Source of the DNA: Pseudomonadota bacterium
GTDB lineage: Bacteria; Desulfobacterota; Desulfarculia; Desulfarculales; Desulfarculaceae
Direction: 5' to 3'
DNA: 54,742 bases
Assembly: GCA_018819925.1 (NCBI GenBank)
Contig: JAHJPG010000111.1
Coordinates: 1 to 54,742 of the forward strand
Shown: positions 1-54,742 of the stretch, piece by piece
How the letters are laid out: each line of letters begins with the position of its first letter
How positions within the stretch are numbered: the first letter of the stretch is position 1
Notes under the pieces: model-generated
The model's database searches: none
What the model was told of the DNA's origin: nothing
What the model saw: only the letters and a program-made list of their open reading frames with translations
Program-made: the position numbers and the translations under genes

Positions 1-9
1 GGAGGCGAC

Positions 10-1200
10 ATGAGAGATGTAGCTATAGTGGGCATCGGCTGTACCAAATTCAAGGCCAGATGGCAGGACAAAACATATTACGAGTTAGCTTACGATGCCG
101 CGAAGATGGCGATAGAGGACGCGGGGATCGATAAGGAGCGCATCGATTGCGCGGTCTATGGAATCTACAACGATTTTTTTCAAAGGCAGTATCAGCCGGA
201 CGCCTTCGTTCACGACTACATCGGCATGGGGCTAAAGCCCATGGTGCGGGTGAACTCCGGCGGAGCCACCGGAGGGGCGGCCTTGCGCATCGGCTACTCG
301 GAAGTGGCCAGCGGGCTCTATGACATTTGCCTGGTTTTGGGCGTGGAAAAATGCGCCGACACCTACAACTATGAAATGCAAATGGCCACCCCCGAGGTGC
401 TCAGGGCGATCCTGTACACGGCGGATATGACCTATGACAACCCGGCCGGGCGCACCGCCGCCTCCGGATTCGCCCTGGCCGTGGTGGCCCACCGCGACAA
501 ATTCGGCAACCCCACCGAGGAGCAGATGGCCAAGGTGTCGGTGAAGAACCACTTCAACGCCACCAAGAATCCGGTTGCGCAGTCTCCCAAGGTGTTGACG
601 GTGCAGGAGGTGTTGGACTCCCGCATGATAGTGGAGCCTTTCAAGTTCTACGACAACTGCTTGTACACCGAGGGGGCTTCGGCGGTGATCCTGGCTTCAA
701 AAAAGGTTGCCGAGGACATTTGCAAGGACCCCATTTGGATAAGCGGCCTGGGCGCGTCGGTGGATTACGTCATGCCGGGCAACCGCCCCAACATCTACAC
801 CTTCGAATCGTCTCGCCAGGCAGCCAAAAAGGCCTATGAGACCGCCGGCATCACCAATCCGCTCAAGGAACTGGATATCGCCGAGTTGCACGATGCCTTC
901 ACCGGCACCGAGATCATGGCCTATGAGGACTGCTTCTTGTGTGAGGAGGGGCGCGGTGGAGATCTCATCGACGACGGCACGGTGATGCCCGACGGCGAGT
1001 TGCCGGTCAACCTCAGCGGCGGCCTGATCGGTTGCGGCCACGCCGTGGGGGCCACCGGAATCATGCAAACCTATGAAGTCTGCAAACACCTGCGGGGTGA
1101 AGCTGGCGAGCGGCAGCACCCCAACGCACGCAGAGGACTGGTGCAGAGCATCGGTGGAACCTTATGCACCTGGACCGTTTGCCTGGTTTTGGAAAGGTAG
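10..1200 (+). CDS. Thiolase-like protein (SCP2/lipid-transfer type) lacking the nucleophilic Cys
   Basis: A 396-residue thiolase-fold protein that starts at an ATG preceded by GGAGGCG at the window edge. The C-terminal thiolase motifs are present: HDAF with His294 and GHAVGATG with His344. The N-terminal stretch that normally reads xxCASGG reads NSGGATGG, so Gly85 stands where the acyl-accepting Cys is expected. The last catalytic loop reads SIGGTLC rather than the usual CxGG. Its neighbour 7 bp downstream is a DUF35 Zn-ribbon/OB-fold protein. Thiolase-like/DUF35 pairs are known as obligate complexes, for example BbsAB in anaerobic toluene degradation and Ltp2-ChsH2 in steroid side-chain retro-aldol cleavage. 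I infer a two-subunit enzyme acting on an acyl-CoA, possibly by retro-aldol or another Cys-independent chemistry. Family is certain; reaction and substrate are not. Confidence 0.88.
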   Translation: MRDVAIVGIGCTKFKARWQDKTYYELAYDAAKMAIEDAGIDKERIDCAVYGIYNDFFQRQYQPDAFVHDYIGMGLKPMVRVNSGGATGGAALRIGYSEVASGLYDICLVLGVEKCADTYNYEMQMATPEVLRAILYTADMTYDNPAGRTAASGFALAVVAHRDKFGNPTEEQMAKVSVKNHFNATKNPVAQSPKVLTVQEVLDSRMIVEPFKFYDNCLYTEGASAVILASKKVAEDICKDPIWISGLGASVDYVMPGNRPNIYTFESSRQAAKKAYETAGITNPLKELDIAELHDAFTGTEIMAYEDCFLCEEGRGGDLIDDGTVMPDGELPVNLSGGLIGCGHAVGATGIMQTYEVCKHLRGEAGERQHPNARRGLVQSIGGTLCTWTVCLVLER

Positions 1201-1207
1201 TCAGCCA

Positions 1208-1753
1208 ATGAACAGCGCCGAAAAAGAAGCTTGGTACAGATATCAGCACGAAAAATACGGGATTCCCTTGGAGTACCTGCAGCGTGAGTTCGATGATGAA
1301 CTCAGCGGCAAAAACCCCATGGACGCGCCGCTGGAAATTCCCGACAAGATGGAAGTCGTCTTTAAATACACCTACGGCCAACAATCGCGTTTTTTCCGCG
1401 AGTTGCGGGAAAACAAGACCTTATACGGGGCGGAATGCCCGGAGTGCGGCAAGGTTTTTTGCCCGCCGCGCAGCCATTGCCATCTGTGTTACGTACCAAC
1501 CAATTGGGTGGAGCTGGCTGGGACCGGAACCATCGAGGCCTGCACCGTGCAGCATTACACCACCAGCAGTTTCATCAAGAAGGTGCCGTTTGTTTGCGCC
1601 TACGTGAAGCTGGACGGGACAGATTCCCTGCTCATGACCAACATGGAAGTCGATGACGTGGCCAAGGTCAAGGTGGGCACCCGGGTGAAGGCCGTTTACC
1701 GCGACCTGAGGCTGGGGGCCATCACCGACGTCTACTTCAAACCCATCGACTAA
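1208..1753 (+). CDS. DUF35 Zn-ribbon/OB-fold protein, partner of thiolase
   Basis: A 181-residue protein. I chose the ATG 7 bp after the thiolase stop because upstream in-frame sequence only overlaps the thiolase gene. An N-terminal helical segment (about 1-65) precedes a rubredoxin-like Zn ribbon with Cys77, Cys80, Cys91 and Cys94, followed by an OB fold to the C terminus (GTGTIEACTV through VKVGTRVKAVY). Proteins of this family bind acyl-CoA and form complexes with thiolase-like enzymes or with MaoC-type hydratases; they have no catalytic activity of their own by sequence. The tight spacing to the preceding thiolase argues for a physical complex. A separate MaoC protein also occurs in the operon, so a second partner is possible. 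Confidence 0.88.
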   Translation: MNSAEKEAWYRYQHEKYGIPLEYLQREFDDELSGKNPMDAPLEIPDKMEVVFKYTYGQQSRFFRELRENKTLYGAECPECGKVFCPPRSHCHLCYVPTNWVELAGTGTIEACTVQHYTTSSFIKKVPFVCAYVKLDGTDSLLMTNMEVDDVAKVKVGTRVKAVYRDLRLGAITDVYFKPID

Positions 1754-1796
1754 AGCGCCGGCCGCGGGGGGCGGCCTTTCAGGGAGAGCCGTTGTC

Positions 1797-2639
1797 ATGA
1801 GCCAAAAAGTGATCATTACCGTGGCGCCGACCGGTAGCATTCCGGACCGCAAGGACAATCCCAACATCCCCTACACCGCCCGGGAAGTGGCGGCCGAAAC
1901 GGTGCGCGCCTACGAGGCGGGGGCCTCGGTGGTGCACCTGCACGCCCGGGATCCTCAAACCGGCAAGCCCTCCTCGGATATCGAGGTGTTCAGGTCCTAC
2001 CTGGACGAAATCCGGGCGGCCTGCCCCATCGTCACCCAGATCACCACCGGAGGCGGAGCCACCACCCTGGGACTCAGCGTGGAGGACCGCCTGCGGCCGG
2101 TGCTGGAGTTGCTGCCCGATTCGGCCAGCTTGAACGCCGGCTCCATGAACTTCGGGCGCGTCCTGTTTCCCAACACGCCCGACACCATAGAACTCTACGC
2201 CCGGCGCATGAAAGAGGCCGGCGTGATGCCGGAGTTCGAGGCCTATGACCTCTCCATGATCAACAACGTTGAATATTGGGTGCGGCGGCAGGGACTCCTG
2301 GACCCGCCCTATCAGTTCAGCTTTGTCATGGGCGTGATCGGAGGCATCCCGGCCACGCCCAAGAATCTGCTGGCCATGCGCGAGGCCCTCGATCCCACTT
2401 ACCGCTGGCAGGCCATCGGCATCGGACGCCACCAGTTCACCATGGGGGCCATGGGCGCGCTGTTGGGCGGCGGGCTGCGGGTGGGATTCGAAGACAATGT
2501 CTATTTGTCCAAGGGCGTCCTGGCCAAAAGCAACGCGGAGCTGGTGGAAAAGGCGGTGAGGATAGTGCGCGAACTGGGATTGGAAGTGGCCACCCTGGAG
2601 GAAGCCAGGGAAATGCTGCCGCTGCTGAACCGCGGGTAA
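1797..2639 (+). CDS. Beta-keto acid cleavage enzyme (BKACE, DUF849)
   Basis: A 280-residue TIM-barrel protein of the BKACE/DUF849 family. These Zn enzymes condense a beta-keto acid with acetyl-CoA, releasing acetoacetate and a new acyl-CoA; Kce of lysine fermentation is the best known member. The Zn site is visible as His47 and His49 in VVHLHARD plus Glu232 in VGFEDN. Length matches the family. AGGGAGAG lies upstream of the ATG. The specificity cannot be read from sequence: BKACE members act on many beta-keto acids. In this operon it would produce an acyl-CoA without ATP, complementing the three ATP-dependent ligases, and the acetoacetate formed could be activated and thiolysed by neighbouring enzymes. 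Confidence 0.9.
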   Translation: MSQKVIITVAPTGSIPDRKDNPNIPYTAREVAAETVRAYEAGASVVHLHARDPQTGKPSSDIEVFRSYLDEIRAACPIVTQITTGGGATTLGLSVEDRLRPVLELLPDSASLNAGSMNFGRVLFPNTPDTIELYARRMKEAGVMPEFEAYDLSMINNVEYWVRRQGLLDPPYQFSFVMGVIGGIPATPKNLLAMREALDPTYRWQAIGIGRHQFTMGAMGALLGGGLRVGFEDNVYLSKGVLAKSNAELVEKAVRIVRELGLEVATLEEAREMLPLLNRG

Positions 2640-2699
2640 GCCAATCGCTTCATAAGTCGCCACGAGTGAGGTGCAACTAAGACGCATGAGGAGATAGGC

Positions 2700-4241
2700 A
2701 TGGAGATGACCTTGGGCGAGGCCTTTGCCCGATCCGCCCGAAAATTCCCAGATAAAATAGCCTGTATCGATGACCAGGCAAGATGCACCTACGGTGAGTT
2801 GAACCGCGGGGTGAACCGGTGGACCCATGCCTGCCAGGCCCTGAAGCTGCCCAAGGGCGCCCACGTGGCGATTTTGGGCGACAACAGCCTCGGCCTCATG
2901 GAAATCGTGCTGGGCAACCTCAAGCACGGCTTGGTCTCGGTGCCCCTGGACTGTAGGGGCACCGTGGACGAGATCGCCCATCAAGCCCGGATCACCGACT
3001 CGCAGGCGTTGCTCTTCGATGCCGCCTATGCCGGCCTGGCCGAACAACTGCGCGCCCTGCTGCCGGAGTTGGAGCTGCTGGTGGCTTTCGGCCCCAAGCC
3101 CCCGGGTTTTGCCCAAGACTACGCCCAGCTTCTGGCGCAAGCCTCCGACAGCGAACCCCGGCGGGATCTGGTGGAGGAGGACGAGGCCTTCATCCTGTTC
3201 ACCGGCGGCACCACCGGCCAGCCCAAGGGCGCGGTGTTGACCCACAAGAATATGTTGTGGAACACCATTTCGGTGACCACCGAGAATCACAGCCCCGACC
3301 CGGACGACCGCATCTACTATCCCATGCAGATGTACCACTCCGCGGCCCTCAGCCGCTTTTTGGCCTACATGTACGCCGGCGCCACCTTCATCGGCAGCAA
3401 GCAATTCGACCCGGATCGCTATCTGGACGTGGTGGAGAAGGAGCGCACCACCTTTGTGGTGGGCAACCCCACCATCTACAGGATGTTGATGGAGGCCCAG
3501 CGGAGCCGGAGGCGCGACACCGGCTCCATGAAGCGTTGGCTGAACACCCAGGGCCGCATCAGCACGGAAGAAAAAGAAGAGATAGAGGCTGAACTCTGGC
3601 CCAACGGAGCCTACTACAGCTCCTATGCGCTCACCGAGGCCTCGCCGGCGGTGACCGTGCTCAAACCCTGGGACCAGCCCAATGAGTGGGGTAGCGTCGG
3701 CCGCGCCTACATGTGCACCGAGGTCCGCATCGTAGACCCCGATGACAACCAGATGCCGGTGGGAGAGCCCGGTCAAATAATCGTGCAAGGCCCCACGGTG
3801 TTCAAGGGCTATTACAACAACCCCCGGGAGAGCGAATACGCTCTGCGGGGTGGGTGGCTGCATACCGGCGACATGGGCCGCTACGATGATTCCGGATACC
3901 TGTATCTGGTGGACCGCCTCAAGGACATGATCAAGACCGGCGGCCTCAACGTCTACTCCCAAGAGGTGGAGGCGGTGGTGGCCCAGTGCCCCGGAGTGGC
4001 CGAGGTGGCGGTCATCGGGCTGCCCGATGCACACTGGGGAGAGGCGGTGTGCGCCGTGGTGGTCCCGATTCCCGGGGCCAGGGTAAGCCGCGAGGACATA
4101 ACCGAACATTGCCGGGGACGGCTGGCGGGCTACAAGAAGCCCTCCGTCATTCACATCGAGAGCCAGCTACCCAAGGGCACTTTTGGCGGCAAGGTGCTCA
4201 AGAGGGTGCTGCGGGAAAAATACCGCGAAAGCCAAAATTGA
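2700..4241 (+). CDS. AMP-forming acyl-CoA synthetase/ligase (first of three)
   Basis: A 513-residue ANL-superfamily adenylating enzyme that activates a carboxylic acid to its CoA thioester through an acyl-AMP. The ATP-binding P-loop FTGGTTGQPKG lies near residues 168-178, YALTE (A5) near the middle, the hinge motif YLVDRLKDMIKTGG marks the start of the mobile C-terminal domain, and the catalytic Lys is in the final PKGTFGGKVLKR. GGAGATA precedes the ATG. It is one of three consecutive but not adjacent ligases in the operon (also 5947 and 7508), clearly paralogous but divergent. The acyl specificity is not deducible. Short-chain, aromatic and branched acids are all possible. Confidence 0.9.
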   Translation: MEMTLGEAFARSARKFPDKIACIDDQARCTYGELNRGVNRWTHACQALKLPKGAHVAILGDNSLGLMEIVLGNLKHGLVSVPLDCRGTVDEIAHQARITDSQALLFDAAYAGLAEQLRALLPELELLVAFGPKPPGFAQDYAQLLAQASDSEPRRDLVEEDEAFILFTGGTTGQPKGAVLTHKNMLWNTISVTTENHSPDPDDRIYYPMQMYHSAALSRFLAYMYAGATFIGSKQFDPDRYLDVVEKERTTFVVGNPTIYRMLMEAQRSRRRDTGSMKRWLNTQGRISTEEKEEIEAELWPNGAYYSSYALTEASPAVTVLKPWDQPNEWGSVGRAYMCTEVRIVDPDDNQMPVGEPGQIIVQGPTVFKGYYNNPRESEYALRGGWLHTGDMGRYDDSGYLYLVDRLKDMIKTGGLNVYSQEVEAVVAQCPGVAEVAVIGLPDAHWGEAVCAVVVPIPGARVSREDITEHCRGRLAGYKKPSVIHIESQLPKGTFGGKVLKRVLREKYRESQN

Positions 4242-4293
4242 AATGCGGCGCCCAGGGGTTCGAAGAGATCACTGGCGATAAGAGGTCAACGAG

Positions 4294-4758
4294 ATGAATG
4301 CTCTTTACTACGAGGATTTTTACCAAGGCCAGGAATTCATAACCAAGGGGAGAACCGTCACCGAGGCGGACATAGTGAATTTCGCGGCCTTGTCCTGGGA
4401 TACCAACGCGCTGCACACCGATGCGGAGTTCGCCAAGCAGACGCCCTTTGGCGAGCGCATCGCCCACGGCATGCTGGGCCTGGTAATGCATGCCGGCCTG
4501 TCCCAGATGCTGGGAATCACCGACGGCACCCTGCTGGCCTTCATGGGCATGACCTGGAATTTCCATCATCCCATCAAGATCGGCGACACCATCCATGTGG
4601 CGCAACGGGTCAAGGAGCTGAGGGAAACCTCCCAGCCGGACCGGGGGCTGTTGACCTTTGAGAAGGAGTTGGTCAACCAACACGGCCAAGTGGTGCAGAC
4701 CGGAACCACCACGGTGCTCATCGCCCGCAAGAACAACCAAGACCAGGAAGGGCTTTAA
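4294..4758 (+). CDS. MaoC-family (R)-specific enoyl-CoA hydratase
   Basis: A 154-residue single hot-dog-fold hydratase. The hydratase-2 signature is intact: a catalytic Asp in [10 protein letters not shown] followed by the loop [10 protein letters not shown]. These enzymes add water to a trans-2-enoyl-CoA to give the (R)-3-hydroxyacyl-CoA, or run the dehydration. Some close relatives act on mesaconyl-CoA or other branched CoA esters. It sits between a ligase and an acyl-CoA dehydrogenase whose start codon lies 3 bp downstream, so the hydratase and dehydrogenase are almost certainly co-translated. The operon also has a crotonase-type hydratase (11505), so the two may handle different intermediates or stereoisomers. 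Confidence 0.88.
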
Positions 4759-4760
4759 TC

Positions 4761-5915
4761 GTGAGAATCCTGTGGGACAGCCTGATGAGCGAGGAGCACC
4801 GCATGGTGCGCGAAACCACCCGCCGCTTCGCGGAAAAGGAGTTGGCGCCCATCGCCGAGGAGATAGACGAGAATGAGCGCTTTCCCATGGAGGTGTACCG
4901 CAAGGCCGGCCAGAACGGCCTGCTGGGTTCCACCATTCCCGTGGAGTGCGGCGGCGGCGGGGCGGATTTGTTGACCAACGCCCTTATCAAGGAAGAATTC
5001 GCCCGGGTGGCCGCCGGCTTCGCCATGTCCTACAACATGTGCACCACCAATTTTTGCTATTTCATTTCCAAATACGGCAGCCAATGGCAGAAGGAAACCT
5101 ACATCCCCCCGGTGGTCAACGGCGAAGCCCTGGCCGCCTTTTGCCTCACCGAGCCAGGCGCCGGCTCCGACGCACTTTCCCTGCAGACCAGCTACACCAA
5201 AGCCGGCGGCGCCTATCGCATCAAGGGCTCCAAGACCTTCATCACCAACGCGCCGGAGGCCAGGTACTTCCTGGTGGTGGCCCGGGAGCGGGGCTCCCGG
5301 GGAGCCCAGGGCGGCACTTTGTTTATCCTGGAGCGGGGCATGAAAGGGCTCACCACGGGCGCACACTTCAAGAAAATGGGCATGCGCTGCTCCCCCACCG
5401 GCGAGGTGTTCATGGATGACGTGGAGGTGCCAGCGGAGCAGATCATGGGCCAAGAGGGCCAGGGCTTCCAGATACTCTTCGAGACCCTGGACGAAGAGCG
5501 GGTGCTGGGCGCGGTAACCAGCATCGGCATCGCCGATGCCTGCCTCGACGTGGCGGTCAGGTACTCAAAAGAACGAGTGCAGTTTGGAAAACCCATCAGC
5601 GAGTTCCAGCTGGTGCGCGACATGCTGGCCCAGATGGCCACCGCCCTGGACATATCCCGCCAGTATGTCTACTCCCTGTGCCCCCTCATCGACAAAGGCG
5701 TGAAGCTGACCAAAGAGGCATCCATGGCCAAGTATTACGCCTCGACCATGGCCACCAAGGCCGGACTGGACGCCATTCAGATCCTGGGGGGATACGGCTA
5801 CATGCGCGAATATCCGGTCGAACGCTACATGCGCGACGCCAAACTGGTGGAGATAGGCGGCGGCACCTCCGAAATTCAGAAAATGATCATCGCCCGGGAG
5901 TTGCTGCGGGAGTGA
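4761..5915 (+). CDS. Acyl-CoA dehydrogenase, isovaleryl-CoA-dehydrogenase-like active site
   Basis: A 384-residue FAD acyl-CoA dehydrogenase that forms a 2,3-enoyl-CoA and passes electrons to ETF. FAD/substrate motifs are clear: [11 protein letters not shown], and [10 protein letters not shown] in the middle beta domain. The usual C-terminal catalytic Glu (YEGTSE) is absent: the sequence reads [10 protein letters not shown]. That pattern is typical of isovaleryl-CoA and long-chain dehydrogenases, where the base sits in an earlier helix. Here Glu245 or Glu246 in [10 protein letters not shown] is in the right place. A branched-chain or bulky acyl-CoA substrate is therefore plausible. The GTG start is 3 bp after the MaoC stop, with GAAGGG upstream. 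No etfAB genes are in the window. Confidence 0.9.
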
Positions 5916-5946
5916 GCCCGCCCCGGGGCGCGCACGGAGCGCTTTA

Positions 5947-7485
5947 ATGATGCAAATGACGATCCCTTATTTGTTGGACCGGGCCGCGGTCCGACACCCG
6001 GGCAAAACAGCGGTGATCTCCGAGCATGGAAGCTGGACCTTCCCCCAGTGGCGTGCCGAAAGCGAGGCCATGGCCCTGGCGCTCAAGCAACTCGGGGTGA
6101 TGCCCGGCGATCACGTGGCCGTCATATTTCTCAATGGCCGCCGTCTTCTGGCGCTGTTTGTGGCGCTGTTCAGGCTGGGGGCGGTGGCGGTGCCCCTAAA
6201 CGTGCGGCTGTCAACCCCGGAGCTGGCCCACATCATCGCCGACTCCGACGCCGGCACCGTAATCTTTGACGCCAGGTTTACCTCCCAGGTTGAACACCTG
6301 CGCCAAGGCAGGCTCCCGGTGGGGCGCTGGATCATCAGCGGCGGCGAAGATGCCGGCGCGGAGGTTTCCCTGGATCAGGCCCTGGAGGGGTGCCGGTATG
6401 CTTCCTGGGAGGGCCCTCCGCCGGCCGAAAACCAGACGGCATTGATCCTCTACACCGCCGGCACCACCGGCAAGCCCAAGGGCGTGGTGCTCACCCATCA
6501 CAACTGCGTTTGGGCGGCGGCTAGCGCCGCGGCGGAGGTGGACCTTCGACCCGATTACCGGGTGGCCTTGGTTTTTCCCCTTTATCATTCGGCGGCCCTG
6601 GCCATCCTGGTGACCAACCTTTACTTGGGATGCTGCACGGTCACCATGGCCAAGTTCGATCCGGACCTGGTTGTGGAAACAGTGCAGCGGGAGGCGATCA
6701 ACCGCCTGGTGTTCCCCCCCACGGTGTGGAACTTCATCTTGCAGCTGCCTGATCTGGAAAAATTCGACACATCCTCGGTGCGGTCCCTGGGCTCGGGTGG
6801 GGAGATCATGCCCGTGCATACCAAGATGCGTCTGTTGGAGGTGTTTGCCCGCGCCAAGCTGGGCGAAACCTACGGCATGACCGAGACCATGGCCACCATC
6901 TCCACCCTCAAACCCGAGGACGTGCTGCGCAAGGCTTCCTCGGTGGGGACCCCCTTTTACAACGTGGAACTGCGCATCGTTGATGAAAAGGGCCGCGAAC
7001 TTCCCAGCGGCCGGGTGGGCGAGATAGCGGTGCGGGGCCCCAACGTCGCCAGCGGCTATTACAAGGACCCCGCCACCACGGCCAAAACCTTCCCGGATGG
7101 TTGGCTGCGCACCGGGGACCTGGGAGAGATGGACCCGGAGGGCTTCCTTTTCCTACGTGGCCGCAAGAAGGAGCTGATCATCTCCGGCGGGGAGAACATC
7201 TATCCCCGGGAAATAGAGGAGGTGTTAATCAGGCACCCGGCGATTTCGGAAGTGGCGGTGGTGGGGGTCCCCGACGCCGTTTGGGGCCAGCGAGTGCATG
7301 CGGTGGTGGCCCTGAAGGAGGGCCATAGCATCAGGGACCAAGAGGTAGTGGATTTCTGCCGGGGGCGTTTGGCTGGGTTTAAGAAACCCAAGACGGTGCA
7401 ATTCGTGAAATGCCTGCCCCGTTCAGCCGCCGGCAAGGTGCTTAAACGCAAGCTGTTGGAAGAAATGCAGTCCCGAAACTCTTGA
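5947..7485 (+). CDS. AMP-forming acyl-CoA synthetase/ligase (second of three)
   Basis: A 512-residue ANL-family ligase. The P-loop YTAGTTGKPKG sits near residue 168, the A5 motif is YGMTE, the adenylate-binding TGD motif is RTGDLGEM, the hinge is FLRGRKKELIISGGENIYP, and the C-terminal catalytic Lys is in RSAAGKVLKRKL. All essential motifs are intact, so it should be active. It follows the acyl-CoA dehydrogenase by about 30 bp and is transcribed with it. Motif spacing is close to that of the other two ligases, supporting tandem expansion, but side-chain-pocket residues cannot be assigned by eye, so the substrate is open. Confidence 0.9.
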   Translation: MMQMTIPYLLDRAAVRHPGKTAVISEHGSWTFPQWRAESEAMALALKQLGVMPGDHVAVIFLNGRRLLALFVALFRLGAVAVPLNVRLSTPELAHIIADSDAGTVIFDARFTSQVEHLRQGRLPVGRWIISGGEDAGAEVSLDQALEGCRYASWEGPPPAENQTALILYTAGTTGKPKGVVLTHHNCVWAAASAAAEVDLRPDYRVALVFPLYHSAALAILVTNLYLGCCTVTMAKFDPDLVVETVQREAINRLVFPPTVWNFILQLPDLEKFDTSSVRSLGSGGEIMPVHTKMRLLEVFARAKLGETYGMTETMATISTLKPEDVLRKASSVGTPFYNVELRIVDEKGRELPSGRVGEIAVRGPNVASGYYKDPATTAKTFPDGWLRTGDLGEMDPEGFLFLRGRKKELIISGGENIYPREIEEVLIRHPAISEVAVVGVPDAVWGQRVHAVVALKEGHSIRDQEVVDFCRGRLAGFKKPKTVQFVKCLPRSAAGKVLKRKLLEEMQSRNS

Positions 7486-7507
7486 CGGGACGGATGGGGG
7501 GGTTGAC

Positions 7508-9067
7508 ATGCACGCCGCGGGGCAGATGCTATTTTCCTACATGGCGGAAAAAAACGCCAAGTACCACCCGGACAAAACTTACCTTGTCGAGGGCGGCCGC
7601 TCCTGCGGTTTCGGGCGGTTCGAGACGCGCACCAACCAATTGGCCAGGGGGTTGATGGCCCGGGGCCTTCAAACCGGCGGCCGCGTTTGCATACTCAACC
7701 ACAACGCCATTGAGAACCTGGAGGTTTTTTTTGGGGCCATGAAGGCTGGGGGAGTCTTCTGCCCCATCAACGCCCGCTTGGCTGCGCCGGAGGTTATGGC
7801 TATCGTCAAGGACGCCCGCCCCTCCCTGGTGGTGGCCGGGCCGGAATATCGCGACAAAATCACCGGCTGTAAAGAAATGAAAATCCCGGTAGCGCTGCTA
7901 TCCGAGGATGCCGAGGACTTGCTTGCCTATGAGACCTTGCTCGCGGGGCGGGACGCCGGCCGCGTGGAGCCGAAATGCCAAGAGCATGACCTTGCGGCCC
8001 TGATCTATACCAGCGGCACCACCGGGCGGCCCAAGGGGGTGATGTGGACCCACCGCAATCTGTTTTCCTCGGCCCAGGCATCGGCGATCAGCCGGCGGAC
8101 CAGCCCCGACGATGTGGCCATGGTGGCGGCTCCGGTCTACCAGGCTGCCGGGGTGGGCACCGTGCTCTCAAGCACCTATCGGGGCAACACGGTGGTGCTC
8201 CTGAACAAGTTCGACCCGGAAGCATACCTGGCGGCCATCCAAGCCCACCGCGTCACCACGGCCTTTGTGGTCCCCGCCATGGTGCTGATGCTGTTGCGGA
8301 GCCCCGCCTTGGATAAGTACGACATCTCCAGCCTGACCACCATCTGCTACGGCTCTGCGCCCATGCCCCTGAATATCCTGCGCGAGGCCATGGAGCGCTT
8401 TGCCTGGCGCTTCATGGGCGCTTGCGGGGCCACCGAGACCTCGCCGGGGTACATAGCCTTTTTGGGTGACAGAGACCACCGCCTGGACGGCAGCCCGGAG
8501 AAGGAAAAGCGTTTGAGTTCCATCGGCAAGGAGAGCATCAACGCGCAGGTGCGCATCTTTGATGAACGCGACCAGGAATCGCCTCCGGGAGAAGTGGGAG
8601 AAATCGTGTTGCGCGGCAGCAACGTGATGGCCGGTTATTGGGGCCAGCCGGAGCTGACCAACCAGGTCTTGCGGGCGGGTTTTTATCACACCGGCGACAT
8701 GGGGTACCGCGACGAAGACAACTACATCTTCTTGGTAGACCGCAAGAGCGACCTGATAATCAGCGGAGGTTTCAACGTCTATCCCAAGGAGATAGAAAAC
8801 GCCTTGTGCCTGCACCCCGCCGTGCTGCAGGCGGCGGTGGTGGGCCGCCCCCATCCCACTTGGGGCGAGACGCCGGTGGCCTTCGTAGTGTTCCGTATGG
8901 GCGAGGAGGCCCCGGAAAAGGAAGAATTGATGGATATGCTTCGTCAGAACCTGGCGGGCTATAAATTGCCAAGAGGCGGCATTCATTACCTCGCCGAGCT
9001 TCCCCTTACGGCCGCGGGAAAAATTGACAAGAGGCGGTTGCGCAACTACTCGGACCCGTTGGATTGA
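7508..9067 (+). CDS. AMP-forming acyl-CoA synthetase/ligase (third of three)
   Basis: A 519-residue ANL-family acyl-CoA ligase. It has P-loop YTSGTTGRPKG near residue 168, A5-like GATETS, TGDMGY, hinge FLVDRKSDLIISGGFNVYP and C-terminal LTAAGKIDKR with the catalytic Lys. It starts 22 bp after the second ligase, downstream of a GGGGGG-rich weak ribosome-binding site. The operon thus carries three independent CoA-activating enzymes. This suggests either several related acids feed the pathway, or that products released at different steps are re-activated, for example acetoacetate from the BKACE reaction. Function as a ligase is secure; substrate is not. Confidence 0.9.
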   Translation: MHAAGQMLFSYMAEKNAKYHPDKTYLVEGGRSCGFGRFETRTNQLARGLMARGLQTGGRVCILNHNAIENLEVFFGAMKAGGVFCPINARLAAPEVMAIVKDARPSLVVAGPEYRDKITGCKEMKIPVALLSEDAEDLLAYETLLAGRDAGRVEPKCQEHDLAALIYTSGTTGRPKGVMWTHRNLFSSAQASAISRRTSPDDVAMVAAPVYQAAGVGTVLSSTYRGNTVVLLNKFDPEAYLAAIQAHRVTTAFVVPAMVLMLLRSPALDKYDISSLTTICYGSAPMPLNILREAMERFAWRFMGACGATETSPGYIAFLGDRDHRLDGSPEKEKRLSSIGKESINAQVRIFDERDQESPPGEVGEIVLRGSNVMAGYWGQPELTNQVLRAGFYHTGDMGYRDEDNYIFLVDRKSDLIISGGFNVYPKEIENALCLHPAVLQAAVVGRPHPTWGETPVAFVVFRMGEEAPEKEELMDMLRQNLAGYKLPRGGIHYLAELPLTAAGKIDKRRLRNYSDPLD

Positions 9068-9087
9068 TGCCCCCAAAGGAGCGGAAC

Positions 9088-10275
9088 ATGAAAGATAACG
9101 GTTGTGACGCCGTAATTATCGATGGCGCCCGCACCCCCATGGCCAGGGGTGGGGCGGGCGGAGCCCTGTGCGGCGTGCCGGCCGAGGTTTTCGGGGGGCA
9201 CCTGATCGGCAAGCTGGTCGAGCGCAGCGGCATCGACCCAACTGAAATAAACGATGTGATTCTGGGCAACGTCATGGGGGCCTATTTGTGCTTCGCGCGG
9301 CTTTGCCTCCTATCCGCCGGTTTGCCCCCCGAAATACCGGGGGTGAGCCTGGACCGCAACTGCGCCTCGGGATTGCAGGCCATCGCCTTTGCATCCCAAG
9401 CCATCCGCTGCGGCGAGGCTGAGTTGATAATCGCCGGCGGCGCCGAGAGCATGACCCGGCAGCCCTGGTATTTCGACAAGCCCTCCCACGGTTATTCCCG
9501 CCTGCCCCTGGAGCCCCGAGTGCTTAGCCGCATAACGGCCCCGCCTAGGTTCGGCGGGCACAACATGGGCGAAACCGCGGAGAACGTGGCCCAACGCTAT
9601 TCAATCAGCCGTCAGGCCCAGGAAGAGTTGGCCGTGGAGAGCCACCTGAGGGCCCAGGCCGCGTGGGAAGCTGGCAAGTTTGCGCCAGAGGTGATTCCCG
9701 TGCCGGTGCCCGGGCGGGGGGGGCAAGAGACGCTTTTTGAGCGTGACGAGACCATAAGACCCCCGGACCCCGGCAAGATGGCCAAGCTGCCCACCATATT
9801 CCGCGAGGATGGAACCGTGACCGCCGCCACCAGCAGCCCCTTCACCGATGGGGCCGCGGCTGTGGTGATGATGTCGCGGGACAGGGCCGAGAGCCGGGGG
9901 CTGGCCCCCCTGGCCCGGGTGGTGGCCAGCGCTTCGGTGGGGGTGGAACCCGCCTACATGGGCATGGGGCCCGTGCCGGCCACCCGCCTGGCCATGGACA
10001 GGGCCGGGCTGCGCATCGGGGACATAGGCTTGGTGGAGATGAACGAGGCCTTTGCGGCCCAGGCCCTGGCTTGCTACCAAGAGCTGGGCCTGAATCGCGA
10101 GATCGTCAACGTCAACGGCGGCGGCATGGCCTTGGGTCACCCCATCGCGGCCACTGGCGCGCGGTTGAGCACTACCCTTATCAACGAGATGCGGCGCCGG
10201 CAGGTTCGCTATGGACTGGCCACCATGTGCGTGGGGGGCGGGCAGGGCACGGCAGTGATTTATGAATTGCTTTGA
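9088..10275 (+). CDS. Acetyl-CoA C-acyltransferase (thiolase)
   Basis: A 395-residue degradative-type thiolase with the complete catalytic set: nucleophile Cys92 in NCASGLQ, His351 in GHPIAATG and Cys381 in CVGGGQG. It cleaves a 3-ketoacyl-CoA with CoA to acetyl-CoA plus a shortened acyl-CoA. I place the start at the ATG preceded by AAAGGAGCGG. An in-frame ATG 24 bp upstream overlaps the ligase stop and lacks a good ribosome-binding site. In contrast to the Cys-less protein at the start of the operon, this is the canonical thiolase of the pathway. No 3-hydroxyacyl-CoA dehydrogenase is found in the window, so that step must be encoded elsewhere or bypassed. Confidence 0.92.
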   Translation: MKDNGCDAVIIDGARTPMARGGAGGALCGVPAEVFGGHLIGKLVERSGIDPTEINDVILGNVMGAYLCFARLCLLSAGLPPEIPGVSLDRNCASGLQAIAFASQAIRCGEAELIIAGGAESMTRQPWYFDKPSHGYSRLPLEPRVLSRITAPPRFGGHNMGETAENVAQRYSISRQAQEELAVESHLRAQAAWEAGKFAPEVIPVPVPGRGGQETLFERDETIRPPDPGKMAKLPTIFREDGTVTAATSSPFTDGAAAVVMMSRDRAESRGLAPLARVVASASVGVEPAYMGMGPVPATRLAMDRAGLRIGDIGLVEMNEAFAAQALACYQELGLNREIVNVNGGGMALGHPIAATGARLSTTLINEMRRRQVRYGLATMCVGGGQGTAVIYELL

Positions 10276-10338
10276 TCGTAGCTATAGGATTAATCAGCGC
10301 CCGCCGCTGCACCCCGGCCCGGGCCAAGGAGTTACGCC

Positions 10339-11490
10339 GTGATTGCATTCGAACTCAACGAAGAACAAAGGCTCTTTCAGAAAACCGCCCACGACTTCGC
10401 GGCCAAGGAACTACGTCCCCTGGCCCTGGAGTGCGACGCCTCCCATGGCTATCCCCCCGAGTTGATCAAGAAGGGACACGAGGCCGGCCTCATATCCTTC
10501 CGCTATCCCGAGGAGTATGGGGGGGCCGGAGTGGAAGACCAGGTTTCATGGGCCCTGGTGCGGGAGGAGCTTGCCTGGGGCTGCGCCGGCCTGACCATCG
10601 CCATGCTGGCCTCCAACCTGGCCGCCACTCCAATCCTGCACATGGGCACCGGGGATCAAAAGCAAAAGTATCTGACCAGGCTCTGCGATCCCGAGCGGGC
10701 CGTGCTCGCCGCCATGGGCATGACCGAGCCCGACGCGGGCAGCGATGTAACCGCCATTCGCACCACCGCCGTAAGAAAGGGCGATCATTACCTGTTGAAC
10801 GGCCGCAAGACCTTTATCACCAATGGGGGCATCGCTGACATAACCGTGGTCTACGCCCGCATGGCAGGCAGCAAGGGCCTTGAAGGCATGACCGCCTTTA
10901 TCATCGACGGCAGGCCGCAAGGTTTGACCATGGGCAAGGTGGAAGAAAAGATGGGGATCAGGGCTTCCCACACCGCCGAGCTTATTCTGGAGGACGTGGC
11001 CGTTCCCATTGAAGATCGGTTGGGCCAAGAGGGCCAAGCCTTTTTGCTCTCCATGCGCATGTTCGACGAGAGCCGCATCATGGTGGCCGCCCTGGCCATC
11101 GGCATCGCCCGCGCCGCTTATGAGATAGGCCGGGAGTACGCGGCGCAACGCAGCCAATTCGGCCGCACCTTGAACAAATTCCAGGGGGTGTCATTCAAAC
11201 TGGCGGAGATGGCCACTCGAATCGACGCCGCCCGGCTGCTGACCTGGCGGGCCGGTTGGCTGGCCACCGAGGGCAAGCGCATGACCAAACACAGCGCCAT
11301 GGCCAAGTTTTACGCGGGCGAGACCGCCAATTGGGTGTGCGATCAGGCCATCCAGATTCTTGGGGGATACGGCTACATGACCGAATACCTGGTGGAGAAG
11401 CTTTACCGCGACGCCCGGGTTTTCAGGATTTTCGAGGGGACCTCCGAAATAATGCAATTGGTGATTTCCCGGGAGCTTTACCGGCCATGA
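10339..11490 (+). CDS. Acyl-CoA dehydrogenase, canonical catalytic Glu
   Basis: A 383-residue acyl-CoA dehydrogenase with GTG start. FAD and substrate motifs are intact: [33 protein letters not shown]. The catalytic base is Glu366 in FEGTSEI, the short/medium-chain arrangement, unlike the first dehydrogenase of the operon, which uses the isovaleryl-type arrangement. Two dehydrogenases with different base positions suggest two oxidation steps on different acyl-CoAs. Electrons should go to ETF. The stop codon overlaps an ATGA, but the next gene's better start is 15 bp further on. Chain length or branching of the substrate is not deducible. Confidence 0.92.
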   Translation: MIAFELNEEQRLFQKTAHDFAAKELRPLALECDASHGYPPELIKKGHEAGLISFRYPEEYGGAGVEDQVSWALVREELAWGCAGLTIAMLASNLAATPILHMGTGDQKQKYLTRLCDPERAVLAAMGMTEPDAGSDVTAIRTTAVRKGDHYLLNGRKTFITNGGIADITVVYARMAGSKGLEGMTAFIIDGRPQGLTMGKVEEKMGIRASHTAELILEDVAVPIEDRLGQEGQAFLLSMRMFDESRIMVAALAIGIARAAYEIGREYAAQRSQFGRTLNKFQGVSFKLAEMATRIDAARLLTWRAGWLATEGKRMTKHSAMAKFYAGETANWVCDQAIQILGGYGYMTEYLVEKLYRDARVFRIFEGTSEIMQLVISRELYRP

Positions 11491-11504
11491 AGGAGGCGCC
11501 GTCC

Positions 11505-12284
11505 ATGGAGTTGAAAAGCGTTAGCCTCCGCAAGCAAGGCCTGGTGGGCGTACTCACCGTGGACAACCCACCGGTAAACGCTCTTTCGCCTAAGGTGCGC
11601 CAAGAACTCTTGACGGCGCTGGAGGAGGCCGCCGGTGACGACCAGTTGCGTTGCCTGATTCTGACCGGGGCCGGCGAAAAGTTCTTCCTGGCCGGGGCGG
11701 ACATCAAGTCCTTAGCCGAATTAGACGGCGCCACGGCCTACGGGCGGGTTAGGCAGACCAGGGCTTTTCTGGATTATATGCAGTCCGTGCCCAAGCCGTT
11801 GATCGCGGCCATCAACGGGGCCTGCCTGGGCGGCGGCTTGGAGGTGGCCTTGTGTTGCGATATTCGTTTGGCCGCGACGCACGCCAGGTTGGGATTCCCG
11901 GAGGTTAAGCTGGGGATCATGCCTGGCGCCGGAGGCACCCAACGCCTGCCGCGCCTGGTGGGCCAGGGGGCCGCCCGCCGTCTGATCTTCGAGGGTGGGG
12001 CCGTCTCGGCCGGGGAAGCCTGCCGCATGGGGCTGGTGGAACAAGTGGTGGAGCCGCAAACGCTCATGGAAACCGCGATGGCGCTTGCCCAGCGCATAAG
12101 TAAACGAGGGCCCTTGGCGGTCAAAGCCGCCAAACGCGCTCTTAACGCGGCTGCAGAAATGCCTTTAAGTCAAGGCCTGGATTTTGAAAACACCCTGTGG
12201 GGGGAATTGTTTGACACAAAGGACCAAGGGGAGGGCTTCAAGGCATTCCTGGAGGGCCGCCCGGCCGTATTCACCGGGAAATAA
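11505..12284 (+). CDS. Enoyl-CoA hydratase (crotonase family)
   Basis: A 259-residue crotonase-fold hydratase converting 2-enoyl-CoA to (S)-3-hydroxyacyl-CoA. Both catalytic acids of the classical hydratase are present: Glu113 in GGGLEVALCCD and Glu133 in FPEVKLGIMPGAGG. The oxyanion-hole segment LAGADIK is intact. I place the start at the ATG 8 bp after AAGGAGG; a long upstream in-frame extension only overlaps the acyl-CoA dehydrogenase gene in another frame. It is the last gene of the catabolic operon, followed by a region without plus-strand genes. No clear terminator was seen directly after the stop. Confidence 0.92.
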   Translation: MELKSVSLRKQGLVGVLTVDNPPVNALSPKVRQELLTALEEAAGDDQLRCLILTGAGEKFFLAGADIKSLAELDGATAYGRVRQTRAFLDYMQSVPKPLIAAINGACLGGGLEVALCCDIRLAATHARLGFPEVKLGIMPGAGGTQRLPRLVGQGAARRLIFEGGAVSAGEACRMGLVEQVVEPQTLMETAMALAQRISKRGPLAVKAAKRALNAAAEMPLSQGLDFENTLWGELFDTKDQGEGFKAFLEGRPAVFTGK

Positions 12285-12287
12285 AAA

Positions 12288-12449
12288 AGCACCGAAAGTC
12301 GCCGGCCATGTGCGCATGCGCTTGTGGACCTCGTACGTATCATCGCGGATTTTCTCGGTGTACAGGAACCACGCCTCCACGGTAACAGCGACGCGGGTCC
12401 AGATATCATCCCATTTGTTGCCGTACTTGTGGACATGGCTGCTCACCAA
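12288..12449 (-). pseudogene. Unrecognised coding remnant B
   Basis: A minus-strand open stretch with natural-looking codon use, rich in Trp, His and Arg, including HKYGNKWDDIWTR and RDDTYEVHKRMRTW. It has no convincing ribosome-binding site, and beyond about 12288 it runs antisense into the enoyl-CoA hydratase gene, so the end is not its own. I do not recognise the family. It follows remnant A by 1 bp in a different frame, so the two could be pieces of one frameshifted gene or of two genes. Confidence 0.35.
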
Positions 12450-12450
12450 G

Positions 12451-12651
12451 TCATTTTACATTAGGTCCTATAAGCTTCAATCGTGGCTTAAGCTGTGAGG
12501 CCTCAGACCCTTTCTTGATGTTGTGGTGGGGACGGCCCATTAACAGACCAAGGGCAAGTCTCGCCAAATTCGAGTTGAAGTAGCCCCGTTTCGGTATTTC
12601 TATGAGGCCGGCTTGCTTCAGAAAAAACTCCCAAGGCTGATCTAAGATTTT
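12451..12651 (-). pseudogene. Unrecognised coding remnant A
   Basis: A minus-strand reading frame without a start codon, bounded by a TAA upstream and a TGA at 12451-12453. The translation looks like protein rather than noise, for example PWEFFLKQAGLIEIPKRGYF and LALGLLMGRPHHNIKKG, and it is basic. The lack of a start and of a ribosome-binding site says it is the 3' end of a truncated gene. Family unknown; a mobile-element or restriction-type origin is conceivable but not supported by any motif I can name. Confidence 0.35.
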
Positions 12652-12730
12652 TTAACCAGCTCCACTTCTCCCAAAACGAGAACTACCAATGTTGCCCCAC
12701 CAGCTTTGGCGGCGAGGCTTGCTTGTATTT

Positions 12731-12772
12731 AAATATCATAATATGATAATAAAAAATCAAATTGTGATATTT
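12731..12772. promoter_or_regulatory. Operator-like inverted repeats upstream of IclR gene
   Basis: TATCATA and TATGATA (12734-12740 and 12742-12748) form a perfect palindrome with a 1-bp centre. A third half-site follows, so AAATATCA (12731-12738) also pairs with TGATATTT (12765-12772) in a second, longer-range inverted repeat. The element lies about 60-100 bp upstream of the IclR start in AT-rich DNA. IclR proteins commonly autoregulate through such palindromes, so this is a likely autoregulatory site; inference from position and symmetry only. Confidence 0.55.
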
Positions 12773-12831
12773 TATGGTTGACCGGCCGAGCCGGCCATTG
12801 CTAACAATTTCCTCAGAATCAGGAGAACGTA

Positions 12832-13632
12832 ATGACTGCCAAGGGAACCGGCGGCGTAAAAGACGAGGCCAAGGCACCGTCCTCACAAGGTGGAGCCCAG
12901 AGCGTGCAAAGGGCCATGTCCCTGCTGAGAGCGGTCGCCGAGCAGAACAAAAGAGGCGCCCGCCTTTCTCCATTGGCCCGCAAGGTGGGGCTGCACGTGG
13001 CCACCGCCCGCAGGCTCCTGCAGGTTTTGGCGGAAGAAGGCGTTGTCACCTACGATCCGGTAACCAAGCTGTACCACCTCGGATTGGAGTTGTTCCGACT
13101 GGGTAGCCAGGCCCAACAGTACGCCATCCGTAACCGCTTCCATCCCGCCCTGGAAAGAATCGCCAAGGAAACCCAGGACACGGTTTTCCTGCTCATCCGC
13201 CTCGGCAATGACGTGCTGTGCGCCGACATGATCCAGGGCGAATACCCCATACGCACCATCTTGGTGAACGTGGGCTCGCGCCGGCCCCTGGGCATCGGGG
13301 CTGGCAGCCTGGCCATGATCGCCTTTTCCGATCCCGAGGATTTCGAACGGGTGGTTACGGCCAACGCTCCGCGTTACAGCCAGTTCCAGGGGCGCAGCGA
13401 AAAGGAGATCCGGGCCATGGCCACCAAGGCCCTGAAGGACGGCTATGTGTTCTCCGATGGGTTGTTCCATAAGGATGCGGCCTCGGTGGGGGTGCCGGTG
13501 CTGGACCAGGATGGAAAGGTGATCTGCGCCGTGACCGTTTCGGCTATCCGTGCCCGCATGAGCGCCAAGCGCAGAAAGCAAATCGTGCAGTTGGTCAAAG
13601 AGCAAACCAGGCCTGAAATTGTCGGCCTTTGA
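12832..13632 (+). CDS. IclR-family transcriptional regulator
   Basis: A 266-residue regulator. An N-terminal winged helix-turn-helix (about 20-80: QSVQRAMSLLRAVAE, then LARKVGLHVATARRLLQVL) is followed by the IclR effector-binding domain (about 95-260) with typical YPIRTILVNVGSRRPLGIGAGSLAMIAF and a C-terminal PVLDQDGKVICAVTVSA segment. The start follows CAGGAGAACGT. It directly precedes the TctCBA transporter and redox genes and follows the catabolic operon, so it probably controls uptake, catabolism or both in response to a carboxylate. Operator-like palindromes lie upstream. Confidence 0.93.
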   Translation: MTAKGTGGVKDEAKAPSSQGGAQSVQRAMSLLRAVAEQNKRGARLSPLARKVGLHVATARRLLQVLAEEGVVTYDPVTKLYHLGLELFRLGSQAQQYAIRNRFHPALERIAKETQDTVFLLIRLGNDVLCADMIQGEYPIRTILVNVGSRRPLGIGAGSLAMIAFSDPEDFERVVTANAPRYSQFQGRSEKEIRAMATKALKDGYVFSDGLFHKDAASVGVPVLDQDGKVICAVTVSAIRARMSAKRRKQIVQLVKEQTRPEIVGL

Positions 13633-13666
13633 ACAAGAGTCAGCGCATGACTCTGGGAGGAAAAAA

Positions 13667-14638
13667 ATGGGGAGGAAGCTTTTAACGGTATTGCTGGCCA
13701 TGGTGATGGCCCTGGCCATCGCCGGGCCCTCGCTTGCGGGCGACTATCCCAGCAAACCCATCAAACTCATCATTAACTTTTCCGCTGGCGGCACCACCGA
13801 CACCGCCGCCAGGCTGATGTCTTCCAAGGCCACCGAGGTCTTGCAGCAGGCCCTGATTTGCATGAACAAGCCAGGGGCGGGAGGCACCCTGGGGGTAAGC
13901 GAGGTGGCTCGGGCCAAGGGCAACGGCTACACCATCGGCACCTGCAACATGCCCGCCGTGGCCATCATCCCCCAGATCCGCCAGGTGCCTTACAAGCCCT
14001 TCAAGGACCTGGTGCAGGTCTGCGCGGTGATGCCTTACGAGTACGCCTTGATGGTGCGGGGCGATTCGCCTTGGAAGACCTGGGAAGAGTTCGTGGACCA
14101 CGTGAAGAAGAACCCCGGCAAGGTGACCTACGCCAGCGTGGGCACCGGCACCACCAACCACCTGGTCACCGCCCGCATCGGAAAAGAGTTGGGACTGGAC
14201 TGGAAGCATGTTCCCTTCCAGGGCGGGGTCAAGGAAACCGCGGCCCTGTTGGGCGGCCACGTGGACATTATCAACAACACCACCGCTTCGGTGGCCTCTT
14301 CAGTCAAGGCCGGCAAAATCCGGGTGCTGCTGGTGACCAGCGAGGACCGCCTCAAGATGGTGCCCGATGTGCCCACCATGAAGGATAAGGGCTTCAAATT
14401 CAGCCAAATCTCCTACATGTCCATAGTGGCCCCGGCCGGCACTCCCCAGGCCGCCCTGGACAAGCTGTCGGCGGCCTTCAAGGCGGCCTGCGAGGATAAG
14501 GGCGTAATCAAGGCATGCGGCAAGTTGGACCTGCATCCCAAGTTCATGCCCGGCAAACAGTACCAGGCTATGCTGGAGCAACTTTCCACCGAATGGGGCG
14601 CCCTGCTGCCCGATCTCGGGGTGAAGGTAAACAAATAG
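13667..14638 (+). CDS. tctC: Tripartite tricarboxylate transporter substrate-binding protein (TctC/Bug)
   Basis: A 323-residue periplasmic binding protein. The start chosen is the ATG 6-7 bp after CTGGGAGG; it gives a clean signal peptide (MGRKLLTVLLAMVMALAIAG, cleavage after SLAG) before DYPSKPIKLIINFSAGGTTDT, the classic Bug/TctC N terminus. A longer in-frame start at 13619 would overlap the IclR gene and spoil the signal peptide. It captures a carboxylate in the periplasm and delivers it to TctAB encoded next. TctC specificities cover citrate, tricarballylate, aromatic acids and others; the sequence does not tell which. Confidence 0.93.
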   Translation: MGRKLLTVLLAMVMALAIAGPSLAGDYPSKPIKLIINFSAGGTTDTAARLMSSKATEVLQQALICMNKPGAGGTLGVSEVARAKGNGYTIGTCNMPAVAIIPQIRQVPYKPFKDLVQVCAVMPYEYALMVRGDSPWKTWEEFVDHVKKNPGKVTYASVGTGTTNHLVTARIGKELGLDWKHVPFQGGVKETAALLGGHVDIINNTTASVASSVKAGKIRVLLVTSEDRLKMVPDVPTMKDKGFKFSQISYMSIVAPAGTPQAALDKLSAAFKAACEDKGVIKACGKLDLHPKFMPGKQYQAMLEQLSTEWGALLPDLGVKVNK

Positions 14639-14648
14639 GCGCATCCTT

Positions 14649-14684
14649 GGGCGGGGATTCGCCCTGAGCGGCGTTTTCCCGCCC
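14649..14684 (+). terminator. Intercistronic hairpin between tctC and tctB
   Basis: GGGCGGG (14649-14655) pairs with CCCGCCC (14678-14684) across a 22-nt loop. It has no strong T tract. A hairpin here commonly protects or limits transcription past the abundantly made binding protein, lowering expression of the membrane subunits. Confidence 0.45.
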
Positions 14685-14709
14685 TATCCATTAGCAAGGG
14701 AGCAACCCC

Positions 14710-15192
14710 GTGATCCAAAATCGAAAGGATTTCAAGCTGGGGGTCGGGCTCGCGGGCTTCTGTATTTTCCTGCTGGTTTACTTGATCCCAAAACAGGTAG
14801 GGCCGCTAACCGAGGCGGACGCATTGATGCCATCGCTGGTAACCGGCTTCATCCTGGTGTTCAGTCTGCTGTTGGCCGTTCAGGCAATCCGGCGGCCGGG
14901 GGAGAAAGAACACCACGACCAGTCCCATTCCGGCGGGCAGGGGTCCCGCTGGTACACCATCGCCTTGGTGGTGGTCATCATGGCCGCTTACGCCTGGTTG
15001 TTGGATATCACCGGATTCGTACTCACCTCCCTGGGGGCCATGGTGGCCTTGTTCCTCGTGTTCGGGGTAAAGCGCTGGCTACCCATAGCAGCCATCAGCC
15101 TGGGCACCCTGGGAGGGCTCTATCTATGCTTCGATATGCTGCTGGGGGCGCCCTTGCCGGTGGGCACCCTGGTGGAAAATCTTCTGGATTAG
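14710..15192 (+). CDS. tctB: Tripartite tricarboxylate transporter small membrane subunit (TctB)
   Basis: A 160-residue integral membrane protein with four hydrophobic segments: about 10-27, 40-57, 80-100 and 105-150 (the last stretch probably spanning twice). Size, topology and position between TctC and TctA identify the poorly conserved TctB subunit. It starts at GTG after AAGGGAGC. A hydrophilic, His-containing loop (EKEHHDQSHSGGQ) lies between the second and third segments. Its role is structural support of the TctA permease in Na+- or H+-coupled uptake. Confidence 0.88.
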   Translation: MIQNRKDFKLGVGLAGFCIFLLVYLIPKQVGPLTEADALMPSLVTGFILVFSLLLAVQAIRRPGEKEHHDQSHSGGQGSRWYTIALVVVIMAAYAWLLDITGFVLTSLGAMVALFLVFGVKRWLPIAAISLGTLGGLYLCFDMLLGAPLPVGTLVENLLD

Positions 15193-15202
15193 GGGGCTTG
15201 GC

Positions 15203-16750
15203 ATGCTGGAAACTCTGAGCAACGCGGCCTCGCAAGCCTTGACCCTGATGAATTTCTTCGGGGCGGCCCTGGGCATTTTCCTGGGATCGCTGTTGGGCGC
15301 CATACCCGGCCTCAACGGAACCATGGCCATCGCCCTGTTGATTCCGATCACCTACACCTGGTCGCCTCTGTTTGCCATCGCCATGCTGGTGGGCTGCTGG
15401 AAGGGCAGCGTTTACGGCGGCTCGATATCGGCCATCCTGCTCAACGCCCCGGGCACGCCCGAGGCGGCGGCCACCGCCCTGGACGGCTATCCCCTGACCA
15501 AGCAGGGCAAGGCGGGCAAGGCGCTCAAAATGGCCCTGTACGCCTCGGTTATCGGAGCGGTGTTCAGCGATACCCTGCTCATGGTGGCTTCGCCGCCCAT
15601 AGCCGCCCTGGCTCTGATGTTCGGGCCGGCCGAGTTGGCCATGCTGATCCTGTTCGCCCTGGTGGTGGTGGCCGGCACGGGGGCCAAGTCGCAGATCAAG
15701 GGGCTTATATCCACCGCGCTGGGCATACTCTTGGCCACGGTGGGGCTGGACCCCATGACCACCCAGCAACGGTTCACCTTCGGCTCCATCGACCTGGACG
15801 CGGGTATCGGCCTGCTGGCCATGCTTATCGGCCTGCTGGTGATGTCCGAAGTGCTTATCCAGATGGAGGAAGGCTGGAAGGACGCCCACGCCGAGGTCAT
15901 GGTGAAATCAGACGACCCCGACGCCTCACGCGTCACCTGGGCGGAGCTCAAGGGCAGCCTGGGGACCATCTTTCGCTCCAGCATTTTGGGTTCCTTCTGC
16001 GGAGCGCTCCCCGGCGTGGGCAGCATCACCGCCGCCTTCATGGGCTACGACCAAGCCCGCCGCCTCAGCAAACACCCCGAGCGCTTCGGCAAGGGCGAGA
16101 TACAGGGGGTTGCCGCTCCCGAGGCCGCCAACAACGCGGTGTGCGGCGCGGGCCTGATCCCCCTGGTGACCTTGGGCATCCCGGGCGCACTTTCCGCCGC
16201 GGTGATAATGGGCGCCTTCATGATTCACGGGCTGGCTCCCGGCCCCATGCTCATGGTGGAGCATCCCGAAACGATTTACGGCCTGTTCATGCTCCTGATT
16301 CTCTCGGACTTCTTTATGCTGGTCATCCCCCTGCCCCTGATGAAGCTGGGGCAATGGGTCATCTCGGTGCCCCGGGCCTATCTGTTTCCAGTTATCCTGG
16401 CCCTGTGCGTCATCGGCGCCTTCGGAACCCATCAGAATCTTTTCGACGTCAAGATCATGGTCTTCTTCGGGGTGCTGGGCTATTTCCTTAAAAAATGGGA
16501 GTTGAGCCCGGCCGCCCTGCTCATCGCCTTCATCTTGGGGCCCATGGCCGAGGTCTACTTGCGCCAGGCGCTCAAGATCTCGGGCGGCGACCCCAGCATC
16601 TTCGTGACCAAACCCCTGGCGGCCCTTTTCCTGGCCCTGGCCGTGGGAGCCATCGTGTGGACAACCCTGCGCAACCGGCGGGACAAGAAGGCGGCCCAGG
16701 GCCGAGTCCTTTCGTCCGAGCCGACCGCCCAGGGACAGAAAGTGGAGTAA
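15203..16750 (+). CDS. tctA: Tripartite tricarboxylate transporter large permease (TctA)
   Basis: A 515-residue permease with about 11-12 transmembrane segments. The family hallmark GIFLGSLLGAIPGLNGTMAI is near the N terminus and a related repeat GSFCGALPGVGSITAAFMGY lies in the second half, as expected of the two-fold pseudo-symmetric TctA fold. The gene starts 10 bp after tctB and ends 2 bp before the flavoprotein gene, so transport and redox genes form one transcription unit. With TctB and TctC it makes a secondary, binding-protein-dependent carboxylate importer. Confidence 0.94.
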   Translation: MLETLSNAASQALTLMNFFGAALGIFLGSLLGAIPGLNGTMAIALLIPITYTWSPLFAIAMLVGCWKGSVYGGSISAILLNAPGTPEAAATALDGYPLTKQGKAGKALKMALYASVIGAVFSDTLLMVASPPIAALALMFGPAELAMLILFALVVVAGTGAKSQIKGLISTALGILLATVGLDPMTTQQRFTFGSIDLDAGIGLLAMLIGLLVMSEVLIQMEEGWKDAHAEVMVKSDDPDASRVTWAELKGSLGTIFRSSILGSFCGALPGVGSITAAFMGYDQARRLSKHPERFGKGEIQGVAAPEAANNAVCGAGLIPLVTLGIPGALSAAVIMGAFMIHGLAPGPMLMVEHPETIYGLFMLLILSDFFMLVIPLPLMKLGQWVISVPRAYLFPVILALCVIGAFGTHQNLFDVKIMVFFGVLGYFLKKWELSPAALLIAFILGPMAEVYLRQALKISGGDPSIFVTKPLAALFLALAVGAIVWTTLRNRRDKKAAQGRVLSSEPTAQGQKVE

Positions 16751-16752
16751 TC

Positions 16753-18618
16753 ATGTATCACGTCAAGCAAGCCGACATTGTAATCATCGGGTCCGGGGCC
16801 GCCGGCACCATGGCCGCCATCTATGCCCACCGGGTGGACCCCAAGCTGAAGGTGGTGGTCCTGGACAAGAGCAAGATGGATAGCTCCGGCGCGGCCGGGA
16901 GGGGCATGGACGCGCTCAACACCGTGGCCTTGCCGCCCAACAGCCAGCCCGAGGACGTGGTGGAACTGCTGACCAAGGTCACCGAAGGCGTCTTGGACCA
17001 ACGGGTGGCCCACCGCTTCGGAGAGATATGCCCCCGCATGGTGGCCGATTTGGAACAGATAATTGGCCGAGGCAAAGGCGATCTTTTTCCGGTGGATGAA
17101 AACGGCAACTACCGCCTTATGTACCTGCACCCCATCAACAAGCCGCTTTTGCTGCCCATGGACGGCGAGGAGATGAAGCGGGCCCTGGCCCACGCGGTGC
17201 GCCAGACCGGGGCCGAAATCCTGGAGCGGACCCCGGCCCTGCGCATTGTCACCGAGGACGGCAAGGTCTGCGGAGTCCTGGCCATGAACATCCGCACCGG
17301 CCATTACTACTACATCAAGACCAAGGCCGTCTGCCTGACCACCGGCGCGGCGGGACGCATGGGGCTGGCCAGCTCGGGGTATCTTGCGGGCACCTACGAA
17401 TTCCCCGGCTGCAGCGGCGACGGCTATGCCATGGCCTACGAGGCCGGGGCCGAGCTGGTGAACATGGAGTGCTTCCAGGCCAACACCTTGCTAAAGGATC
17501 ACCAGGGGCCTTCTTGCGGCTATGTGGCCGCGCCTCGCGGGGCCTACACCATAAACCCCTGGGATCAGCGCACCTGGAGCCATGGCTATTCCTCGGGCGA
17601 CAGCAAGATGGGTGTCTGGAAGCGCTTTGCCGAGGGCAAGGGGCCCCTCTACCTGAAAATGGACCACCTGCCCGAGGAGATGATCCAGATCATCGAGAAA
17701 ATCCAATGGGGCAACGAGCGCACCAGCCGCGGGTTGTTCCATAAGGGCCGCCGGCAGGATTACCGCCAGGCCGATGCGGTTGAACTGGCCTTTGCCGAGG
17801 AGATCGGGGTTTGCGGCGGGCACAGCAGCTCCGGAGTGCTCAGCGACGTCAAGGGGGCCACCAACCTGCCCGGCCTGTATGTGGCCGGCGACGTGGACGG
17901 CGGCCTGCCCCAATCCTACCTGGGCGGCGCCCTGGCCATGGGCGGGCTCATCGGCGAGGAAGCGGCCCACTTTGCCGGCGGAGCCATGGAGCCGCCCCAG
18001 CGCGGCGGGCTGAAGGCTTGGCTGCGCAAAGAGGCCGAGGCCTTTGAGGAGCCTCTGCGCCGCGAGGGCGGGCTACCCACCAGCCTGGTGGAATACAAGG
18101 CCCGCGTTCGGGTGCAGTATTACCTCAAGCCGCCCAAGAACCCGGTGTTCATGCAAAAGGCCGCCTGGTGGATGGAGCGCATCCGGCAAGAAGACCTGCC
18201 CCGCGTACAGGCGGTGGACCTGCACGACCTGCTCAAGGTGCAGGAGATCAAAAGCATCCTCACCGTGGGTGAAATGATGGCCCGCTCCAGCCTGTTCCGC
18301 GACGAGAGCCGCTGGGGATACCAGCACTGGCGCGCCGACCTGCCGGCCAAAAAGACGGAGTGGGAGCGCGCCTGGGTGGTCATCAAAAAGGGAGCGGACG
18401 GCGGCATGGAGGCCAGCAAGCGCCTGGTCCCGGAGTATCAGTGGGACTACCCAACGGCCATGGAATATGCATACCCGGAGTTGAAGTTTGATACCGGCCC
18501 CATGTTCCAAAAGGGGCCCGAATGGAAAAACCCGAGCGGCGACCCCTGGATGAAGCGTCACCTTGATGCGCAGGGCATGGACACCCCGCGCCGGTTCATG
18601 CCCAAGGAGGAGGACTAG
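16753..18618 (+). CDS. FAD-dependent fumarate reductase/AprA-like flavoprotein
   Basis: A 621-residue flavoprotein. The start is the ATG 2 bp after the tctA stop; a long open frame upstream lies inside tctA in another frame. The FAD dinucleotide motif IIGSGAAG (Gly13, Gly15, Gly18) opens the protein, with LDKSKMDSSGAAGRGMDAL and the late FAD motif GLYVAGDVDGG typical of the succinate dehydrogenase/fumarate reductase/adenylylsulfate reductase alpha family. An extended C-terminal helical domain resembles AprA. The next gene, 2 bp away, is a two-cluster ferredoxin, mirroring AprAB. In this context it is unlikely to be the main AprA of sulfate respiration. I infer a dedicated dehydrogenase or reductase for the carboxylate imported by TctCBA, functionally similar to tricarballylate dehydrogenase TcuA. 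Substrate unproven. Confidence 0.82.
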   Translation: MYHVKQADIVIIGSGAAGTMAAIYAHRVDPKLKVVVLDKSKMDSSGAAGRGMDALNTVALPPNSQPEDVVELLTKVTEGVLDQRVAHRFGEICPRMVADLEQIIGRGKGDLFPVDENGNYRLMYLHPINKPLLLPMDGEEMKRALAHAVRQTGAEILERTPALRIVTEDGKVCGVLAMNIRTGHYYYIKTKAVCLTTGAAGRMGLASSGYLAGTYEFPGCSGDGYAMAYEAGAELVNMECFQANTLLKDHQGPSCGYVAAPRGAYTINPWDQRTWSHGYSSGDSKMGVWKRFAEGKGPLYLKMDHLPEEMIQIIEKIQWGNERTSRGLFHKGRRQDYRQADAVELAFAEEIGVCGGHSSSGVLSDVKGATNLPGLYVAGDVDGGLPQSYLGGALAMGGLIGEEAAHFAGGAMEPPQRGGLKAWLRKEAEAFEEPLRREGGLPTSLVEYKARVRVQYYLKPPKNPVFMQKAAWWMERIRQEDLPRVQAVDLHDLLKVQEIKSILTVGEMMARSSLFRDESRWGYQHWRADLPAKKTEWERAWVVIKKGADGGMEASKRLVPEYQWDYPTAMEYAYPELKFDTGPMFQKGPEWKNPSGDPWMKRHLDAQGMDTPRRFMPKEED

Positions 18619-18620
18619 TC

Positions 18621-18863
18621 ATGAGTTTTATCAACGGTGTCCGTTACGGCGAGAAGGATTATTCCTGGCTGGATTTCGACCATGGGCGCTGCGTGCGCTG
18701 CGGCGTTTGCGTGGACATGTGCCCCATGGACGTGCTGCATTTCGGGGAGCATGGCTACCCCTACATGCGCTACCGCGACGACTGCTGGTATTGCGACGTA
18801 TGCACCTTCGTGTGCCCCCGCCAGGCCATAACCCTGACCGACGTGCCCTACCTGATCCGTTAG
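18621..18863 (+). CDS. Two-[4Fe-4S] ferredoxin, AprB-like partner
   Basis: An 80-residue ferredoxin with two complete cluster motifs: Cys24, 27, 30, 34 (CVRCGVCVDMCP) and Cys55, 58, 61, 65 (CWYCDVCTFVCP). It starts 2 bp after the flavoprotein and is surely its electron-transfer subunit. AprB of sulfate reducers is longer, with a C-terminal extension that is missing here, so this is a minimal version. Electrons from the flavoprotein would pass to a soluble carrier or to a membrane complex encoded elsewhere. It closes the IclR-TTT-redox block. Confidence 0.9.
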   Translation: MSFINGVRYGEKDYSWLDFDHGRCVRCGVCVDMCPMDVLHFGEHGYPYMRYRDDCWYCDVCTFVCPRQAITLTDVPYLIR

Positions 18864-19053
18864 GAGGATGGCCGGCGTTCCGCTGGCCGCGGACCAGGCG
18901 GAGGGGCTACGGGGGGATTTTTCCGGGAAGGAGCACCTCGGTTGAGCTGACGGCATCGCGTTGAACCAGGGTCGCGTCCTGACGCCCCTGGCGATCCGCC
19001 ATGATCATAAGCGGCAGGGGCGTCTTGACGGCGCATGAAAGCGTGAAACACAA

Positions 19054-19344
19054 ATGAGCAAGCAAGGCCAGCGATTTCGAGTAAAGGTCAAGGTGGTTTC
19101 GGTAACCCGCCCCTGTAACGCGGGCCACAGGGAGGGCGACGAAATCATCTTCGAATACAACCAGGTGGTGGGCAAAATATGCTTTGACTCCATGTGCTCA
19201 ATGATCGCCAAGGTCCACAGCCTGCGCTATGGAGCCCAGTTCCCCTGGTTGAAAGGCCCCCAAGCCCCGGCGCTTCACAGCTGTCCCGACCAAGGCAACG
19301 TGACCTTTGAGTTGAGCAGGGCCGTTGCGGGGGAGGGGGCCTGA
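19054..19344 (+). CDS. TIGR04076-family small Cys-containing protein
   Basis: A 96-residue protein resembling the TIGR04076 family of unknown function: an N-terminal RFRVKVKVVSVTRPCNAGHREGDE segment, a central CFDSMCSMIAK and the hallmark FPWLKGP followed by a HSCPDQGNVTFEL strand. Cysteines are at about 23, 46, 51 and 77. Members often sit near redox or metal enzymes in anaerobes. The start has no good ribosome-binding site (GAAACACAA upstream), so expression is uncertain. It stands alone between the ferredoxin gene and a stretch of gene remnants. Confidence 0.6.
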   Translation: MSKQGQRFRVKVKVVSVTRPCNAGHREGDEIIFEYNQVVGKICFDSMCSMIAKVHSLRYGAQFPWLKGPQAPALHSCPDQGNVTFELSRAVAGEGA

Positions 19345-19356
19345 TCTCTCGCAACT

Positions 19357-19584
19357 TTGCGTCTGGGCTTTGGCAACCGGGAGTTGGGCGCGGCTCTGTC
19401 CAGGATCGCCCCGCCGGGCATCAAAAACTTCTTTTTTGTCTGCGACGGCTCCGAGGCGGTGGAGTCGGCCATGAAACCTGCCCAACAGTCTTACGCCGGC
19501 CGTGATGAGCGGCAGCGGTTCAAGGTCATCTCCCGGCGCTGGGCGCTGGATGAGAAAAGATGCCTGCTTGATCGGCGAAACTAA
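19357..19584 (+). pseudogene. Class III aminotransferase fragment
   Basis: An in-frame stretch resembles the PLP-cofactor region of class III (omega) aminotransferases: KNFFFVCDGSEAVESAMKPA corresponds to the usual vFFvnSGSEAvE-A-KlA block, followed by RFKVISRR. About 63 residues match and then the frame runs into unrelated sequence and a TAA. Neither the N terminus nor the PLP-lysine half is present, so this is an inactive internal fragment. It suggests that a larger gene has been lost here. Confidence 0.6.
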
Positions 19585-19750
19585 AATGGGCTATTATGCT
19601 AAAAATCAAGATGATTGCGGTTTTTCCGGGGTGTTTTCAACGATAAATCGCTTTGATAGATTTGATAGAGATGTTATGAAGCCTTAGGATGCTGCCCAAC
19701 CGAGTAATGCGTGCATCGGGAGCATCAGAAGGCGCAAATCGGGGAAAGGG

Positions 19751-20206
19751 GCCCACGCCCCGGAGCTGGTCAGGGTTGGCGGCCCGGCGTTGGAGGGGCT
19801 GATATTTACCGCCCTGTTCAACCCGGCGGGGCCGGCCAACCCCACTGCGGTCCAGTTTTTCAATCTCTACGCCCCGGCCCTGAAACAGGGCAAGCTGGGC
19901 GAAGCCATGACCGCCTTCCAAACCCTGGGGGCGGACACCTATCTGGTGTCGCTGGACGCCTTCAAGCGGTCCGGAGCCTCCCAAGGGACCAAGCTCGAGG
20001 CCGCTTTGGCCAGCACCAAGGGCTTTGCCGGGGTCAGCGGCGGCATCAAAACCGGCCCGGACGGCAACGTCATAAAGAGCGTGACCGTCCTGAAGGTTAG
20101 GTGCGGCGAGTTGGCCTCGGTGACCACCATGAATCCTTCAAGGCCGCTGGCGTTCGTGCCCGGCTCCATGTGTCCAAGATATCCTTTGCAAGCTTTAGCG
20201 GGGTGA
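19751..20206 (+). pseudogene. Truncated LivK-like binding protein, C-terminal half
   Basis: From about 19751 the frame reads APELVRVGGPALEGLIFTAL and continues to VTTMNP, matching the last roughly 115 residues of branched-chain amino acid binding proteins such as the intact copy at 20211. There is no signal peptide and no N-terminal lobe. The normal stop after the terminal NP is also lost, so the frame reads on for about 20 more residues to the TGA just before the intact livK. This is a decayed paralogue directly upstream of the functional gene. Confidence 0.7.
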
Positions 20207-20210
20207 AGTC

Positions 20211-21326
20211 ATGAAAAGATTGTTGATGATGCTGGGCCTGGCGGCCCTGGTGCTGGGCGGGAGCGCGGCCCGAGCCAACGAGCCGGTGAAGCTGGGGGTG
20301 GTCTATCCCATGACCGGGCCGGCGGCGGTCTACGGCCAGAACGGGCTCCGGGGCCTCAAGCTGGCCCAGGAGCACCGCCCCACCGTCTTGGGCCGGCCGG
20401 TGAAGCTTTTCATCGCGGACAACAAGTCCGACAAGGTGGAGGCCTCCAACGCGGCCAACCGGGTGATCCAGAAGGACGAGGTATGCGCCCTCATCGGCTG
20501 CCTGACCTCCTCCAACACCATGGCCGCCGCGCCGGTGGCCGAAAAGGCCGGGGTGCCCATGCTCAGTCCCTGGGCCACCAACCCCCTGGCCACCCAGGGC
20601 AAAAAAAACATCTTCCGCATCTGTTTCATCGATCCCTTCCAGGGGGCGGTGGCCGCCAAGTTCGCCCGGGACAACTTGAAAGCCAAGAGCGCCGCTCTGA
20701 TGATCGACATTAGCCAGGACTACTGCGTGGGCATCGCCGGGTTTTTTGAGCGGGCCTTCACCAAGCTGGGGGGCAAGGTGGTCTTGAAGACCCACTACAA
20801 CACCGGCGACCAGGACTTCAGCGCCCAGTTGGGAGCCATCCAGGCGGCCAAACCGGACATCATCTACATGCCCGGCTACTTCACCGAGGATGCGCTCATC
20901 GCCCGCCAGGCCCGGGAGCTGGGCCTGAAGCAGCCGCTCTTGTCCGGCGACGCGGCCCAGGCCGACGAGCTGATCAAGATCGGCGGCCCGGCGGTGGAGG
21001 GGCTGTACTTCACCACCCACTTCGACGAGCAGGGGGTGACCACCGCCAGCGGCAAGCGCTTCGTGGCGGCCTATCGCAAGGCTTACAAGGAGGCCCCGGA
21101 CTCGGTGAGCGCTCTGAGCTATGACGCCTACAACGCCCTGCTGGACGCCATGGAGCGGGCCGGCTCCATTGAACCGGCCAAGGTGGTCCCCGCCCTGGAG
21201 CAGACCAAGGACTTTCAAGGGGTCACCGGGGTGCTGACCCTGGTCAACCACAACGCGATCAAGCCGGCGGTGCTCCTGCAGGTCAAAGACGGCAAATTCG
21301 CCTACGTGGCCACGGTCAACCCCTAG
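20211..21326 (+). CDS. livK: Branched-chain amino acid-type ABC transporter substrate-binding protein
   Basis: A 371-residue periplasmic binding protein (Peripla_BP_6 family). The signal peptide is MKRLLMMLGLAALVLGGSAA with cleavage near ARA-NEPVKLG. The mature domain opens with LGVVYPMTGPAAVYGQNGLRG and has the two-lobe layout, with IIYMPGYFTEDALIARQARELG and a C-terminal VKDGKFAYVATVNP. AGCGGGGTGA precedes the ATG. It heads the complete KHMGF transporter. These systems import branched-chain amino acids, but many relatives take aromatic acids, amides or urea; the ligand is unresolved. Confidence 0.93.
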   Translation: MKRLLMMLGLAALVLGGSAARANEPVKLGVVYPMTGPAAVYGQNGLRGLKLAQEHRPTVLGRPVKLFIADNKSDKVEASNAANRVIQKDEVCALIGCLTSSNTMAAAPVAEKAGVPMLSPWATNPLATQGKKNIFRICFIDPFQGAVAAKFARDNLKAKSAALMIDISQDYCVGIAGFFERAFTKLGGKVVLKTHYNTGDQDFSAQLGAIQAAKPDIIYMPGYFTEDALIARQARELGLKQPLLSGDAAQADELIKIGGPAVEGLYFTTHFDEQGVTTASGKRFVAAYRKAYKEAPDSVSALSYDAYNALLDAMERAGSIEPAKVVPALEQTKDFQGVTGVLTLVNHNAIKPAVLLQVKDGKFAYVATVNP

Positions 21327-21341
21327 ACCGACGGAGGCGAC

Positions 21342-21647
21342 ATGGGCGCGCTACTGTGTTCGGCCCTGGCCCTGGCTCTGTTGCTGGCTCCTCCGGCCGC
21401 CTCGGCCGCCGAGGTGATCAAGATCGGCGGCCCGGCGGTGGAGGGGATGTTCCTCACCACCCACTTCGACGAGGAGGGGGTGACCACCCCGGCGGGCCGG
21501 CGCTACGCGGCCGAGTACCGCCGTAAGTTCGCCAAGGCCCCCGACGCCCTGTGGGCCCTGGGTTACGACGCCTACAACGTGGTCCTAGACGCCATCGCCA
21601 CCATCAAGCAAGGCCGCTTCAAATACGTGACCACGGTGAAGCCGTGA
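21342..21647 (+). pseudogene. Internally deleted mini-LivK (signal peptide fused to C-terminal lobe piece)
   Basis: A 101-residue open frame with a good GGAGGCGAC ribosome-binding site and an apparently working signal peptide (about 1-22, cleaved after ASAA). It then jumps directly to VIKIGGPAVEGMFLTTHFDE, which matches the intact livK at about 20972-21040 nearly base for base. A second gap removes about 35 residues between YNVVLDAIA and KQGRFKYVTTVKP. Most of both ligand-binding lobes is missing, so it cannot bind substrate like LivK. It remains in frame with a clean stop, which may mean it is still made and secreted. Most likely a deletion derivative of a tandem livK duplicate. Confidence 0.75.
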
Positions 21648-21685
21648 TCCGGCCCTGTTCATCCCTCCCGCTGGAGTAGCACAGC

Positions 21686-22573
21686 ATGGACGCCGCCCAG
21701 CTCACCCAGCAGATGATAAACGGCCTGACCCTGGGCAGCCTCTACGCCCTGATCGCCATCGGCTACACCATGGTCTACGGCATCCTGCGCCTGATCAACT
21801 TCGCCCACGGCGACGTGCTCATGGTGGGCTGCTACTTCGCCTGGTTCGGGGCGGTGCAGTTCGGCCTGCCTTGGTGGGTGGCCCTGATGGGCTCCATGGC
21901 CCTCACCGCCGCCCTGGGGGTGCTCATCGACCAGGGGGCCTACCGCCCCCTGCGCCGCGCGCCGCGCATCAGCGCGCTCATCACCGCCATCGGGGTGAGC
22001 TTCTTCTTGGAGAACCTGGGCCTGGTGGTCTTCGGAAGCCGGCCCAAGGCCTTTGCCCGCCCGGAGATCTTCAACCACATCTACCAGTGGGGCGAGGTGC
22101 GGGTGCTCTCGCTGTCCATCTGGGTGCCCATCCTCACGGCGGTGATCCTGGCCGGGCTGTTGTTGTTCATCCACCGCACCCGCACGGGCATGGCCATGCG
22201 GGCCCTCAGCCGCGACCTGGTCACGGTGCAGCTCATGGGCATCGACCCCAACCGCATCGTGGCCGCCACCTTCGCCTTGGGCAGCGCCCTGGCCGCAGCC
22301 GGCGGCGTCTTCTGGGCCATGAAATACCCCCAGATCAATCCGCTCATGGGCGTGCTGCCCGGACTCAAGGCCTTCGTGGCCGCGGTGCTGGGCGGCATCG
22401 GCAACGTCACCGGGGCCATGCTGGGCGGGCTCCTGTTGGGCATGACCGAGATAATGCTGGTGGCGCTGCTCCCGGAGCTGGCCGGCTACCGCGACGCTCT
22501 GGCCTTCATTCTGCTCATCGCCATCCTCATCTTCCGGCCGTCCGGCATAATGGGCCAGGAGCTGCCCGAGTGA
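21686..22573 (+). CDS. livH: ABC transporter permease, LivH family
   Basis: A 295-residue inner-membrane permease with about eight transmembrane segments. LivH signatures are present: TLGSLYALIAIGYTMVYGILRLINFAHGD at the N terminus and the EAA-like cytoplasmic loop around GIDPNRIVAATFALGSALAAAGG. The gene follows the mini-LivK by 38 bp and overlaps livM by 4 bp (GTGA), showing translational coupling. It forms one half of the heterodimeric membrane channel with LivM. Confidence 0.95.
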   Translation: MDAAQLTQQMINGLTLGSLYALIAIGYTMVYGILRLINFAHGDVLMVGCYFAWFGAVQFGLPWWVALMGSMALTAALGVLIDQGAYRPLRRAPRISALITAIGVSFFLENLGLVVFGSRPKAFARPEIFNHIYQWGEVRVLSLSIWVPILTAVILAGLLLFIHRTRTGMAMRALSRDLVTVQLMGIDPNRIVAATFALGSALAAAGGVFWAMKYPQINPLMGVLPGLKAFVAAVLGGIGNVTGAMLGGLLLGMTEIMLVALLPELAGYRDALAFILLIAILIFRPSGIMGQELPE

Positions 22574-23661
22574 ACCTCAGGGACCTGCTGAAGCCGGGGC
22601 CCCTGCCGCCCGCCATTCAGAGCCGGCGGCGCGACACCCTGCTGACCATCGGAGCCTGTGTGCTCACCGCCGTGGGGCTGTGGCTGCTTCAGGCCCACAC
22701 TTCGGGCTACGTGGTGCATATGGCCTGCGTGGGAGCCCTGTTCGCCACCCTGGCGGTGAGCTACAACCTGATCAACGGGGTCACCGGCCAGTTTTCCCTA
22801 GAGCCCAACGCCTTCGTGGCCTGCGGGGCATACGTCACCGCCCTGCTCACCCTGTCGCCGGCCGAAAAAGAGGCTTCCTTCATCCTGGAGCCTCTCATCT
22901 GGCCGTTGAGCGCCTTTTCCATCCCCCTGCTGCCCGCCCTGGTCATCGCCGGCCTGCTCACCGCGCTCATGGCCTTTTTCATGGGCTTCCCGGTCTTCCG
23001 GGTGCGGGGCGACTACCTGGCCATCGTCACCCTGGGCTTCGGCGAGGTGATTCGGGTGGTGGCCAACAACGCCCAGAGCGTGACCAACGGCCCCCTGGGG
23101 CTGAAGGGCATCCCCCACCTGACCAACCTGTGGTGGTCGTGGGGGCTGCTGGCGGTGTGCCTGTTTTGCATAGTGCGCCTGGTGCACTCCTCCTACGGCC
23201 GGGCCCTCAAGGCCATCCGCGAGGACGAGACCGCCGCCGAGGCCATGGGCATCAACGCCTTTTGGCACAAGATGCTGGCCTTCACCCTGAGCGCCTTTTT
23301 CGAGGGCGTGGCCGGCGGGCTGCTGGCCCATCTCATCACCACCATCAGCCCCAGCCTGTTCACCTTCTTCCTCACCTTCAACCTGCTTATCATCATCGTG
23401 GTGGGCGGCCTGGGCTCCACCACCGGGGCGGTGCTGGCCGCCTTTTTGTTCACCTTCGGCGGGGAGTGGCTGCGGGTGGTGGAGGAGCCCACGCGGCTGT
23501 TGGGCTGGGACATCCCGGGCATCCCCGGCATGCGCATGGTCATCTTCAGCCTGATCCTGGTGGGGGTTATGATCTTCCTGCGGCGGGGCATCCTTGGCCG
23601 CCACGATTTCACCTGGCGCTGGATCATCGCCGTGCTGGGGCGGGGGAGAACCCGCTCATGA
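22570..23661 (+). CDS. livM: ABC transporter permease, LivM family
   Basis: A 363-residue permease starting at the GTG that overlaps the livH stop; an upstream in-frame extension lies inside livH. It has a hydrophilic N-terminal tail of about 25 residues, then about nine transmembrane segments. LivM signatures include LAVSYNLINGVTGQFSL, FRVRGDYLAIVTLGFGEVIR, GRALKAIREDETAAEAMGIN and VVGGLGSTTGAVLAA. It overlaps livG by 4 bp (ATGA). Membrane partner of LivH. Confidence 0.95.
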   Translation: MNLRDLLKPGPLPPAIQSRRRDTLLTIGACVLTAVGLWLLQAHTSGYVVHMACVGALFATLAVSYNLINGVTGQFSLEPNAFVACGAYVTALLTLSPAEKEASFILEPLIWPLSAFSIPLLPALVIAGLLTALMAFFMGFPVFRVRGDYLAIVTLGFGEVIRVVANNAQSVTNGPLGLKGIPHLTNLWWSWGLLAVCLFCIVRLVHSSYGRALKAIREDETAAEAMGINAFWHKMLAFTLSAFFEGVAGGLLAHLITTISPSLFTFFLTFNLLIIIVVGGLGSTTGAVLAAFLFTFGGEWLRVVEEPTRLLGWDIPGIPGMRMVIFSLILVGVMIFLRRGILGRHDFTWRWIIAVLGRGRTRS

Positions 23662-24464
23662 GCGGCCTCCTCCTGCAGGCAACGGACCTCACGGTGCGCT
23701 TCGGCGGGCTGACCGCGGTGGACGCGGTCCGGATCGGCATTCCCCCGGGCCAACTGGCCGGGCTCATCGGTCCCAACGGGGCGGGCAAGACCACCTGCTT
23801 CAATCTGTTCACCGGGCGCATCCGTCCCAGCGGGGGGAAGCTCGAGTTCGCCGGGCGCCCCATCGTGGGCCTCAGGCCCAGCCGCATCAATCAGATGGGC
23901 ATGGCCCGCACCTTCCAGAACATCCGCCTGTTCGGCGAGTTGAGCGTGTTGGAAAACGTGCTGGTGGGCTTCCACGGCGGGCTCAAGAGCAATTTCCTCT
24001 CGGCCATCCTGCGCCTGCCGGGCTATGTGGCTCAAGAGCGGCGCATGCACCGGCGAGCCGGGGAGATCCTGGAGCTGGTGGGGCTCACCCGCCTGCGCGA
24101 CGAGCCGGCCGGCAGCCTGGCCTACGGCCAGCAGCGCCTGTTGGAGATCGCCCGGGCCCTGGCCACCGGGCCTCGGCTGCTGCTTCTTGACGAGCCGGCG
24201 GCGGGCATGAACCCCCAGGAAACCGCCGGCCTGGCCAGCCTGGTGCGCCGTTTGCGCGATGAACTGGGCATCACCGTGCTGCTCATAGAGCACGACATGC
24301 GCTTCGTTATGAAACTGTGCGAACACCTGACCGTGCTGGACCACGGCCGGGTAATCGCCCGGGGAACGCCGCAACAGGTGCAGAGCGACCCGGCGGTGAT
24401 CCAGGCCTACTTGGGGGCAGGCGAACCGGAAGGCATTGACGATGACCGCGCCACCGATGCTTGA
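23658..24464 (+). CDS. livG: ABC transporter ATP-binding protein, LivG family
   Basis: A 268-residue ATPase starting at the ATG overlapping the livM stop. Walker A is GPNGAGKT (about 38-45), the signature loop is SLAYGQQRLLEIARAL (a usual LivG variant of LSGGQ), Walker B is LLLLDEPAAG, and the H-loop is LIEHDMRFV. The LivG-specific insert between Walker A and the signature (ARTFQNIRLF onwards) is present. Its 3' end overlaps the start of livF by about 23 bp. It energises uptake together with LivF. Confidence 0.95.
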   Translation: MSGLLLQATDLTVRFGGLTAVDAVRIGIPPGQLAGLIGPNGAGKTTCFNLFTGRIRPSGGKLEFAGRPIVGLRPSRINQMGMARTFQNIRLFGELSVLENVLVGFHGGLKSNFLSAILRLPGYVAQERRMHRRAGEILELVGLTRLRDEPAGSLAYGQQRLLEIARALATGPRLLLLDEPAAGMNPQETAGLASLVRRLRDELGITVLLIEHDMRFVMKLCEHLTVLDHGRVIARGTPQQVQSDPAVIQAYLGAGEPEGIDDDRATDA

Positions 24465-25164
24465 AGTCAACGGCCTGACCGTGCGCTACGGGGGCATCAC
24501 CGCCATCAGGTCGGTGGATATCAAGGTGCGGCGCGGCGAGATCGTCACCCTGGTGGGAGCCAACGGGGCGGGCAAGTCCACCCTGCTGGGGGCCATCAGC
24601 GGGCTCATCAAACCGGCGGCGGGCTCCATCGTCTACCAGGGAAAAGAGGTGGCCGGGGTCCAGGCCCACCGCTTGTCGCGGCAGGGGCTGATCTTGGTGC
24701 CCGAGGGCCGCCGCATCTTTATCAACCTCAGCGTCCGGGAGAACCTCATCCTGGGCGGCTACTTCCGGAGCCGCGACGCCGAGTTCGGCAGGGACCTGGA
24801 GCGGGTCTTGGCCACCTTCCCCCGTCTGGCCGAGCGGGCGGGACAGCCGGCGGGCACCCTCAGCGGCGGCGAGCGTCAGATGTTGGCCCTGGGCCGCGGG
24901 CTCATGGGCCGGCCCAAGTTGATGATGCTCGACGAACCCTCCCTGGGCCTGGCCCCCCTGCTGGTGGCCGAGGTGTTCAAGGTGATCCGGCGCATCCACA
25001 AGCAAGGGGTCACCGTGCTGCTGGTGGAGCAGAACGCCGCCGCCGCCCTGGGCATCGCCGACCGGGCCTATGTGCTGGAGACCGGCCGGGTGGTGCTCTC
25101 GGGCCCGGGCCGGGAGCTGGCCGCCGACGGCCGGGTGCAGCGGGCCTACCTGGGCATGGAATAG
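24442..25164 (+). CDS. livF: ABC transporter ATP-binding protein, LivF family
   Basis: A 240-residue ATPase, last gene of the transporter operon. I prefer the ATG at 24442 over a TTG two codons earlier because GGAAGG lies 8 bp upstream. Walker A is GANGAGKST, the signature is TLSGGERQMLALGRGLM, Walker B is LMMLDEPSLGLAP, and the H-loop region reads LLVEQNAAAAL, where the His is replaced by Asn as is usual in LivF. The family motif VPEGRRIFINLSVRENL is intact. It pairs with LivG. A short GC hairpin follows the stop. Confidence 0.95.
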   Translation: MTAPPMLEVNGLTVRYGGITAIRSVDIKVRRGEIVTLVGANGAGKSTLLGAISGLIKPAAGSIVYQGKEVAGVQAHRLSRQGLILVPEGRRIFINLSVRENLILGGYFRSRDAEFGRDLERVLATFPRLAERAGQPAGTLSGGERQMLALGRGLMGRPKLMMLDEPSLGLAPLLVAEVFKVIRRIHKQGVTVLLVEQNAAAALGIADRAYVLETGRVVLSGPGRELAADGRVQRAYLGME

Positions 25165-25565
25165 GGGCTGCCCCCGCCGGGGGCTTTCGCCGCAGACACC
25201 CCACATCCGAAAAGAACGGGCGGCGCGCCCAGGGATTGGAAATATCCCCGGCCGCCATCCTCTGGCGCGCCGCCTATTGGGCAAGGCTCGCGATCTTCCG
25301 AAGGCCCGGCGGCAGCGAAAAAACATACACAAATACATTTTAGGTGTTATTGTGTCAAATCAACTGTCGTTTCATTACCTTGTGCGAACACCCAGCTAGC
25401 GACGCCGGTAGTGGCGGGGAAATTTTAGGCCCCGGGGGTGGTTTGGTTCGCTGTATGCGCCTGGGTGACGGCTAAAAAAGCCGGGCCCTCCCAAGCGCGT
25501 TTTTTTGCCTTCCCACCGCTCCGCTCCCCTGGACCAAACTGCCCAGAACGGAGCCAGGTTCGCAG
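25165..25565. other. Intergenic region before autotransporter
   Basis: About 400 bp. It starts with a hairpin GCCCCC/GGGGGC (25170-25184) and TTT, a weak terminator for the liv operon. A perfect 11-bp inverted repeat follows, GGCGGCGCGCC (25219-25229) with GGCGCGCCGCC (25263-25273), separated by 33 bp. Next comes an AT-rich island (about 25316-25385) that probably holds the autotransporter promoter, although no clear -35/-10 pair stood out. No gene is visible. Confidence 0.55.
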
Positions 25566-26198
25566 GTGTGTAGAAGTTTATCTCGGCCATCCAGACTGTG
25601 GCCATCAACCGCCGCTTGCCTGCTCGCCGTGGTCTCGCTTTGGTTCCTGGCCCCATGTCCGGCCCTGGCCGCCGACGCCACCAACCCCGCGGGCAGCACC
25701 ATCTCCGGCGACTGGGACGGCACCGCCCAAAACGACAACTACGACAACCAGGGCACGGTCACCGGCGACGTGGACATGACCCAGGGAGGCAGCGACACCG
25801 TCACCAACTCAGGCGCTGTCGGTGGCAGCGTGAAGATGAGCAGCGACGGGTCCAACACCATCACCAATTCAGGTACGGTAGGCTTCTTAATTATTGGCAG
25901 CCACAACGAGGGTGAGAACAGCAGCGGCGGCGACAACACCATCGACAACGCGGGTACGGCGAGCGCCATCTACGGCAGCCGTAATGAAGGCGCCGGCAGC
26001 ACTGGCGGCTCCAACGCCATCACCAACTCCTACTTGGCGTACACGATCGTCGGCAGCGACAACAGAGGCGATGGCAGCAGCGGCGGCTCCAACACCATCA
26101 CCAACACCAACACCAGCCTCATGATCTTCGGCACCGCCAACTTAGGCACCGGCAGCAGCGGCGGCCAAACGCATCTACGGCAGCTACAACGAGGGTGA
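25566..26198 (+). pseudogene. Autotransporter adhesin, 5' part (signal peptide and passenger repeats), frame-broken
   Basis: The frame begins with a GTG and gives a plausible signal peptide (hydrophobic core AACLLAVVSLWFLAPCPALA, cleavage near ALAA). It continues as Gly/Ser/Asn/Thr repeats of the type SGGSNTITNSGTV...IxGSxNxGxGS. At about 26160-26166 the repeat jumps from GSSGG into a +1-shifted reading and ends 10 codons later at TGA. The correct repeat sequence continues in the other frame (AKRIYGSYNEG from 26164). Together with the 3' part this is one autotransporter gene broken by a deletion between repeats. It may be a pseudogene, a phase-variable gene in its off state, or a sequencing artefact in repetitive DNA. 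The start codon is uncertain. Confidence 0.65.
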
Positions 26199-26690
26199 CT
26201 CCAGCAGCGGCGGCGGCAACACCATCACCAACAGCGGCACGGTGGCTAAACGCATCTACGGCAGCGACAACGTTGGCGCGGGGGCCAACGGTGGCTCCAA
26301 CACCATCACCAATACCGGCACAGCCACCGGCAACATCAACGGCAGCGTCAACGAAGGCACTAGCAGCAGCGGCGGTTCCAACACCATCACCAACAGCGGC
26401 ACGGTGGCCGGCAACATCGTCGGCAGCCGCAACACCGGCTCGGGCAGCAGCGGCGGTTCAAACACCATCACCAACACCGGCACCGTGACCGGCAACATCC
26501 TCGGCAGCCGCAACTCCGGCGCGGGCAGCAGCAGCACCGGCAACACCAACTCCGGCGCGGGCAGCAGCACCGGCAACACCATCACCAACTCCGGCACGGT
26601 GACCGGCGACATCTACGGCAGCCGCAACTCCGGCACGGGCAGCAGCGGCGGCGACGACACCATAACCAACAGTGGGACCGTGGGAGGAAG
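25790..26690 (+). repeat. Imperfect tandem repeats coding Ser/Gly/Asn/Thr-rich passenger units
   Basis: Roughly nine or ten units of about 80-90 bp recur. Each contains close variants of GGCTCCAACACCATCACCAA followed by a short variable stretch and GGCAGCxxCAAC. They encode beta-helix-like passenger rungs. Near-identity between units makes the region prone to slippage and recombination, and the frame break at about 26160 lies inside it. Confidence 0.8.
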
Positions 26691-28653
26691 CATCTACGCC
26701 CGCGACGGCGACGACCGGGTCAACCTGGAAGGCGGCTCTTCGGTGGGTGGCGCGGTGCGCGGGGGGTCCGGCACCGACACCCTGGGCCTGAGCAATATGG
26801 GCGCCCAAGACGCCGCCCTCTGGGGCACGACCTATGTGAGTTTTGAAAAGCTTGCTTTTTACGGAGGCAGCACCACCCTCACCGGTGACTGGAGCGTAAG
26901 CGGCTCCACCACGGTGGAGTCGGGCGGCAACTTCCGCTTGGATCCCGGCACCAGCCTCAACACCAGCAGCTTTGGCACCGACTCCGGCGGCGCGGCCACG
27001 GTCAACGGCAGCCTCACCACCGACACCACCACCAACAACGGCAGCCTGGGGGTGAACGGCACCCTGACCAGCCCCACGGTGACCAACAACGGCATCCTGG
27101 GGGGCACCGGCACCATCGCGGGCAACGTGACCAACAACGGCACGGTCTCACCGGGCAACAGCATCGGCACCCTAAGCATCAACGGCAACTTCACCAACAA
27201 CGCCGGCGGAGTGCTGGCCGTGGAGCTGGCTTCCGGGAGTGGCGATGTCCTCAAAGTGAGCGGCACCGCCACCCTAAACGGCGGCACCCTGCGGGCCTCC
27301 CTGAGGCCGGCGGTGTATGTGAACGGCACCAGCTGGAACGTCTTGAAGGCCGGCAAGATCAACGGCGCTTTCGGCAACCTGAACTTCGGGACAACCTCGG
27401 CCACCCTGTCGCTGGATATGGTCACCACCAGCCGGGCGTTGAAGCTGGAGCTGTCGCGCAAGCCCTACGCCGATTTCGGCGACACGCCGGGCCGGCGCGA
27501 CACCGGGGCCGGGCTGGACGCCATCGTGCCCCTGGCCCAGGGGCGCGGCGGCGACATGGCCACCTTGATAACCGCCATGGATTTCAGCTACAGCGCGGCC
27601 CAGATAATCACCGCCCTGGGGCAGATGAGCCCGGAGATGTACACCGCTTTCTCCTGGGCCTCCCTGCAAAGCACCCAGGGCTTCGGCGACGCCCTGGACC
27701 AGCAGATGGACCAGCCCCAGGTTGACCAGCGAAAAGGCCCGCAACCGGCCAAGGTGAAGGAGCCGGCGGCGGCCAAGAATACCGCTGCGGCCAGCTCCGG
27801 TCCTATTGCCTCCTCCCGCGATTGGAACCTTTGGGCGCGCTTCTTGGGAGCCAAGGCCGAACGCAACGGCGGCTCCGGCTCGGGCATGGGCTATGGCCAG
27901 AGCATCGACGGGGTGGTCTTGGGGGGCGACGGGCAGTTGGCTTCCTGGCTGAAACTGGGGCTGGCCATGGGAATCAGCCGGGGGGACCTGTCTTGGGACA
28001 TCCCCTCCTATTACGGGCGGATGAACAACTTCCACGCCAGTCTCTACGGCTCGGCTGACTGGGGGCAGTTCTACGCTCGGGCCGTTCTGGTGCTTTCCTA
28101 TCATGAATCCACGGCCCACCGGTCCATAAATTTCGCCAGCTACAATGGCACGGCCAACGCCGACTTCAACGGCAAGAGCGGAATGTTCAGCCTGAGGGGC
28201 GGTTATGATCTTCGCTTGGGCAACTGGCGCGTGGGGCCCACCGGATCGGTGCGCTACACCCTTTTGGAGCAAAACGGATTCAACGAGTCCGGAGCCGGCT
28301 CCTTGAGCCTGGCCGTGGCCGACCAGAGCGTGAATTCACTGCAAAGCTCGCTGGGCTTTAGGGCCTCGACCCTGTGGGATCTGGGCGGCCTGCGGTTGGC
28401 GCCCCAAATAGGGGTGGCCTGGTGGCATGAATTCAAGGATGATCCCTATCAAGTGCAGGCCTCTTTCATGGACTACGGCGACTCGGCCTTTACGGTCCGG
28501 GGATTGGCCCCGCCGGCTGATTACGCTGTAATCGGGGCCGGTTTTTCCGCATTGCTGACGGATACCCTGAAGGCCAACCTGGAATTAACCCTGGCCTTGG
28601 GCGACGATTACTACTCCCAAGCGGTCAATTTCGGAGCCCAGTACTGGTTCTAG
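26242..28653 (+). CDS. Autotransporter, 3' part: passenger repeats and beta-barrel translocator
   Basis: An 803-residue frame beginning at an ATG inside the repeats; the same frame is open back to at least 26164, so this ATG is probably not a real start. Residues 1-150 are the remaining repeats. About 150-380 is a beta-helical passenger with autotransporter-associated sequence (TVSPGNSIGTLSINGNFTN, then VLKVSGTATLNGGTL). About 400-500 is an alpha-helical linker, and about 530-803 is the autotransporter beta-domain (WARFLGAKAERNG through the terminal QYWF, with the aromatic C-terminal residue used for BAM recognition). As it stands it lacks a signal peptide because of the upstream frame break. 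The product, if made whole, would be a surface adhesin. Confidence 0.82.
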   Translation: MAKRIYGSDNVGAGANGGSNTITNTGTATGNINGSVNEGTSSSGGSNTITNSGTVAGNIVGSRNTGSGSSGGSNTITNTGTVTGNILGSRNSGAGSSSTGNTNSGAGSSTGNTITNSGTVTGDIYGSRNSGTGSSGGDDTITNSGTVGGSIYARDGDDRVNLEGGSSVGGAVRGGSGTDTLGLSNMGAQDAALWGTTYVSFEKLAFYGGSTTLTGDWSVSGSTTVESGGNFRLDPGTSLNTSSFGTDSGGAATVNGSLTTDTTTNNGSLGVNGTLTSPTVTNNGILGGTGTIAGNVTNNGTVSPGNSIGTLSINGNFTNNAGGVLAVELASGSGDVLKVSGTATLNGGTLRASLRPAVYVNGTSWNVLKAGKINGAFGNLNFGTTSATLSLDMVTTSRALKLELSRKPYADFGDTPGRRDTGAGLDAIVPLAQGRGGDMATLITAMDFSYSAAQIITALGQMSPEMYTAFSWASLQSTQGFGDALDQQMDQPQVDQRKGPQPAKVKEPAAAKNTAAASSGPIASSRDWNLWARFLGAKAERNGGSGSGMGYGQSIDGVVLGGDGQLASWLKLGLAMGISRGDLSWDIPSYYGRMNNFHASLYGSADWGQFYARAVLVLSYHESTAHRSINFASYNGTANADFNGKSGMFSLRGGYDLRLGNWRVGPTGSVRYTLLEQNGFNESGAGSLSLAVADQSVNSLQSSLGFRASTLWDLGGLRLAPQIGVAWWHEFKDDPYQVQASFMDYGDSAFTVRGLAPPADYAVIGAGFSALLTDTLKANLELTLALGDDYYSQAVNFGAQYWF

Positions 28654-29003
28654 GGCCACTGCCTTCCCTCCGCGACGCCCCCCACCAGAGGCCGTCTGAA
28701 CAAGGCGGCAGGCGGGTTCGATATTCTGCTTCGGTGGCATCGAGGCGGCTCTAACCAAGTTGGGGCGGGCTGCGGCTTTGGAGATGCCTTGGCCCACATG
28801 CACCCCCCGGAAGTTTGAAACCATATCCATTCCGACAGCAACCCGATCAAGCCTTTCCAAGCCCCAGGCGGCATCCAATTGCCACTCCGGGATGGGGCGC
28901 AACCTAGTCTACAACATGCTGGATATGCTCCGCCTTTCGTGCTATTTCTGGCTTTACGCCCGCGACTTTTACCACAGGCCAAAACGCGGCCTGGGAGGGA
29001 ATC
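28654..29003. other. Intergenic region, no clear gene
   Basis: 350 bp between the autotransporter and the large acyl-CoA dehydrogenase. No plus-strand gene. A minus-strand open frame (28915 to about 28680) reads somewhat protein-like, for example EWQLDAAWGLERLDRVAVGM, but has no ribosome-binding site and runs antisense into the autotransporter; I treat it as a possible remnant. GGGAGGGAATC just before 29004 is the ribosome-binding site of the next gene. Confidence 0.5.
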
Positions 29004-30701
29004 ATGTTTCTTCTGAACCCCAAAGATCATTCGCGTTTTTATCCGGACGACAAGTCTCGGCAGATCATGGAAAAAACCATCCAGTTCTTCGAGAACAAGG
29101 GCAAGGTCAAGCTCAAGGAGGATGATCGCAATCGGGTCTGGTACGCGGATCTGCTGGAGTTTTTGAAGGACGAGGAGATCTTTTCCTCCCTGTTGACCCC
29201 GGCCAAATACGGCGGCGACGACTGCCGCTGGGACACCTGGCGCAACTGCGAGTTCAACGAGATATTGGCCTTTTACGGCCTGCACTACTGGTATACGTGG
29301 CAAGTCACCATCCTTGGGCTGGGGCCATTGTGGATGACCGACAACGAGGCCATCAAACAAAAGACCGCCGCTTTATTGAAGAAGGGCGAGGTATTCGGCT
29401 TCGGCTTGTCGGAAAAGGAGCACGGGGCCGATGTCTACTCAAGCGAAATGACCCTCTACCCCGAAGGGGATGACGCGTTCCGGGCCCGTGGCGGCAAATA
29501 CTACATCGGCAACGCCAACGTTGCCGCCCTGGTCTCCACCTTCGGGCGCATGGCCGGCACCGATGAATACGTGTTTTTCGCGGTGGATTCCCAGCACGAA
29601 AAGTTCGAGTGCATACGGAACTTGGTTAACGTCCAGTCCTATGTGGCCGAGTTCGCCTTGCACGACTACCCCATAGGCCAGGCCGATATTCTGGCCCGTG
29701 GTCCCGAGGCTTGGGACATGGCGCTCAACACCATCAACGTGGGCAAGTACAACCTGGGGTGGGCTTCCATCGGCATCTGCACTCACGCCCTGTACGAGGC
29801 CATCAATCACGCGGCCAATAGGCGGCTTTTCAATCGCTTCGTCACCGATTTCCCTCATGTGCAAAAACTATTCGTGGACGCCTACTGCCGACTGGTGGCC
29901 ATGAAACTGTTCGCGCTCAGGGCCTCGGATTACATGCGCTCCGCCTCCCTTGACGACCGGCGCTATCTGCTGTTCAACCCCATGGTCAAGATGAAGGTGA
30001 CCATGCAAGGCGAGCAGGTTATCGATGCCCTGTGGGATGTCATCGCCGCCCGGGGCTTTGAAAAAGACGTCTATTTCGAGATGGCCACCCGCGACATACG
30101 GGCGCTTCCCAAGTTGGAAGGCACCGCTCATGTGAACATGGCCCTGGTGGTCAAGTTCATGGCCAACTACTTGTTCAACCCGACTGATTATCCCGAGATA
30201 CCCAAACGGGACGATGCCGCCGATGACGAATTCCTCTTTGCCCAAGGACCCACCAAGGGCCTGGGCGGTATCCGGTTCCACGACTACCAGATTGCCTATG
30301 GCCAGCGGGATCTACCCAACGTGAATCTGTTCAAGGAGCAGATCGAGGCACTGAAGACCTTCTTGCTTAAGGCTCCACCCGATATTGCCCAGCAGAGGGA
30401 CGTTGACTTCCTGTTGAGCCTGGGCGAGGTGTTCACGCTGGTGCCTTATGGGCAACTGATCCTTGAAAACGCCGCCATCTACGGCATGGACGACGACACC
30501 CTGGACCAGATATTCGATTTCATGGTGCGCGATTTCTCCAAATACGCCTTGGAGCTTTATCACAAGCCCAGCGCCACCGAGACCCAGATGGAGCTTTGCC
30601 TGGCCATGATCCGCAAGCCCGCCGTGGACCAGGAGCGCTTCCAGCGTGTCTGGGAGGACCAGGTCTACGCCCTGGAAGGCGCCTATGAGATGAATGACTG
30701 A
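29004..30701 (+). CDS. Large acyl-CoA dehydrogenase-family flavoprotein
   Basis: A 565-residue acyl-CoA dehydrogenase homologue, about 180 residues longer than the classical enzyme. The FAD-binding/substrate block is recognisable (FGFGLSEKEHGADVYSS, then GGKYYIGNANVAAL). Glu372 in LPKLEGTAHVN occupies the catalytic-base position of the usual YEGTxxI motif. The extra about 130 residues at the C terminus (from about 435) form a helical region, as in long ACAD subfamilies. It is transcribed alone with its own ribosome-binding site. Redox chemistry on an acyl-CoA is likely; substrate unknown. Confidence 0.82.
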   Translation: MFLLNPKDHSRFYPDDKSRQIMEKTIQFFENKGKVKLKEDDRNRVWYADLLEFLKDEEIFSSLLTPAKYGGDDCRWDTWRNCEFNEILAFYGLHYWYTWQVTILGLGPLWMTDNEAIKQKTAALLKKGEVFGFGLSEKEHGADVYSSEMTLYPEGDDAFRARGGKYYIGNANVAALVSTFGRMAGTDEYVFFAVDSQHEKFECIRNLVNVQSYVAEFALHDYPIGQADILARGPEAWDMALNTINVGKYNLGWASIGICTHALYEAINHAANRRLFNRFVTDFPHVQKLFVDAYCRLVAMKLFALRASDYMRSASLDDRRYLLFNPMVKMKVTMQGEQVIDALWDVIAARGFEKDVYFEMATRDIRALPKLEGTAHVNMALVVKFMANYLFNPTDYPEIPKRDDAADDEFLFAQGPTKGLGGIRFHDYQIAYGQRDLPNVNLFKEQIEALKTFLLKAPPDIAQQRDVDFLLSLGEVFTLVPYGQLILENAAIYGMDDDTLDQIFDFMVRDFSKYALELYHKPSATETQMELCLAMIRKPAVDQERFQRVWEDQVYALEGAYEMND

Positions 30702-31189
30702 CCAGGCGCCGCCTAAGCCCTGGGGTGGAAACAAAAAATATTAGTGGTTGGCGGGGTTCCCTTGGTTGGGTCAGCCAGGGGGGCCAAGAAGATAAGCGGC
30801 AACCTAACACGCCCGCCGCCATGGCCGGTCCTTCGGGGCCGGCTTGGCTTTTGGGCCGCTGTCTTGGGAAGCCCGGGCCATGCTGAACCCCCCTTCGGTT
30901 TCAACACCTCCAGACACCTTATAAGTGCTTTGCGAGGTGTCCATCAAATCGGGGAAACTTCTACCCTGTCGGCCTCCAGGTTTTCGCCTCTTCGTGTCTT
31001 ATGGCCTGCCCAGTCTCAAACCTATAAACTGGACATTATTGGCCTGTTGCGCCTCCCCTGGGCATGGGCGTGGCCATGGCGGATTCCGCCGGCCGCGACT
31101 TGGTTGCCGTTTTTACCTCCGGCCCGGGCCATAACTGGGCGTGATAAGAAGTTGGTTGGCTTGAATCCATTGGAAGCAATGGAGGAAAA
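30702..31189. other. Intergenic region with gene debris
   Basis: 488 bp without an intact gene. The only coding-like piece I can support is at 31061-31144 (listed separately). The rest reads as noise in all frames. Together with the two truncated genes that follow, this stretch looks like the remains of a larger carbohydrate or hydroxyacid gene block. Confidence 0.5.
31061..31144 (+). pseudogene. Short coding-like remnant
   Basis: The frame GMGVAMADSAGRDLVAVFTS and onward to a TGA looks like the C-terminal end of an enzyme but is only about 27 codons long with no start. I cannot assign a family. It lies directly upstream of two recognisable gene stubs, which is the main reason to record it. 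Confidence 0.25.
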
Positions 31190-31261
31190 ATGAGACTGGC
31201 ATTCATAGACCTCGGGACCATGGGTGGGCCCATGGCGGCTAATTTGTTGAAGGCCGTGTGA
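31190..31261 (+). pseudogene. 3-hydroxyisobutyrate dehydrogenase-family N-terminal stub
   Basis: A GGAGGA ribosome-binding site and ATG lead into MRLAFIDLGTMGGPMAANLL, which is the Rossmann-fold N terminus of 3-hydroxyisobutyrate/6-phosphogluconate-type dehydrogenases (GxGxMGxPMAxNL). Asp7 replaces the usual first Gly. The frame ends after 23 codons at TGA, just before the region that normally reads GHEVxVxNR, and no further homology follows. Translation start signals survive but the gene is gone. Confidence 0.65.
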
Positions 31262-31277
31262 ATGGCTGCCGAAAACC

Positions 31278-31628
31278 GTGACGGTTTTATGGCGGTTGAA
31301 AATTGAGACGCCCCGCCAGGCCCTGGAGCCGGTGGCCGGGCACTTGATGGCCGCCCACAGCGGCAACGCGGTGACCGGGGAGAGCATGCCCGCATACGGC
31401 GACTACCACCCCATCTTCGGCACCCCCGGCTCGGTGAACGACATGCCCGAGGTGCTGGAGTTTTTGCGGGTGCTGAAGGAAATCGGCTTTTTGGACGGCG
31501 CCAAGCGTCCCATGGTCAGCTTCGAGATAAAGCCCATGGCCGGGCAGGACCCCGAGCTGGTGATCGTCAACGCCCAGCGGGTAATGAACCTGGGCTCGGC
31601 CCGGCTGTTAAAATCAGACAACGCCTAA
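31278..31628 (+). pseudogene. Sugar phosphate isomerase/epimerase (TIM-barrel) C-terminal fragment
   Basis: From about residue 20 the 116-residue frame resembles the C-terminal part of xylose-isomerase-like TIM-barrel epimerases: HSGNAVTGESMPAYGDYHPI, then VLEFLRVLKEIGFLDG, MVSFEIKPMAGQDPELVI and a final helix NAQRVMNLGSARL. A full protein would be about 300 residues, so roughly two thirds is missing. There is no proper start. The stop lies 12 bp before the next gene's start, so its end is preserved and it probably once formed an operon with the 2-hydroxyacid dehydrogenase. Confidence 0.6.
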
Positions 31629-31640
31629 GGAGCCTTGAGG

Positions 31641-32621
31641 ATGAAACCCAAGATTTTCGTGTGCCGCCGCCTGCCCGAGGGGGCCATGCGAGCCCTGGAA
31701 GCGGAGTTCGATGTCCAGTGCAACCCCCACGACCGGGTCCTGACCCGCCAGGAGCTTCTGGCCGGGGTGGCCGGCAAGGACGGCGTGGTCTCCCTGTTGA
31801 CCGACCGCATCGACGGCGAGGTGCTGGACGCGGCCGGGCCCCGGCTCAAGATCATGGCCAACTACGCCGTGGGCTACAACAACATCGACGTGGCCGCCTG
31901 CACCGCCCGCAAGGTGGCGGTTACCAACACCCCCGGGGTGCTCACCGACACCACCGCCGACCTGACCATGGCCCTATTGCTGGCCACCGCCCGCCGCCTG
32001 TGCGAGAGCGATGTCTACGCCCGGGCCGGCAAGTACGAGGGCTGGGCTCCCCTGCTGTTTTTGGGCACCGACGTGCACCACAAGACCCTGGGCCTCATGG
32101 GCTTCGGCCGGGTGGGCTACGCGGTGGCCCAGCGGGCGGCCGGATTCGACATGAAGATCCTCTACCACGACGCCCATGCCCGCCCGCCCGAGTTGGAGCA
32201 GAAAGTTGGGGCCACCTGCGTGGACAAACAGACGCTCCTGAGGGAATCGGACTTCATTTCCATGCACGTGCCCTTGACCCCGGAAACCAGGCACTTGTTG
32301 AGCACGGCTGATTTCGCCATGATGAAGCCCACCGCCTACGTGATCAACACCGCCCGGGGCGAGGTGATCGACGAGGCGGCCCTGGCCGAGGCCGTCAAGA
32401 GCGGCCAGATCGCCGGGGCCGGGCTGGACGTGTTCGAGGACGAACCGGTCATCCATCCCGATCTGGTGGCCAACCCCTCGGTGGTGCTTTTGCCCCATAT
32501 CGGCAGCGCCTCCATCGAGACTCGCACCGCCATGGGCATGTTGGATTACGACAACCTCAAGGCCTGTCTCATCGAGGGCAAGGTGCCGCCCAGCTGCCTA
32601 AACCCGGAGGTGTTTGATTAG
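31641..32621 (+). CDS. D-isomer-specific 2-hydroxyacid dehydrogenase (glyoxylate/hydroxypyruvate reductase type)
   Basis: A 326-residue NAD(P)-dependent dehydrogenase. I use the ATG 8 bp after AAGGAG; a TTG two codons earlier is possible. The Rossmann motif is GLMGFGRVGYAVA, and the catalytic triad is Arg239 in NTARGE, Glu268 in FEDEP and His286 in LPHIGSAS. The overall sequence is closest in character to GyaR/GRHPR-type glyoxylate or hydroxypyruvate reductases, which interconvert D-glycerate or glycolate and the 2-keto acid. It follows stubs of two other carbohydrate or hydroxyacid genes, the likely remains of the same pathway. Confidence 0.9.
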   Translation: MKPKIFVCRRLPEGAMRALEAEFDVQCNPHDRVLTRQELLAGVAGKDGVVSLLTDRIDGEVLDAAGPRLKIMANYAVGYNNIDVAACTARKVAVTNTPGVLTDTTADLTMALLLATARRLCESDVYARAGKYEGWAPLLFLGTDVHHKTLGLMGFGRVGYAVAQRAAGFDMKILYHDAHARPPELEQKVGATCVDKQTLLRESDFISMHVPLTPETRHLLSTADFAMMKPTAYVINTARGEVIDEAALAEAVKSGQIAGAGLDVFEDEPVIHPDLVANPSVVLLPHIGSASIETRTAMGMLDYDNLKACLIEGKVPPSCLNPEVFD

Positions 32622-32678
32622 CAACAGCTTTTTCCGTGGCGCGGCGAATCCGGGCCGGCGCGCGGACAAGCACCAAGG

Positions 32679-33503
32679 ATGTCGTGCGTGAGTGATTCAA
32701 ACAGAAGCCTCAAGGGCCTCCGGGTGCTGATCCGGGGAGCTGGCGAGATAGCCAGCGGGGTGGCCCACCGCCTGAACCGGGCCGGGCTGTGCGTGGTGAT
32801 GACCGAGGTCGCCGAGCCCCTGGCGGTGCGCCGGGCCGTGAGCTTCTGCGAGGCGGTCTACGACGGCCGCAAGCAAGTGGAGGGGCTGGCCGCATGTCTG
32901 GCGGCGGGCCCGGCCGAGGCGCTCGCGGCCTGGGAGCGGGGCGAGCTGCCCGTGTTGGTGGACCCGGAAATGGCCTGCCGCCACAAGCTGGGCCCCATGG
33001 TCATCGTGGACGCCTTGCTGGCCAAGCGCAACACCGGGCTTTCCCCGGAATTGGCCCCCTTGACCATCGGCCTGGGGCCCGGCTTTTGCGCCCCCCAGGA
33101 CGCCCACCTGGTAGTCGAGACCAACCGGGGCCATGACCTGGGCCGGCTCATCTACGAGGGCCGGGCCGTGGCCGACACCGGCGAGCCCGGCGAGATCGGC
33201 GGCTACACCCACCAGCGGGTGTTGCGCTCCCCGGCCGATGGCGTCTTCCAGCCCCTGGCGGGCCTGGGCCAGGCGGTGGCGGCCGGCCAAAGCGTGGCCC
33301 GGGTGGGGGATGAAGAGGTGCGCGCAAAGGTGGGCGGAATTTTGCGCGGGCTCATCCGCCCCGGCATCCGGGTGCAAAAGGGCTGGAAGGTGGGTGACGT
33401 GGACCCCCGGGGGCGGTTGGAATATCTGGACACCATAAGCGAGAAAGCGCGGGCCATAGGGGGCTCGGTGTTGGAAGGCATAATGCACGCCTTCAACCGT
33501 TGA
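32679..33503 (+). CDS. yqeB: YqeB/EF2563-family selenium-dependent molybdenum hydroxylase system protein
   Basis: A 274-residue protein of the EF2563/YqeB family, which genomically tracks with selenium-dependent molybdenum hydroxylases (purine/nicotinate dehydrogenase type with labile Se). The N-terminal Rossmann-like block VLIRGAGEIASGVAHRLNRAG and following TEVAEPLAVRRAVSFCEAVY are diagnostic. LGPGFCAPQDAHLVVETNRGH and VLRSPADGVF follow; the last part resembles a lipoyl/biotinyl-type fold. A GTG three codons downstream (SDSNRS) is an alternative start. No Mo hydroxylase gene is in the window, so its partner lies elsewhere. It is independent evidence that the organism uses selenium. Confidence 0.82.
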   Translation: MSCVSDSNRSLKGLRVLIRGAGEIASGVAHRLNRAGLCVVMTEVAEPLAVRRAVSFCEAVYDGRKQVEGLAACLAAGPAEALAAWERGELPVLVDPEMACRHKLGPMVIVDALLAKRNTGLSPELAPLTIGLGPGFCAPQDAHLVVETNRGHDLGRLIYEGRAVADTGEPGEIGGYTHQRVLRSPADGVFQPLAGLGQAVAAGQSVARVGDEEVRAKVGGILRGLIRPGIRVQKGWKVGDVDPRGRLEYLDTISEKARAIGGSVLEGIMHAFNR

Positions 33504-33704
33504 GCCCGGCCGCGACCCGCCTGGCCCAAGAACCGGCCCCCCACCAGGCCAGGCCCTAAACTTTCCGCTTGTCCCGCTTGGCCGCAAGATAGCGGGCCGC
33601 GTGCCTCCGGTGGATGCGGGCGGGACCATCAAACGAGTTGATAAAGAGCAACGCCTGGCCGGCGGCCTTGGCGGCCATTTATTTCAGCGACTGGAGAAGT
33701 TCAC

Positions 33705-35312
33705 ATGCCGACTGACAATAAAGAGCGTTATTTCTTCGTGGACCAGGGGTTCCCGGCCGACCCGGTGAGCGGCGAGACGCCCATCAAACTGAAATATCAC
33801 AGCGGCGGCCAGTGGAAGACCTCGGCCACCGAGACCTACATGCCCTGCTACAACCCCTCCACCGGCGCGGTGATCGCCCTGGCCCCCCAGTGCTCCTCCG
33901 ACGAGGTGGAGGAGGCGGTGCAAGCTGCGGTGAAGGCCTTCCCGGCCTGGTCCAACACCCCGGTGAGCAAACGGGTGCAGGTGCTCTACAACATAAAGCG
34001 CCTTTTGGATGAGAACCTGGAGGAACTAACCGTCCTGCTGGCCAAGGAGATGGGCAAGAAGCACCAGGAGGCCATGGGCGACATCCTCAAGGTCACCGAG
34101 GTGGTGGAGTTCGCCTGCGGCGCACCCCACCTGATGAAGGGCGAGGCCCTGATGCAGGCGTCCACCGGTTACGACACCGCGCTCTACCGCGAGCCGGTGG
34201 GGGTCTTCGCGGGCATCCCGCCCTGGAACTTCCCGGCCATGATTCCCCACGGCTGGATGACCCCCATCTGCATCGCCACCGGCAACTGCATGGTGCTCAA
34301 GGCGGCCAGCTTCGTGCCCCAGTCGGCCATGCGGGTGATGGAGCTGTGGCAGGAGGCCGGCATCCCCGACGGCGTTATCAACCTGGTCACCGCCGGCCGC
34401 GACCAGGCCGAGCTTTTGCTCCGGCACCCGGAGATCAAGGGCATCACCTTCGTGGGCTCCACCAAGGTGGGCCTGCACATCTACTCCACCGCCGCAGCCA
34501 ACGGCAAGCGGGTGCAGGCCCTGTGCGAGGCCAAGAACCACGCCCTGGTGCTGTGCGACTGCAAGCTGGCGCGCACCGCCAGCGGAATCATGAACGCCTT
34601 CACCGGATGCGCCGGGCAGCGCTGCATGGCCCTGCCGGTGATCGTGGTGGAAAACGCCATCGCCGACCAGTTGGTGGCGCTTTTGAAAAAGGAAGCCTCC
34701 GAACTGACCCTGGGCGAGGCTTGGCTGCCCGAGACCGGCATGGGCCCGGTGGTCAACGCGGGCCACAAGCAGTTCGTGCAGGGCTGGATCGACAAGGCCG
34801 AGCAGGAAGGGGCCGAGATCGTCCTGGACGGCCGCGATCCCCAGCCTCCGGCCGGCTGCGAAAACGGCTTCTGGGTGGGCCCCACCATCATCGACCACGT
34901 GACCGAGGAGATGTCCTGCGGCAGCGAGGAGATATTCGGCCCGGTCTTGTGCATCAAGCGGGTGGAGGACTTCGAAGAGGGCCTGGCCATTATGAACAAC
35001 AACCGCTTCGCCAACGGCTCGGTGATCTACACCCAGAACGGCTACTACGCCCGGCAGTTCGCCCACCAGACCCACGGCGGCATGGTGGGCATCAACGTGG
35101 GCATCCCGGTGCCGTTGGGCATCTTCGGCTTCACCGGCCACAAGCAGTCGTTCTTCGGCGACCTGCACGTGATGGGCAAGGACGGTTTCGCCTTCTTCAC
35201 CGAGAGCAAGTGCGTCACCCAGACCTGGTTCCCCGAATCCGGCGAGGAGTTGGCCGCCTGCAAGGTGGACACCTGGGACGGCACCATCACCTCCATGCCC
35301 ACGGACAAGTGA
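33705..35312 (+). CDS. mmsA: CoA-acylating methylmalonate-semialdehyde dehydrogenase family protein
   Basis: A 535-residue aldehyde dehydrogenase of the MmsA type, which oxidises (methyl)malonate semialdehyde with CoA and NAD+ to propionyl- or acetyl-CoA. The family hallmark PPWNFPAMIPHGWMTPICIA is intact, the nucleophile is Cys307 in GCAGQRC, and EAKNHALV replaces the catalytic-Glu region of hydrolytic ALDHs, consistent with CoA rather than water as acceptor. The N terminus is about 30 residues longer than usual, and the C terminus carries about 20 extra residues after KCVTQTWFP. A strong terminator follows. Inositol, valine or beta-alanine catabolism are typical contexts; nearby carbohydrate gene remnants favour the first without proving it. 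Confidence 0.88.
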   Translation: MPTDNKERYFFVDQGFPADPVSGETPIKLKYHSGGQWKTSATETYMPCYNPSTGAVIALAPQCSSDEVEEAVQAAVKAFPAWSNTPVSKRVQVLYNIKRLLDENLEELTVLLAKEMGKKHQEAMGDILKVTEVVEFACGAPHLMKGEALMQASTGYDTALYREPVGVFAGIPPWNFPAMIPHGWMTPICIATGNCMVLKAASFVPQSAMRVMELWQEAGIPDGVINLVTAGRDQAELLLRHPEIKGITFVGSTKVGLHIYSTAAANGKRVQALCEAKNHALVLCDCKLARTASGIMNAFTGCAGQRCMALPVIVVENAIADQLVALLKKEASELTLGEAWLPETGMGPVVNAGHKQFVQGWIDKAEQEGAEIVLDGRDPQPPAGCENGFWVGPTIIDHVTEEMSCGSEEIFGPVLCIKRVEDFEEGLAIMNNNRFANGSVIYTQNGYYARQFAHQTHGGMVGINVGIPVPLGIFGFTGHKQSFFGDLHVMGKDGFAFFTESKCVTQTWFPESGEELAACKVDTWDGTITSMPTDK

Positions 35313-35440
35313 AGGCCGATACATCGAGGGGCGCTCCGCCTACACCTTTTAGCCGAGCTTGAAGGGGTACGGGTTCAGGTTTGATAAAGATCCCCGGTAG
35401 GGAAGCTCCCGGCTAGTCGAGCCCCATAAAAGATCACCCC

Positions 35441-35473
35441 AAGGGGCCTGGTTCGCACCAGGCCCCTTTTTTT
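35441..35473 (+). terminator. Rho-independent terminator after mmsA
   Basis: AAGGGGCCTGG (35441-35451) pairs perfectly with CCAGGCCCCTT (35458-35468) around a 6-nt TTCGCA loop, followed by a run of seven T. It is the end of the 2-hydroxyacid dehydrogenase/yqeB/mmsA block. Confidence 0.93.
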
Positions 35474-35616
35474 GTTTCACGGTTGCTTTTCCCGCGGCCC
35501 TGGGGAGTCCATTGAGGCGGCGGAATCACGCGGAAACGTCATCGGGGGGCCCCAAAAAAACTAAATCCGGCGATCTTCATATAATCCCGTATAATACTAG
35601 GTAAAAGAGGTGAAAA

Positions 35617-37140
35617 ATGAATGTGCTTATGATCTATCCGGAGAGCCCAGATACTTTTTGGAGCTTCAAACATGCCCTGAAATTCATCGCCAAGAAGGCT
35701 TTGCATCCTCCCCTCGGGCTTTTGACCGTGGCGGCCATGCTCCCGGAAGCATGGGACAAAAAGCTTGTTGACGAGAACGTGGAGCCCCTGCTGGACAAGC
35801 ATCTGGAGTGGGCTGACTACGCCTTTATCAGCGCCATGGTCATCCAAAGGAAGTCTGTGGAGCGGGTGGTGGCCCGCTGCCGGGAAATTGGAGTCAAGGT
35901 GGTGGCCGGAGGGCCCCTGTTCACCGCCTGCCACCATGAATTCAGCGGGATCGACCACTTTGTGCTGGGCGAGGCCGAGGTGACCCTGCCCAGGTTCCTG
36001 CGGGACCTGGAGGCCGGCCAGCCCCGGGCCATCTACGCCACCGACCAGTTCCCCGACCTGGACGCCACCCCCACGCCCATGTGGAGCTTGCTCAAACTCA
36101 GGCGCTACGCCTCCATGAGCGTCCAATACTCCAGGGGCTGCCCCTACCACTGCGAGTTCTGCGACATAACCTCGCTGTTTGGCCGCAAGGTGCGCACCAA
36201 GGGCACCGGCCAGCTCATGGCCGAGTTGGACAGCCTAAAAGCCGCTGGTTGGCGGGGGGCCTTGTTCATCGTCGACGACAACTTCATCGGCAACAAGGCC
36301 AAGCTAAAAAGGGAGGTCCTGCCGGCCATCATCCAATGGATGAGCCAAAACAAGCGCCCCTTCGTCCTGTCCACCGAGGCTTCCATCGACCTGAGTGACG
36401 ATGACGAGCTGATGAACCTGATGGTGCTGGCCGGTTTCGACGGGGTGTTCGTGGGCATAGAGACCCCCAGCGAGGAGAGCCTGGCCGAGTGCAGCAAGCT
36501 GCAAAACCGCAACCGCGACCTGGTGGCCTGCGTGAAGAAGATCCAGAGCTTCGGCATGGAGGTGCGCGGCGGATTCATCGTGGGCTTTGACAACGACTCC
36601 CCCTCGGTCTTTGAAAAGCAGATCGAGTTGATCCAAAATAGCCGGATCATAACGGCCATGGTGGGGCTCTTGAACGCCCCCCGGGGCAGCCAGCTCTACC
36701 AGCGCATAGTCCAGGAAGGCCGCCTGCTCAGGGAGGTCACCGGCGACAACACCGACTTTTCCACCAACGTGGAACCCATAATGGGCCTTGAGGCCCTGTC
36801 CCAGGGCTACAGCCGGATCATCAGCGGCATCTACTCCCCCAAGCCCTACTACGACAGGGTGCGGGCCTACCTGCGGGAGTACCAACCCCAGAAAAAGAAA
36901 AAGTCGCGTTTTCATCCCAGGTATTTGCGCCTGCACTCGGGCTACGCCTGGGCCTTTCCCAAGACCATGATCCTGCTGGGCGTCAAGGACCGGGCCCGCG
37001 TCCAATACTGGAAGCTACTCTTCTGGTCCCTGTTCCGTCGGCCCCAGCTCTTTCCCATGGCCATGACCTTTGCCATATATGGCTTCCACTTCCGCAAGGT
37101 CTTCCAGACCAGCCTGTGGCCGGGTAAATCTTGGCGGTAA
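35617..37140 (+). CDS. B12-binding radical SAM protein (DUF4070/HpnP-like architecture)
   Basis: A 507-residue protein. Residues 1-140 form a cobalamin-binding-like domain (HPPLGLLTVAAMLP, then VVAGGPLFTACHHEFSGIDH). The radical SAM core follows with CPYHCEFC (Cys175, Cys179, Cys182) binding the [4Fe-4S] cluster. The C-terminal region (about 390-507) resembles DUF4070 and is rich in basic and aromatic residues (RFHPRYLRLHSGYAW) with hydrophobic stretches suggesting membrane association. Proteins of this layout include the hopanoid C-2 methylase HpnP and many uncharacterised methyl transferases. No hopanoid gene is nearby. The gene is monocistronic, with AGGTAAAAGAGGTG as ribosome-binding site. 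Confidence 0.85.
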   Translation: MNVLMIYPESPDTFWSFKHALKFIAKKALHPPLGLLTVAAMLPEAWDKKLVDENVEPLLDKHLEWADYAFISAMVIQRKSVERVVARCREIGVKVVAGGPLFTACHHEFSGIDHFVLGEAEVTLPRFLRDLEAGQPRAIYATDQFPDLDATPTPMWSLLKLRRYASMSVQYSRGCPYHCEFCDITSLFGRKVRTKGTGQLMAELDSLKAAGWRGALFIVDDNFIGNKAKLKREVLPAIIQWMSQNKRPFVLSTEASIDLSDDDELMNLMVLAGFDGVFVGIETPSEESLAECSKLQNRNRDLVACVKKIQSFGMEVRGGFIVGFDNDSPSVFEKQIELIQNSRIITAMVGLLNAPRGSQLYQRIVQEGRLLREVTGDNTDFSTNVEPIMGLEALSQGYSRIISGIYSPKPYYDRVRAYLREYQPQKKKKSRFHPRYLRLHSGYAWAFPKTMILLGVKDRARVQYWKLLFWSLFRRPQLFPMAMTFAIYGFHFRKVFQTSLWPGKSWR

Positions 37141-37277
37141 TAAGCGGGGTGGGCGGCCAGGTTCGGCGAGAGGCCGCCTAAGACCCTTGGCAGGCGCGCG
37201 GCCGAGGCGAAAGTGCGTATCTTGCCGGATGGTTTGCGGGGCGAAGGGCGCATGGCCGCGCTTCGCCGCCGGGACCT

Positions 37278-37802
37278 TCAGCCTATCAGCTTCATCCCCC
37301 GCAGGCAGCGGCCGGGCAGGGCCTTGTAAAGCTCCAGCCCCCGGGCGGTGGCGGCCAGGCGTTCGGGGCTCAGGGGGCCCTTCACCCGGGCCGGGTTGCC
37401 CAGGGCCAGATGCTCCGGGGGCACCTCCATGCCCGCCGGCACCAGGGAGCCGGCGGCCACCATGGCCCGGGCCCCCACCCGGGCCCCGGCCAGCAGCACC
37501 GACCCCATGCCGATGAAGGCCCCGTCATCCACCACCGCGTCGTGCAGTATCGCGCCGTGGGCCACGATCACCCCCTGGCCGATGAGCACCGCCTGGCCGG
37601 GATTCTGGTGCAGCACGCAATTTTCCTGCAGGTTGCTTTCGCGCCCCACCTCTATGCGGCCGAAATCGGCCCTGAGCACCGCTCCCGCCCCGATGAAGCA
37701 TCCCGCCGCGATGCTCACCTGGCCGATGAGAACCGCCTGGGGATGGACATGGGCGCTGGGATCAATCTGGGGGGCCTGGCCTTCGAACTCGTACAGGGGC
37801 AA
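37278..37802 (-). CDS. Gamma-carbonic anhydrase family protein (YrdA/PaaY-like)
   Basis: A 174-residue left-handed beta-helix protein with hexapeptide repeats (IGAGAVLRADFGRIEVG, then ESNLQENCVLHQNPG). The metal-ligand histidines of the gamma carbonic anhydrase trimer are visible in VLHQNPG and VAHGAILHD. Family members include active gamma carbonic anhydrases, the PaaY thioesterase and uncharacterised YrdA proteins, and sequence alone does not separate them. The gene is read leftwards and convergent with the radical SAM gene. Confidence 0.88.
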   Translation of the reverse strand: MPLYEFEGQAPQIDPSAHVHPQAVLIGQVSIAAGCFIGAGAVLRADFGRIEVGRESNLQENCVLHQNPGQAVLIGQGVIVAHGAILHDAVVDDGAFIGMGSVLLAGARVGARAMVAAGSLVPAGMEVPPEHLALGNPARVKGPLSPERLAATARGLELYKALPGRCLRGMKLIG

Positions 37803-37894
37803 TGTCTTCTCCTTAGGCGGCAGGTGAAAAAAATGGCCGGCGGGTCTCAGGGTGGGCCAGCCGCCGGCAATAGTTTAAACTAATTTTGGTGAAT

Positions 37895-37960
37895 CGTCAG
37901 ACCCCAGGCAGGGGGCCGGGCAGAGGTGTTTTTCCGGGCCCTTCTGCCTGGAGTCCGACG
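37895..37960. other. Long imperfect stem-loop
   Basis: CGTC-a-GAC-c-CCAGGCAG (37895-37911) pairs with CTGCCTGG-a-GTC-c-GACG (37944-37960), giving 15 of 17 paired positions, and the inner GGGGCC/GGGCCC segment can extend the stem. It lies between two minus-strand genes. Without a T tract it is not a standard terminator; it may be an mRNA-stabilising hairpin or a repetitive extragenic element. Confidence 0.5.
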
Positions 37961-38031
37961 GTGGGCCAAGGGCGCGCGGGGCCGCCCCGGATCGTGGGGT
38001 TCACCGGGAAGCCCCGCCGCCCCCCAAGGCC

Positions 38032-38529
38032 CTAGAAACCCCCTCGTCCGCCGCCGGATTTGCCGCCGCCCCGCGACCTTCCTTCCGGTTGGCTGCCGCC
38101 GGAACTCCTGTCGCCGCCCATGCGGTAGCGCTGCTCGGCCAGGTAGTCCTTGTATTCCTTAAGTTGGGACTCGGTCAGCACCTTGCTCAGGGCTTCCTCG
38201 GTCTCCTTGTCCACCCGGTGCAGACGCTCGAAGAACTTTTTCATCTCCTCGGGGCTGTCGTAGCGGCCGCCTTCGGGGCGCATCTCTTCTTTCTTGTCTT
38301 CGCCCGCCTTGATGATGGCCCTCACTTTTTCGGCCTGCTCGGGGGTGAGCTTCAGGCGCTTGGTGAGGGCCTGCATGGTTTCCTCCAGGCGTTGGGCGGA
38401 ATCCATGGCCGGGGGCGTACCCGAGGGGCGCCCCCCGGATTTGCCAACCGCGCCGCGGTCCTGGGGATAGTAAGCGCCGCAGCCCATGGCCGCGATCAAC
38501 AGCATGGTGGGGACGAAGTAGCGGATCAT
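38032..38529 (-). CDS. Spy/CpxP-like periplasmic lipoprotein
   Basis: A 165-residue secreted protein. The signal peptide ends in a lipobox-like AAMGC, so it is probably lipid-anchored. The mature part carries two LTPEQ-type helical motifs (LKLTPEQAEKVRAI and LTESQLKEYKDYLAEQ), as in Spy, CpxP and zinc-resistance proteins, which act as periplasmic chaperones or metal sensors. The C-terminal 30 residues are Gly/Arg/Ser-rich. It lies just upstream (left) of a secreted SH3 protein on the same strand. Confidence 0.75.
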   Translation of the reverse strand: MIRYFVPTMLLIAAMGCGAYYPQDRGAVGKSGGRPSGTPPAMDSAQRLEETMQALTKRLKLTPEQAEKVRAIIKAGEDKKEEMRPEGGRYDSPEEMKKFFERLHRVDKETEEALSKVLTESQLKEYKDYLAEQRYRMGGDRSSGGSQPEGRSRGGGKSGGGRGGF

Positions 38530-38589
38530 GAAAGATGCTCCCGGGAAAAGGGTGAAGGTTCAATCGACTCAAGTGGGGACGCCGGGGGC

Positions 38590-39237
38590 TCAACCGCTGG
38601 CCGGCATCGAGGTTTGGGTGGTGAACTCCTGGGCCACCCAGCCCACGCCGCCGTCCGGAGTGCGCACGAAAAGCCAGGAGCCGGTGCGGCCCTGGATGGC
38701 GAGGTCGGCTCCCAGATTGACCACCTGCAGCACGGGATAGGCCTGACCCGGGCCGCTGCGCAGGTTCAAGGCCTGGGCGATCACCGTGGCCGTGCCTCCC
38801 GCGCCTTGGGCGGGGGCGACCACCCCGGTGGGCACGGCGGCTGCCGCCTGGACCAGGGCGGGGTCGGGCACCACCACATAGCCCTGCGGGGCTCTCCGGT
38901 AATAGGCCTGGCCGTAGCTGTAGTAGGTGATTCCGGCCATGACCAGCACCTGGAAGCCCACCGGCAGCGCGGTCACCACCAGGCCCACCGGCGGTAATAC
39001 CGGCACAAAGCTTCTGCGCCAGGGGCGGTAGTACCTGCCGCCGTGGAAGTAATAGGGGTTGCCTTTTATAACCAGGCGGTGGTGGCCCGGCGGGGGGGTG
39101 GGGTAGGGGCGGTCCCTGTCCCGGCGGCCATGGTTGCCCTGGGCCATGGCCGGCGCGGCGCCGCTCAGGGTGAAAACGGCAAGGGTGGCCAACAAGAAAA
39201 ACTTGGCCGTGCGAGGGGCTTGGCGAAGGTGAAGCAT
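38590..39237 (-). CDS. Secreted SH3-domain protein
   Basis: A 215-residue exported protein. The signal peptide spans about residues 1-32 (AKFFLLATLAVFTLSGAAPAMA). It is followed by a basic RRDRDRPYPTPPPGHH linker and NPYYFHGGRYYRPW, reminiscent of the DUF6515 family. A hydrophobic segment (about 80-105) may insert into or associate with membrane. The C-terminal bacterial SH3 domain (ALNLRSGPGQAYPVLQVV through GVGWVAQEF) suggests cell-wall binding. The ribosome-binding site is AAGGAGGAACAGT. Role probably in envelope structure. Confidence 0.78.
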   Translation of the reverse strand: MLHLRQAPRTAKFFLLATLAVFTLSGAAPAMAQGNHGRRDRDRPYPTPPPGHHRLVIKGNPYYFHGGRYYRPWRRSFVPVLPPVGLVVTALPVGFQVLVMAGITYYSYGQAYYRRAPQGYVVVPDPALVQAAAAVPTGVVAPAQGAGGTATVIAQALNLRSGPGQAYPVLQVVNLGADLAIQGRTGSWLFVRTPDGGVGWVAQEFTTQTSMPASG

Positions 39238-39457
39238 ACTGTTCCTCCTTGGAATCGGCTGAGGGGACGCGCCCCGGCTGCCCAGCTAAACAGCAAGAAG
39301 GGTGCCCGTTTTTTCCCGCGAGGCGCGAAAGGAATATATCTATTAAATTTAGAATGTTGCTGGGTAGGAGCCGGAATGGGTAACGAAATGGGACGCCACT
39401 TTATTACCCGGCACGAGCGCCTGGCGGGAAAATATTTTGCCCCGGGAGCGGCCGGCG

Positions 39458-39488
39458 AAAAACGCCCCGGCCGTGGGAGGCCGGGGCG
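39458..39488 (-). terminator. Rho-independent terminator of universal stress protein gene
   Basis: On the minus strand CGCCCCGGCC pairs with GGCCGGGGCG around a 6-nt loop (39463-39472 with 39479-39488) and five T follow (39458-39462). It sits 30 bp after the universal stress protein stop. Confidence 0.9.
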
Positions 39489-39519
39489 CTGGCAAAAGCT
39501 AGGGGTTGGTAGGCGGGGC

Positions 39520-40005
39520 CTACTTGGCGGCGCGGGCGTGCTCCTTGCCGCGCACGGTCAGCACCGGGCAGGGGGCGTGGCGCTGCACCTTTTCAGCCGC
39601 GCTGCCAAAGAGCACCCCGGCCACGTCGCCGCGGCCCTTGTTGCCCACCACCAGCATATCCGCGCCCACGTCCTTGACCGCGTTGATGATCTCTTCCCAG
39701 GGCAGGCCTTCCTTGAAGATAAGTTGGGTGCTCACCCCCTGGGCCCGCGATAGGTACTCGTCTTCGATCACCTTCCGGCGGTCATTGATGGTGCGGCCGA
39801 TGATTTCCTTGCGGTCCAGGCCCAGGCCAGCCCCGCCGTACTGCTCCAGGGAGTCCAGGTAGCGGGTGTTGATGACGTTCACCAAGGTCAACTCCGCGCC
39901 CAGGGCCCGGGCCAGGGTAAGGGCGTGCAGAAAGGTGTCCTCGGAATACTTGGATAGGTCAATGGCGGCAAGCAACTTTTTGATTTCCACTTGATTGGCT
40001 TGCAT
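39520..40005 (-). CDS. Universal stress protein (UspA family)
   Basis: A 161-residue UspA-fold protein. The ATP-binding signature VVGNKGRGDVAGVLFGSAAEKVQRHAPCPVL matches the G-2x-G-9x-GS/T pattern, so it is probably an ATP-binding Usp. The N terminus KKLLAAIDLSKYSEDTFLHAL is typical. The ribosome-binding site is AGAGGAAGTAATC. Single gene, ended by its own terminator. Likely a stress or redox-response protein with no specific known target. Confidence 0.9.
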   Translation of the reverse strand: MQANQVEIKKLLAAIDLSKYSEDTFLHALTLARALGAELTLVNVINTRYLDSLEQYGGAGLGLDRKEIIGRTINDRRKVIEDEYLSRAQGVSTQLIFKEGLPWEEIINAVKDVGADMLVVGNKGRGDVAGVLFGSAAEKVQRHAPCPVLTVRGKEHARAAK

Positions 40006-40138
40006 GATTACTTCCTCTTCATCTTGATGGGGACTACCAGGGCCTGACGGCTCTACTTCTTGATTTTTGCCACTAATCTGGCCCCATGGCCAGAGTTATT
40101 TTCCCATGGACCCGCGGTGTTTGGCTGCCGCCTCGGGC

Positions 40139-41317
40139 CTAGGCCCGGGCCGTCCCGGCGTAGTCCCGGTTGCCGGCGGGGATGAACACGGCCACCAGGG
40201 CGCTGAGTAGCGGGAGCACGGTGACGATGCGAAGCACCGCGCTCACCCCCCAATGGTCGGCCACCATTCCCATCAGGGCGGCCCCCACGCCCCCCAGGCC
40301 CATGGCGAAGCCCACCAGCATGCCCGAGACGGTCCCGGCCCGGTCGGGCAAGATCTGCTGGCCCATGACGATGACCACCGACCAGGTGGAAAGCAGGATG
40401 CCGCCCGTCAGGGCCAGGACCACGTAGAGCCAGGGCCCCGCCGGCAGCATCTGCAACCACACCAATAGGGGAGACACCACCGCCACGCTGACCACGAAGA
40501 AGCGCTTGGGGCCCACCTTTTCGGCCAAGGGGGCCCCGGCCAGGGTGCCGACCACCCCGGCGGCCAGGAAGGTGGTCAATAGCGAGCCCACGGCCACCGC
40601 GTCGCCCCCCAGCACGCTCACGTAATAAAAGGGCACGAAGGTGGCCACCCCCACATGCACCCAGGCCCGCAAAATCACCGCGCCCATGAGGATGCCCAGG
40701 GGGCGCAGGCGGCCCCTGAGGGGCAGGCGCTCCGGGGCCTGGGGCGCGGGCTTGGCCTGGTTTCCGTTTTTGCGGGCCAGGTGCCGCCAATAGGCCCAGA
40801 AGAGCCCGGCCACCACCACCCCGGGCAGGCCGAACAGCAGCGAGCCCTTGAGCCCCAGCCAGGCGCAGTAGGCCATTATCATCACCGGGCCCAGGGCCAT
40901 GCCGGCGTTGCCGCCCACCATGAACCAGCTCACCCCCACCACCTTGCGCGACCCGGCGGAGCCCAGGACCCCCTTGAAAGCCTCGGGGTGGAAACTGGCC
41001 ACTCCCAGGCCCGAGAGCACCACCACCCCCAGCATGGCGGCGTAGCCTGAGCACAGGCCGATGAGCCCGAAGCCCAGGCCCGACACCGCCACCCCCATGG
41101 GCACCAGCCAGCGCAGGTTCCAGCGGTCGGTGAGGTCGCCGAACAGGGGCTGGATGACCGAGGAGGTGAGGTTCATGACCATGACCAAGACTCCGGCCTG
41201 GGCGTAGCTGAGGGTATGCACCTGCTTGAGCAGGGGCAACAGGGCGGGGAGGGCTCCCTGGGTGGTGTCGGTGACCAGGTGGCCCAGGATCAAAAGGGCC
41301 AGGGCTTTGGCGTCCAT
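40139..41317 (-). CDS. MFS transporter (fosmidomycin-resistance-like)
   Basis: A 392-residue major facilitator carrier with about 12 transmembrane segments. The first loop motif FGDLTDRWNLRWLVP corresponds to MFS motif A, and LGVASFHPEAFKGV is characteristic of the Fsr-like subgroup (GxFHPxA). The ATG at 41317 begins MDAKALALLILGHLVTD, a normal MFS start; 16 upstream in-frame residues are Pro/Arg-rich and probably untranslated. An overlapping long frame at 40053-41342 is Gly/Pro/Arg-rich noise. Substrate unknown; small-molecule efflux is typical. Confidence 0.88.
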   Translation of the reverse strand: MDAKALALLILGHLVTDTTQGALPALLPLLKQVHTLSYAQAGVLVMVMNLTSSVIQPLFGDLTDRWNLRWLVPMGVAVSGLGFGLIGLCSGYAAMLGVVVLSGLGVASFHPEAFKGVLGSAGSRKVVGVSWFMVGGNAGMALGPVMIMAYCAWLGLKGSLLFGLPGVVVAGLFWAYWRHLARKNGNQAKPAPQAPERLPLRGRLRPLGILMGAVILRAWVHVGVATFVPFYYVSVLGGDAVAVGSLLTTFLAAGVVGTLAGAPLAEKVGPKRFFVVSVAVVSPLLVWLQMLPAGPWLYVVLALTGGILLSTWSVVIVMGQQILPDRAGTVSGMLVGFAMGLGGVGAALMGMVADHWGVSAVLRIVTVLPLLSALVAVFIPAGNRDYAGTARA

Positions 41318-41434
41318 GATGCAGGTTCCGTTTGCGGGCCACGGCCGGCCAGTGGGCCGGGGCAAGAGTGTTTTGTTTTTACGATATTACACGACCGGAC
41401 CCGCCCGGCAGGGAGGAAAGCGGCGGCGCCCCCC

Positions 41435-41465
41435 AAAAAAACAGCCGGGCCCCGAGGGGCCCGGC
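41435..41465 (-). terminator. Rho-independent terminator of upp-uraA operon
   Basis: On the minus strand GCCGGGCCCC and GGGGCCCGGC (44-53 and 56-65 within the 41400 block) form a perfect stem, followed by CTG and seven T (41435-41441). It lies 24 bp past the uraA stop. Confidence 0.9.
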
Positions 41466-41488
41466 CGGCGAGCGGCGCTTGGCCGCGA

Positions 41489-42790
41489 TCAGTCCATTAG
41501 GATGCGCTCGGGGGGCTTTTCGCCGCCGGGCGCGCCCAGGGAGGCGTCGGCCGCCTTGCGCCCGGGCAATACCAGGTTGAGCACCACCCCCACCACCCCG
41601 GCCAGGCCGATGCCGGCCAGCTTGAAGCTGCCGATGGGCAGGGCCATGCCCCCGGTGCCGAAGATGACGATAAGGGCCACTATGGTCAGGTTGCGCGGGT
41701 TCATGAGGTCGTGCCCCGCCCGCACCAGGGTGTTGATGCCCACCACCATGATGGCCCCGAACAACAGCACCATGATGCCGCCCATGACCGGGGCGGGGAT
41801 GGTGAGCAAAAAGGCCCCCAGCTTGCCCACGAAGGCCAAGGCCACGGCCACGATGGCCGCCCAGGTCATGATGGCCGGGTTGAAGGCCCGGGTGAGGGCC
41901 ACCGCGCCGGTGACCTCGGAATAGGTGGTGTTGGGCGGGCCGCCCAAGAAGGAGGCCAGGCTGGTGGCCAGGCCGTCGCCCAGCATGGTGTTCTTGATGC
42001 CCGGGTCCTTGAGGTAGTCCTTGCCGGTGATGCTCCCGATGGCCAGGACGTCGCCGAAGTGCTCGATGGCCGGGGCGATGGCGATGGGCACTATGTAGAG
42101 CACCGCCTCCAGGTTCCAGACGGGCAGGGTGAAGGCGGGCATGGCCAGCCAGGGGGCCTTGGTCACGGATGAAAAGTCCACGATGCCGAACAAAAGGGAA
42201 AGCAAATAGCCCGAGCCGATACCGACCAAGATGGGCACCAGGCGCAGCCAGCCCTTGCCCAGCAGGGATACGGTGATGGTGACGGCCAGGGATATCAGGG
42301 ATATGACCAGGGCGGTGCTTTGGGGAAACAGGACCGCCGATCCGTCGCCGGTCTTGCCCAGGGCCATGTTCACCGCCACCGGGGCCAGTACCAGGCCGAT
42401 GACCATGATAACCGGGCCGGTGACCACCGGAGGCAACACCCGGTTGAGGATGTTGGGGCCACCGATGCGCACCACGAAGCTGATGACCACGTACATCCCG
42501 CCGGCCGCCGCCAGGCCGCAGAGGGTGCCCGGCACCCCCCAGGTCTGGGTGCCGTAGATGATCGGGGCGATGAAGGCGAAGGAGGATGCCAGGAAAACCG
42601 GCACCTTGCCCTTGGTGACGATCTGGAAGAGCAGGGTGCCCACCCCGGCGGTGAACAGGGCCACGTTGGGGTTGAGGCCGGTCAAGAGGGGCACCAGCAC
42701 CAGGGCCCCGAAGGCCACGAAAAGCATCTGGGCCCCCAGGAGCAGGCCCTTGGGCGAAAATCGGTATTCGGGGTTGGAAAGTTCGCTCAT
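41489..42790 (-). CDS. uraA: Uracil permease (NCS2/UraA family)
   Basis: A 433-residue nucleobase:proton symporter with about 14 transmembrane segments. The NCS2 signature region is present, including [21 protein letters not shown] with the substrate-binding Glu of UraA-type carriers and [19 protein letters not shown]. It is the second gene of a two-gene operon with uracil phosphoribosyltransferase (49 bp upstream), which fixes the assignment as uracil uptake coupled to salvage. Confidence 0.92.
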
Positions 42791-42838
42791 GGCCTCTCCC
42801 TGGCTGAGGTGTGGGGGAAATTATTTACGGCCGGGCGT

Positions 42839-43465
42839 TTACTTGGTGCCGAATATCTTGTCGCCCGCGTCGCCCAGGCCGGGCAGGATGTAGCCGTTTT
42901 CGTCCAGGCCCTGGTCCACCGAGGCGGTGTAGATGTCCACGTCGGGGTGGGCCGCCTCCACCCGGGCGATGCCCTCGGGCGCGGCCACCAGGAAGATGCC
43001 CCGGATCTGGGTGCAGCCGGCCTGCTTGAGCAGGTCGATGGTGGCCAGCAAGGTGCCGCCGGTGGCCAGCATGGGGTCCAGGATCAGGGCGATGCGGTGC
43101 TTTATCTGCTTGGCCAGCTTCACGTAATACTGCACCGGCTCCAGGGTCTGTTCGTTGCGGTAAAAGCCCACCACGCTCACCTTGGCCCCGGGGATCATGT
43201 CCAGCACCCCGTCCATGAGCCCCAGCCCGGCCCGCAGGATGGGCACCACGGTGATCTTCTTGCCCTTTATCTCCTCAACCTCCACCTTGCCGGCCCAGCC
43301 CCGGATGGTCTTGGGCTCGGTGGTCAGGTCCTTGGTGGCCTCGTAGGTCAAGAGCAGGCTAACCTCGCTGGCCAGGGCCCGGAAACTGGAGGTGCTGAGA
43401 TCGTGCTTGCGCAGGATGCCCAGCTTGTGGCGCACCAGGGGATGGTCTACTACGTGAACAGCCAA
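42839..43465 (-). CDS. upp: Uracil phosphoribosyltransferase
   Basis: Converts uracil and PRPP to UMP. The PRPP-binding motif DPMLATGGT and the C-terminal uracil-binding stretch [22 protein letters not shown] are intact. I choose a TTG start at 43465 because CGCAAGGAGG lies 5 bp upstream and the product is then 208 residues ([16 protein letters not shown]...), the usual length of Upp. An in-frame ATG 15 codons upstream adds an atypical basic tail, has no ribosome-binding site and lies within a CCCATT/AATGGG hairpin. Operon partner: uraA. Confidence 0.93.
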
Positions 43466-43657
43466 GAGGGCCTCCTTGCGGGGGGTGGCGCGGTCGCGAT
43501 TGGTTCCCATTTTCTAATGGGTAGAGGCCCTTGGGTCAACCAACTTTTTAGCCGCCGGTTTCCAGCAGAGAGCCGGCGGGCAAGAAAGCGCTTGCCTGCT
43601 GGGGGCATACGTGGTTTCAAGGTAGACGGAACAACTTACCCCGGCCGAGGAGGTCTT

Positions 43658-44125
43658 GTGAACATAAACAGCGTCTTGGAATACGCCCGCTGGGCCGGGG
43701 TGGGGGTGGGCATCTTCTGGGCCAACTACGCGGGCTCCAGCCCGGCGGAGCAGTTCAGCATCATTACCGCCTGGACCGTGCTGGCGGTGGCCGGGCTTTC
43801 CGGGGTGGAGAGCCTGTTTTTCGGCAAAAGCGCTTCTAAAATCTCGGGCTACGGCGGCGGGGGAGGGGGCTACCAGCGCCAGTCCGGGATCAACAACCTG
43901 GCCCTGGCCCTGGCCTGCGTGCTGGCCTACGCCCTGGGCTGGGGGACCATGGCCCAGGCGGCCCTGATGAGCACCTTGCTGATATTCTTGATCATTTCGG
44001 CGGCCAACCACGCCTACAGCGCTTTCAGGGAGGGCAACCGCAACCTCAGGAACCTGCTGCGCCCGGTGCTCACCGCCCTGTTGGTGGCCATGGTGCTGCC
44101 CTACATGATCGCCGCCCTGTCCTGA
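43658..44125 (+). CDS. Small four-TM membrane protein of unknown function
   Basis: A 155-residue membrane protein starting at GTG just after CGAGGAGG. Hydrophobic segments lie at about 35-52, 78-96, 99-117 and 135-153. A Gly-rich loop (GYGGGGGGYQRQSG) separates the first from the rest. The second half resembles small DUF6790-like membrane proteins but I am not certain of the family. It is divergent from upp, 190 bp away, and monocistronic. Confidence 0.7.
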   Translation: MNINSVLEYARWAGVGVGIFWANYAGSSPAEQFSIITAWTVLAVAGLSGVESLFFGKSASKISGYGGGGGGYQRQSGINNLALALACVLAYALGWGTMAQAALMSTLLIFLIISAANHAYSAFREGNRNLRNLLRPVLTALLVAMVLPYMIAALS

Positions 44126-44520
44126 GCGGGAGCAAGCAACCAGCCCTACCGGTTCGCTGTCCCCGACCGAGTTCATCGCTTGGCTTTGGCGGCCAGCCGG
44201 ACCCGCGCATATCATTGACCACAACCATGGTCAAGCGAATTTCCTAATAGTTATTACCTATTTGACACCCGCCCGCCCTCCGGCTAGGTTCCAAAGATTG
44301 GTAATTCAGCGAGGCTGCCGGGCATGGAGATGCGTGTGGAATCCACCCGAGCCGGGGCCCGGCGGACGGCCTGAGGCACGGGTAAAGGTGGGCTAAGGAA
44401 AGGGCGTTGCGCCTAACTTGCCGTATATGCTCAGCAAAGAAATACATTTTAGCCTTAAGCCCCGGGCCGCCGCCCCTGGACGGGCCGCCCATCCGGGCCG
44501 GGCACCTGGGGAGGATGGTT
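44126..44520. other. Intergenic region with promoter for redox operon
   Basis: 395 bp. No gene is visible. It holds an AT-rich tract (about 44238-44262) and a good sigma-70-type promoter (44262-44290, separate entry), then a 230-bp leader with no recognised riboswitch before the MvhD-like gene. Confidence 0.6.
44262..44290 (+). promoter_or_regulatory. Sigma-70-type promoter candidate
   Basis: TTGACA (44262-44267), a 17-bp spacer, and TAGGTT (44285-44290, three of six matches to TATAAT including the two key T and the A). It lies upstream of the MvhD/HdrD/HesB-like genes and leaves a leader of about 225 nt. Confidence 0.6.
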
Positions 44521-44958
44521 ATGTCCGAGGAATTTGAACCCAAGATTCTGGCCTATTGCTGCCAGTGGTGCTCCTATGCCGCCGCCGATTTGGCGGGCAG
44601 CATGCGTTTGCAGTACCCGCCCAACGTGCGCATCATCCGGGTGCCCTGCACCGGGCGGGTGGACATGCTCTATCTGCTGCGCGCCATAGAGGACGGGGCC
44701 GACGGGGTGTTTCTCTCCGGCTGCCTGCTGGATGATTGCCACTACATCAACGGAAATTACAAGGCGCTAAAAAGGGTGGAGCAGGTCAAGGGCATACTGC
44801 GGGCCCTGGGCATCGAGCCCGAGCGGGTGGAGATGTACTTCAACTCCTCGGCCATGGGGCCCCAGTTCGCCCAAACCTGCATTGACTTCACCCAACGAAT
44901 TCGTGCGCTGGGGCCGCTGTATGCCCAGCCCCAAAAGGTTGCCGCCTCCGGCGCTTAG
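44521..44958 (+). CDS. MvhD/FlpD-family hydrogenase-associated iron-sulfur protein
   Basis: A 145-residue protein of the MvhD (methyl-viologen-reducing hydrogenase delta) family, which binds a [2Fe-2S] cluster and carries electrons between hydrogenase or formate dehydrogenase and heterodisulfide reductase-type proteins. Cysteines lie in YCCQWCSY (13, 14, 17), VPCTGR and SGCLLDDCHYINGN; the last is the family hallmark. I start at the second ATG after CTGGGGAGG. An upstream in-frame extension (from 44407) is not protein-like. The HdrD-like gene follows by 63 bp, so the two act together. Confidence 0.88.
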   Translation: MSEEFEPKILAYCCQWCSYAAADLAGSMRLQYPPNVRIIRVPCTGRVDMLYLLRAIEDGADGVFLSGCLLDDCHYINGNYKALKRVEQVKGILRALGIEPERVEMYFNSSAMGPQFAQTCIDFTQRIRALGPLYAQPQKVAASGA

Positions 44959-45021
44959 CGCCGTTGGCCAAGATTATTTCCACCGGCCGGGCCGCCCCGG
45001 CCGCCGGATGGTAGGTGATAC

Positions 45022-46350
45022 GTGTCTGAAGCTATTCGACCCAAAAAGTTGCCCAAGGAGGCCCTGGAAAAACTCAACGGGGCCAACCTTAATCTTTGCC
45101 TGACCTGCGGCACCTGCTCCGGGGGCTGCCCCATCACCGGCAATCCCAGCGAGGACATGCAGGGCTGGGACACCCGCAAGGTCATCCGCATGCTGGCCCT
45201 GGGCATGATCGACGAGGTGGTGGAAAGCCGCTTCCCCTGGCTGTGCACCGGCTGCGGCCGCTGCGCCGCCGCTTGCCCCATGGGCTTGGACATGCCGGCC
45301 ATCTTCGGCTACATGAAACACCTGCGGCCACGGGACCAAGTGCCGGGCATCCTGCACAAGGGCGTGGTCAACGTGCTGGAGACCGGCAACAACATGGCCA
45401 TCCCCCGTGACGACTATCTTTTCACCATGGCCGACATGGGCGTGGAGATGGCCGACGACTGCTGCCCCGGCTTCTACGTGCCGGTGGACAAGCAGGACGC
45501 GGACATCCTGTTCTTCCCCAACTCCAAGGAGGTCTTCGGCGACTTTGAGGACATGTACTGGTGGTGGAAGATCTTCTACGCGGCCAAGGAAAACTGGGCC
45601 ATCCCCAGCAAGAACTGGGAGGCGGTGGACTGGGGCCTGTTTACGGGCAACTACGAGGCCACCCGTATCCTGGCCCAGCGCAAGATCGACATGATGAAGG
45701 AGTTCAACATCACCCGCATGATAATGCCCGACTGCGGCGGCGGCTCCTACGGCTGCCGGGCGGGTATGAAGGTCTGCGAGATCGACGATCCCAGCAACGT
45801 CACCAGTTGGGTGTACCTATACGACTACCTCAAGGAGATCATTCAGCAGGGGCGCATCAAGCTGGACAAGAGCGTGTACGCGGGCAAGACCTTCACCTGG
45901 CACGACTCCTGTAAACACGGCCGGGAGTTGGAGAGCCACTACGGCCACGGCTACTTCGAGGAGCCCCGCTGGATCATTAAGCAGTGCGTGGACAACTTCG
46001 TGGATATGTACCCCAACCGCATGAACGGCAACTGTTGCGGAGCGGGCGGCGGCAACTGGCCCGCGCCCTATGAAGACGACTCGGCTTGGCACGGGCGCAA
46101 GAAGTATGAGTCCATCAAAGAGTCCGGGGCCGACGTGGTGGTGGTGGCCTGTTCAAATTGCCACGACCAGCTGATGAAACGCCTGCCCAAGTACTATACG
46201 GACTACAAGTACGAGGTGAAATACATCTGGGAGCTGATTGCCGATTGCCTGGTCATCGACCCATGGACCGAGGAGGAGATAGCCAAGGGCGAGGCCGAGG
46301 CCGCAGCCCAGTGGGAGCGCCTGGGGGTGGACCTGGACATGGAATTCTAG
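45022..46350 (+). CDS. HdrD/DsrK-like heterodisulfide reductase-related iron-sulfur protein
   Basis: A 442-residue (Fe-S)-binding protein, GTG start. Two [4Fe-4S] motifs form the HdrC-like N terminus: CLTCGTCSGGCP (Cys26-36) and CTGCGRCAAACP (about 76-87). Two CCG-type domains follow, with PDCGGGSYGCRAG, then HDSCKHGRE...CCGAGGGNW...ACSNCHDQL, which can bind the non-cubane [4Fe-4S] catalytic cluster of HdrB/HdrD. Sulfate reducers use homologues (DsrK, TmcB, HdrD-like) to pass electrons between soluble carriers and membrane complexes. Paired with an MvhD-like protein and with no HdrA in the window, it probably reduces a disulfide or passes electrons from hydrogen or formate. Confidence 0.88.
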   Translation: MSEAIRPKKLPKEALEKLNGANLNLCLTCGTCSGGCPITGNPSEDMQGWDTRKVIRMLALGMIDEVVESRFPWLCTGCGRCAAACPMGLDMPAIFGYMKHLRPRDQVPGILHKGVVNVLETGNNMAIPRDDYLFTMADMGVEMADDCCPGFYVPVDKQDADILFFPNSKEVFGDFEDMYWWWKIFYAAKENWAIPSKNWEAVDWGLFTGNYEATRILAQRKIDMMKEFNITRMIMPDCGGGSYGCRAGMKVCEIDDPSNVTSWVYLYDYLKEIIQQGRIKLDKSVYAGKTFTWHDSCKHGRELESHYGHGYFEEPRWIIKQCVDNFVDMYPNRMNGNCCGAGGGNWPAPYEDDSAWHGRKKYESIKESGADVVVVACSNCHDQLMKRLPKYYTDYKYEVKYIWELIADCLVIDPWTEEEIAKGEAEAAAQWERLGVDLDMEF

Positions 46351-46425
46351 CGGGCTGCTTGCAATTGGCCGGTTCGGGCCTTATGTTTGCAACTAAACCC
46401 AACCCCCAGAGAAAGGCATTTGGTC

Positions 46426-46752
46426 ATGATGGAAGTTACCCCCGCGGCCAGCGAGGCCCTCAAGGCGGTGATGGCCGAGAAAAACCTCGAGCCCCCCATC
46501 CGCATATTCTTGCAGTCCGGCTGCAGCGGCTCTCAACTGGCCCTGGGAGTGGATGAAGCCCGCGACGGCGACGACCAGTTCGACGTGGACGGCGTAAGCT
46601 ACGTCGTCGACAAGAATCTCTCCGATTTGGTGGGCGATATGAAGCTGGACTACCTCACCGACGAACAACAGCAGGGCTTCCTGCTCTCCAGTTCCAAACC
46701 CCTGCCGCAACCCGAGGGCGGCGGTTGCAGCAGCGGATGCTGTGGCTGTTAA
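46426..46752 (+). CDS. HesB/IscA-like protein, Cys form of a selenoprotein family
   Basis: A 108-residue protein of the HesB-like (seleno)protein family, related to A-type iron-sulfur carriers. I start at the ATG 9 bp after AGAGAAAGG; an in-frame TTG 13 codons upstream is less likely. The motif SGCSGSQLALGVDEARDGDD is the one where some anaerobes have Sec; here a normal TGC codes Cys. The C terminus is an unusual Cys tail (GGGCSSGCCGC). A strong terminator follows, ending the MvhD-HdrD-HesB unit. Role: probable Fe-S carrier or sulfur relay for its neighbours. Confidence 0.82.
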   Translation: MMEVTPAASEALKAVMAEKNLEPPIRIFLQSGCSGSQLALGVDEARDGDDQFDVDGVSYVVDKNLSDLVGDMKLDYLTDEQQQGFLLSSSKPLPQPEGGGCSSGCCGC

Positions 46753-46775
46753 GGCCTAACCTAGCGTTTTATCCA

Positions 46776-46805
46776 GGGAGAGGGCTTCGGCCCTCTCCCT
46801 TTTTT
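46776..46805 (+). terminator. Rho-independent terminator after HesB-like gene
   Basis: GGGAGAGGGC (46776-46785), TTCG tetraloop, GCCCTCTCCC (46790-46799), then six T. Textbook structure. Confidence 0.96.
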
Positions 46806-46948
46806 GGGCTAATAAATCCTAGCGTATGGTTATTTTATAGTAAGGTATGATAAAAAATCGGTAAGCCCATCCCCGGGACGGCCAGGACCTCGGCGGCCAA
46901 GGGCCAGCCCTGAGGCTTTGCTCCCGGGACGTGCACAGAGGAGTTTAG

Positions 46949-47314
46949 ATGGCCAAGAAAATTCTGATAATCGAAGACGAAAACCACGTCGCCGAGTACC
47001 TTCAGGACATCTTTCAGGATCAGGGCTATGAAACCCTGATCGCGGCCAGCAGCGCGGAGGGCCTGGAAATGGCCGCCAGCCACAGGCCGGATCTGATAAC
47101 CCTGGATTTGCAGATGCCCGCCGAGCACGGCACCCGCTTTTATCAGCGCTTCCGAAAGGATGAGGACCTAAAGGGGATTCCCATCGTGGTCATCACCGGC
47201 CAGCACTCGCCCCACCGGTCCATAAACCCGGACAAAGTGGCGGCCATGGTGGTCAAGCCCTTCGAGCCCGGTGAGTTGGTGGCCATCGTGCAAAAGGCCC
47301 TGGGCGAGGAGTAG
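46949..47314 (+). CDS. Single-domain response regulator (CheY-like)
   Basis: A 121-residue receiver domain. The acidic pocket (Glu9, Asp10), phosphoacceptor Asp53 in LITLDLQMP, Thr in VVITGQH and Lys in VVKPFEP are all present, so it should be phosphorylatable. It has no output domain and so acts by protein contact. It lies 24 bp upstream of a receiver-PAS-histidine kinase and is probably its phosphorylation target. Confidence 0.92.
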   Translation: MAKKILIIEDENHVAEYLQDIFQDQGYETLIAASSAEGLEMAASHRPDLITLDLQMPAEHGTRFYQRFRKDEDLKGIPIVVITGQHSPHRSINPDKVAAMVVKPFEPGELVAIVQKALGEE

Positions 47315-47338
47315 CCCCGGCGGGGTTGCGGGGCCTGC

Positions 47339-48901
47339 ATGGGCGACAAAATTCTATTGCTGGCCCCTGCGGAACTGGGCCAGAAGTTGGCCAAGCAATT
47401 GGCCGGCTGGGGTCACATTTCCCTGCGTGCCATGGACTCCGAGGAGGCCCTGGACCTGGCCTTCCGTCACAAACCGGCCATCAGCATCCTGGACGACGCC
47501 CCGCCCGGTAGCGAGGCCCTGGAGTTGGTGCGCCGCTTCAAGGCCCAGCACCCCTGGACCGAGACCATCTTCCTGACCGATCTGAACGACATCGAGCGGG
47601 GGGCCCGGGCCCTGGAGTTCGGGGCCAGCGACTTCCTCCTCAAGCCGGTGAGCGCCCATCGCCTGGGGGTGGCCCTGAGGCGGGCCCAGGACCGTTTGGT
47701 GGTGCGCAAGAAGCTGGCCTACCTTTCCGGCTTGGCCCCCAACGGCGCGATGCCCGCTTCCCTGCCTCCGGCTGGCGGCGAAACCTCCCGGGCCGCCCAG
47801 CTTTACGACACCTTGCAGCAGTATCAGCAGCTCTTTGACGAGGTGCCCTGCTACATTTCGGTGCTGGACCACCATTTCACCATCACCGCGGTGAACCGGC
47901 GTTTCAAGGAGGAATTCGGCGACCTGGTGGGCAAGACCTGCCACGACGTTTACCAGGGCCGTTGCGAGGGCTGCCCCGACTGCCCGGTGGGCGACACCTT
48001 CGTGGACGGCCAGTCCCACCAGTATGAGCAGATGCTGCGCGCCCTGGACGGACGGCGCTTCAACGTGCTCACCTGGACCGCCCCCCTGCGCGACGCCCAG
48101 GGCGAGATAAACCAGGTCATGGAGATGTCCACCGACATCACCCAAATCCGCAAGCTGCAAGACCACCTATCCTCCCTGGGCATGGTGATAAGCTCCATCT
48201 CCCACGGGGTCAAGGGCCTGCTCACCGCCCTGGACGGGGGCATGTACAAGATGAGGGCCGGCCTGGAGCGCGGCGACATGGGCCGGGTGCGAAAGGGCTG
48301 GGAGCTGGTGGAGCTGATGATGAAGCGCATCCGCAGCACCGTATTGGACATCCTGTACTACGCCAAGGAGCGGGAGCTGGACACCGAGCTGGTGGATGTG
48401 GCCGAGTTCGCCAAGGGGGTGGCCCTGGCCGGGGAGTACGCGGCGGACAAGCACGGCCTGGATTTCAAGCTGGTGCTGGGCCCGGACCTGGGCCGCTTCG
48501 AGGTGGACCCCAACGCCCTGAACCCGGCCATGACCAACATTTTGGAAAACGCGGTGGACGCCTGCCTTTACGACCGGGAAAAGCCCCGCCACCGCATCCT
48601 GTTCCAGGTGAGCCGCGAGGACGACGTTCTGGTCTTCGACATAGTGGACAACGGCAAGGGCATGGACCAACAGACCCTGGACAACATGTTCACCCTGTTC
48701 TTCACCTCCAAGGGTTCGGCGGGCACCGGGTTGGGTTTGTTCATCGCCAACGACACCGTGCAGCAGCATGGCGGGTCCATCACAGTGGATTCCGAGTCCG
48801 GCGAGGGCTCCCACTTCCACGTGCGCATCCCCGAGCACCCCATGGCCATGCCCTGGGAGCGGGCCCCGGGGCCGCTGACCTCCAAGAACCTGCCTTTTTA
48901 A
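47339..48901 (+). CDS. Sensor histidine kinase with degenerate receiver and Cys-rich PAS domain
   Basis: A 520-residue soluble kinase. Residues 1-120 are a receiver-like domain; Asp52/Asp53 are present, but the N-terminal acidic pocket is replaced (ILLLAPAELG), so phosphorylation there is doubtful. Residues about 160-275 form a PAS domain containing YQGRCEGCPDCPVGD, three Cys in nine residues, possibly a metal, Fe-S or redox site. The dimerisation/H box is SSISHGVKGLL with His289, and the ATPase domain has NILENAVDA, DIVDNGKGM and GTGLGLFIAND. No transmembrane segment. Its stop overlaps the stop of the convergent lgt gene by 2 bp. Confidence 0.88.
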   Translation: MGDKILLLAPAELGQKLAKQLAGWGHISLRAMDSEEALDLAFRHKPAISILDDAPPGSEALELVRRFKAQHPWTETIFLTDLNDIERGARALEFGASDFLLKPVSAHRLGVALRRAQDRLVVRKKLAYLSGLAPNGAMPASLPPAGGETSRAAQLYDTLQQYQQLFDEVPCYISVLDHHFTITAVNRRFKEEFGDLVGKTCHDVYQGRCEGCPDCPVGDTFVDGQSHQYEQMLRALDGRRFNVLTWTAPLRDAQGEINQVMEMSTDITQIRKLQDHLSSLGMVISSISHGVKGLLTALDGGMYKMRAGLERGDMGRVRKGWELVELMMKRIRSTVLDILYYAKERELDTELVDVAEFAKGVALAGEYAADKHGLDFKLVLGPDLGRFEVDPNALNPAMTNILENAVDACLYDREKPRHRILFQVSREDDVLVFDIVDNGKGMDQQTLDNMFTLFFTSKGSAGTGLGLFIANDTVQQHGGSITVDSESGEGSHFHVRIPEHPMAMPWERAPGPLTSKNLPF

Positions 48902-49668
48902 ACCGGCCGCGCCCGCCGCCGCCAGCCCCAGAAGAGCCCCAGCAGGCAAAGCAGAGCCAGGCCCAGGGCGAAGAGCCCGGTGGGGGTCAGCCCGGCCAGG
49001 ACCGCCTCGCCCCGCCAGTCGGCCCGGAAGGGCTCGATTATCAGGCGGGCCACGCCATGCATGAGGCCGTAGGCCAGCACCACCTGCCCGGCGAAGCGCC
49101 GCCGGGGCAGCAGCCAACAGAGCAGGGCGAAGATGATGAACAGCGCGACGGCGGTGTAGATCTGGGTGGGGTGCAGGGGTATGCCGGTGGGGGCCAGGGA
49201 ATGGGGGGCGCTGAACACCACCGCCCAGGGGCCGTCAAAGGGCTTGCCGTAGCTGTCGCCGGAAAAGAAGCAGCCCACCCGGCCCAGGGCCTGGCCCAGG
49301 GCCAGGGAGGGAGCCAAGAGGTCGGCCCAGGCGGCGGCGCCCCAGCCCTGGGAGCGGCCCCGCCAAATGACCAGGGGCAGGGCGGCGGCCAGGCCGCCGT
49401 AGAAGACCAACCCGCCTTGCCAGATGAAAAGCACGCGGCCCAAATGGCCCAGCAGGGGGCCGGGCTCCAGGAGCACGAAGGCCAGGCGCGCCCCGGCCAG
49501 GCCGGCCAGGACCAGCCACAGGGCCTCGCTCTGGGCGGCGTCGGGGTCCAGGCCCAGACGCCGGGCGTTGACCCTCAGGGCGATAAGCCCGGCCAGCACT
49601 CCCAGGGCCAAGAGCACCCCGTAGGTATGGATGGGCAGCGGGCCCAGATTGAACAGGACGGGGTGCAT
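48898..49668 (-). CDS. lgt: Prolipoprotein diacylglyceryl transferase
   Basis: A 256-residue integral membrane enzyme that transfers diacylglycerol from phosphatidylglycerol to the lipobox Cys of prolipoproteins. Lgt signatures are intact: ALGQALGRVGCFFSGDSYGKP, HPTQIYTAVA and an N-terminal PIHTYGVLLALGVLAG. About seven transmembrane segments. The ribosome-binding site on the minus strand is GGAGGCC. It would process the lipoprotein at 38032, among others. Confidence 0.93.
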   Translation of the reverse strand: MHPVLFNLGPLPIHTYGVLLALGVLAGLIALRVNARRLGLDPDAAQSEALWLVLAGLAGARLAFVLLEPGPLLGHLGRVLFIWQGGLVFYGGLAAALPLVIWRGRSQGWGAAAWADLLAPSLALGQALGRVGCFFSGDSYGKPFDGPWAVVFSAPHSLAPTGIPLHPTQIYTAVALFIIFALLCWLLPRRRFAGQVVLAYGLMHGVARLIIEPFRADWRGEAVLAGLTPTGLFALGLALLCLLGLFWGWRRRARPV

Positions 49669-49707
49669 GGCGCGTGGCCTCCTGGATGGGGCTGGGCCCG
49701 CCCGGGG

Positions 49708-49953
49708 TTAGTGGCAACTGGGCCCCGAGGCCCCGAACTCCTTATCATTGGCCCGGGCCAGGCGGTCCAAAAAACGGCCCCAGCGCCCCTTGGGCTTGGC
49801 GCAGCAGCCACCGGCCAGGAACTTGTCCCGGCATCCCGGCGCGCAGAAAAAGTAGAGCCGTTCACCCCGCTTTTCCATGTACTGCGCCCCGTCGGTCTTC
49901 ACCGGCATCTGGCAGATGGGGCAGGGTTCGGTTCGTTGTATCATTTGGCTCAT
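49708..49953 (-). CDS. Small YHS/TRASH-like Cys-rich metal-binding protein
   Basis: An 81-residue protein with CPICQMPV and YFFCAPGCRDKF spaced as in YHS/TRASH metal-binding domains, followed by GGCC and a basic tail. Such small proteins bind transition metals and are linked to metal trafficking or sensing. The ribosome-binding site is CAGGAGGTGACGC. It shares a strand with lgt and the Gly/Tyr-rich secreted protein but each seems separately expressed. Confidence 0.75.
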   Translation of the reverse strand: MSQMIQRTEPCPICQMPVKTDGAQYMEKRGERLYFFCAPGCRDKFLAGGCCAKPKGRWGRFLDRLARANDKEFGASGPSCH

Positions 49954-50011
49954 GCGTCACCTCCTGGGGAGGTGGGGGCCCGGACCCGAGAGCCCGGACC
50001 CCCAGGGAATG

Positions 50012-50326
50012 CTATCGCTCCAGGTTGTCGCCGGCCGGGGGAGTCACCGGCGCGCGCTGGTATCCAGGTCCGTAGCCCTGGTTGGGTCCGTAATTCTGGC
50101 CTTGGCCGTTACCCTGGTAGTCGTTCCAGCCGGGGCAGTTGGCCGGGCCGTAACCCTGACCCTGGGGGCCCGGGCCGTAGCCGTTGCCTTGGTACATATG
50201 GTAGCCGGGGTTCATCATGTGGCCGCCCCAGCCGCCGCCCATCCCGTATCCGCCCCAGGCCATGGCCCCGGCGGCCAGCATAAGAGTGAAGGCTGCCGCG
50301 AGGATGAATGTGGTGGCTCGTCTCAT
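50012..50326 (-). CDS. Secreted Gly/Tyr/Asn/Pro-rich low-complexity protein
   Basis: A 104-residue exported protein. The signal peptide is about residues 1-22 (MRRATTFILAAAFTLMLAAG, cleavage near AMA). The rest is low complexity: WGGYGMGGGWGGHMMNPGYH and repeated GPGxQGQGYGP/NYGPNQGYGP. The strong AAAGGAGGAAAAAC ribosome-binding site argues for expression. Met and His early in the mature part could bind metal. No family recognised. Confidence 0.7.
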   Translation of the reverse strand: MRRATTFILAAAFTLMLAAGAMAWGGYGMGGGWGGHMMNPGYHMYQGNGYGPGPQGQGYGPANCPGWNDYQGNGQGQNYGPNQGYGPGYQRAPVTPPAGDNLER

Positions 50327-50415
50327 GTTTTTCCTCCTTTGAAGGGTTGTGTTTGCCCTGACTAAGTTGCAGCGGGCGTGCCAACCTGGGGGGAAGGGGA
50401 AAATTATTTCTCTAA

Positions 50416-50436
50416 AACCTATTAATATAGTAGGTT
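50416..50436. promoter_or_regulatory. Operator-like inverted repeat in divergent spacer
   Basis: AACCTA (50416-50421) and TAGGTT (50431-50436) form a 6-bp inverted repeat, extendable to 9 bp with one G-T mismatch. It lies in an AT-rich stretch between the divergent secreted-protein and DsrE genes, a plausible regulator-binding site. Confidence 0.4.
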
Positions 50437-50607
50437 ATGGGGGGGCGCTCCTGCAAGGGCGGCCCCTAAATTGTTCCAATGGCTGAGTAATATTTTCGCG
50501 CCCAGGGTCCTGGGCGCACATATTTTTCCCGGGGCCGCCTGCTGGGGCATAATAAAGGGAGGGTCCGGCTTGGGACCACGGCAAATCATCGGCAAGGAGC
50601 GCAAGGC

Positions 50608-50955
50608 ATGGACAAGGCAGCGGACACCCTGGTTATTATCTGGTCCTCCCGCGACCGGGAGGTGGCCAAGAACATGGTCTTCATGTACGCCAAAAACTCG
50701 CGGCTCAAGGGATGGTGGCCGGCGGTGCGCCTGGTGGTGTGGGGGCCCTCGGCCTCGCTCATCGCCGAGGACGCCGAGCTGCAAACCGAGCTGGAGGAGC
50801 TGAGGCAGGCCGGGGTGGAGCTTTTGGCCTGCCGCGCCTGCGCCGACAAGTACGGAGTGGCCCCCCGCCTGGAGGAGCTGGGCATCGAAGTGATCTACAT
50901 GGGCCAGCCCCTCACCGAATATTTACGAGCCGGCCTGCCGGTTCTGACCTTTTAG
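50608..50955 (+). CDS. DsrE-family protein
   Basis: A 115-residue DsrE/F-like protein. The fold pattern is intact: beta strand DTLVIIWSSRD, then MVFMYAKNSRLKGWWPAVRLVVWGPSASLI, with the conserved cysteines in LLACRACADKYGV. This subgroup is related to sulfur-relay proteins (DsrEFH, TusBCD), although its exact role is unknown; some deltaproteobacterial DsrE-like proteins are selenoproteins, but here both Cys are TGC. The ribosome-binding site is GGCAAGGAGCGCAAGGC. The LUD gene follows by 45 bp. Confidence 0.82.
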   Translation: MDKAADTLVIIWSSRDREVAKNMVFMYAKNSRLKGWWPAVRLVVWGPSASLIAEDAELQTELEELRQAGVELLACRACADKYGVAPRLEELGIEVIYMGQPLTEYLRAGLPVLTF

Positions 50956-51000
50956 CGGCCTTGGGCCACCCCTTGGACCCAACCACAATGGAGGAATGAC

Positions 51001-51645
51001 GTGGACGCCCATCAGCAGAAGTGGAACCAGACCGTGGCCCAGGGCATCATCGCCTGGCTGGAAAAAAGACGCATGGCCGGCTACTACGCCGCCGACGCCG
51101 CCCAGGCCCGGGAGTTGGTGCTGGGCATGATCCCCGCCGCCGGCACCGTGTTTCGCTGCGGCTCCTGCAGCGTGGTGGAGATGGGCCTGTGGGAGAAGAT
51201 CGGGGCCATGGAGGGAGTGGAGGTCATCAATCCCTACCTGCCGAGCCTGAGCCCTGAAGAGGGCCTGGCCACGCGGCGCCGGGGCCTGAGCGCCGACGTG
51301 ATGGTGGCCAGCAGCAACGCCATCACCCTGGACGGCCGCCTGGTGAACCTGGACGGCATGGGCAACCGGGTGGCGGCCATGGCCTTTGGCCCGGCCAAGG
51401 TGATTTTGGTGGTGGGCATGAACAAGGTGGCCCCGGATCTGGAAAGCGCCAAGGCCCGCGTCAAACACTACGCCGCTCCGGTGAACGCCATGCGCATCAA
51501 CATCGAGACCCCCTGCACCAAAGACGGCCTGTGCGCCGACTGCCGCGCCCCCCGGCGCATCTGCAACATCTGGAGCGTAATCGAGGGCTCCAGCATCCTC
51601 GGCCGCATCCATGTGGTGCTGGTGGGGGAGGACCTGGGCTACTAG
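51001..51645 (+). CDS. LUD-domain protein (LutC/DUF162 family)
   Basis: A 214-residue LUD-domain protein starting at GTG after GGAGGAATGAC. The family core is visible: AGTVFRCGSCSVVEMGL, ADVMVASSNAITLDGRLVNLDGMGNRVAAMAFGP and VILVVGMNKVAPDLESAKARV. The C terminus carries several Cys (TPCTKDGLCADCRAPRRICN), which may bind an Fe-S cluster or metal; this tail is common in the anaerobe subgroup. LutC-type relatives participate in lactate oxidation, but a stand-alone protein like this has no assigned reaction. A terminator follows. Confidence 0.87.
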   Translation: MDAHQQKWNQTVAQGIIAWLEKRRMAGYYAADAAQARELVLGMIPAAGTVFRCGSCSVVEMGLWEKIGAMEGVEVINPYLPSLSPEEGLATRRRGLSADVMVASSNAITLDGRLVNLDGMGNRVAAMAFGPAKVILVVGMNKVAPDLESAKARVKHYAAPVNAMRINIETPCTKDGLCADCRAPRRICNIWSVIEGSSILGRIHVVLVGEDLGY

Positions 51646-51669
51646 AGCGCCCCAGGCTGACAATTAACC

Positions 51670-51707
51670 ACCGCCGCTGCGGCCCAGGGGCCGTGGGGCG
51701 GTTTTTT
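51670..51707 (+). terminator. Rho-independent terminator after LUD gene
   Basis: ACCGCC (51670-51675) pairs with GGCGGT (51697-51702) and CGGCCC (51680-51685) with GGGCCG (51688-51693); a T run (51702-51707) ends it. It separates the DsrE-LUD unit from the following selenoprotein candidate. Confidence 0.88.
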
Positions 51708-51784
51708 CTTTGATGGCCCCCTTTTGCCGGGCTGGAATTACTGCGATAATTAAAAGATAATATTCGCCACCACAGGGAGAATAC

Positions 51785-52411
51785 ATGCCCCGGCCGCCCC
51801 TTACCCTGGAAGTCTTCAGCGACTACATCTGACCCTGGTGCTACTTCTGCACCGGGCGTGTGGAAAAACTGGCCGCCGAGGAAAACGTGGCCGTCAAGTG
51901 GATCGCCTTTCCCCTGCACCCGGAGACCCCGCCCCTGGGGAGCACCCTGGAGCAGCTTTTCGCGGGCCGGGGAATGGACATCCCGGCCATGCTGGCTCGT
52001 CTGGAGGCCAACGCCAAGGCCGAGGGCCTGGCCTGGGGCATGCGCACCATGACCTTCAACAGCCGCCGGGCCCAGGAACTGGGCAAGTGGGCCGAGGAGC
52101 AGGGCAAGGGCGAGGCCTTCCACATGGCCATGTTCCAGGCCTACTTCGCCGACGGGCGCAACCTCTACGACCTGAAAGTGTTGGCCCAGGGCGCGGCCCA
52201 GGCGGGCCTGGACCAGGACGCGGCCATGGAGGCCGTGGAATCGGGCCGTTACGCTTCGGCGGTGGACGAGGACTGGGCCTATAGCCGACAAGTGGGCATC
52301 AGCGCGGTGCCCAGCTTTCTGGCCGGACGCCGCTTGCTGGTGGGGGCCCAGCCCTACGTTCAGCTAAAGGCCCTGGTGGACAACGCCCGCCAGGGAGGGC
52401 AGTTGCTATAA
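51785..52411 (+). CDS. DsbA/FrnE-family thiol oxidoreductase, selenocysteine (UPWC) candidate
   Basis: A 208-residue protein if the in-frame TGA at 51830-51832 (codon 16) is read as Sec. The ATG is preceded by CAGGGAGA at normal spacing. The start reads PRPPLTLEVFSDYI-U-PWCYFC, matching the FrnE/DsbA N terminus xxEVFSDYvCPWCYxG with Sec replacing the first active-site Cys. Family sequence continues without interruption: VKWIAFPLHPETPP, AEGLAWGM, NSRRAQELGKWA, FQAYFADGRNLYD, and the cis-Pro loop ISAVPSFLAGRRLLVGAQP. No signal peptide, so cytoplasmic, like FrnE and 2-hydroxychromene-2-carboxylate isomerase relatives. A conventional call would start at the GTG at 51860 and lose the active site. 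A nonsense mutation cannot be excluded. Confidence 0.85.
51845..51865 (+). promoter_or_regulatory. Candidate bacterial SECIS hairpin
   Basis: TTCTGCAC (51845-51852) pairs with GTGTGGAA (51858-51865): eight pairs including two G-U, around the 5-nt loop CGGGC. The loop begins 21 nt after the TGA and has G at its second position, fitting the usual bacterial SECIS rule (loop about 16-37 nt downstream, G in the first two loop bases). A competing hairpin CCC-t-GGTGC/GCACC-GGG (51833-51856) with a bulged T and 7-nt loop also forms directly after the TGA. Confidence 0.6.
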
Positions 52412-52468
52412 GTCGCGCCGCTCTGCCGATAAAATATTAGGCATAGACCGAAGTCAAGGATAGGAAAA

Positions 52469-54433
52469 TTATTCTTGAGTTGTGCCTTTGGCCTCATCCA
52501 GCACCTTTCGGATCGTATGGGCCATTTCTTCTTTAAGCAGCGGCTTCAGCAGAAAGGCCTTAATCCCAATTGTTTCGGCCTGTTCTTTGGTGATGTTTTC
52601 GCTGAAACCGGTGCAAAGGATCACCGGCAAGTCCGGTCGGAGCTTTATCAACTCCCGGGCCAGCATATCGCCGGTCATCTGCGGCATGGTCATATCGGTA
52701 ATGACTAGATCAAATTTGTCAGGCGTCGCCGCAAAAAGCTCCAAAGCCGCGAGGCTGCTGGTTCTGGCTTCAACCGCATACCCTAAGTATGTAAGGATTT
52801 TTTTGATTATGTCAATAATGGCCTTTTCATCATCCACCACCAGAATCCGTTCGGTTCCGGTAGGGATGATTGTATGTTTTTCGGGTTTTTTCTCAGCCCA
52901 GCCTTTAATGATCGGAAAATAAATATTAAAAGTGGTTCCTTTGTCCGGCTCGCTGTAGACCGCGATCGTACCCCCTAAATCCTTTACAATACCGTGGACG
53001 ACCGACAAGCCCAGGCCGGTGCCGTTGTCTTTAGGCTTGGTGGTGAAAAACGGATCAAAGATTCGGTTCATGACATCAGCAGTCATGCCTTGGCCGGTAT
53101 CGCAGACCATCAGCTTTTGGTAAGCGCCCGGCTGAATCTCCGGATGAGACAAACAAAAGTTGGAATCAAGCTCGACATCGGTCAGGGCGATCTCTAAAAT
53201 ACCGTCTTTTCCTCGCATGGCATAAGCGGCATTGGTGCAAAGATTCATAACTATCTGGTGAAGCTGGATCGGATCGCTCAGGATTACAGATTGGCTCTGG
53301 ATGTTTTGACGGACGTCAATGGTAGTGGGCAGGGAGGACCTTATCAGTTTTAAGGCTTCTTGTGCGATTAAACCCAGTTGAGTAGGCACTTGCTCTTGCT
53401 GTGCTTGGCGGCTGAACGCCAGAATCTGTTTAACCAGGTCTTTGGCGCGGACGCCTGCAGTGAGCACTTCCTGAAGATCGTCATTAATTTCAGAATCGGC
53501 CTCAAGCTTCATTTGCGCCAATTCCGTGTAGCCGATGACAGCGGAAAGGATGTTGTTGAAATCATGGGCAATGCCGCCGGCCAGTGTGCCGATGGCTTCC
53601 ATTTTCTGGGCCTGTATCAACTGCTTCTGCAGCTTCTCCTTTTCCTGCGCGGCCTGCTTGCGCTCGGTGATGTCGCGGATATTACATTGAACTAAAACTG
53701 CCCTGTCGGCCATGTAAATATCGGTATAGATAGTTTGCCCAGCCTTGTTTTGCACCGCAACATCTTCGCGATGAGCAATGCCAACGTTGTTCAATGTCTG
53801 CAATATTTCTTGAAAGGTGCCGATTTTATCCGGGAAACCGATCCCCTTCATATCGTTCCCGATCAACTCCTCGTTGGAATAACCCAACATCGCCGTGATG
53901 GCCGGATTAGCATGGCGAATTTTCAATTTTCGTTTTTCGAGAAGCAATATCCCGTCGTCCGCGGTCTCAAAAAGGCGCCTGTATTGCTCTTCGGAATTCT
54001 TCAATACGGTTTCCGCTTGCACGCGTTCGGTGATGTCCTCGATAGCCAAAAGGATGATACGTTCTTTGCCCAACACTCGTTCTATCTGCCGAGCATTCAA
54101 AAGCATAGTGCGCCTGCCGATGATGTCAAAATCATGTTCAACTTTATAGCTGTCAAAGGTTGTTTTTTGGGGGAGGATGGTTTCCAGCAGTTCCCTCAGC
54201 TCGGGGATATCCCACTGTTTATTGCCCAGGTCATAAATAAGCTGCCCCACGGTCTCTTCAGGTTTTACCTTGAAGAATTCATAGAAGGAACGGCTGGCTG
54301 AGGCCACCCTTAGATCTTGATCCAGGGCGATTAATGGTTCACGTATGGTGTTGATGAGGCTCTCAGCGAATTCACTGACTTCATCTGCGGATTTTTTAGT
54401 TGCCGTCATTTTTTTACGGAATTTTTCCAGCAC
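52469..54433 (-). CDS. Hybrid sensor histidine kinase (PAS-PAS-HK-REC)
   Basis: A 654-residue cytoplasmic hybrid kinase, GTG start after AGGAGAAGAT. A first PAS domain spans about 20-140, a second about 145-270 (each ending in a DITER motif), then a HisKA domain with GGIAHDFNNILSAVIGYTEL (phosphorylatable His in AHDFNN), an ATPase domain with NLCTNAAYAMRG, DTGQGM and GTGLGLSVVHGIV, and a C-terminal receiver with LVVDDE and phosphoacceptor Asp in LVITDMTMP. Lower GC and plainer codon use than its neighbours suggest later acquisition. No transmembrane segment. Signal and output partner unknown. Confidence 0.93.
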   Translation of the reverse strand: MLEKFRKKMTATKKSADEVSEFAESLINTIREPLIALDQDLRVASASRSFYEFFKVKPEETVGQLIYDLGNKQWDIPELRELLETILPQKTTFDSYKVEHDFDIIGRRTMLLNARQIERVLGKERIILLAIEDITERVQAETVLKNSEEQYRRLFETADDGILLLEKRKLKIRHANPAITAMLGYSNEELIGNDMKGIGFPDKIGTFQEILQTLNNVGIAHREDVAVQNKAGQTIYTDIYMADRAVLVQCNIRDITERKQAAQEKEKLQKQLIQAQKMEAIGTLAGGIAHDFNNILSAVIGYTELAQMKLEADSEINDDLQEVLTAGVRAKDLVKQILAFSRQAQQEQVPTQLGLIAQEALKLIRSSLPTTIDVRQNIQSQSVILSDPIQLHQIVMNLCTNAAYAMRGKDGILEIALTDVELDSNFCLSHPEIQPGAYQKLMVCDTGQGMTADVMNRIFDPFFTTKPKDNGTGLGLSVVHGIVKDLGGTIAVYSEPDKGTTFNIYFPIIKGWAEKKPEKHTIIPTGTERILVVDDEKAIIDIIKKILTYLGYAVEARTSSLAALELFAATPDKFDLVITDMTMPQMTGDMLARELIKLRPDLPVILCTGFSENITKEQAETIGIKAFLLKPLLKEEMAHTIRKVLDEAKGTTQE

Positions 54434-54742
54434 ATCTTCTCCTAGATTAGCGGCAGGCGCCGCGCTTCAACTCATTTTGAGCCTCCTGCTGTTCCTCGGG
54501 TAATCAATCCCAGTATAGAAAAATTATCCTCTGGAGGCGGAGGTTGTTGCAAGGTGAATATTGAGCAGAGTCTTGCGACAGGGAATGAGGATGGGGGCTC
54601 ACGCCCAATCAAAATGAAGAACCCTGGGGCAAGCCCCAGGGTTCTTCATTCCACCTCTTGCCTCAGCCAAGCGAAATGCCCGCATCATTCAGTCGGTTCA
54701 AATTTTGGAATATACGGGATGTTCTAGATGTTCTAGGGGATA
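54434..54742. other. Right-edge intergenic region
   Basis: 309 bp to the window end with no gene. It contains the upstream region of the hybrid kinase, a perfect 17-18-bp palindromic hairpin at 54613-54650 (separate entry), and a direct repeat of GATGTTCTA (54718-54726 and 54727-54735) at the very end. Confidence 0.6.
54613..54650. terminator. Perfect hairpin, probable bidirectional terminator
   Basis: AATGAAGAACCCTGGGG (54613-54629) is exactly complementary to CCCCAGGGTTCTTCATT (54634-54650); the inner C-G pair leaves a 2-nt loop. A short A run precedes and TT follows, so it could terminate in either direction, most likely for a gene to the right of the window read leftwards. A small repeat element is the alternative. 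Confidence 0.6.

Follow-up and report, generated by a model that had tools for sequence, protein, structure and literature searches.

The gene at 51785–52411 on the forward strand of the window—the whole 54,742-nucleotide stretch of Desulfarculaceae DNA that was analysed—almost certainly encodes a thiol-disulfide oxidoreductase of the FrnE type, probably cytoplasmic, with selenocysteine (Sec) as its predicted nucleophile. The Sec codon, the SECIS hairpin, the Sec machinery of the host genome, the fold and the conservation of the gene among its relatives were all computed here. The original prediction, of a Sec-containing FrnE/DsbA-family UxxC protein with an in-frame TGA, is supported by the conservation, by the machinery and by the SECIS-type hairpin.

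The coding sequence specifies 208 residues with a UPWC active site, and is defined by its frame, its Pfam match and its fold; the coordinates include the TAA stop. A ribosome-binding site, GGGAG (51775–51779, forward strand), can be read directly 5 nt upstream of the ATG at 51785, as had been claimed, and the nearest members of the genus have purine-rich sequence at this position, too. Translation yields MPRPPLTLEVFSDYI-U-PWCYFCTG..., with a single in-frame TGA, and ends at the TAA. That TGA is codon 16 (51830–51832, forward strand), the first residue of UPWC, and corresponds in position to the first Cys of CPWC in DsbA-family proteins; codon 19 (TGC, 51839–51841, forward strand), which is invariant in the alignment, is the resolving Cys. 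The protein contains Cys at residues 19 and 22 only. The Pfam DSBA domain matches residues 7–196 (E 5e-33) and so spans both flanks of the TGA, in keeping with the earlier observation that family sequence continues on either side in one frame. When both strands of the window are scanned, five TGA sites turn up with a CxxU or UxxC context and a coding-like downstream frame, and in just one of these, 51830–51832, is the TGA flanked on either side by family sequence, by inspection.

Exactly one in-frame TGA occurs in this gene, at the same codon, in all eight genomes of the genus (the window's own included), the other seven proteins being 57–83% identical to that of the window. Judged by its dN/dS of about 0.09–0.17 against the genus members (YN00), the gene is under purifying selection. 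Because the codon is shared by eight of eight genomes and the gene is selected in this way, comparison confirms that the TGA is due neither to chance nor to sequencing error; a random nonsense mutation at this position, called improbable from the outset, is indeed so. Across an even sample of 395 genomes from the phylum, a cut-off of E 1e-25 yields 79 matches in 78 genomes. A TGA is present in 65 of these matches and absent from 14, of which one lacks its N-terminus. In every one of the 54 TGA relatives read out, about 32–83% identical to the window protein, the TGA occupies the first position of the xP[WFY]C motif. Among the TGA-free homologues read, this codon is TGC or TGT and no other residue is seen, and thus the comparison of orthologues at codon 16 that the original prediction proposed finds TGA or Cys codons only among the relatives read. 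Named records place the TGA clade in the Desulfarculaceae, the Syntrophobacteraceae and other Thermodesulfobacteriota. A separate contig search used the Cys pattern DYICPWCY, and hence over-sampled Cys homologues; the Sec and Cys proportions given here are drawn from the 395-genome survey only. One member of the phylum (G286) has two TGA-containing copies of the gene (L120 and L101), one of them cut by a contig end.

Following the TGA is a bacterial SECIS-type hairpin (51845–51865, forward strand), recognized by folding and by covariation. Its 8-bp stem, 51845–51852 paired with 51858–51865, closes a 5-nt apical loop, CGGGC (51853–51857), with G at the second loop position: UUCUGCAC-CGGGC-GUGUGGAA. 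The TGA and the loop are spaced 20 nt apart. In the published model of bacterial SECIS elements the loop is 3–9 nt with G in the first two loop positions, the stem is 4–16 bp, the spacing is 16–37 nt and the energy is −7.5 kcal/mol or lower (PMC13188914). The hairpin conforms to this model, the energy limit being reached only with flanking bases: the bare hairpin has an energy of −6.8 kcal/mol, and the hairpin with flanking bases −7.8. A scan of the window with Rfam gives no match over the gathering scores, a result that is uninformative because bacterial SECIS elements differ in sequence.

The pairing was compared with a null of 500 synonymous-codon shuffles. The 31 Sec members form 227 of their 248 possible pairs (shuffle mean 165, maximum 179); in 33 Cys homologues, 150 of 264 pairs form versus 145 in the null, no excess. 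In the Sec members the hairpin is thus selected beyond the protein sequence. Covariation is strong. Changes on both sides of the stem that keep the pairing account for 34 cells, as against 11.0 in the shuffles, none of the 500 shuffles reaching as high (29 distinct sequences); compensating changes of this kind occur at six of the eight pairs; sliding the partner by 1–3 columns drops the pairing from 91% to 26–52%; and RNAalifold, unprompted, draws the identical eight pairs. Eight further Sec members, mostly outside the set from which the hairpin was defined, form seven or eight of the eight pairs, and Cys members two to six. Three Sec members pair at only five of eight, and their SECIS may need to be drawn differently.

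When the 57-nt stretch downstream of each TGA is folded freely, the structures are mixed, and a codon-constrained GGUGC/GCACC hairpin often prevails. In the window, a competing hairpin, CCUGGUGC with GCACCGGG (51834–51856), overlaps the SECIS and is favored over the SECIS stem when the RNA is folded in isolation (−14.2 versus −6.8 kcal/mol for the SECIS stem alone). A ribosome at the UGA would probably mask the 5′ half of this competitor and would have to open it, which makes the competing hairpin a possible position-dependent switch.

All of the components needed for Sec are encoded by the host genome (4.03 Mb in 145 contigs, 96% complete), each scoring above its curated cut-off: selA (621 bits, cut-off 268), selB (389.5, cut-off 242), selD (369.5, cut-off 125) and tRNA-Sec (73.2, cut-off 47). 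The search for this machinery suggested by the original prediction therefore comes back positive throughout. Of the 61 TGA-bearing genomes tested, 57 have selB by a cut-off of E 1e-55; of the four assemblies in which selB is undetected, three are 76–85% complete. The host selD (L085, G000:C9:7683–8606) itself has an in-frame TGA, and its product is likely to be a selenoprotein, too, as SelD is in many bacteria.

Could the UGA be decoded as some other residue, by near-cognate readthrough, by a change in the code or by misinsertion of Cys? In other systems Cys is sometimes inserted at UGA when selenium is limiting, and by that precedent a minor Cys product is conceivable here. As an account of the gene, we consider this highly improbable. 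The hairpin and the machinery are specific to Sec, and the genetic code is unchanged, because TGA is the ordinary stop of this same gene in many of the relatives. Scarcely more credible is a start further downstream, at GTG 51860, which would give a 183-residue protein with no active site and leave the upstream part untranslated. A plain ORF caller does report this frame; but relatives conserve, at the protein level, both the residues that precede the TGA and the PWCY that follows, the thioredoxin fold requires the strand at residues 7–12 and the active-site helix, and the ribosome-binding site sits before ATG 51785, instead. That the gene is dead, or that a Cys codon, TGC or TGT, has mutated to or been misread as TGA, a single base away, in what is a draft assembly, is refuted by comparison with independent genomes—54 relatives have TGA at the same codon, in independent assemblies that agree on TGA rather than TGC, the gene is under purifying selection, and the hairpin is kept beyond the protein sequence—and we accord it next to no probability.

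The reading of the gene as an FrnE-type enzyme agrees with its predicted structure. The AlphaFold2 model, built from a 33-row alignment, has a pLDDT of 95.1. Its top structural match, with a Z of 27.6 and 32% identity over 204 residues, is Deinococcus radiodurans FrnE, which is also the top PDB match by sequence (E 3.8e-26); a Streptomyces DsbA-like protein is also among the best structural matches, and kappa glutathione transferase and HCCA isomerase come next, at Z about 20. By its DSBA domain, its x-P-W-C site and its closest solved structure, which is FrnE, the protein belongs to the FrnE subfamily of DsbA (COG2761). The fold begins at residue 7, and no hydrophobic leader is visible on inspection. 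No NCBIfam model matches the protein above its cut-off.

From these results we infer the insertion of Sec itself, and likewise a catalytic cycle, substrates and a physiological role. When the translating ribosome arrives at the UGA of codon 16, the downstream hairpin would recruit SelB loaded with Sec-tRNA-Sec, which SelA makes using the selenophosphate that SelD supplies, and Sec would be inserted. Sec16 would then attack a disulfide to form a mixed selenenylsulfide, which Cys19 would resolve, as in other UxxC thioredoxin-fold enzymes. The 'faster, more reducing' chemistry at first envisaged for this enzyme is a general property of Sec. If D. radiodurans FrnE is a guide, the enzyme probably reduces or isomerises the disulfides of cytoplasmic proteins, perhaps when an anaerobic cell meets oxidative or metal stress, to name one case.

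Between the Sec gene and the LUD-domain gene upstream are terminator-like hairpins with a T run (51677–51706, forward strand). Three such were found in the region versus 1.2 expected by chance, a weak excess that faintly suggests the Sec gene has a transcript of its own. Further upstream, at 45022–51645, are genes for an Hdr-like CCG/4Fe-4S protein and for HesB/IscA-like, YHS-like, DsrE-like and LUD-domain proteins. These genes accompany the Sec gene only in some members of the genus. Those for the DsrE-like, LUD-domain and Hdr-like proteins are close to it in L104, L106, L107 and L108, but none of the more distant relatives tested has them together, and we therefore claim no functional partner.

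How Sec and Cys have been exchanged in this family can be seen in part. The states require seven changes on a tree of 77 sequences, and well-supported branches force at least five, with root and sampling unsettled. Two Geobacteraceae Cys proteins, L059 and L060, cluster with the Sec proteins L037 and L039 (support 100/99), and both of their genomes have selB. The Cys gene of L059, from a Geobacteraceae MAG (L059:4001–4555), retains seven of the eight SECIS stem pairs around a loop of CGTGA, with a probability of 0.002 under the synonymous null (one of 33 Cys sequences tested). This is suggestive of reversion from Sec to Cys in L059 and L060, and of a SECIS relic in L059. Whether Sec is ancestral and prevailing in a phylum-wide clade of cytoplasmic FrnE proteins, and nested Cys forms such as L059 and L060 are later reversions that may keep a SECIS relic despite the presence of selB, is a proposal that we rate as slightly less likely than not.

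The kind of enzyme is already known; the gene in the window is a well-supported further member and not a new kind, and the original estimate of a 'notable' FrnE-type UPWC protein was too high. The 2005 Sargasso Sea study places a DsbA-like UxxC selenoprotein under COG2761 (PMC1088965), the COG of FrnE (PMC1978522), and a 2026 table of prokaryotic selenoproteins includes DsbA-like UxxC as 'DsbA-like protein form 1' (PMC13188914). DsbA-like selenoproteins are also recorded from Desulfovibrio desulfuricans, Anaeromyxobacter and Desulfotomaculum (PMC1794560), and Asgard archaea have them as well (PMC11227280). The literature search turned up no paper that describes a Sec form under the FrnE name; the published name is 'DsbA-like', instead. 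Three things are added here: the wide occurrence of the Sec form in the phylum, a SECIS that covaries, and a single Cys relative that may retain a SECIS relic. The whole lineage of enzymes has probably been mis-annotated, its genes being taken for truncated or dead ones. The genes with a covarying SECIS, about 65 in number, make up a set ready for experiments, and the natural Sec/Cys pairs of one enzyme offer a way to ask what a cytoplasmic disulfide oxidoreductase gains from selenium.

Among proteins of solved structure, D. radiodurans FrnE (DR0659; PDB 5cnw, 5coh) is the closest. This oxidoreductase is described as cytoplasmic and as active both as a disulfide isomerase and as an insulin reductase, and its loss sensitises D. 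radiodurans to cadmium and diamide (PMC8945050). The two proteins have in common the fold, the xPWC site and a conserved Val-Pro before the last strands; the window protein, by inspection, shows no leader. They differ at the nucleophile, which is Cys in D. radiodurans and Sec here, and at the C-terminus. There, D. radiodurans FrnE has a CxxxxC that serves in regeneration, a motif that some FrnE proteins lack (PMC8945050), and which, being found in many but not all, is not a defining feature. The window protein, with no Cys after residue 22, has none, and because of this its recycling must differ. 2-Hydroxychromene-2-carboxylate (HCCA) isomerase and kappa-class glutathione transferase belong to the same DsbA-like fold superfamily, but at 13–21% identity are lower matches and not the closest group; of the two families first named as relatives, then, FrnE stands and HCCA isomerase is a more distant relative in fold. 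The Rcas_1661 thioredoxin-like (seleno)lipoproteins (NF041057, DsbG-like) are also a family of UxxC thioredoxin-fold selenoproteins; assignment of the window protein to them was rejected, the match scoring 48.6 bits versus a cut-off of 190 and covering residues 93–200 only. The published DsbA-like UxxC selenoproteins (COG2761 / PF01323) have the DSBA Pfam domain, the UxxC motif and a SECIS downstream of the TGA, just as here, a likeness of COG, Pfam and motif description that does not imply identity of subfamily. In the portions of the literature consulted, these come from marine metagenomes, a few bacteria and Asgard archaea, whereas the clade described here spans a phylum, the Desulfarculaceae included.
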